A stretch of DNA of 64,000 nucleotides from Gautieria morchelliformis (lineage: Eukaryota; Basidiomycota; Agaricomycetes; Gomphales; Gomphaceae). Position numbers and translations under genes: made by a program. The number at the start of each line of letters is the position of its first letter. The first letter of the stretch is position 1. The DNA lies in NCBI GenBank assembly GCA_015179125.1, contig WHVA01000085.1, positions 1 to 64,000 of the forward strand, read 5' to 3'. Of this stretch, positions 1 to 64,000 are shown in pieces. The notes under the pieces were generated by a model that did no database searches, was not told the DNA's origin, and saw nothing but the letters and a program-made list of their open reading frames with translations.

Positions 1-420
1 TACATAAGATTCGCGTTTGGCGGTCATCTACCGGCTGTTTCCTGGGCAAGCCCGATCTCTCAGGGGAGCAGGTCAGGGCTGGGCGTGCCTCGTTGATTAG
101 ACTTCAAGCTTCAAATCAAAGATTTACATGTAACCATTGTTGAGTTGATATATATACACGTATGTAAAAAAATCTACGATTGAGTGGCAGATCTATCAGA
201 CCTATTAGATTAGTATTCATCGGCCTCCACAACCCCAGGCGTAATTTATTCCTGGTTAAATCGCTTGATACAAAGTTGGATGTTACGTACTACACGGATA
301 CCACTGAAAAAAGAAAAAAGACTATCAAGCGAGCGTGTCCCCATGGGTAGTAAAAGTATATCAGATCCACAGAGAGCAAAAGTTCAAAATAGTCAAGTAA
401 AATCGTCATGTGTACATGCT
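1..420. other. Flank without a recognised gene
   Basis: No exon series or conserved motif is visible on either strand. It is the 3' flank of the minus-strand membrane protein gene that ends at 421. It contains a short AT-rich stretch around 140-180 and nothing repeated elsewhere in the window that I could find. Confidence 0.5.
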
Positions 421-2744
421 TCAAGGCTTGCTCCCGTGCGACGACGGAGATCCGTTGCTCTGTCCGCCCTCCTGCACGTCTTCCGGCACCCCGACAGGCG
501 TCGATATCGGCCGTCCGATCCCGCCCTCCACAAACATGTGTTCCCCAAACGTGGGCCGATGCGGCCGCGACGGCGGCACCGAGTCGGAATCCTCGTGCGA
601 CGCCTCGTACACGATAGAGAGGTCGTCGTCCGCAGGCGGGAGCCGCGACGACGTGCCCGAATGCCGCTGCAGCTGTATGGAGGGCGCCTCGTCCGACGAG
701 GGGTGCGACCCATACGAGTTGGGCCGCGTGTCCGTGCGCCAGTCGCTCTCCGACGAGCCCGACACCCGGTGCGGGGACGGGTGCGACCGCGCAGGCGTGC
801 TCGGCGTGAGGTGCAGCGACGACTTGGTCGACTCGTTGCTGCCGACCGTGCTGACATTGCTGCCCGGCACCGAGATGCTGATGCTCGGCTTGCTGCTGTT
901 GGACAGGGACTGCGGCTCCTGGGGCGCCACGGGGCTCGCGCTGGTAACGGCGATTTCCAGCACAGGGGGCGCGGCGGCAGGTATGACTGGCAGGGGCCTG
1001 GGGCGTCGCGAGGCACGTTCGATTGCTTCCAGGTGCTGGGCCGGATTCGGGACAATCGGTCTAGGCACGCGCAATGGCGTGGTGCGCGGAAGCTCGACGC
1101 GGACAGGAACCGGACCTTCCGCCATGCTCGGCATGGTTGGCAGGAAGCTGCGTTCGCGCTGCCGCCGGGTTGGCTGCCCCGCCACGTCCTTGAACGCGAA
1201 GCCCACGACGGCCCCCTTGACACTACGCGCCACGTCCGAGTCGCTCTCGCTGACCCCCGACTGATCCGACGTCCGCCACGTCTGCCGTTTGGCTTGTGGT
1301 GTCAACACGAGTTCAGGGAACGAGACATATTGCTTCTCCAGGTCGCTCGGAGAGGCTGACTCGGGCCAATCCTCGGTTTCGGGGGAGAGATCTTGCAGCG
1401 CGCTAGCAGCGAAAGGATGGGAAATTCGCTGGCGTGGATCGGCGAGGGACCGAGTGGAGGGCATCTTCTTGATCTCTATGGTAGAACGAGAGTGCAGGGA
1501 TTCCGGGCGAGTGCCAGGGATCGAGGCCGTCGACGCGATACTGACGTTGGGGGATTTCTGATTAAAAGCAGCTGGCAGGCTGTGAGCATCACACCAGACG
1601 AGGAGTAGAGGATGTACCTAATACTATAAGAGCGGCGAGACTGCCAGGGACAAAATCTGCCAAAATGTTGAAAAAGTGAGCCGAAGGTACAGCGGTGACG
1701 AGGTCGAGGATGAGAAGACTGAGGGCACGTGAGACTCGGACGTCGAGGAGGGCGTCGAACTTGTGACGTGCGGAGAGGAAAGGAGGGACGATTAGGTAAT
1801 AGATACGGAAAAAGCTGTAGACCTCAAGAAGAATGTTGACAGCGGAAGATACGACCGCCGTTGGCAAATAGCTGGGCGGGGCGTGGGTTAGAGGTGCGGA
1901 AGCATGAGGGCGATGGACGTACTGCTTCCGATAGCATAGAGCCCAGTTGGTGGCAGGTAAACGCCTGTTTCGAGGAGAGGTGGGTTAGGAGGTATGAGAT
2001 TATGAGAGCGAGTCGCACCTCAGGGTACCAATGCTGATCGCATTCGAAGCGAACATGACGACTAGGAGAAGGTCAGGGCGAGCAGCAGTGGAAAGGGTGA
2101 TGCTGACCCAGTGCAATGAACAACCAACCCCAAAAGACAAAGGTTTCCCAGCGAGGCACACCGAGTTTTCGCAAGTCCAGGTTTAGCTTGATGAGACCCA
2201 AGAGGCGGGCGGACTGTGCCGCCATGCCGCCCCATGCGACGAGGAAGGCTGGAGGGTGATTGAGAGAAGGGGATTCGGAAGAGGGAGGGAGGCGTACCAC
2301 AACCGGCAAGGCCATCGTCCTTATCGAACTCGAGGAGGGTGCCAAAGTCGGCCACGCTCGCCATGGCGAGACATATGGTGAGACTGAGAGCAAGATTGTT
2401 TGTCTTGGGCTGGGTGCGAAGGGAGGACGAGGTGGCAGGGTTACTCCGGGGAGACCCGAGCCATCTGTGGACCTTGTCGCTGGGGTGGGGTCGGGTGGGA
2501 TCCAAGGCGGGGGGAGCGTGTGCAACGGTGGGGCCGAGGACGCAGAGGCGGACGCGACGGGCGACGGCGAGCGGCAGATGGAAAGTGAAATGGATACAAG
2601 AGATGAAGACGAAGCCAAGAAAAAATGTAGCGACCTGATGACTTTGGACGAGATTAGTGCTGAATGGGCGAACTGAGATGGAGATGCATACTAAGACGGG
2701 TGCTTCAGGAACTCTGCGACGGAGGGATCCTGGAGACCCTCCAT
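421..2744 (-). CDS. Multi-pass membrane protein with long disordered C-terminal tail (unknown function)
   Basis: Not recognised as a named family. The start is placed at 2744, where the protein opens MEGLQDPSVAEFLKHP. An intron follows, then a hydrophobic exon containing LGFVFISCIHFTFHLPLAVA. Further hydrophobic segments follow in separate exons near 2340-2400, 2100-2240, 1790-1870 and 1620-1700 (for example LALSLTICLAMASVADFG and FFNILADFVPGSLAALIVL), suggesting about seven membrane spans. The last large exon (1464-421) encodes about 340 residues rich in Ser, Pro, Arg and Asp. It has no hydrophobic stretch and looks like a cytoplasmic disordered tail with many possible phosphosites. This is the layout of uncharacterised fungal seven-TM receptor-like proteins, but no diagnostic motif supports calling it a GPCR. 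The opposite strand of the tail is also open because the region is GC-rich. The gene is divergent from the Argonaute gene at 3469. Confidence 0.6.
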
Positions 2745-3468
2745 GGGTACGAACTGTCTACTTTTCGCCTGCGAAAAGGCTGAGCGCAGCTCGGGGATGA
2801 AGGGAGGGATCAAGAGACGAACAGACGAAGCGCATCAAACGGATCGCGCGACCAACTAGTTGAAATTCGGATGGTGGCGGCAGCTGAGACGACGGCGGAC
2901 AAGACGTGTAAGTACAAGTACAAGGTATCTACTCTGCGCCAGCACTCTCTTTCCCTCGAGGTCTTCGGAGGACCGGCAAAGGCCCGAAGCGCCAGTCAGC
3001 TGGCGTGCGCCTGTCGAGCCGCGTTAACAGCCGGCCCAGTGCCTGTAACTGTACAGAACCTGCGCTGTGCTGATAGACAGATAAATGTAGGATATACGGG
3101 GATCGAGGTGGCACATGATGTCAACGCTGCCGTGCGTGGGATCGGCATCCGTGGGATACCCAGGCCCATATCGGGGGATCGTGCCATTACTTGGATACGG
3201 CGAAGAAGCAGCCCTCGTGATTCCGCGGGATCTTGCTTCATCTGCAGGATCTCCCAGATCGCGGGCACGAGGGGGACAGTCTGGGGAGCCTGGTTCCTTT
3301 GTGAATATTATTTGAATCCTTATCCTTTGTGAATCCTTTGTGAACACGATTATCGTGCATTCCTGTTCTTTGTGGCGGCACCAATAGGCGCCCACCGTGG
3401 GAGACTAGAACCGCCAACTTATAAGACAGATTCCTGCCACCCACTTTGTCCTACTCTTTATCTCCACC
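2745..3468. promoter_or_regulatory. Divergent intergenic region between membrane protein and Argonaute genes
   Basis: This 724-bp gap separates two divergent start codons, so it should hold both promoters. The part next to Argonaute contains a small direct repeat built on 'atcctttgtgaa' (about 3315-3345). Pyrimidine-rich sequence (ctcttTATCTCCACC) runs into the Argonaute ATG, as is common at fungal transcription starts. Short open frames here have no coding character. Confidence 0.4.
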
Positions 3469-6400
3469 ATGCCTCCCCGCCCCCCGCAAGCGGGTCCTCG
3501 CATCCAGCCCGGTCCCCGCATCCAGCCCGCTCCTCGCGGAGGCCCCGGGCCCCAGATTCTCCAGCATGTTACCACCATCGGCGTCCGCAGACCTGCCTGG
3601 GGCGCCTCAGGGCGCGCCGTCAACGTGCACACGAACCACTTCGAGGTCAAGATACCCCAGGGTATCATCCACCACTATGACGGTACGTGCCATCCCAGTC
3701 TCTCCTCACCGCACCCTCACCCGCATCGTCTCGCGATTCCGTGCATCCAGTCGGTGAGTATCCGTGTTGTGGCACTGCCTGCTTCCGCGCTCACGCCGCC
3801 ACTTGTCTAGTCATCGCCCCGGCAGACAAGGTTCTCCCTGCCAGGTTGAACCTCGACATCATCAAGCAGCTTCAAGACACCCGCACCGATGTCTTCACAC
3901 CCAAGGCAGTCTATGACGGCCGCAAGAACATGTTCGCAGTCAAAGAACTTCCGCTCAAGAACAGAGACGACAAGGGCCAGGCCTCCGAGGAGGCGAGTAC
4001 TCCTCCACCTCTACCCACTATTCCTCACCAACCCCTCCTCAACAGTTCGCCGTCGCTCTTCCAGAGACCGGTAATCCTCCCCCCCAGGGCAGCAAATCCA
4101 AAGGCCCCAAGGAATATCGTGTTCGCCTCACCAAAGTCGCCGAAATTAACCCCGAGTCCGCCTACTTTTCTTGCCCTTGAATCTGATCTCATCCGTCCCC
4201 GATAGAGTTTTGCACGGTTTTCTTCAAGGACGTCAGTCTCACGACAACCCCGTTCTGACCGCCATTACCGCCTTGAACGTCGTCATTAGGATGCTTCCCA
4301 TCTCGTTTGTCCACCATTTCCTCTACGCCGTCCACACTTTCACTCACCCCTTCATCCAGCAAATATCCATTCAATGTTAGATGTCAGTCTCTATCTTCCC
4401 TCCTGTCTTTCATTGTCTCTCACACCCTAATCTAGCTTTCTTCACCAATCACGAGACCAAGGATATCGGTGGTGGCATAGTCTTGTGGCGTGGCTATTTC
4501 CAGTAAGCTACCATCTCTCACACCACTTCCTTCCTCCCACACGCCTTTGTCTACAGGTCCATCCGCCCGGGAGGTAACCGTATGTGGATAAATATTGACA
4601 TAAGCACCGGTACCATGTTCGTCCATCCGAGCCAATGCTGAATCCATTTCTAATTACAAGTTCAGGTACAAGTCCGGTCCTCTCATCGACCTGTGTCTTG
4701 AGCACATGGGGAAACCCAGCCCCAAGGAACTATTTGGCAACAGATGGGGCGAAAAAGACAGGCAGAAACTCCAACGTTTCCTCTCTGGCCTCAGAATTGT
4801 TACAAGGCATACTCCAGGTCAAAACGCAAGGGCTATCAAGAGGCTAACATTGGAGCCCGCATCGCAGCTCTCATTCAAGACAAAAGAAGGCCCCTCTATG
4901 AATGTTGCCGTGTGTAACGTTTCTGCAGTACCCGGCGCGTCTACTAAACAAGGATGATAATACAGACTTACTTCCGTAACACGTATCGAAGGAATCTCGA
5001 TCAACCGCAATTGCCGTGTGTAGAGGTTAGTTTTCGCATTCATTTGCACGGCGCTTTAATGACCTCACGCGAATGATACAAGGTTGGCTCAGGCGCACTT
5101 ATCCCGTTAGAACTTTGTGTGGTACCCCCAGGACAGATAATGAGGAAGACCGTTCCCCCAGAGAAGACCAAAGACGTTCTACTGTTCTCGACTCAGAAGC
5201 CTCTTGCCCGGTTTGTTTCTCAAGCCTGAGTTTCGCCCACTCCCGTCTGACCTTTGTGCCAGATTACAAAGCATTAAAAACGGTCTCGAGGTGTTCGAGT
5301 ATGACAGATCTGAGTACCTGCGCTCCTTTGGAATGCAGGTTAACACAGGCTCCGGCGCTCTCTCTATCCCGGCAAGGATCTTGGAACCCCCCAACCTCAA
5401 ATACGGTCGTGGGAGTAGGCAGCCGAACATTGTACGTCTTACTTTCTCCTCCTGTGGTTACTTACGTGAACGGTCACTCTGGGCTCGCAGAAACCGGATA
5501 ATGGGTGGGTCCAGTCGTCTCTCACCGAGCAAATACTTGTACTAAAGTGCATTTTCGCAGTGCCTGGAATATGGTAAGAATTTCATTATGCTATTTATTG
5601 ACAAGTTCTAATGGTGTCGCAGAGGGATAAGAGGTTCTACAAACCGGCCGGAGTCACAGGATGGATCATCGTCATATTCGAAAGACCTAATAGGTTCGGT
5701 GAACAAGCTTGCAGCTACGTGGCTAAAAGTCTCAGCGATGCCTGCGCTGCCGTGGGTACGTCATGTTTCGAGCTCTGACCGGGGACGTGCGTTGGACTCA
5801 TGCCCTGTATTATAGGGATTGCTGGCGTGGACCCTAATCCGGTAAGCGTTATTTCATACCGACCAAAACGGATGAAGCTAATTTGTCCGCGGTTTTCAAG
5901 ATTATTACGCCCTTTAATGCACAGAACAGCGTCCGACAGGTAAGCATCAATGCGTCAAACTTGTCTGATTAACCTCTCTGATGGATTTGATGAATTATAA
6001 GCAACTGGTTTCTGCTGGAAGCTACTGGAAAGATAACTTTGGCGGTGGAAAGAACCTTCCCACTCTGATAGTTGCAATTTTACCTGAGGGCGCCGGAGAC
6101 ATGTATACGGCTATCAAGCAGTGAGTTGTCCTCTTGATCTCCAGACCCAGTTACTAATCGTTTCCAAGTTTTGGTGATTGTCAAGTGAGCAACGAGACTT
6201 TGTTGCAGTTTCATCTACTTTATCTTTTCTGTAGGCTGGAGTGGCCACACAATGCCTCAAGGCGATGAAGGTAAGGCTTGCGTAAGTTAAAAGTGGCTTG
6301 TGACAAACCTTTCGGGTTCATCCAGTGCGCGCGAGGGAATTCACAGTATTTCGCCAACGTTTGCCTCAAGTCGGTATTTGTTTCCTCTCATTTGCGACAG

Positions 6401-7762
6401 GGGCACTGACACTCGCGATAGAATCAACGTTAAACTTGGTGGCATCAACTGCGTCCCTCTCGCCCAGGATATTCCGGTCCTCACTGATCCCACGAACCCC
6501 ACGATTGTCTTGGGTTCGTTTCCAACGTGTTTAAAGTGCTGATCTTATTAATGAGAATTATCAGGCGCCGATGTCATCCATCCCGCTCCCGGTTCTGAAG
6601 GACGTCCTTCCTACACGGCACTTGTTGGCAATGTTGACTCGGAAAACTCTAAATTTGTGGCCAAGAGCGCTGTTCAGGAATCCCGTGTGGAAATGATTCA
6701 GGACCTGCAAATGATGACGAGGTCAATTATTGAAATGTGAGTGACACATGGTGACAATAGAGTTGGCGACTTGATCACAATTCTGCCTAGGTTCCAACGT
6801 TACCGCAGGCTGTTTGAGGATAAGAAGCAACCCCCCAAGAAAGTTATCTTCTTCCGGTAATGTTCTTCACGCCTTTCGCCAGTATAATTGTTGATGTATC
6901 CCATTCAGTGACGGTGTATCTGAAGGGCAATTTAAAACGGTTCTCACAGAAGGTGGGATTTCCGCTTTGTCAACCTTGGCTTGCGCCTGACTTTCTGTTG
7001 CTAGAGGTTCCCAAGATCAGAGGTATTTCGACATGTTACATTAACAGAGTGCGGTGCTTATTCCGGTACAGCGGCTTTTCTAGATATCGGACTCAAGGGC
7101 CCCATGACTCCCAAGCTCACCGTGGTCGTGGTCGGGAAGGTCTGTCCTCGCCCCTGACTCCCCGTTCTTTGCCTTGTTCATCCGTCGCCACAGCGCCACC
7201 ATGTCCGGTTCTTCCCCACCAACCCGGGCAACAGAAATGAAGCCGATCAAAGCGGCAACTGTCGTGCTGGGACTGTCGTGGATCGTGAAATTTCGCACCC
7301 CACCGAGTTCGACTTCTACCTCCAGAGTCACGCGGGTCTCCTTGGAACCAGTCGCCCTGCACATTACAATGTCTTACTGGACGAGAACAACTTCACCCCT
7401 GATAGTCTGCAGCAGCTTTCGTTTGCCCTGTGTCATGTGTATGCCAGATCTACACGTTCCGTGTCGATCCCAGCACCGGTCTATTGTAGGTTTTATCCAT
7501 TATACACTCATGCGTCGAGGTTCCCTGACCAGACTACGCCAGACGCGGATATCGTCTGTTCACGTGCAAAGAATCACTTCGACCCGGCAGGGAGCATCGA
7601 GTTTGAGACCCCTCCTGGCACTGATATACGCCCACCGTCGATCGAGGCGTACAAGAAGGCATATAAGGAGCCACATCCCACCACCTCTACCGCGATGGTG
7701 AGTTGCACGTCTGCCCTGCCTACCTGTTGTGTGCCTGACACTGCACCCAGTACTTCTCTTGA
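3469..7762 (+). CDS. AGO: Argonaute protein (RNA silencing), slicer residues present
   Basis: Small-RNA-guided RNA-cleaving protein of the quelling/RNAi pathway. The start at 3469 opens a Pro/Arg/Gly-rich leader in which the element GPRIQP is repeated. N-domain and linker exons follow (e.g. [15 protein letters not shown] near 3890, [19 protein letters not shown] near 4440), then PAZ and MID sequence, and a PIWI domain from about 5640. The four PIWI active-site positions can be read in conserved contexts: Asp in [10 protein letters not shown] (about 6570), Glu in RVEMIQDL (about 6690), Asp in [11 protein letters not shown] (codon context split by an intron at about 6860-6905), and Asp in [13 protein letters not shown] (about 7550; His in human AGO2, Asp in many fungal Argonautes). 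The last intron precedes the terminal codons YFS and stop at 7760-7762. Introns are numerous and short. It is expected to be slicer-competent, based on family knowledge rather than a test. Confidence 0.95.
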
Positions 7763-8072
7763 TTGTGTTTGCCTGTAACTGTGCCCACGCTGTGTTGTTT
7801 TGCCTGTCGTGTTACTGTACTGGTTACGATGCAAAGTAAGTAGTCGTTTAAGCCAAGGCCCAAGCCCGTTGTTGTTTGTTACACATACAATATGTCAGTT
7901 ACCTGTGTCACGTGAAACTTATTCTACGGAAGCACTCTGAACATAAGTAGTCTGGACTCGGGTATCGCTCTATACCAGCTGTCTCTCTGTCTGTCACAAA
8001 CTCAACGCTTCGGAGTCTTGCTCTCTTCTTTCAACGCTACGAAGGCTCGGTTGCAAGATAGTACTGATTCCC
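7763..8072. promoter_or_regulatory. Intergenic region: Argonaute 3' end and promoter of coiled-coil gene
   Basis: This 310-bp gap has T-rich sequence just after the Argonaute stop. A pyrimidine-rich run (ctgtctctctgtctgtcac, about 7979-7997; cttgctctcttctttc, about 8019-8034) precedes the start at 8073. No conserved frame or repeat was seen. Confidence 0.4.
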
Positions 8073-11000
8073 ATGGCTGAACACCACAACTCCACTGGAC
8101 AACCGCGTCCGTTTACCTTCCTTCATCGTTCGCCAGGAATGTCCCCCGAAACTGATGAGGATAATCTGTTGCGCACACGTCGCCATCACTCCCAAAATTC
8201 TGCTCGCGTTCTTGATCTGAAACACGGCAAACAAGACAGAAACCATCTCGCTGGGTCTTCGGAGCAGTCGCACACGCACGCATCTGGTCTTCCCTCGTCT
8301 TTCGTCAGACAAGAAGCAGAGGTCGTCCCAGCTCAAAGCTTTCAATACTCTGAGTCTCGTTCTTCTCGTGCATCAGATATTGCTGTTCCCGCGAAGCAAG
8401 TGGTCGTCTCTGGTCATCAACCATTCTTCCTTGCCCACGGCTATCAGAACCTTGCCACACATCGTAAGACGTTACACGAACGCCTTCAACCAGGAGACCA
8501 GTCGCAACATTCTCAATTCACTGATGCATTAAGCTATTCCAATCCGTCCCGTCCTTATCAACCCTCTTCAGTTCAAGCGCATGAGCTAGCAACGTCTCCG
8601 TTCCCCAGTCGTGTTGTCAAGAACACCTGCAGTGTCAGCCCAGTGCATGGCATGGCCGTTAGTGAAAGCCAAGCCTCGGCCTCGAATTTTAAGAACGAGG
8701 ATACAGTGGTCAATACACGATCTAGGAGCAACTCTGTCGTTGGGTCATCTGCTGACACAAAGGGCATGCAAGGTGTCGTGATGGAAGCCATGAAATCTAT
8801 CCAGCGTTACGAATCGGAAAACGAGTCGCAGGTGAGACACGTATCAGCCTTTTGGTTTGGTCCACTCGTCGAATTGATGTATCACTTCTCAGAAAAGTGA
8901 GATTGATCGCCTGAACACACGCGTTGCCTTGCTTGAGAACGAGAAGAATCAATTAGCCAACAAGGTACAGTTGATCAAGAATACCTCACTAAAGAAATTG
9001 GCGACAAGCTCGCAAAGGTATGTGGCGTCTGACATGCAACCTTTTCAAAATGATGTCCGGCCCTTGTAAGCCTCGAAGCCTTACATTCGGATTTGGCTTC
9101 TTTCAAGATCGACTCTCAAAAGGTATTCACATCCGTCTCTGAGGCCAGAACCATCGTCACCAGTCTCCATGACCTGAAAAGGACCATCACCGGTGCTTTG
9201 AAAAGTGAGCATATATGTGTTTTCGCATGACAATCTGATTGTACATTCCAGCCTCCGAATCATACCTTCGCCAAGGGGAGGAGGATTTAGAAATGCCTGG
9301 CTCCGTTAAGAAAAGGCAAGAGGTCTTGACTGAGCTGAAGTTGGACAGCGCCAACAGTATGGCTTCGTATATATTCAAAATCTCTTTTCTTCTCAATGCC
9401 ATCTAGAACAACAAGTTCTGGACATGCTTCGAGACCGTCTCACCGACGCGCTATCCGACCTGGCTTCATCTCGAGCTCATGCATATGAAGTCCAGGAAGC
9501 TTATGCGTCAGAACGTCTAACCTCACGACGTGCGATGGCAGATATACAAGCGGCTGGTGGGTTCCCTTTCCCGTAGTATGCTCTCATTCTCATGCATCCG
9601 CATCAAGAAATTCGCATCGGGGAATTAACATATGCATTGAAACAACAGCAGAAGGAATCATTGGATGCTATAGCATCGGTTGGCGATCTTGAGGCCCGAA
9701 TCGAGGAATCAAAAACCGAGTAACTACTTACTTCTGTGGAGCTCGTGGCCACATTGACACTGCTTGGTCTGCAGAATAAGCCGACTAGGCGAGGTCGTGA
9801 AGGAAAATGAGAGCAAGGCCACGATGGTAGCTTCTTTAGAAACACGGTGCGCAGAAGGGCACCACTGTTTGCTTATCTTTTTAACGAGACGCATATAGTA
9901 TCTCAGAACTGCAAGCCGTTATTGGAAGCCACAAAGAGAAGCTTCAACGGTTTGAAAGTACTATCCAGGAGTATGTGCTTCATTTCATTTTTTACGTGTA
10001 ATCAGCTAACTGTTCTGTAGGAATATTCAGCTCAAAGCGGTTGCCGAAGAAAGGCAAAGTCAGCTGACTGCCCTCGAAAGTTCACACCGTCAGATGGACG
10101 CCCTCAGAGAGAAGTGAGTCTTCCTAACTCGTCTGTAAGCCTGGATGCCTTAACATAGTCCGTAGTAATGCCAAACTAGAGGCACTTCTGGCAGACCGCG
10201 ATTCTAATGTCAAGACACGGGACGAGGAATTGTTGAAATTGGTCCAAGTGAAAGAAAGGTTGCTCATAATAACTTCACATGCTGTTAAGCAATACCCACC
10301 CCAACTCTACACGCAGTAACTTTAAACTGCAAGCTCTGGTAAGCGAGCGCGAGGAAAGGCTGAATCAATTGGCATCAGAAGCTTCGTCGCAAACTCACCA
10401 GTCAAACGAGTTGAGGACATTGTCTGTGGTGTCATACTTTCCTCTTGAATTATGCCGTTAATGAGTTTCCAGGCTTGGAAAGCTGCAGGGCGGCCTCGAC
10501 GCCAGCGAGCAGTCGGTGAAACGCCTTGAACAGGACCTTGCTTCTTCTCGCCGTGCGACAGCTGAAGCATTGGCTAACGAAGAATCCGAAAAGGCTTGCC
10601 GACTCCAAATTACACAGCAGAAAACTGCAGCCGAACAACGGCTCCAGACTATGGATGAACAGCTGAAAGAAGTACTTGGACAGGCCGAGGCGCATCGAAA
10701 GAGGTTTTTATACCACTCCAGTCTTGTTCCGTGTGTTTGTTCGCTGATCCTAAGTCATTTTTAGAGCTGAGGAAGCGACAGCCCGTTCTCAGGCAGGTTT
10801 GATAGGAAGGATTTTGAATGCCAGATAACACGGTGAATCTTTTAGTCACTGCAGGAGCGCTTTGAAGAACAGAGCATAACACTTCGTCTCACGCGGGACT
10901 CAAGTGCTGAGCTGCAAGTTCGTCGATACACATCATTGCATTGTTGGAGGCTTACAACGTATTGTCTATGTCAATAGGATCGATTGGTATCTGCGGCATC

Positions 11001-12652
11001 GGGCTACGCAGTTCGAAAACATTTCATTTAAATATTTTATGCTAACTCGGCGCCGCTAGAAAGACCTCGAGGCGAATTGTGGCTCGCTTCGCACACAAAT
11101 TGCAGTTCTTCAGGACCAAAACACCAATTTGCAGGCACAGCTAGATCACCATATCTCGACTGCAGAGCTATTTCGCCAGGAGTCCACGGCTAGAGAGGCC
11201 CTTTTGAAACAGAGCCAGGGTACTCAAAAGGATCTCGAGATAAAATACGCAGTTCTTTGCGCAGAGCTGGCCGTCCATCAAGAACAAAAGCAATCTCTAG
11301 AGACTCAGCTCAGGCAGTGTAAGTTGGATGTGCAAAGTTCTCGCGCAGAATCTACGGCGAAAGAGGACCAACTACAGCAGCGACTCCAAGATGCTCGAAA
11401 TGACGTAGAGCATGAAATACAACGCAGCAAGGACATGAAGAGCCGGTCTGAGAATAATCTTGCTGAAGCTCGTCAACAAACTGCTGATCTGCAGTCTCGT
11501 CTTGCGAACCTTCAGACAAAGTTTGAATCCACTCTCACCCCCTGCATCGGTCACGAGGGTGAGATTGAGAACCTGAAGTCTCAACTTCTGGGAAGCGCAG
11601 CGGAGCTTGAAGAACTAAAGAAACGCACTCGGTCCATCACCACCAGATATGAGAAGGGGGATCTCGTGCGTATGCTCCCAAGCTACTGTTTTCCTTTGTG
11701 GAAGACATCTGATGGCTAGCATCAGGATACAGAGGAAAAGTCTTTGATAAAGAAGATTATGGAAGCCACGCAAAGTATCCACGACCAGGAATTAGCTTTA
11801 GTACGAAACGAGCTCCATAGGCGAGACAACCTGATCAATAGCCTTCAAGACGCGAAGATCATGTTAGAGAACTCGTTGGCCAAACATCTGCAGGTGGAGG
11901 TAGTTGCGATTGCTCGTTCCATTTTGTCTATGAGCACTACCAAAGTCATATATAGGCCAAGAAGAGAGCCACTCCTGTTAAGTCTGGTCCAGCCGTAATG
12001 GATTTTGTCAATTGGCCCTCTTCGCAGTCGGACGTTTTCGTGCTAGATTCCGTTCCGCCCGCTCAAGACAAAGATGAACCGGTGAATTCCTTTTGTGATT
12101 ATGTCGGGCTCACCACAAATATTGTATTACTGGAAGTCCACGGCCCCAGATGATCCACCGGCTGAGGAAGAAAAGACAACATGGCGTCCATCCAACGACC
12201 GACCGCTGGACTCACCTGAACAACCCTTTGGTAGTATCGCTTCTGGAACAGCTGGCAATCATCGCAATTTTGTGACGCCGTCAGGGGGTTCGAAAAAAGC
12301 TTATTTCTCGACACTAGCTGAGCTATCTGAGATTGGAGACTTTGATGACGAAGGGGAGGCGGGCGTGAAGTGGCAGACAGACCTGGCGGCGCAAGCAGCT
12401 GCCAAAGCAGAGTCGTCGAGACCTACTAAGCGATCGGTGCGTGGCGGCTAGTTAACGCATGTCCAGCATCCAACAACGGCAATGAACAGAAAATAACAGC
12501 TCGCCCCGAGACACAGGGGCAACACCTCATAGAAGTGGGGATGGCAAAGGTAACGAGACTTCTCTTGATAATGATGTCAATTTCCGCTGAAAGCTTGTAT
12601 TGTGCAGCCGCCGCCAACCTACGCATCAAAGAGTAAGAGGAAGAGACGATAA
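8073..12652 (+). CDS. Long coiled-coil protein with disordered N-terminus and basic C-terminus
   Basis: Not recognised by sequence. The first exon (8073 to about 8832) encodes about 250 residues rich in Ser, His and Gln with no hydrophobic core, so probably disordered. From about 8890 to 11900 almost every exon has heptad-like leucine/charged sequence (for example ALEELKKRTRS, DLQSRLANLQTKFES), giving several hundred residues of coiled coil. The C-terminal part is acidic and Ser/Pro-rich (TLAELSEIGDFDDEGE). The last exons join in phase 0 if introns of about 12436-12495 and 12556-12607 are removed, ending in PPPTYASKSKRKRR, a basic cluster that could be a nuclear signal. Layout (disordered head, long rod, basic tail) resembles chromosome-axis, synaptonemal or spindle scaffold proteins, but this is analogy only. 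Small introns interrupt the rod at short intervals. Confidence 0.75.
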
Positions 12653-12780
12653 GTTATCCAGGATTGCATCGTGTTGTATGTTTGTTGGAGTTTTGTCGTT
12701 TTGAGATGCAATCACATGGCTCTGGAGCATATCTTTTGAGTGCTACTGCTGAGTTTGAAAACTTGTACACCCCTTACCAG

Positions 12781-14283
12781 ATGCCGCGCCAGCTTGTGCC
12801 AGCTGGAGAGCCCCAGGTTCTACAGCAGCAGGACCAAGACGTCGAGGAGATGGAGGAAGAACCGGTGGAGCAAGAAGGTGAAGGATACGGTGAGTGAAGG
12901 TCACACATCCAACGCGTGTTGAGCGCGTGTACCTTTTATCGTTATCGTGTATTTGGGTTGCCTTGCTCCAAGCACATTTCTTTTCAAGTGGCCAGTCTAT
13001 GAATATGGACTGTAGCACACGTCGTTCGAAGCTGCAGCTTGTAACTCAATGGCGTGAGTCCGTAGCCCTGACCCCCTCTTCGCGTCCAGCATCCTCAACA
13101 CCCACATCGTCACTTACGTGGATCACGTGGTTTTGTTCTCTCCCGGGCCATGAGTACTTCTCTGAAGTCACCGAAGACTTTATTGAAGACGACTTCAACC
13201 TTACTGGCCTGAACAGTATGGTACCATTTTGGAAGGAAGCGATGGAGATGGTGTTGGACGTTGAGCCAGGTGCGTCGCACGTCTTGCGACTCACGTTAGC
13301 ACGATAGACTCATTGCATCATCGACCTGCGTTGTGCATAGAAGAAGATTCTCTGAAAATCCCGGACGTCTCTATCGTGGAGGCTTCCGCTGAATTGCTGT
13401 ATGGACTGGTGCACCAGCGTTATATTCTAACACGAGCAGGGCTGGCGGCGATGGTTCGTCTTGCTGAATAATATCTTGATCGACCGGTTAACGTGGTGCA
13501 GGTTGAGAAGTATGAAGCAGGTCAGTTGGGCACTTGTCCCAGGGTGTTCTGCGCTGGCACCTATGTTGTGCCGTGCGGACGATCGGATCTACCAGGCCTG
13601 GACACTGTCAAACTCTACTGCCCCAATTGCAACGACATCTATACGCCTCCGAGCAGCCGGTTTCAAGGGGTTGACGGTGTGTAAAATTTTACATGCTGAT
13701 TCGCGTTTTTATTCGACCATTCAGGTGCCTTCTTTGGAACAACATTCCCAAATCTATTTTTCCAAACTTATCGAGAGCTAGCGCCTGCACCTTACTATAA
13801 TGAAGCGAATGCACTGTGGTCGCCTGGTCGTTCACCGACCGACACGCCGTCGACGAACGCAGTTCAACATTCGTTCATCAACCCGAACCCATATGGCGGG
13901 CAAAAGCAACCAGCGGGGAATGTTTATACGCCTACTATTTATGGGTTCCAAGTTAGTGAACGAGCTCGGAACGGACCGCGTATGCGGTGGTTACGATTAC
14001 GCCCGCAAACGGCAGCCGAACTGGATGCCGTTGATTGGCGAGGCCGATGGATAGGAAGCGAGGAGGAATACGATGATGACGAAGATGTGGCCGAAGGCGC
14101 GCCCATGGAGGACTTTGATCCTGTAAGCTTCTAAAGAGCTGACTCAGCGGCAGGGTTTACCTTATCTTTCAGGACAACGGGCTTGATGATGATGACGAAG
14201 AGTCCGAGGGGAGGAGGAAGAAGATACCGCACTGGGGACGGAGAAGGCGTATGTGCCTGCAGGAGCGATTGTCAGAGGTATAG
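12781..14283 (+). CDS. CKB: Casein kinase II regulatory (beta) subunit
   Basis: Regulatory subunit that dimerises through a zinc finger and docks the CK2 catalytic subunits. Exon 1 (12781-12889) encodes an acidic leader starting MPRQLVPAGEPQ. A phase-1 intron to 13089 joins it to the conserved core SSLTWITWFCSLPGHEYF, followed by EVTEDFIEDDFNLTGL. The zinc finger is clear: CPRVFC and, after a spacer, LYCPNC (about 13540-13630), giving four cysteines. Next comes the conserved GAFFGTTFPNLFFQTY. The tail has a fungal insertion rich in Asn/Pro/Gly and ends in acidic runs (EEEYDDDEDVAEGAP, DDDDEESEG) before an Arg/Lys-rich stretch and stop at 14281-14283. The neighbouring frame stays open to 14498, so the last few dozen residues depend on splicing and are uncertain; the core is not. 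Confidence 0.92.
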
Positions 14284-14714
14284 GGCGAGGTTCACATTGT
14301 GCGGCACATGCTGACGGAGATCACATTGGTAGTCCGGTGAATACACCGCGGGCGTTGACGCCGATCCCTATTTCCACGCCGTTGCGTGTGCGGGGGAGCT
14401 CTAGCGAGCCGATGCTAGAGGACGACCACACCCGGGGGATCAGGGTGGAGACAGATGCAAGGATTCGCACTTGTCCCACTGCTCATGTGGCATATTGAGA
14501 CTGCCGCCAGAAATTGAGGTGGATGTTTTCTGGGTTCATTGCGTTTTTTGTACAGTGATTGTTTCTCTCCACTCTTTGGGTAGCCTTAGATGTCATTATT
14601 TGCTCTCTTGATAATATACCCCGCGAATAGCGCTCTACCGTATTACCTAAGCACCTGTGCAGTTGGTGGAACTCCGACTATACCAACCACTTCCTCAAAC
14701 TTTCAATCAGTGCG
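14284..14714. other. Intergenic region between CKB and eL36 genes
   Basis: This 431-bp gap holds the 3' region of the CK2-beta gene and the promoter of the ribosomal protein gene. A frame continuing from the CKB tail stays open to 14498 but shows no conservation that I recognise. Short CT-rich tracts precede the start at 14715. Confidence 0.4.
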
Positions 14715-15188
14715 ATGGTCAGATCGAGTGAGTATTTCCGAGATGAGGCTGGAGTTGCAACGCATGTTGATGCCGCCATGTAGATTTACGTGTGGGTCTC
14801 AACAAGGGACACCCGACGACGCCCATCGAAAGGGCCGTGAAGCCCAGCCACCGCAAAGGGCGCATTACCCCCAAGACATCGTTCACCCGGCAAGTGATTA
14901 GGGATGTCGCTGGATATGCGCCGTATGAGCGCCGAGTAATGGAGCTGCTGAGGAACAGCAAGGTGCGATGTGTTGTGTGATCCATTGCGCGCAGCCTGCC
15001 GACATATCTCTTACAGGATAAGAAGGCGAGGAAGTTGACGAAGAAGCGGGTATGCTGCTGCTGTATTCCCTCGTCTCATTTATTGTCGAACTGACCATGG
15101 TGTGCAGCTGGGTACACTTTTACGCGCCAAACGCAAGATTGACGAACTGGGAGCCGCTATCCAGGAGAGCAGGAGGGCGGGACATTAG
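14715..15188 (+). CDS. RPL36: 60S ribosomal protein eL36
   Basis: Small basic protein of the large ribosomal subunit. The first exon encodes only MVRS plus a split codon and is followed by an intron, a pattern common in fungal ribosomal protein genes. The second exon gives GLNKGHPTTPIERAVKPSHR and KGRITPKTSFTRQVIRDVAG, with the family hallmark APYERRVMELLRNSKDKKAR split by an intron near 14960-15016. The last exons encode KLTKKR and LGTLLRAKRKIDELGAAIQE, ending RRAGH at stop 15186-15188. Length (about 100 residues) and charge fit the family. Tiny first exon, near-complete conservation and position leave little doubt. Confidence 0.94.
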
Positions 15189-15437
15189 ATTGGGTGAAAG
15201 TGCACTTTTGGCATGGAAAGTGAACAAAAGAGTGGCACAAAAAATGCCCATTCAACCATGTATTCATGCTGAGCTATATTATGCACGTCGTATGTGTCAC
15301 CGACTTTGTGTCATCGACTTTGGGCCAAGCCGTTTGTCAGCCGTGATGACTGCCGGGTGACGCGTTATGATGTAAACGGCCTGAAACCAGCGGCGTCTGA
15401 ATCACTAATCTTACACTACCAAGTTTTCTTAAAAGCC

Positions 15438-16949
15438 ATGGCCTCCCGTGCGACCTCGATTCGGCCGCCCTATATAACCATCAGGTCGTCTCGAGCTCGT
15501 GCCCCTTCCTACCTTCCCCCACTTTCGTCCCCGGCGCTCTATCCTGCTGCCAACGTCACAGCCGCTGAGGACGACTCCGACGGTCCAGTCAATCGCAGTT
15601 TCTCTCCAGAGTCTGACTCCGAGTACACGGCCATGCCTCGCGCTGTCGTTGCATCGATAGTTTCTTTCTTTCACACAAAGTCCGATCGCCATAGTGTCTA
15701 CTCGTTGTCCTCGGCGATCTCCAGTGTGGACTCGTTGTCGCTCCCGCTGCCTGCTTCTCCAAAGCAGGGCACTTTCGGCGCGGACGTGTGGCAGGAGGAT
15801 GGGCATTTCCGCACAGGTGGTCGTCCCACAGCACGCGAGACACGTCCGTGGTGGTCTGGTGGCGTGTCGGTGCGTGGGTCGTACGTTTGGTGTGGTCTCG
15901 TGCTCACTTTTCCACAGACATTCGCGCCCATTCTGATGATGCTGGTGCTCTTTCCCCTGTCTGCAATGCTTGTTCTTGCAGCCCTTTTCACCCTCCCCAT
16001 CACTGCCTCCCTACCACGCACATTGTCTGAGCTTTCCCAGTTGGGCCATGAATTACAGGCCTATTCCGAAAGCGGATTCCGGCCAAAGGCCCATGTATTG
16101 GGCGTCTTATCCCTTACCGCCCTTTGGAAGCATGCGTGGTCTGTCCCTGGCAGCGTCTTACTGGTCAGTGGACTGGACAAATACTCGCGCATCGTTGACA
16201 AACCCATCCAATTATAGAACGTGTTGTCCGGTGTTCTTATGTCACCAGTGGCTGGAACAGTGCTGATGACTCTTCTTACCGCCCTTGGTTCTGTCCTGTC
16301 GACCCTTTTGGCAACTCCCTTGGCGCCTATCATTTCCCAGTTCTTGCCGAAAGCATTGACGCTCACACGCAATGCGTTAGAGGGAGGCGACATATATACG
16401 GTTTCTTCCAGGGACAAATCACCGGGCTGGGTGCGCCTGTCTGTGTTGCGACTCATTGGCATCGTGCCGTGGTCCGGTATTAACATTGCCTGTGGCGTCA
16501 CTGGTGTTTCCTTGTTCGATTGTTTCCTGGGGGCGTTCATAGGAACGCTTCCCTGGACCGCCGTAACCTGCCAGGTGGGTCTCATCCTTGTTGTGATTTG
16601 CCGGGCGTGTCTGACGTGTCAAATGTAGATCGGTGATATTATGCAGACTGTAGTATCATCGACGTCCTCGGCCGATCCGGAGACACTTGCGTCGTTGTTA
16701 CATTCTCCCAACGTCGTCTTAAAACTTGCCGCTCTCACGTTTGTCTCTCTGGTCCCTATTCTCGCACGGGATAGGCTGAAGAACTTAATCACACGTGCAC
16801 CAGAGCACGAGGCAGAGAGCAAGGTTGCAATGGTGAAGGATGCCAAGAGCAAGCGGTGGTGGTATAAGCAATGGCGAGCACGGAAGGAGGGCGTTGAAGT
16901 GGTGGAGATGGATGTAAAGGGCGAGAAGCCTTCGGATACGTCGACATGA
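15438..16949 (+). CDS. TVP38: TVP38/VTT-domain (SNARE-associated Golgi) membrane protein
   Basis: Golgi membrane protein of the DedA/VTT superfamily, whose members are linked to lipid scrambling and vesicle traffic. The start at 15438 gives MASRATSIRPPY and an N-terminal cytoplasmic region of about 150 residues rich in Ser/Pro. Two strongly hydrophobic segments follow (APILMMLVLFPLSAMLVLAA, VLSGVLMSPVAGTVLMTLLT). Then comes the VTT core: LRLIGIVPWSGINIACGVTG followed by FLGAFIGTLPWTAVTCQIGD, which contains the family's re-entrant-loop glycines and prolines. A last transmembrane segment precedes a charged tail ending EKPSDTST (stop 16947-16949). Two short introns (about 16163-16217 and 16575-16628) interrupt the core. 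Length (about 450 residues) is typical for basidiomycete members, which have longer N-termini than yeast Tvp38. Confidence 0.88.
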
Positions 16950-17571
16950 TGAACATCTCATCCGGTGTCGCCGAAGAGGCTGACGCGCCCTCCATTACAT
17001 GATTTGCAGCACTGACCGCCTATGCGCCATATACCCCACTGCATATCCCACCACTCACGCGCACTACGTTACATTGCATGAAGTACTCTACGACACTGCA
17101 CAGTTGACGCACGCTAGTATGACCACACCTCCCGGGGGCGTATATCTTAATGTCTCTACTTATTCTCTTTCGATGGTGGTCTTTGGCCTCACTGTAGGAT
17201 TTGTTCCGTCTATTTGGTTTGGGTGCTTCGTTACGCCGCATAGCGGGCAAGCGGGGGACAGGGGACGAGGGTCGCGTCGGTGGGAGGGCAGATCGCATAA
17301 TAAAAGGAAATTGTCATCTTAATTGGTCATGCGTCATGCCGGAGAACGCGCCGGCCGGGCACGCTTAGCATTAGCGCCGGAGGCCGAAGCTTACTGTCAT
17401 TAGATATTGATCATACCTATCGGGTTGGTCTATTCCTGGAGTTGCAGATTTAACTCGCTTCCGTGCAGGCAAGTCCGAAGTCTTCCGGGTGATTTGATCC
17501 AGTGGCACCAGGGCCATCACCATATATAGCGCCGGGGTGTTAATAGCACCGGTAATAATAGAGCATGCAGA

Positions 17572-17736
17572 CTATGAGTGGGACTGTATTCTAGGACTAT
17601 AACATGGGTTCTGCGCGCTATAGGCAATGCGTAGGCACAGAAATCAGCTCACGTTAGGCTACCGGACATCCCCTTCTGCCATGCAGCATGGAACTCCAAC
17701 ATAATGCACATCTCGAGGTCTGCTCTCTCCTCGATA
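17572..17736 (-). pseudogene. Inverted partial copy of STT4 (exon-intron-exon fragment)
   Basis: Read on the minus strand, this segment matches 23529-23735 of the STT4 gene on the opposite strand. The shared peptide is EERADLEMCIMLEFHAAW, then SGSL at an exon end, the start of the following intron (gtgagctgatttctgt), and the next exon beginning CGCGCAGAACCCA. Because the intron is kept, the copy arose from DNA, not from spliced mRNA. Compared with STT4 it lacks about 20 nt inside the exon and part of the intron, and it carries scattered substitutions. It therefore cannot encode more than a fragment. Homology stops sharply at both ends, and it lies about 5.8 kb from its source in inverted orientation. 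Confidence 0.85.
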
Positions 17737-18220
17737 TCCGATTTAGGCGACTTCGCGGGCCTTATTGATGCGGTGCAGAGCTCGCAGCTGTGTTGAGACT
17801 TGTCGTGGGATGCTACGGAAGCTACGTTCTTTGTCTCACCATGTGGACAGGGATGGCCGATACTTCGATACGCCAAAATGTGTACGCGAAGGCGAAGCTT
17901 ACGGGTACGGATATAATTAGATTGTGGACGCGGTCAGGGATGGCCGCAGAGCGATGCTCACGATCGAAAGTAACGCCACAAAGCATCCGCTTATAAGCGT
18001 GACAAAGCGTTCGCCTTACGCATATTTTATTTTTCTACAAGGCATTACATCATGCGGTGCCCGACTTTTCTGACCATGTCAAACATCCGGGTAGCTGTGG
18101 ACCACAGTGGACGCGTAACGCGTTGTGGACATTGTCTCGGAGTTTGAACTAATCATCAATATGAGAGTAAGACATTCGAGCTGACGCGGTGTCTGTTGCC
18201 GATGCTGACGTAGCTGGTCC

Positions 18221-18295
18221 ATTGTCTCGAGTGGACTGTGTCTATGCATGCCGACGCATTGTCTCGAGTGGACCTGTGTCTATGCATGCCGACGC
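18221..18295. repeat. Tandem duplication of a 37-38-bp motif
   Basis: Two adjacent units (18221-18257 and 18258-18295) both begin attgtctcgagtggac and end tatgcatgccgacgc. They differ by one inserted base. A related fragment (ggacattgtctcggag) lies just upstream at about 18126. No coding role is apparent. Confidence 0.8.
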
Positions 18296-18537
18296 TGGCG
18301 TAGCCTCTACATTTTCAGAGCAGTTGGTGCCACTATGATTGGGTCCAATTTTCGAGGAAACACATTGCTGTACGTGACTCCTCCCTCTAAATGCGGGTTT
18401 CCTCATTAAGGACTAATCCATTGCCTTCACCTCTGCACCGTGGTGGGCATGTCTCAGGCGAACTACGCCAACCCTTGTTGGGCACATTTGTCTGCCACCT
18501 TTGGTGCAATCAGTGGTGTCCACACCGTTAGTTAATG

Positions 18538-18800
18538 TCTGCTACTTATGTGTCTCTGCACCTTATTTGGCAGCTCCCAAAATCCCAGATCATCCTCTGT
18601 CACCGAGGCTTATACTGGCCTGACGTAAGTTGTCCCGCAGCTTGGCTGACGACCACATATCTGTTACTTATGTGTCTCTGTAGCTTATTTGGCAGCTTCC
18701 AAAATCCCAGATCATCCTCTGTCACCGGCGCTCATACTGGCCCGACGTGGCTCATGTAAGTTGTCCCGTCACAAATTCAACTTAGCTGACGACCACATAT
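18538..18800. repeat. Tandem duplication of a 122-140-bp block
   Basis: Unit 1 (18538-18660) and unit 2 (18661-18800) share tacttatgtgtctctg, then cttatttggcagct, aatcccagatcatcctctgt, actggcc and the end gctgacgaccacatat. Unit 2 carries about 18 extra bases near its right end (around ggctcatgtaag and acaaattcaa). The two copies differ at scattered sites, so the event is not very recent. The block lies about 430 bp upstream of the STT4 start. Confidence 0.85.
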
Positions 18801-19232
18801 TTGCCAACTCCATAGGGCCATTATCCACTCGAGCGTATCAACGCTGGTGATTTAATTCCATGGGAAAACCACTTCCGCATTTTGGTGAGTTCGTATACTT
18901 ATCAGTCCTCCTGGGACTCGAAGCTGATGAATTGCCTTGTAGGACGTCTTGGAGACCTTCCACTGCAGATGTGCTAAGATGGCCTCGTTATTCCATCACG
19001 CTATGGCTCGTATCCTAGAGGTGTCGAGAAGGGATCACGGAGCTGAAAAGCCACCCACTGACACGGTCAAGCATCGTTTACCTGAGATTGAGGGCCGGAT
19101 CGAGGACGTGGCTGGCTTAGCCAGGACCTCTAGATTCATATTTTATTATGTAATATATGATAAATAGCCACAAGTTTTTTCCTTTTTGGGCTCCAATAAA
19201 CGGCTACTGCAAATTATTCGTTACTTGCTCGC

Positions 19233-22200
19233 ATGGATTGGTATGCCTCATTCGCAACAAGTGATATATGTACTGACGACTATGTTGGGTTGAAGCCTCG
19301 AGTTAAATCTGCACCAGCTTATTTTGAGCGACCTTGCGCGAAATGTCGGTCAATCCAAGTTTCCCGAAGACCTGCCCTCTGTAGAAGAGGCAGTTGAACT
19401 CGTATCTTCAAAGGTAGAGACGATGAACCTTCCAAGCCAGATGGAGGAGCCGCCTCGAGTGTTCATGGTCCGTAAGCATACATTTCGGGATAAGCGTGTA
19501 CTCAGTCGCATTTACAGTCGACATCGCGTGTGCATTGCAATATTGGATTCGGCGAGCTTGCCATCAACATGCCAGAGGCTCACATTAGCTCAGCCGTCTC
19601 TGGGTTAATCGACATCCTCCGTGACGTACCATTCATCGACTTCGACAAAAACCTCTCTTGGACAGGTAAGCGTGGCGCAGGCTACAAGATACAGGCTCTG
19701 ATCCCTTTTCAGATTGGGCATTGTCAGATCAATTGGTCTTTTCAACTGTTTCATCCCTTCTTCGTCTCGCAATGTCACATACGGAGCATCGCAGTGCAAT
19801 CATGGATTCCATATTTAAATTCGTATCTATCACAGTTTCGCAGCTCAAGACGTCCGACCGTATGTAACTTTACGTTCATTTTTTTTCCTTGCTCATGCCG
19901 TAACTCGTAGCAAACAATGTTATTACTCAATTCGCACCCTCGTTTCATGGCTTATATCGTGCCATTATATCCACTCCTTATCCATGGCTCTTGTCTGAAT
20001 GGCATCAAATGTCGCTCAGCATGAGCGCGCTATTTGCCTCAGCCGTCGTGGAACGTCTTAACAACCTTCTCATAGATTCCGTGAGACTCACTGAGAATGA
20101 CCGCCAAGAGGAGGCTTTTGTTCGAACACTCCTGTCCCGATACGTGGCCAACGGAAGGCCTTTGACGGGATACTTCGTAATTTGTTGTGTCATCGAAATC
20201 CAAGGAACAGCTCTGGCGCAGACCTTGTCCCGGGACGAAGCTTCTTGTACTGCCGCACGAGAAGAGGCTGCTGCGGCAAATGCAATTTGGACATCCCTCA
20301 TCAGCCGCCCCGCGCGTGTTCTTGACATCAAAGATGGAGCCGTTCAGACCACTCTGCAAGACACTATCATTTCGGCCTTGAGGTGTTATGCCGACCTTCT
20401 ACTCCAGATCGAGGAACTTGATGAAGATCCGTCCATTGATACATACGCTTGGGAGACCATGGCAGAGAGTCTGGCAAGTATTGTTTTTCGTTGCCGTGTG
20501 ACGCGAATGACATGTTTCCTTATGTATATTATTATGCTCAGAAACTCGCGTCTATATGCTCTGTTGCTCTTCAAGATCTTGACAAAACGTTGTTTGCGCG
20601 GTTGAAAGCTTTGCTTAGCGATGCGTCACCCGTTTCTGATGCGCTAGTCCAAGAGGCTGCGCTAGAAGCAACTACGGTATTGGTACATAAGTAAGCATTC
20701 AACAGGCTCTGGTTGTTCTCTTCACTTCCTAGATCTTCCCAGCTTCCCCTCTATTGCCTCTGATATGGCCCACCACTTGCGACGTTTTGTGACGTCCCCG
20801 CTTCCTATTTTTGAGACTGAATACGCCACTACTGTCGGTGGCCCTCCGCCCCTTGTAGCCGCTGCTAAATGCTTGGCACTTTGCATCAAGGTCAGTTATC
20901 TTGGCCGTCGTGTCCGGCTCATTTCTAACCACGATCCCAGTACGCTCCGGGCGATGACCTCGTCATGTCAAACATGTACTCTTTATTGAATTTCATCGCT
21001 GCAACCGGCCAAGACGTCATAGGGCGATCAGGATCTAAACCCACAGCAACTTCCTCCTATATCAACGCAGCCGAAAGTGCTACTATGTATTCAGTGGAGA
21101 CAGGCTTGCGTGGACGCACGGAGGAAGAAAAACGTCTTATCGGAATCAGTACAATATTAGTGGTGACTCGTTTAGCTCTAGAGTTTCAGGTGGAGGAGGT
21201 ATGATACTTCCATTCGTAGGTCGAGTTGAGATGACGGGCAGAGCAGGTTACCCGCTTAACCATATCGATGCTTCTCCAACGCATCAGGGCGGCGGAACCC
21301 ACCATAGAAGCCGCGATCGCTCATAACCTCGTAGATCTGGCACTGTCAGCCCCGGAAAATGCTTTCATGGACATTATTCGAACGTTTTCCGCTATCAGTC
21401 GTGCGGCCAATCCTGAGGACTCGAATTTCTCGAACAACGTGGTTAGTTTCGAGTTTCTAGGTAGTTCGTGACAAGGTTTGACATTTGCCTAGATATTGAC
21501 GGCCCAAACTCGGCTTGCCCGAGAAATGCGTCGACGATCAGACCTCCGAGATATTTATCTCCAAGAGCTTCTGGTGCTGTTTATTGATAAAGGGGTCGGG
21601 ATTCAAACAATTGCCACTTCTCATCAACATAGGAAGGTGCACCACAATCCAGCACACAGTCGATTCACTGATACATGTCTGTTCCTGGCAGACCGATGCG
21701 CTCATTGCACAACTTTTAACCCTGGTTTTGCCAATCGCGGCATTATTAGAGCACTCTGATTTTACCCCGGACACTGAAAAAGCGCCAGAGCTTGTTGGCC
21801 TTTTCCGCAATATGTGGTTCCTGTGTATCTTATTCCGTTTCACTACTCAAACCACCATGGGTTCTGGGGATTGCTCTCGTAGTGCTCAACAAGAGGCACT
21901 ATCACATATCTCCGCCAAGACCCCTCCACTGGTCCGAGAAGAAGAGCAAGACTATGTGACCAGCGCCCTGGAGTATAACTCCGTCATCCGTCACGACTAT
22001 GCACAGAACGTGCGTTGTTTATTCGACATATGTTAAATGCTGATCGCGTCCACGACAGGCCATCACCTACCACAGAGAGATTCTCACCAAACACATTCCT
22101 TTGAGAGCGGGCGAGATTCGTTATCTCCATCCGGGCCTGATTATATTCCTCTTGATTATGCACGACATGGAAACCATGCGCTCTGCTGCTGGATTATCCT

Positions 22201-25200
22201 CTTCCCTGGTCGCCTACTTCGTCAACAGCAGTCTTAACAAACACAGTGCTATGAGTGCCTGCATGGATTCAATCGCCGAAAAGGTGCGAATTTAAACAGA
22301 CGATCACAGTTCACAGTTCACGGAGAGCTTTCACAGGTCATGCGGGACTGTCAGATAGATCTGAGCAAGAAAATCATTGAACATAGCATCCCACGACAAG
22401 TCTCGACACAGCTGCGAGCTCTTCTTGTCTACAGCTGCCACCGCATCAATAAGGCTCGCGAAGTTGCCTCTCGCTACCTAAATCGGCTGATCACGTCGCT
22501 CCCTTCCCTGATGTGCGGAGACTGTCTGGTATTCGCCATACTCGAGGTCCTAACGATTTTGCAACGAGCCTGCGAAGGAGAATTCACGGATGAGGTGCAG
22601 TGGACAATCTTTGACAGAATTTCATTTTTAACCCACCTCCCTTCAGTTTAATCCTGTATACGAGTTTACATCCGAGCGAGTTGGTGTTACGATCCAGCTC
22701 ACCGATTCCTACTCTACGCGCAACGAAATACTTGCACAGCTGCACCGGAATGCTAATAACTGGTTCACGAATGCACTTACTCGCGCTCCCATTGAGTTTC
22801 AGGCCACGCTGCAGGTACGTAATAAATTGCTTTATCTACCGAGTCTGGTGTGATATTTCCGAGTCAGAAATACTTGACAAAGTACCAGTCTGTGACTTCC
22901 CGGGATGCAATCGAACTGGGGGCCTCAATGGCACTGCAGTTTGGTGTGTCCATAAGCCCAGGACAGAGAGGAACGGGTAATTCCAGTACATGTCTAGCTG
23001 ATACTCCCCGCGACTGATGCCATCATTTTTGTACAGCTCCAATTTCTGGAACACTTTCTTGGAAGCCGGATAGGTCCAAGGCACTTACCAGTCAAATCGC
23101 CAGCAAGGAACACTATGCTGGCGAACCAGACGGGTTTCGTTTACTTGCCGCGGGTATGTTACCCTCTTTATTCTACCTCAGACCTGGCTCAAGTGGCTGC
23201 TCAGCCTCCAACAATATCGAGAAAGTCCCACCAAATCCAATCCCTCCGGTCATTCGAGATGCTCTCAAGTCCAAGATGGCAGAATCCGTACGGGACATCC
23301 AAAATAAAACCAGTGGACTAACGGTACAGGATTTGAAGCGCTTGCTGTTTCGTTGTGCTACAACGCTCATCGCCACCCCTGAAGTGAGCGGTCGTGTCAT
23401 CGTCTTTAACAGCAATCTTAAGTTGTATTCAGCGTGATGATGACCTTCTGCACTACTTAGTCGTGCTTCCTTACGAAATTTTCACTCCGGCCGCTATTTC
23501 AGCAGGTATTGAGGCATGGACATGGCTCATCGAGGAGAGAGCAGACCTCGAGATGTGCATTATGTTGGAGTTCCATGCTGCATGGATGAGAGCAATGAAA
23601 CACCAGAAGGGGATGTTTTCTGGTAGCCTAAAGTGAGCTGATTTCTGTTCCTGAGAATCACAATGATAGAGACAAGTTGCGTTGCCTATAGCGCGCAGAA
23701 CCCATTTTATAATCCTATAGAATACAGTCCCACCCATAAAGCAGACATTGACAGGGCAGCTGCTTCTGCCCGTAGGATATTGACACCGCATGCCCTATTA
23801 CTACAGATGTTGTTGAGCCGGTTTCAAGCTATACGTTACAGTCAGCCGGCTCTGGTTCGTGTTATTTTGGGCCTAGTGCTACGTTCGGCTCGTGCCTATC
23901 CCTATCTCAGGTATGTGTCCTTCTGGATTATGCCTGTAAAGATAGAACTCAGGATCCGAATAGCACTCACCCACTTGCAAGAGAGAACCGCTTCTCGTTT
24001 TTAATATTTGGATTCGAGACTCTTAAGAGCACTCGGATGGATTCTGCCTGCGAACGCCATATGCGCGACGCTCTCTACTCTGTTGCTTTCTCTTGGTTCT
24101 CCACAGCCCCTCAGTATGTAGCGTGTGTTGTTAGTGTCCCCGTATTGATATCTTTCACAGATGGTCATTTGGCGCTGACCGCGTCCAGCTAGAACGCGAA
24201 ATCAAAGTTCTCAATGAATTTTTATTACTAGTGCAAGGGGACTCAGTGAAGAATCCCTATCTTATTTCGGCTCTTGATTCTTCCCGAAACGGAGCCAGTG
24301 AGTCTTCAAATTATGCACTTTCTTCCTCAGTCACCGACATTTGTCAGATGAAGGCACTAGCTTCAAAGACTTGAACCAGCTTCTTCGCCTTCTTGTCGAA
24401 AGCGAAATTTCTCGACTCTGTGTGTGGGGTAATCCAACCAATGAATCAAGACGAGGTGGTGATCATGCCACATTCATAGAAAGAGGTCTTACGGATGTAA
24501 ACACCAAAATTCGCTGCCTTTTCTGACACTTACTGACTACTTAAATTAGGCATCTCTCCGACACCTTATCTGTACAGCCTGGAAGGTAGAGCCGGCCATT
24601 GCGGTGCATTTGTTCGAGCGATTCAAGCTTCCTGTCGTTGAAAACGAAGTGGGCAAGTGGGTGAGATCAAACACTCGGAGTGTCTTGGGTGTTCCCGACG
24701 CCTTGAAATTCTTGCTTGGAGAACAATTGGAGTCCGATCGTCGCCGCGATCTCAAGGTAAGTTATTGCGTGTTTCTGATGAAAGTACTTCTCATCCTGGG
24801 TGTACAGCACCTGCTGGTATGGGCACCAGTCACCCCGATCACGGCAGTGACCTACTTCGAGCCGCGGTATCACAACGATCCGCTTATCCTTCAATATGCA
24901 CACCGTGTGCTAGAGCAACACCCCGTAGATCTGACATTCTTTTTCATCCCTCAAGTAGTACAAGCCCTGCGCAGTGACTCTTTAGGTATGACTCTGACAC
25001 CCTTTGATCTCCTCACTTATTTGGCTTTCGCAGGATACGTGGAGCGTTTTATTTTAGAGACAGCGCAAATATCGCAGTTATTCTGCCACCAAATCATCTG
25101 GAATATGAAAGCGAACTGCTACAAGGATGATGCAGCAGATTTGGTATACCAAAGCATTATCATGCGTTGATATAATATTCAAACACGTTCATGAATAGGA

Positions 25201-26875
25201 AGACCCGATGAAACCAGTACTCGACCAAGTAACCGCATCGGTCGTAGATACTCTTTCGGGAGAGGCAAGGCTCTTTTACGATAGGGAATTCAGTTTCTTC
25301 AACGAAGTCACATCAATTTCTGGGAAGCTGAAACCTTTCATCAAAAAGACGAAGCCTGAGAAGAAGGTCTCTTGTTGCGACCACTTTAACCTGGCATGGC
25401 ACTGATACATACTTTGTAGGCAAAAATTGACGAGGAAATGGCAAAAATCGAGGTGGATGTCGGTGTTTACCTTCCCAGCAACCCGGATGGTGTGGTCGTG
25501 GATATTGACAAAAAGTCTGGGAGACCCTTACAAAGCCACGCAAAAGTTGGTAGCTCGCAAATGTCCTGCATGCATCCTGACATACGACGTAGGCGCCATT
25601 CATGGCTACTTTCAAAGTGCGCAAGAAACGCGTTATCGTTGATTCGGATCCAAATAGTGTATTGGAAGGCGAGGTGACAGGCTCCGAAACTCAAGTCGAC
25701 TACGACATTTGGCAGCAAGCGATTTTCAAGGTCGGAGACGATTGCAGACAGGATGTTTTAGCCCTTCAAATCATTGCTATGTTCAAAAATGTTTTCACAA
25801 GCATCGGGCTCACGCTTTACCTGTATCCATATCGCGTGACTGCTACGGCTCCCGGGGTGAGCTGCATGAAGCTTCCTTTGACTCTGAATAATCTTGTTGA
25901 ATCCTAGTGCGGCGTGATCGACGTCGTGCCCAACTCGACGTCACGGGATGAGATGGGGCGGGCTAAAATCAACGATTTATTGGCTTTTTTTACTTCCAAG
26001 TATGGGACAGAGGATACCATTTCTTTTCAGCGCGCTCGCCTGAACTTTATCCAATCCATGGCCGCATATTCTGTCGCTTGTTATATCCTCCAGGTTGGTT
26101 ACACTCGCTCGAGGTCATCTGGGGGTGACAGCTGAAACATTGGTCACAGATAAAAGATCGGCACAATGGGAATATCATGATAGACGGAGAAGGCCACATC
26201 GTCCACATAGGTGGGTGAATCGACATCAGATACCGCACAAACAATAGACTGACGTTGTCTAAATAGATTTTGGGTTTCTTTTTGATATAGATAAGTCCGC
26301 ATCTTTGGGATTTGAAATATGCTTATCTGAATCTTCCCATGTCCACGTCCAGGAGTGAGAATTTTCAGCTGAACATTCCGATTACAGGATGCTAATGAAC
26401 ACGTAGGGTGTTAAATTCGAGCCAAATTCGTTCAAATTGAATCATGAAATGGTGATGCTAATGGGAGGAAGATACTCACAGGGTTATACACTTTTCGTGA
26501 ATCTGACGATCAAAGCGTTCCTCGCAATTCGACCATACGCGGAGCAGCTGATAAGCACAGTACACTTGATGCTCGGCACAGGGTTACCCAGTTTCAAGGG
26601 CGAATCGACGATCAAACGGTTGCGTGATCGCTTTGCTCTGGGACTCAATGAGAGGGATGCCGCTGATTTTATGTTGAAAGTGGTCAAAAATGCCCATGAG
26701 AATGTTCGAAGCATGGTGTACGATGAATTCCAATGGGTCTGTTGATTTCGTGTTCATTGGTGTCCATGGCTGACCATGCTATTCTTTAGATGCAAAACGG
26801 TGAGGAAGAGAGCTCCCATCCTGCAGCATATCCAATCCTAATTTTTAATGCGCGTCAGGCATTCCATACGCATGA
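19233..26875 (+). CDS. STT4: Phosphatidylinositol 4-kinase III alpha (STT4 type)
   Basis: Makes phosphatidylinositol 4-phosphate at the plasma membrane. The start is read as a tiny exon ATGGATTG (19233-19240) joined across an intron to 19296, giving MDCLELNLHQLILSDLA, which matches the family N-terminus. Dozens of short exons encode the helical scaffold, then the PIK accessory domain (about 24560-25180). The kinase domain runs from about 25430: GDDCRQDVLALQIIAMFKN, YRVTATAPGCGVIDVVPNS, the catalytic loop IKDRHNGNIMID (about 26150-26180) and HIDFGFLFDI (about 26260-26290). After it, FEPNSFKLNHEMVMLMGGRY and the C-terminus FQWMQNGIPYA (stop 26873-26875) are typical of the family. The exon junction directly after FLFDI lacks an obvious GT donor (see findings). 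Estimated length is about 1,900-2,000 residues. One exon-intron piece is duplicated in inverted orientation at 17572-17736. Confidence 0.93.
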
Positions 26876-27085
26876 GTGCTTAGTCACCCTATGTACTGTA
26901 GTTACACCCAAGTAAAACAGGTCTTGCTCGACTTAGATTATACTAGCCTGCGGTAACGCGGGTGTCCAGTGAACTCTCACTGTCGGTTCTACTCTTAATC
27001 TGCTGCGCGTTCTGCTTTATCGGGTTCAGTATCGTTTGCGAACCCTTCGGGACTATCGCTGGAAGACGCGTTGCTTGCATCTTAG

Positions 27086-29569
27086 ATGTCGGCTTCACCA
27101 GATCAGTCCCCGCCACACCGTCGCGATGTGTTTGAGGGTTCACTTTCTGGTTCACAGACAAGGCCCTTTGTTCCAAAGCTACGATCCGATCCTTCACCTT
27201 GGCATCCCCTACCACGAAACCTGGCGGAATACCGCGAGAAAGAGGGCAAGGAGAGGCGAGAAGCTCGATTGCACGCTTTATGGAGACGGCTCCCGACGCG
27301 TCGACCGACCCTCAAACACGAGGATCAATGCATTGATGTCATACGCACGGGTCTGAATCCCGAGCGCGCGGAGCGTTTACGGGCCATGTATGAGGATGAG
27401 TTGATGCGGCGATGTGCCTCTGGTGGGACCACGTCTATCGACTGGAACGATTTTCTCGAATATGCAGACAGAAAGGAAGCAGGCAAGTCAAATGGAAACA
27501 TGTGTCGCATCTCCCACAAACAGTCGCCTCAATAGAACTATGGACTATATTCCACGATGAACTTGATCTCGATAATAATGGTCACTTAGATGCTGCAGAA
27601 TTAGCCGAAGCTCTGGGAAACGCAGGTGTGCAAACGCATTCAGCGAAGACTTATCGCATTTACTAAGCTATTCTTAGGAATTACCCTCACGCCGGCTACA
27701 TTGAGCGATTTCATGACGTTCTTAACTTCGTCTCCACATTCGCACGCAATCAGCTTCCCAGAGTTCCGTGATTTCCTTCTCCTGCTACCCCGTCATGCTT
27801 CAACAACTGAGATCTATAGGTGAGTCACCGCTCTATTCGTGCCACCCATGCCTGCCGTACGATACATCGTCTTAGATATTATGAGGTTAGGAAGTTTCTG
27901 GGAGATGACGGACGCGGGGCAGCCCGAGTCAATATGGAAGGTATGGCAAAGATATCCATCACTTGTCATTCGTTGTCACTCGTATTGAACCCTTTGATCT
28001 TCTAGGCGATGTTAGTCTCAGCGCGGAGGATCGACCACCGACTTTGAAGAAATCTGGGGCCAATCCTACTGTCAGTGATACTGAGCCTGTACTCACTTTA
28101 GGCGACGGATCCCTGGATGACGAAGACGGGTTCGACCAGGAGTTCGAACATGAGGTTGACGAGCACAGCTGGTTGATGGGTCACACCGCTCGGTATCTAC
28201 TCGCTGGCGGCGTTGCCGGGGCAGGTACACCTTGTCTTTAACATGGACGTGCTTTTCATGTTGAATATTGTGATATCGTCAGTGTCTAGGACTGCCACTG
28301 CGCCATTTGATCGCTTGAAGATATTTTTGATCACCCGGCCCCCAGACCTCGGTGGCCTTACCCCAGCTGCGGCACCCACGCAAGGCGCGAAAGCACTCGC
28401 TGGGGCTGTTGCTCGGTTGTACACCGAAGGTGGTGTTAGGGCATTTTGGGTTGGTCAGTTTGCGGCAGCTCTTCAGAATCCCTTATACTAAGAATTATAC
28501 CTCCAGGAAATGGTTTAAATCTCTTCAAGATATTTCCTGTTTGCATACTGCTTTCCTTTCGTACATTGGAAGTTTAACCCATTTGTGGGATGTGGCAGGA
28601 ATCCGCCGTCAAGTTCATGACATATGAGCAAACAGTCAGTTGGGAAGTTTTTCTTGTCTTGAATATGACAGAATTGGGAGGTAGAAACTGCTGTTCGCCA
28701 AACACTGGGATCTTGTTGAGGACCCACGCGACATTAGTGGAGTCTCTCGATTTATCTCAGGTGGTATGGGCGGGATAGTCAGCCAGCTCTGTGAGTATTA
28801 CTGACACATCATCTGTGGTTTGTAATGACTCCTTTATAGTCATATATCCTATAGAGACCTTGAAGACACAGGTTTGCCTATGGTCCTTCCCTGCCTAAGC
28901 GTTGTCTACACGTTTGATACAATGCGCTTTCACAGATGATGAGTTCTACGGGACACCAAAGACGGACTCTGGCAGTATCGATGAAGCGACTGTGGACACT
29001 GGGCGGAGTTCATGCCTATTATCGAGGCCTCACGGTGTGGCATGTTGCTCTGCATTTCCGCGGCTTCTAACCCAGCGTGTCTAGATTGGGATCATAGGTC
29101 CGTGAGTTAAGAGATCTACAGTTAGCGCGAGTAGTTAGTTTGAGACAATAGGTGTTTTCCCATACTCGGCTATCGACATGTCGACTTTCGAGGCATTGAA
29201 GCTTGCGTACTTGCGCTCAACGGCGAAGGAGGAGCCGGGTGTGTTGGCCATGCTCGCATTCGGCAGTATTTCAGGTAGTATTGGGGCAACCAGCGTTTAT
29301 CCACTAAACCTCGTTCGGACACGGCTACAAGCATCTGGAAGCTCTGGTCATCCGCAGAGGTATACAGGTGTCTGGGACGTGGCCGCAAAAACCATGGCCG
29401 CGGATGGGTGGCGTGGATTCTATCGTGGCTTATTTCCAACGCTAGCAAAGGTGGAATTTATCTTCCTTGAGGTCGAAACACGTCTCTGATGGGTAGCTTT
29501 TAGGTTGTGCCCAGCGTGTCGATCAGCTACGTGGTATATGAGAGTACGAAAAGGAGGCTGGGTGTGTGA
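27086..29569 (+). CDS. SAL1: Calcium-regulated mitochondrial carrier with EF-hand (SAL1/SCaMC type)
   Basis: Inner-membrane ATP-Mg/phosphate-type carrier gated by calcium through an N-terminal EF-hand domain in the intermembrane space. The first exons start MSASPDQSPPHR and carry a canonical EF loop, DLDNNGHLDAAEL (about 27560-27605), with weaker EF-like segments before and after it. The three carrier repeats follow. Signature turns are visible as PFDRLK (about 28300), PIETLK (about 28850) and PLNLVRTR (about 29300), each followed by a helix. Examples are ARYLLAGGVAGAVSRTATA at repeat 1 and FRGLFP-like YRGLFPTLAKVVPSVSISY at repeat 3. The C-terminus reads YESTKRRLGV (stop 29567-29569). Many introns. 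Substrate is inferred from family membership. The gene ends 82 bp before the convergent TMA17-like gene. Confidence 0.9.
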
Positions 29570-29650
29570 TTTGTTTATTTGTGCTTTCGTCGCTCTATGC
29601 ATACCCCTGTGCTATAATACCGCATACACTGTTTGGATAGAACCATTAAT

Positions 29651-30148
29651 TTACAGGAAGACTCCGCCACTTTCGGCAGCCGAGTCGATATCGCTTGACC
29701 CGTCCGCTGGTGACAAGACGCTCCGTTCTGGAGGGTCAGGAGGTCGTGCAACGTCGTAATGAGCGTTGGTGTGACGCGCAAGACCCTTGAGCTCCAAGGC
29801 AAGACGCAGCATGGACACCCGTTCTTCTTGAGAGGCTCTGAAGGGTGAGGCGAGTTGGATCTGTCTGATGGAATTTGGCCGACAGAACGCACATGACCGT
29901 TTTGTTTTCATCGAGTGCCTGTAAAATTATAGGGTCAGGATGCTCTTCTGCCCCTACACTTTCTTGGAGTTGTTGCTGTGTGTCTCGTAGATGCTCAAGA
30001 GAGTTCTGGAGGCGGGCGATCTCTGTAAGATGTGTGAGGTTATGCTAAGAGTCGTCGGGTTGGAGCCACCTGTTGTGATCACTGGAATTTCAAGCAAGGC
30101 TGCCTGCTCGACAGAAAATGGCTGAACGTGTCGTGGTTTGTACTCCAT
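29651..30148 (-). CDS. Small TMA17-like protein (proteasome-assembly-chaperone-like), tentative
   Basis: Short intron-containing gene on the minus strand. Exon 1 starts at 30148 with MEYKPRHVQPFSVEQAALLE and ends PVITT plus a split codon. Exon 2 gives EIARLQNSLEHLRDTQQQLQ, then DPIILQALDENKTVI. Exon 3 gives ASQEERVSMLRLALELKGL and an acidic tail ending SGGVFL (stop 29651-29653). Both introns use GT...AG and keep phase. The pattern (NSLEHL, a helix, ENKxVI, QEERVxxLR) resembles yeast Tma17/Adc17, which helps assemble the proteasome Rpt ring, but similarity is short and I am not certain. It is divergent from TspO copy 1, with 198 bp between start codons. Its 5' part is duplicated at 31317-31471. 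Confidence 0.6.
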
Positions 30149-30346
30149 CGACGTCACGTGACTGGACGCGAGCAATTTCAGGGGCAGAAAGTATACTTAC
30201 AGGGAGGGCCTAGCTCAGTTAACTTGCAACACAATACGCGGAGAAATGTCGGCAAAAGGTGTCGGATTTCCCACGATTTACTAGACATCCCAGTGCCCTT
30301 GACTAGCAAGAGGAACTCTGCGGTGACTTTCAAGCAAGTATCCACC
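30149..30346. promoter_or_regulatory. Bidirectional promoter between TMA17-like and TspO copy 1
   Basis: 198 bp separate the two divergent start codons. The segment contains cacgtgac (30155-30162), an E-box-like CACGTG. The equivalent position in the second unit is where the virus-like DNA was inserted, and that unit lacks the CACGTG and about 33 bp around it. No binding data are available. Confidence 0.5.
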
Positions 30347-31180
30347 ATGCTTTTTATACTGCCTGAGGTCCTTCTGGACATCCCCCGGAATCCGATTTTT
30401 GCAGTGGGGATTCCCATCGTCCTGGGAACGCTGTCTGGCGTGCCCATGCGGAAGCAAGTGAAAGGAGAATGGTACAAGGTATGTCTACCCTCACTCTTTT
30501 GTGGGATCTGATGAATCGGCGCGCATAGAATTTGGTGGTGCCTCCTGGACGTCTACCCCGCCTGGTCTTTCCGTTCGTCTGGACAGGTCTCTATGCGTCA
30601 ATGGGCTTTGCGTCGTCTCTGGCGGTCTTGTGCTATGATGATGGTGATGTCCCTAGTTTGCGGTACGTCGCTGTTGTTGGGTAAAGCTGATAGTCATGGA
30701 CTTGATCACCCCACGCTCTTAGTTCCGCGGCATATCATGGATTGAAACTGTACTGGTGCCAGCTGGCACTGAGTGTTGTGCGGATGCCACTCTTCCTTGT
30801 GTTTAAACAGGCGAGTTTGGTATTGTGTTCTATCTTGTGAGCTTATCGTGTGTCCAGCCGGGACTCGCAACCGCCAACAGCGCCTTGTTGACGGTATTGA
30901 GCTCTTATATGACGGTCAGTTTCCTTTTCTCATGTTCCACGTGCTCCCCAAGGAAGAGGCACTTCTGCGAACATGCAACTGATGGCGAGTCTAGATTGTG
31001 CTCGACAAACCCACCAATCACGGGGTATGATCTATTGCTCGGTGCGGGATGTTACTCACGATCATTTAGTCGACGTATTTCCTGGCGCCGTGCTGCGCTT
31101 GGTTGGCATACACGACATACTTGAGCGGTGGAATCTGGTGGTTAAACAGGGGTCGCCAGGTGGGAGATGAGAAACAGTGA
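30347..31180 (+). CDS. TSPO: TspO/MBR family membrane protein (copy 1, intact)
   Basis: Five-helix tryptophan-rich sensory/translocator protein that binds porphyrins and sterols in other organisms. The start at 30347 opens MLFILPEVLLDIPRNPIFAV, the first hydrophobic segment being PIFAVGIPIVLGTLSGV. After intron 1 comes the family signature NLVVPPGRLPRLVFPFVWTG followed by LYASMGFASSLAVLCYDDGD. The next exon gives GLKLYWCQLALSVVRMPLFL, then (after an intron with a possible GC donor) GLATANSALLTVLSSYMT. The last exon ends TTYLSGGIWWLNRGRQVGDE and stop 31178-31180; the GGIWWLNR end is typical. All exons join in frame by eye. A second, damaged copy lies at 36170-37001. Confidence 0.87.
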
Positions 31181-31316
31181 TCAAATACTATGGCTAGCTA
31201 CAACTTTGGCTACATGTCATTTATCAACTGTGCCCAGAGACAACTGTGCTCAGGGAATAGTCAGTTAACATAGAAACTGTCAGCCAAAGGTGCAAATATC
31301 ACTCCCCCTGATTCTT

Positions 31317-31471
31317 GAGAGTTCTGGAGGCGGGCGATCTCTGTAAGATGTGTGAGCTTATGTTAAGATCTTCGGGTTGGAGCCACCTGTTGTGATCACT
31401 GGAATTTCAAGCAAGGCTGCCTGCTCGACAGAAAATGGCTGAATGTGTCGTGGTTTGTACTCCATCAACGT
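31317..31471 (-). pseudogene. 5' fragment of the TMA17-like gene (tandem duplication remnant)
   Basis: Near-identical to 29999-30154. It holds exon 1 (start codon on the minus strand at about 31465, MEYKPRHIQPFSVEQAALLE), the first intron and the first codons of exon 2. It stops at the duplication junction at 31316/31317, where the last bases of the FEX 3' end from unit 1 are attached. It lacks the rest of the gene. Its upstream side ends at 31471, where the virus-like DNA starts only a few bases from the start codon. Confidence 0.85.
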
Positions 31472-31801
31472 ACGGGACTGCTCCGACGTTTCGATCCTAA
31501 CGCAGTCTGAACTCCAACGAATATACCTGACGCGTCTGCTGCTTGCATCCATAGAACGAGGGCAGAAGAAGATACACGTGATGTCTTTGGGACGATGCGC
31601 CGATCGTTTAGCCAACACTCTTCTCTCAGGTCTCGAGCATAAAAGCGACGTAAAGGTAATACGAATAGCCGCGTGTCATCCAGCCGCAGTCTTCAGGCGC
31701 ATAGGGGACTACGACAGCCCCATGACAAGCAGGCACGTCTTGGATAACGCAGGCTTTACCAAGAAACGACGTTGGTAAGGGCTGTCCTTCAAAGGCCGAA
31801 C

Positions 31802-32263
31802 ATGACAACGTACACGGAGGTGTTCAAAGCAACCAAGGACAAGGAATCCCTTAGGCAGCTTCAAAGCATCCTCTGTGCCGCAAACGAGTCCCAGACGACA
31901 CCGACGGCCAACGCGTTTACGTTTGTGCAGATTCAGCAGTCGGGCATGGCGAAATACCTCAAGGCAGCCCTCAACATCATGTGTATCATACGAAGGCTCA
32001 ACGGAACCCTTGAGCGCCGGATGCTGGAGACGCTTAGGTGCATAGAGAACATAGGATGGCCTTTGTTCAACGAGTCTGGGGAGTTTAACAAGACCCTGGC
32101 CGTGTATACGAGCGCACAGCCTCAGGCCCAGGCCGTGGATTGGTACTACACGCAGTATCGAAGCCTCAAGGCAAACAAAAAGACCGCTGTTGTGGAGTCT
32201 CTGCTAGACCTGAATCGCGAGGTCACGTCCGAAGACTGGCTCAGGATGTCCTCTGGCAAATGA
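31802..32263 (+). CDS. Virus-like ORF B, left-arm copy (unknown function)
   Basis: Intronless frame of about 153 residues beginning MTTYTEVFKATKDKESLRQL, identical to the right-arm ORF B at 33632-34093. See that entry for a description. It lies within the left inverted arm of the virus-like insertion. Confidence 0.55.
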   Translation: MTTYTEVFKATKDKESLRQLQSILCAANESQTTPTANAFTFVQIQQSGMAKYLKAALNIMCIIRRLNGTLERRMLETLRCIENIGWPLFNESGEFNKTLAVYTSAQPQAQAVDWYYTQYRSLKANKKTAVVESLLDLNREVTSEDWLRMSSGK

Positions 32264-32274
32264 TGCTGCCGAAC

Positions 32275-32302
32275 ACACACGTGTGTTTTTAAAAGAGCTC
32301 TT
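32275..32302. terminator. Palindrome pair after ORF B, left arm
   Basis: Contains ACACACGTGTGT (32275-32286) and AAGAGCTCTT (32293-32302), both perfect palindromes, separated by a short T/A run. It lies just after the left-arm ORF B stop and before the facing ORF A stop. It mirrors 33593-33620. Hairpin-like 3'-end signals between convergent genes are known in some large DNA viruses; a role here is inferred. Confidence 0.4.
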
Positions 32303-32878
32303 GGAAACCGCTGCACGGGGGCTCTGCTATGCATGTGCTTTAACGAGACTGACAAACTTGTGGTCCTGGTCCGGCGTCCAACCAACGGTCGTGACAGTCA
32401 CCTCGGCAAGATGCGCGTAGACGTTTCCGAACACACCCGAGGGTTCAAGAGGCAGGGGAACGGTGCCCTTCCTGTATGCCGTGACAAGGACCTCTGCGAG
32501 CTTACTCACATTTGCGATGCTGGCGTATGTCGCCGCTGCCCTGAGAACCGCTTTGCTGGCACGTGGCATAGAAGCCGCTTCCGTTTTCGTCGGCGGGGGT
32601 GTTATCCCGAACGACTGCGCATCAGCGGCTTTCGGCAAAGGGGACTCTGCTTTCGGCATGAGGACCGCCGGAACAGAGCGCGTAGGCTCCGGAGCTGGGG
32701 ACACAGACGAGGGCATGGGCATTATACGGAATATCTCCGTTGGCGTGGACGTGGACTCGACGACCCGGTTTGATGAGCCGCTTGCATTGAGGGCTTTGAA
32801 CGCTTCGGCTCCTATGCGCAACTCTTTGAGCTGATATGCGGCGATGCCGGCTCGCTACACCAAGGTTCTTCTCCAAAC

Positions 32879-33568
32879 ATGCCTCCACGAACCGAAGCAT
32901 TAAACGCAGCAAGGGAAGCGTGCCTTAAGGACATCACAACCACGGCAGAAGAAGGATTCAGAGGTACGTTGGACGCTGTCGAAAAGACCTTGGCTACGTT
33001 GGACGAAGAGGGCGTCAGACACGTGGACGGGGTTTCGAAGCTGAGGAGCGCCTTGGAGGAGCTGGCACGGTCCATGCGCATAGGAGCCGAAGCGTTCAAA
33101 GCCCTCAATGCAAGCGGCTCATCAAACCGGGTCGTCGAGTCCACGTCCACGCCAACGGAGATATTCCGTATAATGCCCATGCCCTCGTCTGTGTCCCCAG
33201 CTCCGGAGCCTACGCGCTCTGTTCCGGCGGTCCTCATGCCGAAAGCAGAGTCCCCTTTGCCGAAAGCCGCTGATGCGCAGTCGTTCGGGATAACACCCCC
33301 GCCGACGAAAACGGAAGCGGCTTCTATGCCACGTGCCAGCAAAGCGGTTCTCAGGGCAGCGGCGACATACGCCAGCATCGCAAATGTGAGTAAGCTCGCA
33401 GAGGTCCTTGTCACGGCATACAGGAAGGGCACCGTTCCCCTGCCTCTTGAACCCTCGGGTGTGTTCGGAAACGTCTACGCGCATCTTGCCGAGGTGACTG
33501 TCACGACCGTTGGTTGGACGCCGGACCAGGACCACAAGTTTGTCAGTCTCGTTAAAGCACATGCATAG
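32879..33568 (+). CDS. Virus-like ORF A (unknown function)
   Basis: Intronless frame of 229 residues starting MPPRTEALNAAREACLKDIT. The first ~90 residues are Ala/Glu/Leu-rich and probably helical (LDAVEKTLATLDEEGVRHVD). The middle is Ser/Pro-rich and probably flexible (MPSSVSPAPEPTRSVPAVLM). The end is again helical (KAVLRAAATYASIANVSKLA, then a short hydrophobic/aromatic stretch VTTVGWTPDQDHKF). No enzyme motif or membrane span was seen. The start lies in the 254-bp spacer and most of the body in the right arm. It faces ORF B, with 63 bp between stops that hold two palindromes. The layout would suit a structural or scaffolding protein, but that is only a guess. Confidence 0.55.
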   Translation: MPPRTEALNAAREACLKDITTTAEEGFRGTLDAVEKTLATLDEEGVRHVDGVSKLRSALEELARSMRIGAEAFKALNASGSSNRVVESTSTPTEIFRIMPMPSSVSPAPEPTRSVPAVLMPKAESPLPKAADAQSFGITPPPTKTEAASMPRASKAVLRAAATYASIANVSKLAEVLVTAYRKGTVPLPLEPSGVFGNVYAHLAEVTVTTVGWTPDQDHKFVSLVKAHA

Positions 33569-33592
33569 CAGAGCCCCCGTGCAGCGGTTTCC

Positions 33593-33620
33593 AAGAGCTC
33601 TTTTAAAAACACACGTGTGT
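33593..33620. terminator. Palindrome pair between convergent ORFs A and B
   Basis: AAGAGCTCTT (33593-33602) and ACACACGTGTGT (33609-33620) are perfect palindromes joined by a T/A run, placed between the stop of ORF A (33568) and the stop of ORF B (33632). Both transcripts could fold here. The arrangement fits a bidirectional 3'-end signal of viral style; this is inferred from position and symmetry only. Confidence 0.45.
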
Positions 33621-33631
33621 GTTCGGCAGCA

Positions 33632-34093
33632 TCATTTGCCAGAGGACATCCTGAGCCAGTCTTCGGACGTGACCTCGCGATTCAGGTCTAGCAGAGACTC
33701 CACAACAGCGGTCTTTTTGTTTGCCTTGAGGCTTCGATACTGCGTGTAGTACCAATCCACGGCCTGGGCCTGAGGCTGTGCGCTCGTATACACGGCCAGG
33801 GTCTTGTTAAACTCCCCAGACTCGTTGAACAAAGGCCATCCTATGTTCTCTATGCACCTAAGCGTCTCCAGCATCCGGCGCTCAAGGGTTCCGTTGAGCC
33901 TTCGTATGATACACATGATGTTGAGGGCTGCCTTGAGGTATTTCGCCATGCCCGACTGCTGAATCTGCACAAACGTAAACGCGTTGGCCGTCGGTGTCGT
34001 CTGGGACTCGTTTGCGGCACAGAGGATGCTTTGAAGCTGCCTAAGGGATTCCTTGTCCTTGGTTGCTTTGAACACCTCCGTGTACGTTGTCAT
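33632..34093 (-). CDS. Virus-like ORF B (unknown function)
   Basis: Intronless frame of about 153 residues; an in-frame upstream ATG at 34123 would overlap ORF C, so 34093 (MTTYTEVFKATKDKESLRQL) is preferred. The protein appears all-alpha, with few Gly/Pro. A moderately hydrophobic stretch, MAKYLKAALNIMCIIRRLNG, sits near residue 55, and the tail is basic and polar (YRSLKANKKTAVVESLLDLN, ending RMSSGK). I do not recognise it. It is read in the same direction as, and directly downstream of, ORF C, with 23 bp between them, so they could be expressed together. Confidence 0.55.
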   Translation of the reverse strand: MTTYTEVFKATKDKESLRQLQSILCAANESQTTPTANAFTFVQIQQSGMAKYLKAALNIMCIIRRLNGTLERRMLETLRCIENIGWPLFNESGEFNKTLAVYTSAQPQAQAVDWYYTQYRSLKANKKTAVVESLLDLNREVTSEDWLRMSSGK

Positions 34094-34116
34094 GTTCGGC
34101 CTTTGAAGGACAGCCC

Positions 34117-34911
34117 TTACCAACGTCGTTTCTTGGTAAAGCCTGCGTTATCCAAGACGTGCCTGCTTGTCATGGGGCTGTCGTAGTCCCCTATGCGCCT
34201 GAAGACTGCGGCTGGATGACACGCGGCTATTCGTATTACCTTTACGTCGCTTTTATGCTCGAGACCTGAGAGAAGAGTGTTGGCTAAACGATCGGCGCAT
34301 CGTCCCAAAGACATCACGTGTATCTTCTTCTGCCCTCGTTCTATGGATGCAAGCAGCAGACGCGTCAGGTATATTCGTTGGAGTTCAGACTGCGTTAGGA
34401 TCGAAACGTCGGAGCAGTCCCGTGTCATGACACTTTCGTTTATGAAGACCACTCCTCGGGAGATGTGCTTCCATGAGTTCCTGAAGATATCAACGCAGTC
34501 CTCAAACGGAAGGGATGTGTTTATGTGCATGTCGTTCGCGAGGACCGCTACACTCGGAGGCATGCTGCGGTTTGTGTACATGACGGACTTCGCCTCGTCG
34601 TATGAGAACGCAGCCCACGTGGACTGGTATATCGCTCTGTTGTACGGGGCCTCTCCGATTACGACGGTGTGCAAAGGGAGGTATAGGCTCCACGTTGCGA
34701 GGTACCTTTGGTATGCATACAGAAAGGCGCTCTCGTCGTCGCTTATGTTGGGCTTGTGTGTTCTCAGGAGTCCCATAAAGACAGCTAGGTGTTCTTTGAT
34801 GCTCTCTTGAAACGAGTCCATGCAACGTGTGTAGTACTCGACATTGTCGATGAAACGCTCCAAGACGACAGAGTCGTCGCCTGCACCGTAACAATGTGCA
34901 TCACGTATCAT
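34117..34911 (-). CDS. Virus-like ORF C: uracil-DNA-glycosylase-superfamily-like protein
   Basis: Intronless frame of 264 residues when started at 34911 (MIRDAHCYGAGDDSVV). A start further in at MDSFQESIKEHL is possible. The order of features fits the uracil-DNA glycosylase fold. A beta-strand runs into HTVVIGEAPYNRAIYQ, comparable in position with the water-activating motif (GQDPYH in family 1, GEAPG in family 4). A central GVVFINESV strand follows, then KKIHVMSLGRCADRLANTLL, and near the end VIRIAACHPAAVF, comparable with the HPSP leucine-loop motif. Viral glycosylases of this size (about 220-300 residues) are found in herpes-, pox- and other large DNA viruses. The assignment rests on two short motifs and their spacing, so it is tentative. 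Its start overlaps that of the divergent ORF D. Confidence 0.5.
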   Translation of the reverse strand: MIRDAHCYGAGDDSVVLERFIDNVEYYTRCMDSFQESIKEHLAVFMGLLRTHKPNISDDESAFLYAYQRYLATWSLYLPLHTVVIGEAPYNRAIYQSTWAAFSYDEAKSVMYTNRSMPPSVAVLANDMHINTSLPFEDCVDIFRNSWKHISRGVVFINESVMTRDCSDVSILTQSELQRIYLTRLLLASIERGQKKIHVMSLGRCADRLANTLLSGLEHKSDVKVIRIAACHPAAVFRRIGDYDSPMTSRHVLDNAGFTKKRRW

Positions 34912-35787
34912 TTCGCCAACCGCTGCCTGATATGCGAAGATCAGGATTACGTCAAGGCGTTCATCCCCTGCGCGCACACGATGGAAGCCTGCTGGAGAGA
35001 CACGCCTGCGCTGAAGGCCTTCGTCGGGGTCTCCCGTTACGTGAACAGCGACATAGACTGCATTCCTAACTACATGTGGAACAGATGGCATGCAGACCAG
35101 ACCTTCCAGGACCACGTTAAGATGGACACAGAGCTGGACGCGAAGATGACGAACGCACCCTGTGTCAAGTGCTCTCGCTTCCTTTTGGAGGCTAGACGCT
35201 GGCTCTCCTCCGGCGACATGGAACGGGACGGGTACAGCTATTACAACATGCCGCGTATCCTCGTCGACAAGACTGTTGTAGTCGATCACGTCACCAAGAA
35301 GGCAGAGTTCAACATTCTGACGATGTCTCCTTGGCTCGAGCGGTTCTCCTGTGTGTCTGGTTCCAAATGGCCTACGGACGCAGAGCTGGTTCGTCCCCGG
35401 GAGATAGACGTGCCGCTGAACACCAGGTGGCAGGCTAAAGTCTGCATAGGAGACATGGCGTGCTGGCCTGTGGTATCCTCGGGTCTGTTCAGGTTCCGTC
35501 GTCCGCATTCACACACGAAAGGGCTCGTCGAGTCTAGCATCAGCGAGATAAACGACGTACTTAGCATCAAGCTTGAGGTACCGAAGAGGATATGCGACCT
35601 CATGGGAACCAGCTATCGCCCGCGGTACCTCGTCATCACGCGAGCCATAGACGTCATCGAAATAGGACAGCACTGCACGTACATAGGCGACGTCGGAACC
35701 GTCAAGAGAGACGTGGATGAGATCGATTATCCGCCGGACTGGTTAGACGCCGATTGGGAAGACTCCCACGAAGCCCGTAGTGACTGA
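34894..35787 (+). CDS. Virus-like ORF D: protein with N-terminal RING-like cysteine pattern
   Basis: Intronless frame of about 297 residues from ATG 34894 (MCITYHFANRCLICEDQDYV). The first 90 residues contain CLIC, then FIPCAHTMEAC and later APCVKC, a Cys/His spacing reminiscent of a RING or related zinc-binding domain. The remaining 200 residues are mixed alpha/beta (YNMPRILVDKTVVVDHVTKK, YRPRYLVITRAIDVIEIGQH) and end in an acidic stretch (DEIDYPPDWLDADWEDSHEA). I do not recognise that part. RING-type proteins are frequent in large DNA viruses, where many act on host ubiquitin signalling, but no such activity can be claimed from the pattern alone. It overlaps ORF C at the start and lies 44 bp before ORF E. 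Confidence 0.55.
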   Translation: MCITYHFANRCLICEDQDYVKAFIPCAHTMEACWRDTPALKAFVGVSRYVNSDIDCIPNYMWNRWHADQTFQDHVKMDTELDAKMTNAPCVKCSRFLLEARRWLSSGDMERDGYSYYNMPRILVDKTVVVDHVTKKAEFNILTMSPWLERFSCVSGSKWPTDAELVRPREIDVPLNTRWQAKVCIGDMACWPVVSSGLFRFRRPHSHTKGLVESSISEINDVLSIKLEVPKRICDLMGTSYRPRYLVITRAIDVIEIGQHCTYIGDVGTVKRDVDEIDYPPDWLDADWEDSHEARSD

Positions 35788-35831
35788 GCACATGACGAAG
35801 GAGTTGAGGTTGTACTATCACATGTCGCGTC

Positions 35832-36022
35832 ATGGCAAGCATAGAAGAACGCACGCGGGACATGCAAGGCGTCTCAAGGGCATCGTACGACGAGTCTGCA
35901 GACCACATTACACCGAGAACCGCAAGCATGTCTCTGGTGTCCTCTGTCTCGTCCGTGGAGAAAAACACCGTAGGTCGGACAACGTACTCGTCGAATCCTA
36001 GCTACAAAGGGTCCAGCGCAAA
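35832..36022 (+). CDS. Virus-like ORF E, partial
   Basis: Open frame beginning MASIEERTRDMQGVSRASYD, rich in Ser, Thr and Asp, apparently disordered. It reaches the right end of the virus-like insertion, where host sequence resumes, so only its N-terminal part belongs to the element. Not recognised. Confidence 0.35.
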
Positions 36023-37123
36023 AAAGTATACTTAACTGGAGGGAGGGCGTGTGGCACTTGGCCAGCCACAATACGCGGAGAAATAGTGACGGGTTTCCCA
36101 CGATTTACGACATCCCAGTGCCCTTGACGAGCAAGGGGAAAACTGCGCAATTTCAAGCAAGTATCCACCATGTTCATTTCCCTTTTTATACTGCCTAAGA
36201 TCCTTCTGGACATCCCCCGCAATCCGATCTTTGCATTGGGGATACCCATCGTCCTGGGAACGCTGGCTGGCCTGCCGATGAGGAAGGGAGTGAAAGGAGA
36301 ATGGTATAAGGTATGTCTACTCTCACGATGTCTTTTGTGGGATCTGATGACTCGGCGTGCATAGAATTTGGTGGTGCCTCCTGGACGTCTACCCCGCCTG
36401 GTCTTTCCGTTCGTCTGGACAGGTTTTTATGCGTCATGGGCTTTGTGTCGTCTCTGGCGGTCTTGTGCTATGATCATGGTGATGTCCCTAGTTTGCGGTA
36501 CGTCGCGGCTGTTGTTGGTTCAAGCTGGTAGCTACACGTTCTTAGCTTCGACGCATATAATGGATTGATATTGTACTGGTGCCAAATGGTAACGAGCGTC
36601 GTGACGTCGCTCTTCTTCTTTGTGTTTAAACGGGCGAGTTTGATATTATGTTCTATCTTTTGAACTTATCGTGTGTCCAGATGGGGCTCGCAATGGCCGC
36701 GGGCAACAGCGTCTTGTTGACGGCAGAGTGCTCTTATATGACGGTCAGTTTTCTTTTCACGTGCCTCCTCAAGAAAGAGGCACCTCCGCGAACGTGCAAC
36801 TAATGGCGAGTCTAGATTGTGCTTGACAAACCCACAAACCACCTGGTATGATCTATAGCTCGGTGCGGGATGTTACTCACGATCATTTAGTCGACGTATT
36901 TCTTGGCGCCGTGCTGCGCTTGGTTGGCATACATGACATACTTGATCGGTGGAATCTGGTGGTTAAACAGGGGTCGTGAGGGGGGAGATGAGAAACAGTG
37001 ATCGCAATGCTATGGCTAGCTACAACTTTGACTACATGTCATTTATCAACTGTGCTAAGGGAATCACTCAGTTAACATAGAAACTGTCAGCCAAAGGTGC
37101 AAATATCACTCTCCCTGATTCTT
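36023..37123. repeat. Tandem duplication, unit 2 (part right of the insertion)
   Basis: Continues the second copy of the host unit after the virus-like DNA. It begins aaagtatactta, matching 30188, and ends cctgattctt at 37123, matching 31316, inside the FEX gene's 3' end. It differs from unit 1 at scattered positions and by small indels. Confidence 0.9.
36170..37001 (+). pseudogene. TspO/MBR copy 2, frameshifted
   Basis: Second copy of the TspO gene from the host duplication. It opens MFISLFILPKILLDIPRNPI, slightly longer than copy 1, and keeps the first exon-intron junction and the signature exon NLVVPPGRLPRLVFPFVWTG. Soon after, one base present in copy 1 (in the codons for A-S-M-G-F) is missing, so the frame shifts within the conserved core. 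The C-terminal exon (YFLAP then TYLIGGIWWLNRGREGGDEK-like) is still recognisable up to the stop at 36999-37001. Its promoter was opened by the virus-like insertion, since the start codon now lies about 150 bp from foreign DNA. It has probably decayed because copy 1 supplies the function. Confidence 0.8.
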
Positions 37124-38364
37124 CCTGTCCACCAGGCCGGACCCAGGATGAGGAGGAGGATGATTTGTGCAAGTATAAAGGAGACTAGGAAGTATATCCA
37201 GGCCTTCTTGCCTCGAAGTGTGCGGAGCTCGACGACGAAGGTGCTGACGGTGCTGAGGCAGCCACAAAAACCATCGATAATACCCTGAAGAATGGAACAT
37301 GCAACGGGTGGGGGCGGGGAGGGCGCGCGCTGGATAATGTGGCATGCGGCTAAAACAGCAGTGGCGAACTCGTTGGCGATCAGAGTACCGAGGGGGAAAA
37401 TGTGGAGCCGAGTATTTAGCTGGGTGGAGAGAACATAGCGCGTTAATGTGCCTGGGAAGGACAGAAGCAAGGCGGCGGTGGCGAGGGGCCGCCAGGAGTG
37501 GTTCAGACGGACAAAGAAGGGTATTGTGAGGGCATAAAGTGCTATGGAGAGGATGGTTATGAGCCATTTAAGGGCGGAAGGGAGGTGGGGTAGCGCGGGG
37601 AGTCTCGATGCGGTGCGTTTGCCTAGTTGCTTTCCGAGGGCGAAAGAGGCGAGGGACGCTGCTAAAGTGAACAAGGATCGGGTGAGGCCGTCCATGACCT
37701 ACGAAGGTGAGAATATCGTCGGTATATATAACATAGGGCATACATCATATATCCAGAGTCTTCTGAAAGCAGAAGCATCGGCCCAGGCGGAAAAGACATC
37801 GAGCTGCCAGCCGGAGAAGGTCGTGAGGGAGCCACAGAAGCCTAGTGGCGGTGAGGAGGAGAACAAAGCGGTGTATAGGGTGGGTATTCACCCGTGGTAA
37901 TGGCAGGATATAATGGCGCATAGCTGTGGGGGTCCTTCAGTGCAGGGAGGTCAGGCTGAAAGAGGAGCGCACAAATGGGAGATGGGATCTCGCATAGCTA
38001 GGGCGAACCCCATTATGGCACATCCCACTGCCTGGACCCAGGCGAGCGGGAAGATGCTTTGGCCTGGATAGCTAGCCAGGGCATGGATCCCCAGGCGGGC
38101 GAGGGTGCCAAAGACCGAGAAGGACATGAGCGGGGACAGGACATGGATGGAGAACGGGTGGAAGGGCGGCGGGGCAGCAGCGTCGGGACTGTCGATGAGC
38201 TCCTCTGCCCTGGTCACGTCGGACAAGGGCCGGGGGGAGGGAGGCGGGGTGGAGACGGAAATGCCAAGCCGTGGCGCAGGTGCCGCCTTTGAGGCTTCAA
38301 GGTTGCCAAGCCATGGCGTCGCAGGTTCTGCCTTCTCGTCTGGCATTGAGTCCTCACGTGACAT
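37087..38364 (-). CDS. FEX1: Fluoride exporter FEX (fused two-domain CrcB/Fluc)
   Basis: Plasma-membrane fluoride channel. Fungal FEX is a head-to-tail fusion of two CrcB-like halves, and both are visible. The start at 38364 gives MSREDSMPDEKAEP and an N-terminal polar region. Half 1 has FGTLARLGIHALASYPGQSI, AWVQAVGCAIMGFALAMRDP and, after an intron, TTGFCGSLTTFSGWQLDVF. Half 2 starts MDGLTRSLFTLAASLASFAL and contains GTLIANEFATAVLAACHIIQ and GIIDGFCGCLSTVSTFVVEL, the repeat of the G-F-C-G-S-L-T-T-F/S motif that lines the pore. The last helix is SFILAQIILLLILGPAWWTG, ending CTFG (stop 37087-37089). The 3' end lies in the host duplication, so its last ~37 bases also occur at 31280-31316. Confidence 0.9.
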
Positions 38365-38402
38365 CCCAGCATACCTTACTTATGTAATCATGGAAGCAGC
38401 AC

Positions 38403-39688
38403 ATGTTGTCTGTCGCTCTTTCTCTCTTGTTGGCATCTGTCCTTGCTTCATTCTTCATGTTTCGCAGGAAAGCCTGGGATCCGAAACACAAGGCGAGTCC
38501 GCTGTAGATTCTATCTCTGCGACTGACCTCCCATCTCTAGCATTGCTATGTGACAGGCGGAAGTTCTGGCTCAGGATTGGCCCTTGCCATTTTGTTGGTG
38601 AAAAAGGGTGCCCATGTCTCCATCGTGGCTCGTGACGAGTCCAAGCTTAAAGACGCGTTGCAGCAACTCGAGGTGACTCTCTCCACTCAATCTATCCTCC
38701 CAATTGTTCATCTTTTCAGTCTGTCCGTCAAAGCTCTGACCAGATACTCCGATCCTATTCCTTTTCACTGCATTCTGCAGAAGGCTCACAAGCTGCCCTC
38801 GACGCTGCATCCGTGCCCCACGCCGGTTCCCCGCCCGATGCCGTCTTCACCTGTGCCGGCTCGTGTAGACCAGGCTTTTTCATTGAGCAAACAGAGCAGT
38901 CGCTACTCGATGGCATGTCCAACGCATACTGGATACAAGCCTGGACAGCCCTAGTAAGCACCGGCCCACAACAATTACCATCTTCCCTAACCGCCCTCTC
39001 AGGCTGCCACAAAAAAAATGGTCCGCCACCGCAAGCAGGGCAAAGTCGTTTTTGTATCATCAACTCTTGGTTTCATGGCCATCGTTGGATACTCCACTTA
39101 TGCCCCTGGTAAACATGCACTCCGAGGTTCGTTCCACCTCTCTTGTCCGGAATCCAACTCTCACTTCTACCAGGACTTGCTGAAGCCCTGCGCTCCGAGC
39201 TTATTCTCTACGGCATCGATGTCCACTGCTTTTTCCCCTGCACCATCTTCACTCCCGGATACGAGGAGGAGAATAAGACAAAGCCTAAAGTCACCCTCAA
39301 GATAGAAGAAGCAGATTCGGGCTTAACACCTGAACAGGTCGCTGCCGGCATTCTGAAAGGTGCCCGCCTTCTCCCCGTGTCTACCGTATACTGAATCCTT
39401 TGAGCAGGCGTACAAAAAGGTCAACACCAGTCAGCAGCAGATTTAATCACAAATTTGTTTCGTGCTTCCACCCGAGGTGTATCCCCGTCGAACAATGTCT
39501 TCCTTGACCTCGTATTGAACTTCATTGCCTTGGTCAGCCCACTCAAGTAATACCCCTTACTCTTCACTGACTTAGGATTATAGATAGGTGTTCCTATCTT
39601 TCGACGGTCTCTCGACAGCACAGTCCGAGGTCACCGGCAAGAGCATGAAGAGTATCTCACGAGCCAAGGCTTTTTCACCACAAAATAG
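38403..39688 (+). CDS. TSC10: 3-ketodihydrosphingosine reductase (KDSR/TSC10)
   Basis: ER-membrane short-chain dehydrogenase that reduces 3-ketosphinganine to dihydrosphingosine in sphingolipid synthesis. The start at 38403 gives a membrane anchor, MLSVALSLLLASVLASFFMF. After an intron with a GC donor comes the NADPH fold, CYVTGGSSGSGLALAILLVK. Later exons give PDAVFTCAGSCRPGFFIEQT (substrate-side motif typical of KDSR), KVVFVSSTLGFMAIVGYSTY with the catalytic Ser and the YAPGK Tyr-x-x-x-Lys, and FFPCTIFTPGYEEENKTKPK, the family's conserved proline loop. A further exon encodes FRASTRGVSPSNNVFLDLVL. The last join (donor about 39546, acceptor about 39616) restores GHRQEHEEYLTSQGFFTTK and stop 39686-39688. 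Without that intron the protein would stop at 39550. Confidence 0.9.
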
Positions 39689-39857
39689 TCACCGCTGCTG
39701 CATCGTATCGATTATAGCACGTAACTACTGTACCATACCCTACATTCATAAATACAGCAATTGATGACGGATTGGGCCTGTTTTTGGGCTATGCCGGGCG
39801 CTTAGAATCTTGCGACACGTTCTCATCCAAAGCCTTTTTTCGTCTCTCCCACTCTAG

Positions 39858-40678
<821 letters not shown>

Positions 40679-40860
40679 AATCACTCGCATACATGCTTTC
40701 TCCCGCGTCACCCTCCTCTCTCTTACTTCCTTTCTTTTCCTTTCTCTTTCTCATGCATACGAATCAGTGTATGTACTTACGGAGGGAAGACGACATGCGT
40801 CATACTTAATTTAGAGCATCGACTAGCACAGAAGGCAGCCACCTATCCGAAGGATGTGTG

Positions 40861-43764
40861 TCATCGATTTTCACCAGGGAATAATCTTCCCACAGCCTCG
40901 GCTTCCTTCTGTCGCTTGGAACCTTGTTCTCTTTGAACAGGATCACGACTGCTCAGTCCGGCTTTAGCCATCTTGTCGAGCAGGGCTGCCAATTTCTTGG
41001 GCTTGACTCCAGAATACGAGGCCAGTCGTGTACTAGGCACCAGATAGTTTTGAACCGTGTCTGACAGCGGAATTGAACACAACTGTGCGTATTTGTGAGC
41101 TCTGTTGCCTCATGGCCACGCAAGAGGACGTATTTACCGATCTAAGTTCGCCAAACGCTTCAGAGAGATTAGGTCGGCCTATACGCTTCAGTTCCTGGTC
41201 TAAAAAGTCAACGTCCACCAACAAATTTGAGATGGCATTCTCGTTGATGGCGAGCACGTTGCGACCAGTCAAAAAATCCTGCGCAGTGCAAATCAGGCTC
41301 AGAATAAATCTCAGAAGCTACCCCTCTCACCAAAAGACATTCAGAAACATGTGTGACAGCCCCCTTGTATGCTTCATTCTTGTACGCCTCTTTCACCACG
41401 AGACTGTCCACCACGGTCGTCAACCAATTCACCAACTCGTATAGATACATGCTCGGCATGTCTTCTCGGGAGTTGGGTGTCCACTCGTATTCGGCCAGCT
41501 CAAAGAAATCGTCAAGTTTGGAAGAGATGACGGCGCTGATGCGGGCCGTGGCACGTGTCAACGTTTTCGAGAAACTCGCTGTGGCCGAGAGGTGAAGCGT
41601 TCCGCCACGGTGCGATGACCTACCACGTGTGGGTAATATCGTCGGTCAAGGGCTGTCCCAGGCTTACCGAATACTTGTGACTTTACGCTCAAGTTCTGCG
41701 CAGGCTATCTCGAAGTGCTCGAGGTTGGATACCACCAAAGCTATCTGAGATAAACCGGATATGCTAGCAAGCCGTTCCGCAATGCGAGTGCTGATATGGG
41801 CTGTGAGTAATCTGTCAACGGCCTTCGTACATGATGTGAGTCAAAAGGGCACGAATAAGTAAACATTTCACAAACCTTCCCGAGAAGCTCATCGATGTCT
41901 CGCTGGTATTGTGCAACACCTTCAACAAATTGGTAATACTTGTTGACAAAGTTGTGAATCTGAATGACGGCATCAGGTAAATCATACGCGAAGGCAGCGA
42001 TTCGCCTCACATCTTGACAGCAAAGGTAGAACGTCTGCGACCATGGAAGGTTCATGGGGAGTGATGTTCTGTAAGAGAGTGAAGATTAGAGACGGTAGGT
42101 CACGAAGAATACAAGGACCCACTGCTTGATTTCTGCAGTTTCCGTGTCACTAAGCCATACTGATGCAATGACTGCATCCCTGTCACTGGATCCTTCCACC
42201 CGCATAGGAAGCTGATCATCTTGAAGTACAATCTGGTCGCGACATAAGTCAGCATAGAAAACAAATGTGCAACATGTGTGTACGTTATCGAATCGTTTGT
42301 TATACTGCTTTTCAAGCAGGGCTCCATATTTTTCGAATAAAACCATCAGAAGAGAATGTAATTGCTGGGTCGAATATGAGTAGCCCTGTGTCCGGAGTCG
42401 GCATCATCTCTCGCAGATAGGATAAGTATGAGGTTACTTCGAGAGTGGCACTGAACGCTATCAAGCTCTCCTTGACATCCAGGAAAACCTCGGGGTCCGT
42501 TTCATTCGCCAGCGTTTGTCCCATGCCCTCTTCAACACGACCAACGACGTTCTCCCACAATTCGTCAACTTCTCGCTCGCTCCGAAAACCCATTGTTGTC
42601 CGTAGAACATGGGACTCGACAATAAAAAAGCCGACGATCTCTTGGATGAGAGTGGGCAGTGATGAGAGGGACAATGGGGTAGGTAGAATTAGAGTCGATT
42701 GCGCCTGAGAAGATTAAGATGTCGTGACTATGCAAGTGTTATAAGGGCTCACCTTTCTGTCAGCCTGGTATGACCGCTGTAGTTCCTCTAATGAATCTAA
42801 TGCCGTATATATCTGTATGCATTGGTAGAGCGGTTTGAAATCGACCTTAAGCTTGTCGTTGTCTAGAACGTCATCTGTGCGGCGCAGGATGATGCAAATG
42901 CATATTAAACAAGGGAGGTCGCTTACACTCGATCGTCTCATTGGTCACCATTTCCACTGAACTTCCTACCCGGCTCAGCTTTAAGAGAGGCACCTTTTCT
43001 CGACGGCTGCGCCACCTTCGTGTTCTAGTTTCCATCGCTTCCAACGCAAGGCGTCCTACTTCACCACTGATATTCCGAATCTCAAGCAACCACGAATTGG
43101 TCGAGGCTGTGACCGCATCCTTTATCTGGGTTCGGAGAGAAGGCAAAGAGGATAATAAATGAGTGAAGAATGGAGTTTGCGACAACGAAGAGGGCGGGAG
43201 TGATTGAATATCTTCCAGGGACTGTATTTCGTTACATCAGCTATATGAGTGCTGTCGATGATGTAGACGAACCCTCAATGCACTCCAGTAACGAGTCTCC
43301 TTGATGAGTTCCCCAATGCGATGCACGAGGTCCAAGACAGTCAGACAAGCTTGAAGCGTGTCAATAGCTTCATCTAAGTTAGCAGCTGTCATCTTTGATT
43401 TCAGCAGAGCCTTCTTCTTAGCAGCTAGACCATGTCCGACAGAGCCAACACTCGAGTCAAGACTGAGGATCTTGTCTCGAAGGTTGACAGTATATGACCG
43501 GACCGTTAGGAGAGTAGAGACGGAGGACACAAAGTCTTGGTAGTTGTCGCCGCATATTTTCTCGATCTCTTCCTCTTTGGACTGGACAAGGCTCTGTACT
43601 GTCCGCAGGAATGCCTCCTGCTGCCTAGAGGCATGAATTTGCTTGATGATGGGTCCCAGCTGTTCCAGGTTTTCAGTTGAAGACGACTCATCTAATAGGT
43701 GGATTTGTTGTAACTGGTGGTCTACATTTTCTTGAGTGAAATTGGTTTTCTTGCGGGGCGGCAT
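40861..43764 (-). CDS. SEC15: Exocyst complex subunit SEC15
   Basis: Subunit of the exocyst that binds the Rab Sec4 and tethers secretory vesicles at growth sites such as the hyphal tip. The start at 43764 gives MPPRKKTNFTQENVDHQLQQ. The N-terminal helical region includes FLRTVQSLVQSKEEEIEKIC and KKKALLKSKMTAANLDEAID. Later exons have KVDFKPLYQCIQIYTALDSL, EIVGFFIVESHVLRTTMGFR, PMNLPWSQTFYLCCQDVRRI (a strong SEC15 signature near 42010-42060), IHNFVNKYYQFVEGVAQYQR, YLYELVNWLTTVVDSLVVKE and NLLVDVDFLDQELKRIGRPN. The C-terminal exon reads YSGVKPKKLAALLDKMAKAG and ends LFPGENR (stop 40861-40863). About ten introns. The protein is all-helical and about 800 residues, as expected. Confidence 0.92.
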
Positions 43765-43902
43765 GTGGGTGGAAGATGACGACCAATGTATAGGGCGCAA
43801 TATGGTAACCACAAAGGGCAACCACCATCGAAGCGTAGCAAAATGGCAACACTCGGCTATAGTGCTAACTTGTTCGGACGGTAAATCAGCAAAACGTTGA
43901 GA

Positions 43903-43982
43903 AGGTCTCACCCGGAATCGAACCGGGGTCACGAGAAATTCAGCATCAGAATCTCGGGGGCTAACCGCTACCCCATGAAACC
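43903..43982 (-). tRNA. tRNA-Gln (anticodon CTG) with 8-nt intron
   Basis: Read on the minus strand, the acceptor stem pairs GGTTTCA with TGAGACC (one G-T pair). The D arm is GGGGTAGCGGTTAGCCCC, the T arm ACCCCGGTTCGATTCCGGGT. The anticodon stem CGAGA/TCTCG encloses TTCTGA, an 8-nt insertion and T; removing the insertion after position 37 leaves a 7-base loop with CTG. It is divergent from the second copy at 44088, with the two 5' ends 105 bp apart. Confidence 0.88.
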
Positions 43983-44087
43983 TCGTGGCTCCAGGTTTCC
44001 TATTACCATATTTCTAAGTTGACTAATTTCTTTGGCCTGACTCAGTAATCTTATATATATAACGTTACGAGATGCCAAGTTGCAAGT

Positions 44088-44167
44088 GGTCTTATGGGGT
44101 AGCGGTCATCCCCCGAGATTCTGATATGGAACTTCTCGTGACCCCGGTTCGATTCCGGGTAAGACCT
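44088..44167 (+). tRNA. tRNA-Gln (anticodon CTG) with 8-nt intron
   Basis: Acceptor stem GGTCTTA/TAAGACC, D arm GGGGTAGCGGTCATCCCC, T arm ACCCCGGTTCGATTCCGGGT. The anticodon stem CGAGA/TCTCG holds loop TTCTGA...T with an 8-nt insertion (TATGGAAC), which differs in sequence from the insertion in the neighbouring copy. A T-rich stretch (tttttctcat, cttttt) follows at about 44170-44188 and suits RNA polymerase III termination. Confidence 0.9.
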
Positions 44168-44301
44168 AATTTTTCTCATACCCTTTTTACTAGTAACTTG
44201 TTTACGGGCCGGCACACTCCGTTTTGAGTCGACTTGGAATATTTACAAATACGGAAATCGTTGCTCTTCCGTGAGCAACTACCCGCCTCGGCAAGCCTGC
44301 T

Positions 44302-46932
44302 ATGCCCGTAATTATCTTACCCTTCCTCGACGAACAAAATGATTCTCTTGCTGGAGCGGCAGGACGTATTGGGACCGTTCTTCTTCGCCAACCACCTTCA
44401 GGTCAAACTTTTCTCGAGCACTATTACTTGTTGGTCGACCCTGCCGCATCACACCCAGATATCACAGACCTTATCGCATGGCTGGATAATGGCGCAGACA
44501 AACTAGTTGTACCGTTGTCACTCGCGAAGGAAGTTGTCGGTGTTTTGCCTTCAGAGCGACTCATTGTGCTCCTTGACGCAAGTAGCGTAAGTGCTGTTTC
44601 TGACCGAATTGGATCAGGAGTATCGGGTGTACTTCTGAAGACCGGCACCGTGGACTTGGAGCTAGTCTCGTCAATTGGCCGTTTCTTCGCTGGAGGCGAA
44701 ATCTACGTATTACCCAGCGCGGACGTGGCCCCATCGCCATCTTTGGTCCGGGAAGTCCGGCGTAGGGATGCCGCATTGGTCATTCCATCCTCTCTCCTCA
44801 CGCTTTCCGCCACTTCCGCAACCCAGCTCAACATCGCAGAGGCATTCATAGCCCCTCTGGTATCAGATCGCCCAGACGGGCTGTTTCCAACCGTAGTCTC
44901 ATCTGCAGCAAAGGGTAACCGTGCATTAGGTCTCGTGTACTCTTCAAAAGAGTCAATCGCGGAATCCATAGTCACTGGGAAGGGTGTCTATCAAAGTCGA
45001 AAGCACGGTCTTTGGCGAAAGGGTGAAACTTCAGGTTCTACTCAGGATGTCATCAGGATAAGCGTCGACTGCGACTCGGACAGTCTGCAGTTTAGCGTTA
45101 TCCAACATGGCTCCGGGTTCTGCCACCTTGGCAGCGCCACTTGTTTTGGTCAGCTATCTGGACTGGCGGCCCTGGAGAGTACCATTAGTGCCCGTTTTGA
45201 ATCTTCCCCAGAGGGATCATATACCAAGCGACTATTTAGTGACCCGACCCTTCTTCGCTCGAAGATAATGGAGGAGGCAGATGAGTTATGTCGAGCTGAA
45301 ACTAAATCGGAAATCGCTTTCGAGGCTGCTGATTTACTATATTTTATGTTAACAAAATGCGTCGCGCAAGGCGTGAGTGTAGCGGATATCGAACGCTCTC
45401 TCGGACAAAAGGCCCACAAAGTCACTCGAAGGCCCGGGAATGCAAAACCTCAATGGACATCAACCAGTTCCTCCCCAACATCGAAACTGGGTGCCAGAAC
45501 CCCACCTACTTCCACAGCAATTCGCATGCGAACGGTGGACCTGCCCTCTGTCTCTCCTCAGCAACGAGCCGAGCTCTTGCGACGACCTGTGCTCAAGTCT
45601 GACGAAATGATCACGAAGGTGCGGCCAATCGTCGATGACGTGCGTAAACGGGGCGACGCTGCACTCATTGATTATGCCGCCAAGTTTGACAGAGCTCAGC
45701 TCAGCTCGACTGTCGTCCGTCCACCGTTTGAGCCGGAGACCATGGTGATCGACAAGGAGGTCCGACTGGCTCTCGACAAAGCATATGCCAATATCCGAAA
45801 GTTCCATGAGGCACAAGCGGACCGAGAGACTCTGGTCGTGGAGACAATGCCCGGCGTTGTATGCTCACGGTTCGCAAGGCCTATCGCAAGAGTTGGTTTA
45901 TACGTCCCTGGGGGTACTGCTATATTGCCCTCGACGGCTCTTATGTTGGGTGTACCTGCGCAAGTTGCAGGTTGTCGCGAAATCGTATTGGCGACCCCGC
46001 CACGCCCGGACGGCACCATCTCCCCTGAAATCATGTATGTTGCGCATCTCGTGGGGGCCTCTGCCGTTTTGAAGGCAGGCGGCGGACAGGCAGTAGCTGC
46101 ATTGGCGTATGGGACGGAGTCGGTCCCGAAAGTGGACAAAATATTCGGACCTGGTAACCAATGGGTGACGGCCGCAAAAATGCTCGTTCAAAACGATACA
46201 GATGCCCTGGTTTCTATCGATATGCCTGCTGGACCTTCCGAAGTCCTGGTGAGAGAATAGGGTTCTTTTGTGGTGTCTGCCTAACGATAGAGGATAGGTC
46301 ATTGCGGATTCCACTGCAAACCCTTCATTCGTTGCGGCTGACTTGCTATCTCAAGCTGAACACGGAATCGACTCGCAAGTAGTGTTGATAGCTGTGGACC
46401 TCCCCCAATCCTTACTCGAGGATATCGAGCGAGAAGTGGACAATCAGGCACATGCGCTTTCTCGGGTCGACATTGTGCGAGAGTCTGTGGGGAAAAGTCT
46501 TATTGTTCAAGCGCGATGCGTCGAGGAAGCTTTCGCTTTCTCGAACGATTATGCCCCGGAGCACCTCATACTTCATATACGAAACGCTCCGGACGCGGTG
46601 AAACTGGTTCAGAACGCGGGCAGTGTCTTCGTAGGAGCATTTTCGCCTGAAAGGTGCGTGACCATGTATTACTTCACTTCTTCCACCTCTGTCTCACGCC
46701 AACCTGCAGTTGCGGCGACTATGCATCTGGGACCAACCACACGCTTCCCACGAACGGTTTCGCCCGACAATTCAGCGGTGTTAACACGCTCTCCTTCCAA
46801 AAACATATCACTTCGCAAGAAGTTTCTCAAGCCGGCCTAGAAACGTTGGGGCCTATTGTGGTCACGCTGGCCGAATGTGAAGGACTGCAGGCACACGCCA
46901 ACGCGGTCCGTATACGCTTAAACATGACATAG
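44302..46932 (+). CDS. HIS4: Trifunctional histidine biosynthesis protein HIS4 (HisI-HisE-HisD)
   Basis: Catalyses histidine pathway steps 2, 3, 9 and 10. The first exon encodes about 650 residues without an intron from MPVIILPFLDEQND. After an N-terminal segment of about 230 residues comes the phosphoribosyl-AMP cyclohydrolase part: VYQSRKHGLWRKGETSGSTQ, VDCDSDSLQFSVIQHGSGFC with its metal-binding Cys/Asp residues. Then the pyrophosphohydrolase helices: KIMEEADELCRAETKSEIAF and EAADLLYFMLTKCV. The histidinol dehydrogenase part follows: RVGLYVPGGTAILPSTALML, FGPGNQWVTAAK, DMPAGPSEVLV; after one intron DYAPEHLILHI, and after another TNHTLPTNGFARQFSGVNTL. The protein ends NAVRIRLNMT (stop 46930-46932). 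Large first exon and only two introns contrast with neighbouring intron-rich genes. Confidence 0.95.
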
Positions 46933-47083
46933 TTAAGAATACTCGATAAATAACTCAAGCAGGGCAGAACCTGTGAGCGATTTCTATGGTATTGAGGAAG
47001 TCTATACCTACGTCACAGAACCCTGAGTTTTGCTAAGTAGAGCCGAATAAACGCGATGATCTCTGCAGACTTCTACTGCACTG

Positions 47084-48693
47084 CTAATTTGTCCTGTACA
47101 AAGAGCGCTTAGCCACTTTCACAATAAGTGGCGTGTCAGGGAAGGCGAGAGCCTCGAGATTGGTGGCATACTACAAATGTCATTAGTTGGTGGCAAGATC
47201 GAAATCACTGCAGAACAAACCGGAGTGGGAACATCTTAAAAGTGATTGAATTAGGGACGTATCATGACAATCTGTTGGTAATATTGCAACGCACCAGCAC
47301 CAGTGACTCGCTCTACAGGGGCATCCAGGTAGTCGAAGGCTTCGCTCTCCACAATTTGAGCACATATTTCGCTACCAACACCGAACGCTGGGAATCCGCC
47401 TTCAACAATGAGAAGACTAGGGTAACTCTGATCAGACTACCTCAGTTCAATTTCAGAAAAAAATAACCCTACCGATTCGTCTTCTTCACCGATTTGATAA
47501 TGGTTTGAATGTCAAGGGGCCGGATACTACGAAGGTTGATGACCTCAGCCTTGATGCCTTCTTTGGCGAGCTCATCCGCAGCTTCCATGCTATGAGTGAC
47601 CATCTTGCTATGTCCGACGATGGTAACATCTGAGCCCTCCCGCTCGACTTTTGCTTGGCCAATGGGAAGCAGGAAATCTTCCGACATAGCTTCTGCAGAC
47701 ATGGGGAATGACACTCCATACATCATCTCATTCTCGAGGAATACCACAGGTGTGGGGTCGCGAATGGCAGCCTGTGAGGGAGAAACGTCGGGTCTTAGAT
47801 TCAGGTAGGCGAAGGGATTATCGCCGCCTCACTTTTAGGAGACCTTTGCAGTCCTCAGAGCTCCACGGGCTTATGACTTTAAGACCTGGCACTTGACCGT
47901 ACCATGCGGCATAATCTTGAGAATGCTGCGCAGCGACGCCTGCGGCTGCACCATTGGGACCACGGAAAACAACAGGACAAGGGACATTGCCGCCTGACAT
48001 GTAATATGTTTTCCCTCCCGAGTTAACAATCTGGTCGATGGCCTGTGATGGTAGGAGTAAGGGATATGATGTTTAACGCTAACTCTTTGATACGTACTTG
48101 CATTGCAAAATTGAAAGTCATGAATTCACATCTGTGATGCGTGGGTTAACTGTGGCAGCTAGCTCAAACACCACATACATGGGGCGGAGACCTGCTAGTG
48201 CTGCGCCCACAGCCAGACCAGCGAATCCCATCTCAGTGATAGGTGTATCGACTACCCGCTCTTCTCCGAATTTATCGAGCAAGCCTTTTGTCACCTAGAA
48301 GTGATTTAGGAGTCAGTGCCGCTTTACAATCAACGGTATCATGACCGACACGACATACTTTGTATGCACCGTTGTATTTTGCGACTTCTTCACCCATGAT
48401 GAACACAGACTTATCTCGAATCATCTCTTCTTCCATGGCGATATTGAGTGCATCACGGACCGACATCTGACATGTACAGCATTGAGATACAGGCAAATAC
48501 AGGTAATAAGTCTCACACTGGTTTGTTCTGTGCTAGCCCATCGTTGTTGTAACCGGCGGTCGAGCGAATTCCTCTGGATAGCTGATTGACAAGACAGTAG
48601 GGTAGGTGGGACGCGAGATTTCGTGATGGCGGGGGCAAGGCGGATGAAGGTCGCTGGAGAGGCCATTGGGACGATGGTACGATTTGGCGCCAA
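47084..48693 (-). CDS. PDB1: Pyruvate dehydrogenase E1 component, beta subunit (mitochondrial)
   Basis: Part of the mitochondrial complex that converts pyruvate to acetyl-CoA with thiamine diphosphate. The start at 48693 gives a basic, Ser/Thr-rich leader ([20 protein letters not shown] to [10 protein letters not shown]) typical of a mitochondrial presequence. The mature part begins [36 protein letters not shown], with the E1-beta glutamate that contacts the cofactor. Then come [20 protein letters not shown], the conserved [20 protein letters not shown] and [18 protein letters not shown]. Next exons: [40 protein letters not shown]. The last exon has [20 protein letters not shown] and ends ALYRTN or SLYRTN (stop 47084-47086). 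All exons join in frame. Divergent from the SDR gene with 89 bp between start codons. Confidence 0.93.
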
Positions 48694-48782
48694 GCAGCGA
48701 GACAGATTACTAGTGAATTATCCACAAAAGGAAGTCGAGGTGCGCCCGACTCCGAGTCTTTCCGAACGTCGTCGCCGCTATT
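48694..48782. promoter_or_regulatory. Compact bidirectional promoter, PDB1 / SDR
   Basis: Only 89 bp separate the two divergent ATGs, so both genes must share upstream elements or start within each other's flank. The segment is GC-moderate with no TATA-like element that I could identify. Confidence 0.45.
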
Positions 48783-49779
48783 ATGGCCACCCGCCCCTTC
48801 GTTGTCGTCACTGGGGCATCGAGGTTAGCATTTTCCCGGCTACTTACACAAAGAATGACTGTCAGATCGCTTGAACAAGAGGAATCGGTCTTGCCGTCGC
48901 TGAGATACTACTGACCAAGTTCAAGGCAAAGGTGCTGTCGCTTTCACGCTCCAGGACGCCGGAACTCGACCAGCTCGGTGAAAGGCATCCCTCAGACTTG
49001 CAGATTGTGCAGTGCGATGTGTGGGTACCGCCTCTTACCCTGGCTTATACCGTTTATATAACAACCTACGTTGTCCGAATTGGATTACAGAACTGATGAA
49101 TCCGCAACGGCATCCACTCTGGCGACTTGTAGTCACATCGATGCATTGGTCCTCAATGCTGCCACCATCCACTTTGGACGCATCGGTTCGCCAAATTCGA
49201 CCGTAGATGCTTGGAAACAGTTATTTGACGTCAATGTCTTCTCGCTGCTGCATACCATCCGTGCATCACTCCCACAGCTGCGTGCTAGCAAGGGAAAAAT
49301 AATATTCGTGAGCTCTGGCGCGGCAGTCGGTAATACAGCGGCCTGGGGAGCATACAACGCAAGTAAGGCTGCCATGAACAGCTTATGCCGGTATACGAAC
49401 AGATTTCTTGTTTCTATGCGATCTGACACGTTTTTTGGTAGAACATTGGCCAGGGAAGAACCTAATATTACTTGCATTGCTCTTCGCCCGGGTGCGGTGG
49501 ACACAAGCGTAAGTGTTAATCAGGCTTCATCGCGATGGTCATTGACTTCTGTTCCAGATGCAACAAGCACTTCGCGCCGAAGCTGCGCCGCACATGTACG
49601 AGCGCGATTACGCACGTTTTGTGGAGGACCACAACACAGGGAAGCTAGTGAAGCCTGCCGATTCCGGGCATGTTATCGCTGCACTCGCTCTAAACGCGAC
49701 ACATGACCTCAGTGGCGAATTTGTTTCTTGGGATGCCGACAGACTACAGGCGTATCGTGCAGACGAGTCACATTTGTAA
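48783..49779 (+). CDS. Short-chain dehydrogenase/reductase (sepiapterin-reductase-like)
   Basis: NAD(P)-dependent oxidoreductase of the classical SDR family. Exon 1 gives MATRPFVVVTGASR and, after an intron, GIGLAVAEILLTKFKAKVLS, completing the TGASRGIG cofactor motif. Later exons give ALVLNAATIHFGRIGSP (the N-A-A variant of the NNAG motif), KGKIIFVSSGAAVGNTAAWG with the catalytic Ser, and AYNASKAAMNSLCR with YxxxK. After a further intron comes TLAREEPNITCIALRPGAVD, the usual proline-glycine turn. It ends SWDADRLQAYRADESHL (stop 49777-49779). The pattern resembles yeast Yir035c/Irc24 and benzil/sepiapterin reductases. Substrate cannot be told from the sequence. Confidence 0.88.
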
Positions 49780-49839
49780 TGCTAAATGCGATCTATATTC
49801 CATTATATGTGTATAATATCCTTCGAAGCGGATGCTTCT

Positions 49840-51828
49840 CTAAACTCCTTCCAGCAACCATGTTATAACCCGCTGCAGGCCTTTCCCTCCAGCAATAAGA
49901 CCCTGTCCGTGCCGACCCTTGGGGTCGAACCACAATCCTTTGTGCACACCGTGTGACCGAAGATACCGCTGAACGCGCTGCAGAAGATACAGCTCAGCGA
50001 AATACAGGGAGAAACGGAGGAGTAACTATTACCTCAGACTCAACGATATCGTCTTCGCCGCCTAGGTAAAACACCGTCTTGCGAGGATCTGATGCATGGG
50101 GGATCTCCTCATACCATAAGGAATTTGCAAACCACTGTTAAACAGTTTTAATGCCTTATCAACACATATGGTAAGAGACATCAATAACACACGTCAAAAT
50201 GGCGTTGAATGACATTCGCGACACCAACTTCAGACCCAACGAAATATCGCATCATAAGCTCGATACTCTACGGGCGCCACTTGTGAGGTGAGCGAGGAGA
50301 AGAACTGACACCAGAGACATACAGTGGTGCAGGGACGATAGACGAAGTTGTAGCATACATCTTGCAATGTATGGATGAGATTGATAAGAGTGACCAAGTG
50401 TGAAACTCACCACCCTCCCATGAGCAGAAGGTTACTGGTGTAAAAAAATTTCACGTAAGGATTCATCGGGTGGCTGCGGTACGCACCTGGATCAACAAAG
50501 CATGACCTTCTGATAATCTCAGGGCAGGATTTGAGCATCCAAGCGTGGAAAATGGAGCCACTGCCATAACGCTCAGAAATAGCTGGCCGAATCCGCGACC
50601 GACTTACTTTGAATGGCTCAACATGTCCACGCCCTGATCTCCCCAGCCCATCTTACCGATAATCTCAGTGAGGCAACGCACACTTTCCTCACGGGGAAGT
50701 GGGTTTAGAAAGCGAGGGTGGAATATGTTCTGAGAAATGTGAGGCTGTAGCGGAATGAGGATCGGGCGAGAGGGAAGGGACCGGAGAAAGTCCTGAAGTG
50801 GTAAGTTATATTGAAGGAGGCCGAGGCCAAGACCATGGATGAAAACGAGTGGACGGGAGGTCGGTGGTCCCGTATGTTGTGGTAATCGAACAAGATACCT
50901 ACGAGACACATGAACAAACGCAAAGTCATCAAAGCCGAGAAACGCACTCTAAATCTCCATATTTGCCAAATTCAAGTCCCCATTCGCGCTGGAGAGAGCC
51001 CTTGATCCATTGATTTGCAAGCCATACGGATGTGTAGAATATTAAAGGACGCAGATGGATTGTGACAGGATCCAGGGTGAGCAGTAACGGCTTACACTGC
51101 GGGTTAGAGCCATGCTTTATGTGAGCACCGGCACGCCTTTGTATCATAGCCATTCCCTCATCGAGGGCAGCTCTATGTACCGGAGAAAGCTCAGAGTCCG
51201 GAGGCAGATGGGCGTTGAAGGTAGACCAATAAATCCATTGCCGCATCTCGTGAGTGCGAATCTCAGACCACGGTTTTCTGTGAAACCAGGTGCGCATGTA
51301 CTCGCGGAAGTCTTGAGCACGAGGGTCGTGGAAGTCAAGCTGAGTAATGGACTCGCTAGGGCTTCCAAGACGGTGAACGGAGCCACGCTCCTTGGCATCC
51401 TGTTCCTCGTCGTGAGAGGTATCACCATTGCGTGAAGGCTTCACGGTGTGACTGGGAAGGTTGGCCAAGCCAGCCTTTAAGACACGCGAGAAAGCTGTCT
51501 GGAGCAGAGGGAGGTCTGCAGGGGGGAGAGGGGGTGTTGCACTGACACGACGAGCAAGAGTGTAATGAAAAATACTGAATATGACCTCCAAAACTGCCCA
51601 AAGGAAAGCAGCTTTGCCAAATAGGGTATAGGTGCGAAGAGTGCCCTTCCACAGTGCATGAAGAACGAATGCCCATGCCAAGGGAGCTGCAGCGTAGACA
51701 GGACCTACGACAAAAAGGAGGACAGCGTAGAACGACGCCGACCGTGGTGCCAGCCTCGCTTTAGTCGACCGCGACATGGTCGGGGTCGAGTGAGGGTAGT
51801 CGTAAGACAACAACGTTGCGGCTGACAC
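49840..51828 (-). CDS. Membrane-anchored alpha/beta-hydrolase
   Basis: The start is at 51828 (MSAATLLSYDYPHSTPT) or at the in-frame Met of MSRSTKARLAPRS about 50 bases downstream. The first large exon has two hydrophobic segments (SFYAVLLFVVGPVYAAAPLA, FGKAAFLWAVLEVIFSIFHY), then a soluble region with REYMRTWFHRKPWSEIRTHE. The hydrolase fold follows: PLVFIHGLGLGLLQYNLPLQ (oxyanion-side HGLGLG), and MLSHSN joined across an intron to GSGSIFHAW, giving the nucleophile context H-S-N-G-S. Near the end VFYLGGEDDIV precedes GVHKGLWFDPKGRHGQGLIA, with the acid and the active-site His (G-R-H-G-Q). Stop 49840-49842. All three triad positions are therefore visible. This is a fungal membrane lipase/hydrolase of unknown substrate, ending 60 bp from the convergent SDR gene. 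Confidence 0.82.
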
Positions 51829-51901
51829 TCGCTAGGGGGTCATACCGGATTGAGAAACTTCGGTCACGCGAGTCACATAAGCATCTCTTCAGGTTTTTGT
51901 C
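51829..51901. promoter_or_regulatory. Compact bidirectional promoter, alpha/beta-hydrolase / IDH1
   Basis: 73 bp lie between divergent start codons, the shortest shared promoter in the window. If the downstream Met of the hydrolase is used, it is about 50 bp longer. No recognisable core element was seen. Confidence 0.4.
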
Positions 51902-53391
51902 ATGTTCCGTCGAGCGTTAGCCAGCAGGGCACCGCCGTCAAGATCTGCGACCACTCTCGCAGCTGGCTTCCCAAGAGTTTCAAGAAGAGTACGGTTTGTA
52001 TCTTCTACAATGCTCGTCTTGCCTTACGCCGCTCGGTACGACAGCTGCCCACCAAGTACGGAGGTGTATATACGGTCACCCTCATACCCGGAGATGGTAT
52101 CGGTGCTGAAATTACAGACTCGGTGAAGGAGATCTTCGAGCATGTCAACGCGCCCATCGAGTGGGAGCAATACGATGTTTCCGGCGTGTCTTCTCAGGGG
52201 GAGAGTCTCTTCAGAGAGGCAATGGAATCCCTGAAACGCAACAGGGTAGGTCTTAAAGGTATGTGAGCGTCCAGAACACCTCATGCCTTCTGACCGTCTT
52301 CAGGCATCTTGTTCACCCCGATCTCGCAGACGGGTCATATTTCATGGAACGTCGCCATGCGTCAACAATTAGATATCTATGCCTCTGTCGTTCTCTGCAA
52401 GTCTCTTCCGGGCTTTCCTACTCGCCACAAAGGAGTCGACTTTGCCATCATCCGTGAAAACACGGAAGGTGAATACTCTGGCCTTGAACACCAGAGTTAC
52501 CCTGGTGTTGTCGAAAGCCTCAAAGTTTCTACGCGCGCAAAGGCAGATCGCATCGTCCGTTTTGCCTTCGACTTTGCCCTCAAGAACAACCGCAAGGTGT
52601 GTATGGAGTGCCATATCACCTCTACTGTGTGATTTGAGCAGCACTCCAGAAAGTGACTTGTGTGCATAAAGCGAACATCATGAAGCTGGGCGATGGCCTA
52701 TTCTTGAACACGTTCCGTCAAGTCGCCGAGGAGTATAAGAGCTCAGGCCTCACATTTAATGACATGATCGTCGATAACACGTGATGTTCTTTTATTCCTC
52801 AACAATGCACACCATCTCCTTACCAATCTTGCAGCTCCATGCAGCTTGTTGCACGACCTAGCCAGTTCGACGTTATGGTCATGCCAAATCTTTACGGAGC
52901 TATAGTCTCCAATATTGGTGCTGCGCTTGTTGGCGGTCCGGGGATTGTCCCGGGATGTAATGTTGGCAGGGTATGGATCATTTCCATTTTCCTACGTTCT
53001 TGCATTCACAATCGCTTACTAGGAGTACGCACTCTTCGAGCCCGGATGCCGCCATGTTGCCAAAGACATCATGGGCACTAATCGCGCCAATCCCGCGGCT
53101 ATGATACTTAGTGCAACAATGATGCTTCGACATCTTGGGTAGGTCTTTCGTTCCGCACATGACAAGCTCTAACATTAGACCTAATACGCGCATTCATTTT
53201 GAAGTCTCGATTCCATCGCAGACTCTATCGCGTCGTCAACATTTGGTGTCATAAACAAGGGTCAGATCCGAACAGCAGACATGGGTGGTAAGAGAAGCTG
53301 TGGCTTCCTCCGTACCACTAATTATTCAGTCATGTTTCCAGGAACCGCGAGTACGTCTGACTTCACCGCTGAGGTCATCAAGAACCTATAA
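51902..53391 (+). CDS. IDH1: NAD-dependent isocitrate dehydrogenase subunit 1 (mitochondrial)
   Basis: Subunit of the TCA-cycle enzyme that converts isocitrate to 2-oxoglutarate. The start at 51902 gives [20 protein letters not shown], an Arg/Ser/Ala-rich mitochondrial presequence. After an intron the mature part starts [20 protein letters not shown]. Further exons: [40 protein letters not shown] (the conserved RENTEGEY motif), [58 protein letters not shown], and [18 protein letters not shown]. It ends [11 protein letters not shown] (stop 53389-53391). Features such as LYGAIVSN and PGCNVG fit the Idh1 (regulatory-type) subunit more than Idh2, as judged by eye. Numerous short introns keep phase. 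Confidence 0.93.
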
Positions 53392-53506
53392 TGCACGTTG
53401 CGACTGCATTTGGGCTGTTGTTGACCATTGCAAATTAATACCGGTAGACAAGCTTTATCAGTACATTTTACAATGATTTATTATAGGATGTGCTGTTCGA
53501 TACCGA

Positions 53507-54982
53507 TCACGGGCCATCTATGGCCAAAAGATCCTCATATCCTTCTTCGTCCAGAGCGGCTTCATACTCCTCTACTGACATCTCGACCCTCGGCTTTTTC
53601 ATGTCTGGTTTCTGCGCTCTCTCCTCCGACACAGGCGGTATTGCCCTCGTCTCTGCCTTTCCCGCCATTCCGCCTCGCCGGGCACCTAGAATCGTTTCGC
53701 ACCTCACCTCGCCCTTCTTTCCCCATCCATCGACTTGGGGTCTGAATTCTGCATATAAGCTGAAAGCAACGCGATTGAGCTCCTGTGGTGAATATGTCTT
53801 GGTGACGATCCGCATTGCGCCGATAATGTACCCCGTTGTCTGACGTAGGGCGTTTGTTATATATTTGAAAGCTGCAGACGGCGACACCGGCTCCCCGTTT
53901 AGTAATGCGCGCCATTGCGACGATTGGGTAGAAAATAAGGGTCTGTCAATGAGACTTATTGAGGAAGCTACTAAAGAAACTGCGGATCCTACTCACATCC
54001 TATCGGAGGACGGATCAGCACGCACAATATTTACAGCAAAGGAAGGTGGTTGCTCGCCTTCGGCCCATGAAATCAACATATGGCTGACCGTCGCCTTGCG
54101 TGGCCTCCATACCTTTCCCTTTCCCTTCCTCAAATATCCCTAATCTGACACCCTTACTTGTTGCATTCATCTCGGTGTATACAGATGCTGGAATAGGCTC
54201 AATTACAACGATAATGATTTAGTCATATCACGGCGTACCGATACTCAGTGCTTCCTCGCGCTTAAATCCCATATGTTCTGCGACGACCACGGCCCATGCG
54301 GTCATAACCGGTGCGCGATTAACAATAGCAGATTTGGTCCTCAATGCCTATAAATGACCATTACACACTGTAACGCCTATTGAAAGAAAGATTAGGGACG
54401 GACTTGCTCATCTAAGAGCTCGTCGAATTCAAGACTGCCACAGTATGCCCCCTCATCTCGAGGACCCTCTGGAAGAAGTTCGTTCAGGTCGTCATCACGC
54501 TTGCGCTTCTTCGGCAAGGGTTTCGTCTGATAGTAATCATAACATGAATCAGTTTTTCAATAAATGTAACCCGCCCTCGTCATGCACGCACAGCATTCGA
54601 TGTAGAAGGCTTTGTTAGAGCGGCAGCAGACGAAGCAGCAGTTGCTGGATCCCTGATCGTAGACCCAGCTTTGTAACCCGCTTTCTTCACTGCAGCAAGC
54701 ACAAGCTTCCTATGCTCTTTATCCGCCACATAGAGCGCAGAAAGTGTACCGTCTGTAAGCTGCCCAAGTGCCGCGGGGGTATTGCAAGTCTTGTATCTAC
54801 CTTACATGGCACACTTCAAACATGATACAGCAAATCAGGAATGCATTGGCATACATTTTAGAGGCGACGGCTATAGCCTTGTCCATGGGCAAACCAGCTG
54901 CAGTGAGCATTTTCAAAAATATAGGTAAAGTTAGCTTCGTTCCTCCACCAGCGGAAGGCACCTCGGTTCGTCGTGGCGGCAT
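53507..54982 (-). CDS. Conserved-looking nuclear protein of unknown function
   Basis: Not recognised. The start is placed at 54982, opening MPPRRTEVPSAGGGTKLTLP, IFLKMLTAAGLPMDKAIAVA. Next exon: NTPAALGQLTDGTLSALYVA, then DKEHRKLVLAAVKKAGYKAG. Then comes KPLPKKRKRDDDLNELLPEG, a strong monopartite nuclear signal, followed by FDELLDEQ, ALRTKSAIVNRAPVMTAWAV, VVAEHMGFKREEAL, and VYTEMNATSKGVRLGIFEEG. The C-terminal exons give SPSAAFKYITNALRQTTGYI, RIVTKTYSPQELNRVAFSLY, AEFRPQVDGWGKKG, and an acidic end DEEGYEDLLAIDGP (stop 53507-53509). Exon density, codon phase and the mix of helical and basic segments indicate a real gene of roughly 400 residues. The repeated theme of short helical domains around an NLS hints at a DNA- or chromatin-linked role, which is only inference. 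Confidence 0.7.
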
Positions 54983-56527
54983 ATGTAAGACAGGACAGGA
55001 AGACAAAACGGACGGTGTGGTCTCCTGTGGGCCGGTCGATCTGCACAGTAGAGTATAGAACGACGGGGGAACACGCAAAGAAGGCCAAGTATCGGATGGC
55101 AATCAAACTACACAGCCAAAGGTATCTCATCACGCTGCCCGCAGGCGCGCGGATTGGTAGCAGCGTTGACACTCTCTACCACGCTACCTGAAAACATCAC
55201 AAGAGCTGCCTGATTTTGTGTAGTTTCACTTATCTTCACAACTCACTATCATCACACGAGCACACCATCAGCGATGACGTGACCCTAAATAGTAAAATCT
55301 CTAGGTTTAGTTGTGATAATCAGGAGAATGCTATTTTCTTAGTTTGCACGCAACCATGCAGCCAAAATGCCACGGACGGCTGGTGCATGACCGGTTGCCC
55401 TATTGGCAGGTGTTTGCCCATGACTGCGTTGCTATCACAGTTGGGGGTTCGCACGGGCATGCACCAACTTAGCGAAAATTCTCGGGACCAGGTGTCACGT
55501 GACATGTAAGTTTTGTCTAACAGCACCAAATAGCTCACGCCATACAAATACTTGGCAGTACAGTATGCCCGTAAAGCAGTATTTTTCCCTCCTACCACCG
55601 CCTTCCCCACCGTCTGGTCACGGTGCTCTGCCAGATCCTCCTCTGTTGAACTTGGTGCTGTCCTGCTGCCAACTCAGTCTAGCTCTGTCCACTCTGTGCT
55701 GTCTCCTGCCGCCAAGTCAGTGTAATGGCTCTGTCCACCGGCCTGCGCTGTCTCCTTCAAGACTCATCGCTATGTTCTCTGTCTTGGCCTGCTTCAAGCT
55801 CAGCTTTGGGTTATTGGTCTCTTTCCTTGTACTGTATCCCCTGCTATTATAGTCTTCGCTGGGCCTGTTCTGCGTCCTTCGTTCCCCAAGTCCGGTCACA
55901 TCTTCTGCGTCGTCCGTTGGCGGAATCGGAGTGCGGGGATGTAATTTTTGATATCTTAACAACACCTAAAAATTATTATTGTAATAATATTTGTTGTTTG
56001 GCAGTTGCAGACAAACTAACCAACCCCTGCCACATCCGGTCATTGCTCCTGACGCAGGTTTGACACTGAGTGCACCAAACCATAAACAGTAGCTGTAGCA
56101 TTATATGTTTGATAGTGAATATAACACATTGAACTAAGGGAACACATCACTGGCGGATATCGGGCAGCGACCGAACGGCGGAAGTTGTGACTGGATGATG
56201 TCGGATGTCAAACGGCAAGAACAGCCCTTGAAACCTGTTAGTTTCGTCGCAAGCCTCCGGCTGTGTAGTTGGGGTCCAGGGCAGCTTGCCCCGAAGACAA
56301 CAAATCTCCCGAGCGTCGTTTGGGTCCTAATACGAGTAATAATAGCACGATATTTATTGTACTCTGCTGGCGAAACGAAAGCCACGTGGCACTTGGGTCA
56401 TCTTAGTCGCAACAGATCAAATAACGCTGTTTCACTCGCATATGATAATATTCTGTCCAGTGAACAATACGTCACTTCGAATAATTACGAATACCTCTCC
56501 GTCTAACGGAAGAGAGGCAAACACTAC
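54983..56527. other. Intergenic region without a recognised gene
   Basis: About 1.5 kb between two minus-strand genes. The region 55600-55790 contains imperfectly repeated CT-rich motifs (ctctgtcca..., ctgtctcctgccgcc, ctgtctccttc), and 55960-56000 is very AT-rich (aaaattattattgtaataat). Open frames here are short and lack conserved motifs or a consistent exon series. It presumably holds the promoter of the unknown nuclear gene and the 3' region of glutamine synthetase. A decayed repeat element is possible, but I see no ends. Confidence 0.4.
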
Positions 56528-57831
56528 TTAGTTGAGAATGGTCGTCTCCACAATAATCCCAGTTACGCGGTATGGGTCTAGAGAAGAGTGGCGTCAGCAG
56601 GGGCGCAATGTGGCGCAATTGTACGCAGAAAAATACGCACCAATGTTCGAGGCAGGACGTCTGTCTTCCAGGTATCCATAACCCTGCCCAGCAACGTGCC
56701 TTGGAATACGAATGCTAGCGCCACGGTTTGCCACGCCCGAGCTGAAGCTCGAAATGTGACCGGTTTCGTGCCTCCCCGTCAAGCGCATGTCGTTGTCTTC
56801 GCCATAGACCTGGATATGTTCCGCGTGCTTCTTCGCCAACTTCTCAATTGCCTCCTCAATCTTCTTCAATCCGCCCGGTTCACGCATCTCCTTGGTCGAG
56901 TAATTAGTGTGACACCCTGCTCCGTTCCAGTCACCGGACAGTGGCTTGGGGTGGAATGACACCTTGATGCCCCACATCTCGGCGACGCGGGTGAGAAGGT
57001 AGCGAGCCATCCACAAGTGATCACCCATTGAGATACCTTCACATGGGCCGACCTGGAATTCCCACTGGGATGGCATCACTTCAGCGTTGATACCGCTGAT
57101 GTTAATGCCGGCGTAGAGACAGGCACGGTAATGCGCTTCTATGAGATCACGAGCGAAAACCTTGCCGGTTCCTACGTGTTTACGCAGTCAGTCCACCTGA
57201 TACAACTTGTGGAGTGAGGACGGACCAGCTCCGCAATAGTATGGACCCTGAGGACCTGGGAAACCACCCTTTGGCCAACCGTAGGGTGTGCCATCGGCAT
57301 CGAAGAGCGTGTACTCTTGTTCGAGGCCGAACCAAGGAACGGACTCTTTGGCCAAGTCCATCGACTTCTTCGCATGATGGCGGAAATTTGTTTTATTCGG
57401 CGTGCCATCGTTGTTGTATGTCTCGGCGAGTACTAGGATGTTCTCCCCACCACGAAATGGGTCTTTGAAGATAGCAGCGGGACGGAGATATACGTCGGAA
57501 TCATGGCCGGGAGCTTGGTTGGTCGACGAGCCATCGAAATCCCAGACACGGAGGTCACCAAGGTCCTTTACTTTCTTCGCCACCGTCTACAAGAAGGGTA
57601 AGTGTCAGAGAAGTGTCAGAGAAGTGTGTTGTCGGCAAGATTGGCACATACGGTGGTCTTTGAGCGCAGACCACCGTCGCCGTCAATCCAAACATCTATT
57701 TAACGTGTCAAAACGCGCGGTCTACAGGCAAAGACGCGAAAAAAAGGCATACATTCTGCCTGGATCTTGTCACCCTGCGGGAGGGCGAGGAAGTGGTTGA
57801 GGAGATCGGCACGCCAGATGGGACTCGACAT
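56528..57831 (-). CDS. GLN1: Glutamine synthetase (eukaryotic GSII type)
   Basis: Cytosolic enzyme forming glutamine from glutamate, ammonia and ATP. The start at 57831 gives [20 protein letters not shown]. Later exons: [20 protein letters not shown] (the DFDGSST signature), [40 protein letters not shown] with the metal-binding ExE, and [14 protein letters not shown]. The next large exon gives [40 protein letters not shown] and [29 protein letters not shown], containing ammonium- and ATP-site residues. A last intron splits N-I-D before [15 protein letters not shown] (stop 56528-56530). Length (about 355 residues) and motifs are standard. A longer in-frame N-terminus starting at 57894 is possible but not conserved. 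Confidence 0.95.
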
Positions 57832-58224
57832 AAGCAAGAAGTTCTGATGTGGGGTTATATGGGGAGTGGGTACGGGTGAAAGTCGTACGCCCACACAAAA
57901 ACTGCTTTATATACAGTTCTCAAAGCAGATCGGGCTTTGAAATAACCCTGGCTTGTGATTGGAGTGATAAGAGATAGTAGCTTATCCACCCAATCAATGT
58001 TCGTCGGAGCTCGAAAAGGCGCGGACCAAAACTTATCTTCCGGCCAATTTCCGCATGTTGTTTGCAAATTGGAGCACGCGTCATACTATGATACAGGGTG
58101 AGCAGCGCCATACATTTCGGGAGGGAGCCTGCTGCATCCTCAAAGCTGTAATATTGGATGACTATCCGTTCGGACTTACGGCTCCTAATAGGATATTATC
58201 GCTGTGCTTCACCGGCTCGGAACA
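57832..58224. promoter_or_regulatory. Promoter region of glutamine synthetase; 3' flank of J-domain gene
   Basis: This 393-bp gap between two minus-strand genes carries no conserved frame. Two GATA-containing sites (gtgataagagatag, about 57965-57978) lie roughly 135 bp upstream of the GLN1 start; GATA factors control nitrogen genes in fungi, so a role is possible but unproven. Confidence 0.4.
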
Positions 58225-59631
58225 TCAACGTCTTTTCACTGGTTTCCGACGTCTACCTCCTGCCATAGTAGCCCCCTTTGATCGCTTGGCTTCCGACGCA
58301 GAATCTGTCTCGTCCATGTCCGTATCTTCACTCTCCTGTGTTTCGCTCGAGGAGGAAGCGTTCGGATATCTGCGGATGTAGCTGTACAGAGACTTTGCAA
58401 GAGCCAAGAACCATGTGCGACCAATTGCTGGTGGCGATGCTGCTGAGTTGTCTAGAGGAAGAAGTTCTCCATGGGGCTCAAGCTAATCTCAGGCGACGAG
58501 GGCCAGGCAAAATGGTCAGACGAGCTAATGTCAGGAACCAGGGCACACACAATGTACACGTGATCCCCCTCAACCACCATCTCTATCCATTTTCCCCCGC
58601 TCGTATACTCCTCGCCGTCGTCGGCGACATGCGACCCGCCGCCAACATTCACTTTCACCTAAGAAGCGACATTTCAACATACTGGCCAACTTGAGTTCGT
58701 GCAATTGTACCTTTCGCCTGCCCTCGACGCGGTTTAGCTTAGGGCCCCATGCAGCCAATCTGGCTTTGCTAACAAATTGCTGGATTCGTGCCAGGTCATT
58801 CTTGTAGTTCATTCGCTGGATGATATATTGTAGGCCAGAAGTCAAGAATATTAGAAATGTGAGGACGGTCTAGAAGACAACAAGGTCAGTACGGCAATAT
58901 GCGAACCAGTCGTCGTGACTTGCTCCTAGGCCTGGGCGGAATCGAGCATAGTAGTATCCGGTGCCTATGAGAAGCAATCAGCATAAGTATATGATCCATA
59001 GATTTCTTGTGAAATCGCACCTCGCCATTTAGGGACGCCATTCTTGTAGAAAAAGTCGTAACGTTTTCGACTTTCCTCGTTCCTCAGTATAGTAGATATT
59101 ACGCCGAGCCTAGAAAACCGTTCGTGAGCACCCTTGACGCCAGGGTTTTTATCCGGGCTAACGTGACGTATGAGCACGGTTCTCGCGGTTACTGCCAGTG
59201 AACTGTCCAACGCACTGTAATATAACACCTGCGCCAGATGAGTTGGTAGATGCCCAGAATCATGTAGATGGACTTACTCTTTTTTCTATAGGCTTTCCCA
59301 ATGTCCGGTATTGTCGCAGTGGATTCGACACCAAGAAAAGAATAGAAAGTAGTACCCTTTCCTACGGGTACAGATACTTAGAACTGAGATGATTTTGGAC
59401 CAGCAGCACAAGCAGACCTTCCCCTGCTTCTAGTTCGCTCACGAGATCAAATATTTCATGGTCATACTTGCTCATTGGTGAGATTCGACGGTTTCAAAGA
59501 TAACTTCACCAACATACTTTGTCCCAACTTGACTACTGGTCAGATGGCCATCAACAGGGAATGATTCAATCTCACCCATATGCTGTCAGCCCAAGGAATG
59601 CAAAGAGAGAGAATATGAGGAGGATCCTCAT
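58225..59631 (-). CDS. ERJ5: ER membrane J-domain protein (ERJ5-like)
   Basis: Hsp40-type co-chaperone of the ER membrane. The start at 59631 gives a signal sequence or first membrane span, [19 protein letters not shown]. The J-domain follows: [19 protein letters not shown], an exon of about 22 nt giving MRWTVHW, and [20 protein letters not shown]. The His codon of HPD is read as CA|C across a 37-nt intron (see findings). Then [20 protein letters not shown], typical of Erj5, precedes a second membrane segment ([20 protein letters not shown]). The cytosolic or luminal tail includes [20 protein letters not shown] and ends in an acidic Ser-rich run followed by [11 protein letters not shown] (stop 58225-58227). 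Many introns. Confidence 0.83.
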
Positions 59632-60541
59632 AAGAAAACAAAGATTTGAGAGTTCCGACAGAAGTGCCGAATCGAAAAATATGTGGGAGCGCCCACAACG
59701 CGTACACAGGATCGATTGGCTGAGCAGTCCTAAATGCAAGGCCCACGTGTTGTGACCCGCAGTATATACGCACTCGGAAAGAACAGCTTTGACACCCATG
59801 TTATCCGAGCGATATTATTCCAGCATGAAATGAATTGTATGTCATGGTAACATCAATAGCAGCCAGCTGGCTCCAATAACAAAATATATCACTGTTCACC
59901 ACTGGCCCATCGTATACCTCTGACCATGCTTATTCCTTGAAATGTGAGATCCTGGCGGTGGAGGATGCAGCACTCCACAGCACAAGCCTATCGAGCAGGT
60001 GCCCATAAAGTGTACAGCTCAGCATCTGAAGGGTCAAAGGTTGTTGTCATGGCTGGATCAGCTTTGATAACTCCTTTACGGTGAGGCGAGTGCATTCCCC
60101 ACAATGGTGCTAGAGACGGCTCAGCCGACGGCCGTCCTGCCACTGGCGAGCCTATTGTTGACGATGGGGTGTGGCCTCGATCGGATTCCGGGAACTGTGA
60201 ATGTTCATGTGCAATCCTAGCTCACATGTGCCCATTCAACGGTGAAGAACGACGTACCGCGCCAGTCATCAGTGGTGTACCATAGCTAGCAGATCTGCGG
60301 TTCCGCATTTCGTTTGGCGATGATTCAGCTGGCGGTCCAGTTAGACAAAAATCATGAATGAGTTGAGTGCCATACTCGAGTGTTGAGACATGGTACACTA
60401 CAGTACTTCAACTTGGCAAACGCTTTACTGTAATGGTGACGTAATCGCCAAACTCCTTGTTTTGGTGGCGCAGGCTCTAAAGCCACACAAACTTTTTCCT
60501 CCTGCCACCACCACCGCCTTGCACCCCGAAAGCCTTGCATC
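59632..60541. other. Divergent intergenic region between ERJ5-like and VID27 genes
   Basis: About 0.9 kb with both promoters. No conserved frame is seen. Notable features are short AT-rich stretches around 59820-59900 and CT/CCA-rich sequence (cctcctgccaccaccaccgc, about 60498-60517) just before the VID27 start. Confidence 0.4.
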
Positions 60542-63538
60542 ATGTTCATGCTCAAGAGCTGTTAGTGACCAATACTTCTAACCTTTCCCTGGTCGCGTTC
60601 TGACTTCCTATCGTGTAGTGTTCGGCAAGGTCTGGAGTAAGCATGCCGCCCCTTTATCGTCGCGTCCTTAAGCTTAAAATGTTTCTACAGATGATCCCAA
60701 TGCTGCTGAATTGGCACAGATTTCCACAGGACAACTCTATCTCGTACGGCCGGATAGCGTTAAGGGGTCGCGTGAATGCATGTGGGCTGATCTTCGATAC
60801 ATTTACTGCGATGTGCTTATTGTTATCTAACTTATCGTCAAAGCTACCAAAACGCCATGGCGACCATTCGGCGCGTAATGACCGCGGATTTCCATTTTCA
60901 GCTTGTTGTCACCCGCGTTTTTGAGGAGGGGGAGGAGCTTCTACTGGATGAAGATGATGAGAGTACGTAGATAAAGGAAGTTTCCGCACGCTTACTGAGG
61001 GATACGTTATATTAGCTGATCAGGAACGTTCCTTCTTAATTGACGAAGCCCTCCAGTTCCGTTCGGGTACATTTGAGGACCAGCCTACTTTTCTGTGGCG
61101 TGACCTCGAAGATGACGAGGACGATATGTTCGAATATGTTGCCACCGGCGCAAATGGACCTACTGTGGCCTTTTTCCAAACATCAATGTACAAGGCCATG
61201 TATGAACGTAAATACGGAAAGAGCTCCGCAGATACAACAGATGAAGATCTGCAGCAATTTGTTCATGAGTAAATTCACCCTTTCCCCTTATTGTCTTACC
61301 TTCATCCATATTCCACTCTAGCTCGCAGACATCCAAGGGATCACCGGAAGCGATCAGATCTCACAAGGATCCTAGCCTTACTGCTGCAATGGCGAAATTG
61401 TCTGTTTCGTCCACACAGCCACCACAGATCGAATCTCAATCACCGTTATCACATAAGCCTGTGATGATTTCTGAGCCTGCTACTTTGTATCTGTGGGATG
61501 TGGAGATCGAGCAGTTCAAACGCCAAGGAGATGTGGAGGCTTGTATAATAGAAAACGGGGGACGTGATTGTAAGCATCTCTTGACTTTGTTGGTGTCTAT
61601 AGCCCTCGCATTAATAGTCGCGACCCCCTACCCCCTTCCCGCGGCTAGACTGGCTCCAGGCACGTGGACGTGATGCATTCGCGTCTCACCAAGTTGGGCC
61701 TGAGCTGAACCCTAGGTTTGCGACGGTACGACTTAACTCTGGCAACAGCCACCCTGATAGTTCAACTGACTGTGATTTTCAGGTTGTGCACTCCATGTCG
61801 TGGAATCAGTTCTCCCCTCGAGGCGTACAGCAATCATACTGCATTAGATTCAATGACCCCGAATCTTTTGGTCGATTCAAGGAGGCATTTGCACAGTGCC
61901 AGTACGAGATGCTTCATGACGTGTCGTGGGACAAAGTCAAGGTCAGTCTTTTTGATGAGCGTCGTGACTCGTCTTGACAGGTATGTTCTTAACCCTAGGC
62001 CGATGAACAACAATATGCCTTGCGCTCATACGACGAGGATGTCGAGATGGCAGATGGAGCAGTTGAGGAGGAGGAGGACGAGGAGGAAGTTGAATCGGAG
62101 TTGGGCGCTGAGGAAGGTTCGTCGAACAGTTCGATTTCGTGGTTGATTCACAACTCGCTCGCTTACAGAGGAGGAGGAGGAGGAGGAGGAGGAAGATGTA
62201 CAACAGGAAGCAGACCCTCAAGCCAAGTCTTTCCAAGAAGGTGGCATGAATAAGCAGCTCGTCGTGTCCAAAGAACGGTCCTATGTCGAAAACCGTGGTA
62301 GGATTGGCGTCTTTAAAAACTCAAACGATACGGGAGAACTCCAATATATCGCTACTATCAACAAGCTTGTTTCCCCGAATGGCCGACCCTTTGTGCCCAA
62401 GAAGGTTTGTCTCGACAAGAGAATCAGTTTGTTATCTAATCTATGGTTCCAGATGATGTTACATAATCAAGATGCCTCCATGGTACTGCAGAATCCGGAT
62501 GCCCCGAACTCACTATTCAACCTTGATATTGAAACTGGCAAAGTCGTCGAGGAATGGAAGGTTCATGACGACGTTCCGGTTGAGCACATGGCCCCCAATA
62601 CAAAGTTCTCTCAGGCGCAGCCTGACCGGACCCTCGTTGGTGCATCTCATAATGCCCTGTTTCGGGTGGACCCGCGTCTCTCGGGTAACAAGATGGTGGA
62701 TAGTCAATACAAACAATATACTTCAAAAAATAAGTTCTCAAGTGTTGCGACTACCGCGAGCGGGAAGTTAGCCGTCGGTAGCGGAAAGGGCGACATTAGG
62801 CTATTCGACGCTCTTGGAAAGAACGCAAAAACGGCATTACCACCTCTTGGTGATCCAATCCTTGGTGTGGACGTTACTGCCAACGGACGTTACATAATCG
62901 CGACCACCAAAACATACCTGCTTTTGATCGATACCCTCATTGGTGAGGGGCGATACAAGGGACAACTGGGATTCGACCGGAGCTTCCCGGCTGATGCCAA
63001 ACCTATGCCAAAGAGACTACAGCTTAGACCCGAACATGTGATGTACATGGGAGGCAATGTGTCATTTACACCCGCTAGGTAAAGGCAGATTTAGATCCAT
63101 CCCGTTGTGTAGTATGTTCACCAAAGTTCCTAGATTCAACTCTACGGAAGGCCAAGAAGAAAACCTGATTGTTACGGGGAACGGCCAGTTCGTTGTGGCG
63201 TGGGACTTCAACAAAGTCAAGAGGGGTAAACTTGATAAATATGAAATCCAACGGTACGGTTTTCCAACGCATACGGATCTTTGACGATGGTGCTCATGGA
63301 ACATTGCAGGTACGCCAAGAGGGTGGTGCAGGACGACTTTAAGTTTGGCGCAGACAAAGACATTGTATGTAGTTACTCCTTTCCTGCCGCTGACCGACTC
63401 ATGGTGGATTTATTACAGATTGTTGCTCTCGAGGACAATATACTGTCCACGAATAAGAAACAGCTCAGGCCTGCCACTCGAAAATCCTTGTCGAGTGCTC
63501 TTGAGAGCAGATCTAGTATAGTCAACAGCCCTTACTAA
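60542..63538 (+). CDS. VID27: VID27 family protein (cytoplasmic, vacuole import and degradation)
   Basis: Large cytoplasmic protein linked by yeast genetics to vacuolar degradation of gluconeogenic enzymes. The N-terminus is rebuilt from short exons. ATG 60542 gives MFMLKS, a phase-1 intron joins to LFGKVW, and another intron joins to NDPNAAELAQISTGQLYLVR, which matches the family start. Next comes a PH-like region with FHFQLVVTRVFEEGEELLLD, FLIDEALQFRSGTFEDQPTF. Further exons: SMSWNQFSPRGVQQSYCIRF, FGRFKEAFAQCQYEMLHDVS, then an acidic linker with a poly-Glu run encoded by a GAG/GGA repeat (62168-62193). The C-terminal WD40-like beta-propeller starts near 62400: NSLFNLDIETGKVVEEWKVH, FSSVATTASGKLAVGSGKGD, IRLFDALGKNAKTALPPLGD, VTGNGQFVVAWDFNKVKRGK. 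It ends SRSSIVNSPY (stop 63536-63538). Confidence 0.92.
62168..62193 (+). repeat. GAG/GGA microsatellite encoding poly-glutamate in VID27
   Basis: An uninterrupted run of about eight GAG triplets at the start of a VID27 exon encodes glutamates in the acidic linker between the N-terminal and propeller domains. Such tracts vary in length among strains. In frame, length changes only alter the linker. Confidence 0.85.
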
Positions 63539-64000
63539 TTGCCTGATTATTCTTTTCTTTCCCGAGGCACGTCCATTTTCTTAACTCCGGCGCCATTGGT
63601 GGGTTTACGCAATTTGTATCTGGATTTCACTCCAATTGTACTACGACTTAAGATCGTAATGAATAATACCAGTGTTACTGTACACATGGCATGGGTTGTA
63701 AGAAATCAAGAATTAGTAGTTTCCAATGGCTATGTTTCCGGCAGGAAGTCAATTGCGTTTCCGCCTCAACTTCTTTGGGTAAAAATGGTTTCAAGAACCC
63801 GACAGAAAAAGAAATGCCTTGGATGCTGCCTACAAACATGAGTCTCCCACTGAATTACAGTCATCCCCATCATGCTCGATCAGCCTCATGAAAGTTCGAG
63901 CCCAAGGTATATTTTCCCGGGTCGTGACTCTCGCACATGACCCCCGCGGCGAGTACTGGTACCACCGCGCCAATTTCCCATGACTGCTGTCTAGTTTCAG
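63539..64000. other. 3' flank of VID27; no supported gene
   Basis: The last 460 bases contain short open frames without recognisable motifs. The end of the window (about 63880-64000) is more GC-rich and ends in a CT-rich tttcag, which could be an intron end of a gene that continues outside, but nothing can be assigned. Confidence 0.35.

Follow-up and report, generated by a model that had tools for sequence, protein, structure and literature searches.

The window analysed here (64,000 nucleotides of the basidiomycete Gautieria morchelliformis) contains an insert of 4,551 bp, at 31472-36022, which splits copy 2 of a host tandem duplication. We believe that the insert probably derives from an uncharacterised dsDNA virus or virus-like replicon, a fragment of which was rearranged, folded back on itself and captured by end joining. 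The features of the insert and of its surroundings are listed in Table 1.

The boundaries proposed in the initial annotation are borne out by sequence comparison: host copy 2 resumes at 36023 after 31471, the left host side ending in ...ACGT (31471) and the right one starting with AAAGTATAC... (36023). Copy 1 is uninterrupted and copy 2 is split by the insert, so the sister copy can indeed be used as the empty site. Both joins are blunt or almost blunt, 33 bp of host DNA were lost, and no target-site duplication was seen in the host joins compared with the sister copy; the earlier suggestion of end joining with a small target deletion and without target duplication is supported by this 33-bp loss. 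Foreign replicon DNA in a host chromosome together with an empty site, i.e., what is expected of an endogenous viral element, is found in the window.

Missed previously, two identical inverted arms of 1,349 bp each, with a 254-bp spacer between them, account for 59% of the insert; the insert minus one arm is 3,202 bp. The left arm carries the 3' end of the uracil-DNA-glycosylase-like (UDG-like) ORF, the truncated coiled-coil-like gene and part of ORF229. The description of the insert as “tightly packed ORFs on both strands” can therefore be retained in part: open frames are dense on both strands, but considering that the arms mirror each other, some of this packing is one DNA counted twice. 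The sole other inverted repeat of at least 60 nt in the window (whole-window search, 20-nt exact seed) is an 85-nt pair at 87%. The insert itself is a mosaic: near 34117-34127 and at 35826/35827, it brings together segments that are apart or reordered in related loci. The word “fossil” requires care; there are 0 differences between the arms over 1,349 bp, so the window insertion may be young.

Table 1. Features of the insert and its host flanks (window positions)
Feature	Position	Strand	Details
Host tandem copy 1 with the empty site	29999..31316	+	direct repeat families D1-D14, self-blast
Host segment absent at the insertion, kept in the sister copy	30155..30187	+	33 bp; sequence comparison
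Host tandem copy 2, left flank	31317..31471	+	96-97% to 29999-30154
Left arm	31472..32820	+	1349 nt, 100%, mirror of 33075-34423
Inverted-repeat spacer (loop), with ORF229 start	32821..33074	.	254 bp
ORF229	32879..33568	+	no significant family match; distant counterpart in C342
Right arm	33075..34423	-	mirror of left arm
Coiled-coil-like gene, 3' part	33635..34117	-	mirrored at 31772-32260 (+)
UDG-like ORF, 264 aa	34120..34911	-	hhalign; 3' part duplicated in left arm
Unduplicated insert part, right of arms	34424..36022	.	
Cysteine-containing ORF (RING in the initial annotation)	34894..35787	+	Pfam zf-C3HC4_3, E 0.022
Displaced internal fragment of the 339-aa coiled-coil-like gene	35826..36022	+	insert's right end
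Host tandem copy 2, right flank	36023..37123	+	83% with indels to 30188-31316, self-blast

No significant match emerged when five insert ORFs (one in two lengths) were scanned against Pfam (best E 0.022). Of the window ORFs, only the UDG-like one was compared with the protein database, and at E <= 1 it matched only the fungus's own protein. The host or transposon families, named in the initial annotation as the alternative for these ORFs, were thus not encountered; its view of the insert as partial virus-like DNA, matching no described element found, is supported.

The individual labels fared less well. The glycosylase label is favoured by a profile-profile comparison (hhalign) with P 0.0011, in which the catalytic motifs align in order but the probability is only 20%; for two controls, P was 0.34 and 0.42, with probabilities of 0.2% and 0.1%. 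Against it, Pfam and PDB searches provided no glycosylase support, a UDG family search of the fungal genome had no match here, though 13 of 14 controls matched, and a direct pairwise alignment to E. coli UNG fell short of significance, with 39 of 500 shuffles scoring at least as well. The AlphaFold models from single sequences were useless for both the UDG-like (pLDDT 36) and the RING-like (pLDDT 34) product. We therefore refer to a glycosylase-like ORF with weak to moderate support. The RING identity of the cysteine-containing ORF has little support: its zf-C3HC4_3 score of 15 bits (E 0.022) is under the cut-off of 27, and the C342 relative lacks the first Cys of the CxxC pair while keeping four other cysteines.

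Relatives of the insert are found in the same genome. Related stretches are located on eight other contigs (C149, C198, C1048, C342, C160, C349, C371 and C270), and a second mosaic is on the window's contig (C948:192.7-194.3 kb). The UDG-like ORF is 98.5% identical in amino acids to C149 over 198 codons (dN/dS 0.04). The coiled-coil-like gene has a full 339-aa frame in C198, to which its window part is 97% identical (amino acids, dN/dS 0.05); the displaced fragment is 94% to C198:145976-146172 and corresponds to residues 72-143 of that frame (86%). DNA differences between the loci amount to 1-30%, mostly at silent sites, and dN/dS is 0.04-0.29 in the 8 usable ORF pairs of 10; the ORF229 pair C948/C198 was excluded as misframed (3 stops, 32% identity) and the UDG-like pair C948/C342 as saturated at silent sites. 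Purifying selection acted on the coding frames as they diverged, so the genomes in which they did so were functional. At the bioinformatics level, this indicates that diverging functional replicons were captured repeatedly in the fungal chromosome.

An inverted duplication with a loop is present at six loci. A mirror copy of at least 187 bp is found in 6 of the 10 stretches (7 counting one of 76 bp); among the bases examined, no mirror copy of at least 76 bp is present in 4 of the 10 (3 when the 76-bp one is counted). Within each locus, the two arms are 97.6-100% identical, with 0/1349 differences in the window, 3/1391 in C198, and 0/656, 0/510, 0/187 and 8/327 in the others. In a survey of 264 kb for inverted pairs (at least 97% identity, at least 100 bp, spacer of at most 6 kb), all 5 pairs fall in the 10.9% that is virus-like. 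One C198 arm is interrupted by an LTR element, which is flanked by a target duplication of 5 bp, so the C198 repeat is chromosomal. Gene conversion between the C198 arms, suggested by LTRs at 96% in BLAST, was rejected after realignment (0 substitutions, 18 gap positions).

We presume that viral DNA would be broken during nuclear replication and then resected; the 3' strand would fold onto a short complementary stretch and prime its own copy, which gives a foldback inversion with a loop; end joining would then insert the product at a double-strand break of the host; and the capture would be repeated several times with different virus strains. Hairpin priming is what we infer, the pre-fold sequence being known only at C371; at this locus, the only one examined for a loop-base stem, the loop junction is without clear microhomology.

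It is tempting to propose another course, in which shattered viral DNA, i.e., pieces of several identical genomes, was ligated randomly before integration and the inverted copies are merely overlapping pieces that were linked in opposite orientation. We consider this possible, although not the likely course. The loci are multi-piece mosaics, ORF203 is joined to the helicase at C198, and C948:192626-194337 has both a short inverted (76 bp, 100%) and a short direct (66 bp, 97%) duplication. However, random ligation predicts direct and inverted duplications equally, whereas all 6 of those of at least 100 bp are inverted and none is direct (one-sided p 0.016); adding the two short ones gives 7 inverted to 1 direct (p 0.035), the numbers being small in both cases.

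The nature of the captured replicon is suggested by C198, where window-like sequence, a helicase and a family-B DNA polymerase (PolB) lie within ~9 kb; PolB and the helicase are absent from the window insert, and the link runs via C198 and C342, themselves mosaics or broken copies. The linked PolB fits PF00136 (E 8.8e-18), the type expected in Nucleocytoviricota though not specific to that phylum, rather than PF03175 (E 0.25), the protein-primed type expected in Polintons/Mavericks or linear plasmids. The helicase, which we take to be SF3, matches DUF5906 under the family cut-off (E 7.3e-5), and the Pfam scan gave no D5 family for it up to E 10. Its closest relatives are proteins P0003, encoded on a contig of 28 kb, and P0004 (E 2.3e-38 and 4.7e-38, 89% of the query, 28-29%), and AAA ATPases are its best PDB matches (E 7e-6). 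In tblastn against phages, its matches (best E 3e-7, a mycobacteriophage) bear the annotation primase, primase/helicase or polymerase/primase; the same search with PolB returned 9 weak records (best E 4e-8 over 31% of the query). IMG/VR scans with the UDG-like ORF, the helicase, P0003 and the helicase alignment gave no relative; the PolB queries led to 29 distant loci together (P0002 to 4, the PolB alignment to 25), and the four inspected of these 29 (L045, L049, L052 and L055) look phage-like by eye. The herpes origin considered initially is not supported, the linked helicase resembling phage primase-helicases and herpes families not being among those searched by name. In the reading that we favour, the replicon would code for a UDG-like protein as well as for PolB and a primase-helicase.

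The candidate viral hallmark genes among the insertions are PolB and the primase-helicase-like gene linked at C198. The capsid search (PF04451) matched 0 of 1 genome but also 0 of 14 controls and, having no working control, is uninformative; the A32-type packaging ATPase (PF04665) reached only E 0.2, under the cut-off, only replicon fragments being present. Both results would suit a non-viral DNA plasmid or transposon-like fungal replicon, and PolB and primase-helicase-like helicases occur in plasmids as well. Nevertheless, we find such a replicon unlikely, considering the PolB that fits PF00136 and not the organellar/viral PF03175, the insertion without target duplication, and a UDG-like gene, which to our knowledge would be unusual for a plasmid.

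The hairpin copies could also have been kept by selection as a heritable immune memory, in which their transcripts yield double-stranded RNA and small RNAs and thereby silence the virus. Arms of 187 to ~1391 bp at six loci and a fungus that encountered a replicon lineage which went on diverging agree with this, but arm upkeep is not evident (C198 arms 3/1391, a transposon in one, its LTRs with 0 substitutions) and the foldback process alone accounts for the shape; we regard such selection as doubtful. The same doubt applies to the wider picture of an unknown dsDNA virus family that infected a mushroom lineage repeatedly, until recently, and whose hairpin fragments could feed RNA silencing as an infection memory passed to descendants. 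That the window's 1349-bp arms are an assembly or amplification chimera is highly improbable: their identity is perfect and phi29 amplification typically yields inverted chimeras with spacers, but at least the C198 repeat is genomic, as its LTR element with the target duplication attests, and the inverted pairs of at least 97% in the 264 kb are all virus-like, while a laboratory artefact should affect host DNA too.

According to a 2023 publication (PMC10640383), fungi had no known dsDNA virus; it mentions signals of endogenous DNA viruses in basal fungi and, from metagenomes in which Ascomycota predominated among the eukaryotes, nucleocytovirus genomes whose suspected hosts are fungi. In the portions of the open-licence literature consulted, we found no report of dsDNA-virus endogenisation in basidiomycetes, only in early-diverging fungi. 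A virus-like replicon of this kind, with PolB and a primase-helicase, repeatedly captured and diverging under selection, would extend dsDNA viruses to mushroom-forming fungi, supply sequences for hunting the free virus, and present a natural foldback-inversion series within captured foreign DNA.

Polintons/Mavericks are eukaryotic dsDNA replicons with PolB, which is their likeness to the replicon proposed here. The PolB in our case misfits PF03175, and instead of a target duplication and shared terminal repeats, neither of which was seen, there are a 33-bp deletion and inverted arms that differ from locus to locus. With the DUF5906 primase-helicases (phage, NCLDV D5-like), the helicase shares the Walker A region and, under the family cut-off, the DUF5906 stretch, at an identity to those of phages of 25-27% among the tblastn matches shown. 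Rhizophagus irregularis has an Asfarviridae-related giant endogenous viral region of 1.5 Mb (PMC10640383), in which a fungal chromosome likewise carries dsDNA virus sequence that includes PolB; however, it is single and continuous, belongs to an arbuscular mycorrhizal fungus and is assignable to Nucleocytoviricota by five marker genes, whereas here the pieces are kb-sized, rearranged, basidiomycete and without an assignable phylum. The foldback inversions of yeast, in which the stem can be as short as 4 bp and the loop can reach thousands of nucleotides (PMC7467729), arise in host chromosome arms, whereas here the DNA is captured and foreign and the stem is only presumed; what the two have in common is the inverted duplication with a loop of a few to thousands of nucleotides.

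The virus-like DNA at 31472-36022 belongs to a family of captures that stem from a functional, diverging lineage, and this insert has a striking mirror-image structure. Self-comparison of the window bears out the insertion as sequence, and comparison with the sister host copy confirms the loss of 33 bp of host DNA (sister 30155-30187) and, at both joins, the lack of a target duplication. At the left join host ...ACGT passes into insert ACGGGACTG..., and at the right join insert ...GCGCAAA passes into host AAAGTATAC...; by eye both look blunt or nearly so, within the resolution allowed by the C198 copy and a sister that has diverged. The host tandem copies (29999-31471, 36023-37123) are 96-97% alike to the left of the insertion and about 83% alike, with indels, on the right. 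Adjoining the tandem pair is a CrcB-type gene (PF02537, E 3.5e-17), which we take to belong to a fluoride channel family.

The initial annotation placed the insert correctly but overlooked its 1,349-nt perfect inverted repeat, which makes up 59% of the insert length and whose outer end coincides exactly with the left insertion junction. A search of the whole window (20-nt exact seed, length at least 60 nt) listed only one further inverted repeat (85 nt, 87%).

Coordinates and dimensions of the features discussed (C handles are contigs of the same genome; C948 holds the window)
Feature	Location	Arm length	Spacer (nt)	Differences or remarks
Host tandem copy 1	window 29999-31316			repeated as 31317-31471 + 36023-37123 (repeat search, self-comparison)
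CrcB-type gene	window 37090-37695 (-)
Inverted duplication	C948, window 31472-32820 / 33075-34423	1,349 bp	254	0
Inverted duplication	C149	656 bp	2,279	0
Inverted duplication	C371	510 bp	1,013	0
Inverted duplication	C198	about 1,391 bp	about 1,470	3; later insertions set aside
Inverted duplication	C349	327 bp	about 0	8
Inverted duplication	C270	187 bp	126	0
Inverted pair	C948:192626-193112 (second mosaic)	76 bp		perfect
Second mosaic (L074)	C948:192626-194337			~156 kb from window
Primase-helicase-like frame	C198:149003-149899
Family-B polymerase (PolB) frame	C198:151753-152445			likely C-terminal piece 150973-151284, by eye
Helicase-like relic	C1103:239163-239399
Helicase-like relic	C47:147801-148115
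RNA polymerase II-like frame	C371:11305-11592 (-)			directly adjoins virus-like stretch

In the genome (122 Mb, 1,113 contigs) the DNA search found relatives on C149, C198, C1048, C342, C160, C349 and C371, and the helicase protein search added C948:192746-194337 and C270; such numbers are to be read as "at least". Weak helicase matches on C1103 (42% identity) and C47 (31%) may be relics of related replicons that were captured much earlier. The PolB protein search matched C342:45-56 kb, C152 and C524 (identity at the last is 30%, and a host polymerase is possible there); ORF323 has a protein match at C342:38.8 kb (42%, E 5.7e-5). At the DNA level C948, C149, C198 and C1048 are mutually 94-97% identical; C349 and C371 stand at 82-90% to these four (95-99% to each other), and C342 and C160 at 70-75% (76-77% to each other). 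C270 is 93-94% identical to C198, and C948:192.6-194.3 kb 83-90%. The second C948 mosaic combines helicase sequence with an extra long frame of no recognised family. The older copy at C342:38.8-84.8 kb, split by inserted elements, holds ORF323, PolB, UDG-like (uracil-DNA-glycosylase-like), ORF229 and coiled-coil-like relics and may keep the original gene order. A family scan identifies the host-side frame adjoining C149 as a protein kinase, and a frame next to the C371 stretch looks, by eye, like part of the second subunit of RNA polymerase II.

Different loci have different parts duplicated, so the mirror copies do not go back to a single fixed repeat in one genome. No mirror copy was seen within the fetched bases at C1048, C342 and C160 (three of the ten stretches examined). 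Across the window and 20 fetched 10-kb stretches, 264 kb in all, the five inverted pairs of at least 100 bp and 97%, with spacers up to 6 kb, without exception fall in the 28.7 kb marked virus-like; the chance figure of 1.5e-5 assumes uniform positions and is only a rough guide, because virus-like content was the reason for fetching these stretches. Two further listed pairs (91%, 93%) sit among the C198 repeats. In the same survey no direct duplication of at least 100 bp was listed inside virus-like DNA, and a single one of 66 bp lies at C948:192626-194337. At C198 an LTR element, flanked by a 5-bp target duplication (GAAAC) and with substitution-free LTRs, interrupts one arm, which was therefore chromosomal before the element arrived; at C198, at least, the repeat is genomic and not an artefact.

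Inserted elements aside, the order at C342 is UDG-like, ORF229, coiled-coil-like gene, and the last is in one piece at C198. Relative to these copies the window has an inverted segment with a junction near 34117-34127, a displaced fragment of the coiled-coil-like gene (35826-36022, joined by eye with a possible 2-bp overlap) and the foldback. This structure fits replication-linked template switching or foldback priming, which may have produced it; the main rival is ligation of pieces at random. Foldback inversions in yeast form on stems as short as 4 bp, and their loops can reach thousands of nt (PMC7467729). At the one loop base that is comparable, that of C371, clear shared bases are absent, and the priming step of the template-switching or foldback reading is therefore something we infer.

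Neutral decay after integration would not give the third-position bias and low dN/dS seen here. Differences between loci in the ORFs lie mainly at third positions (for UDG-like C948/C149, 3 at the first, 1 at the second and 20 at the third), and dN/dS (NG86; eight usable of ten pairs) is 0.04, 0.14, 0.29, 0.05, 0.14, 0.17, 0.12 and 0.13. The divergence thus arose in functional genomes, and the captures are separate or nearly so. We regard this between-locus pattern as the chief evidence for the existence of a working replicon lineage.

Within about 9 kb, C198 carries coiled-coil-like and ORF229 sequences (94% to the window), helicase and PolB, with repeats intervening. PolB matches PF00136 (E 8.8e-18) and family-B polymerases in the PDB (best E 8.6e-11), and does not fit the family that contains protein-primed polymerases. 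Its sole other relative, P0002 (55% over 71% of the query, 971-bp contig), comes from a search whose length limits left out full-length polymerases. The helicase reaches DUF5906 only below the cut-off (E 7.3e-5, 23.8 bits against 27.6); its best PDB matches are AAA ATPases (E 7.3e-6), and 188 phage records match it (best E 3e-7), DNA primase and primase/helicase being among the matches listed. P0003 and P0004 (28-29% over 89% of the query), helicases of 445-449 aa that are 52% identical to each other, occur in public assemblies whose contigs reach up to 28 kb (the "lgn" source tag presumably denotes Logan) and point to relatives beyond Gautieria morchelliformis. Profile alignment gives some support to the glycosylase proposed initially: the motifs of the UDG-like ORF line up in order with those of UDG profiles (P 0.0011, probability 20%; two control comparisons, P 0.34 and 0.42). 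Single-sequence and profile searches gave no UDG match, the only match at E <= 1 among 5.8 billion proteins being a Gautieria morchelliformis protein, and a UDG family search of the genome was positive for 13 of 14 controls and negative for this ORF. We give its putative glycosylase identity weak-to-moderate confidence. The overall reading depends neither on this identity nor on the putative RING protein of the initial annotation. Family scans gave no significant match for the remaining scanned ORFs.

We presume that the captured DNA derives from a dsDNA virus or virus-like replicon, which may form virions and which we assign to no named lineage. A family search found no capsid gene in the genome; it had no working control, so this result is uninformative. 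No report of dsDNA-virus capture in a basidiomycete was found in the portions of the literature searched. According to a 2023 paper (PMC10640383), no dsDNA virus infecting fungi was then known, and the same source describes an Asfarviridae-related region in Rhizophagus irregularis.
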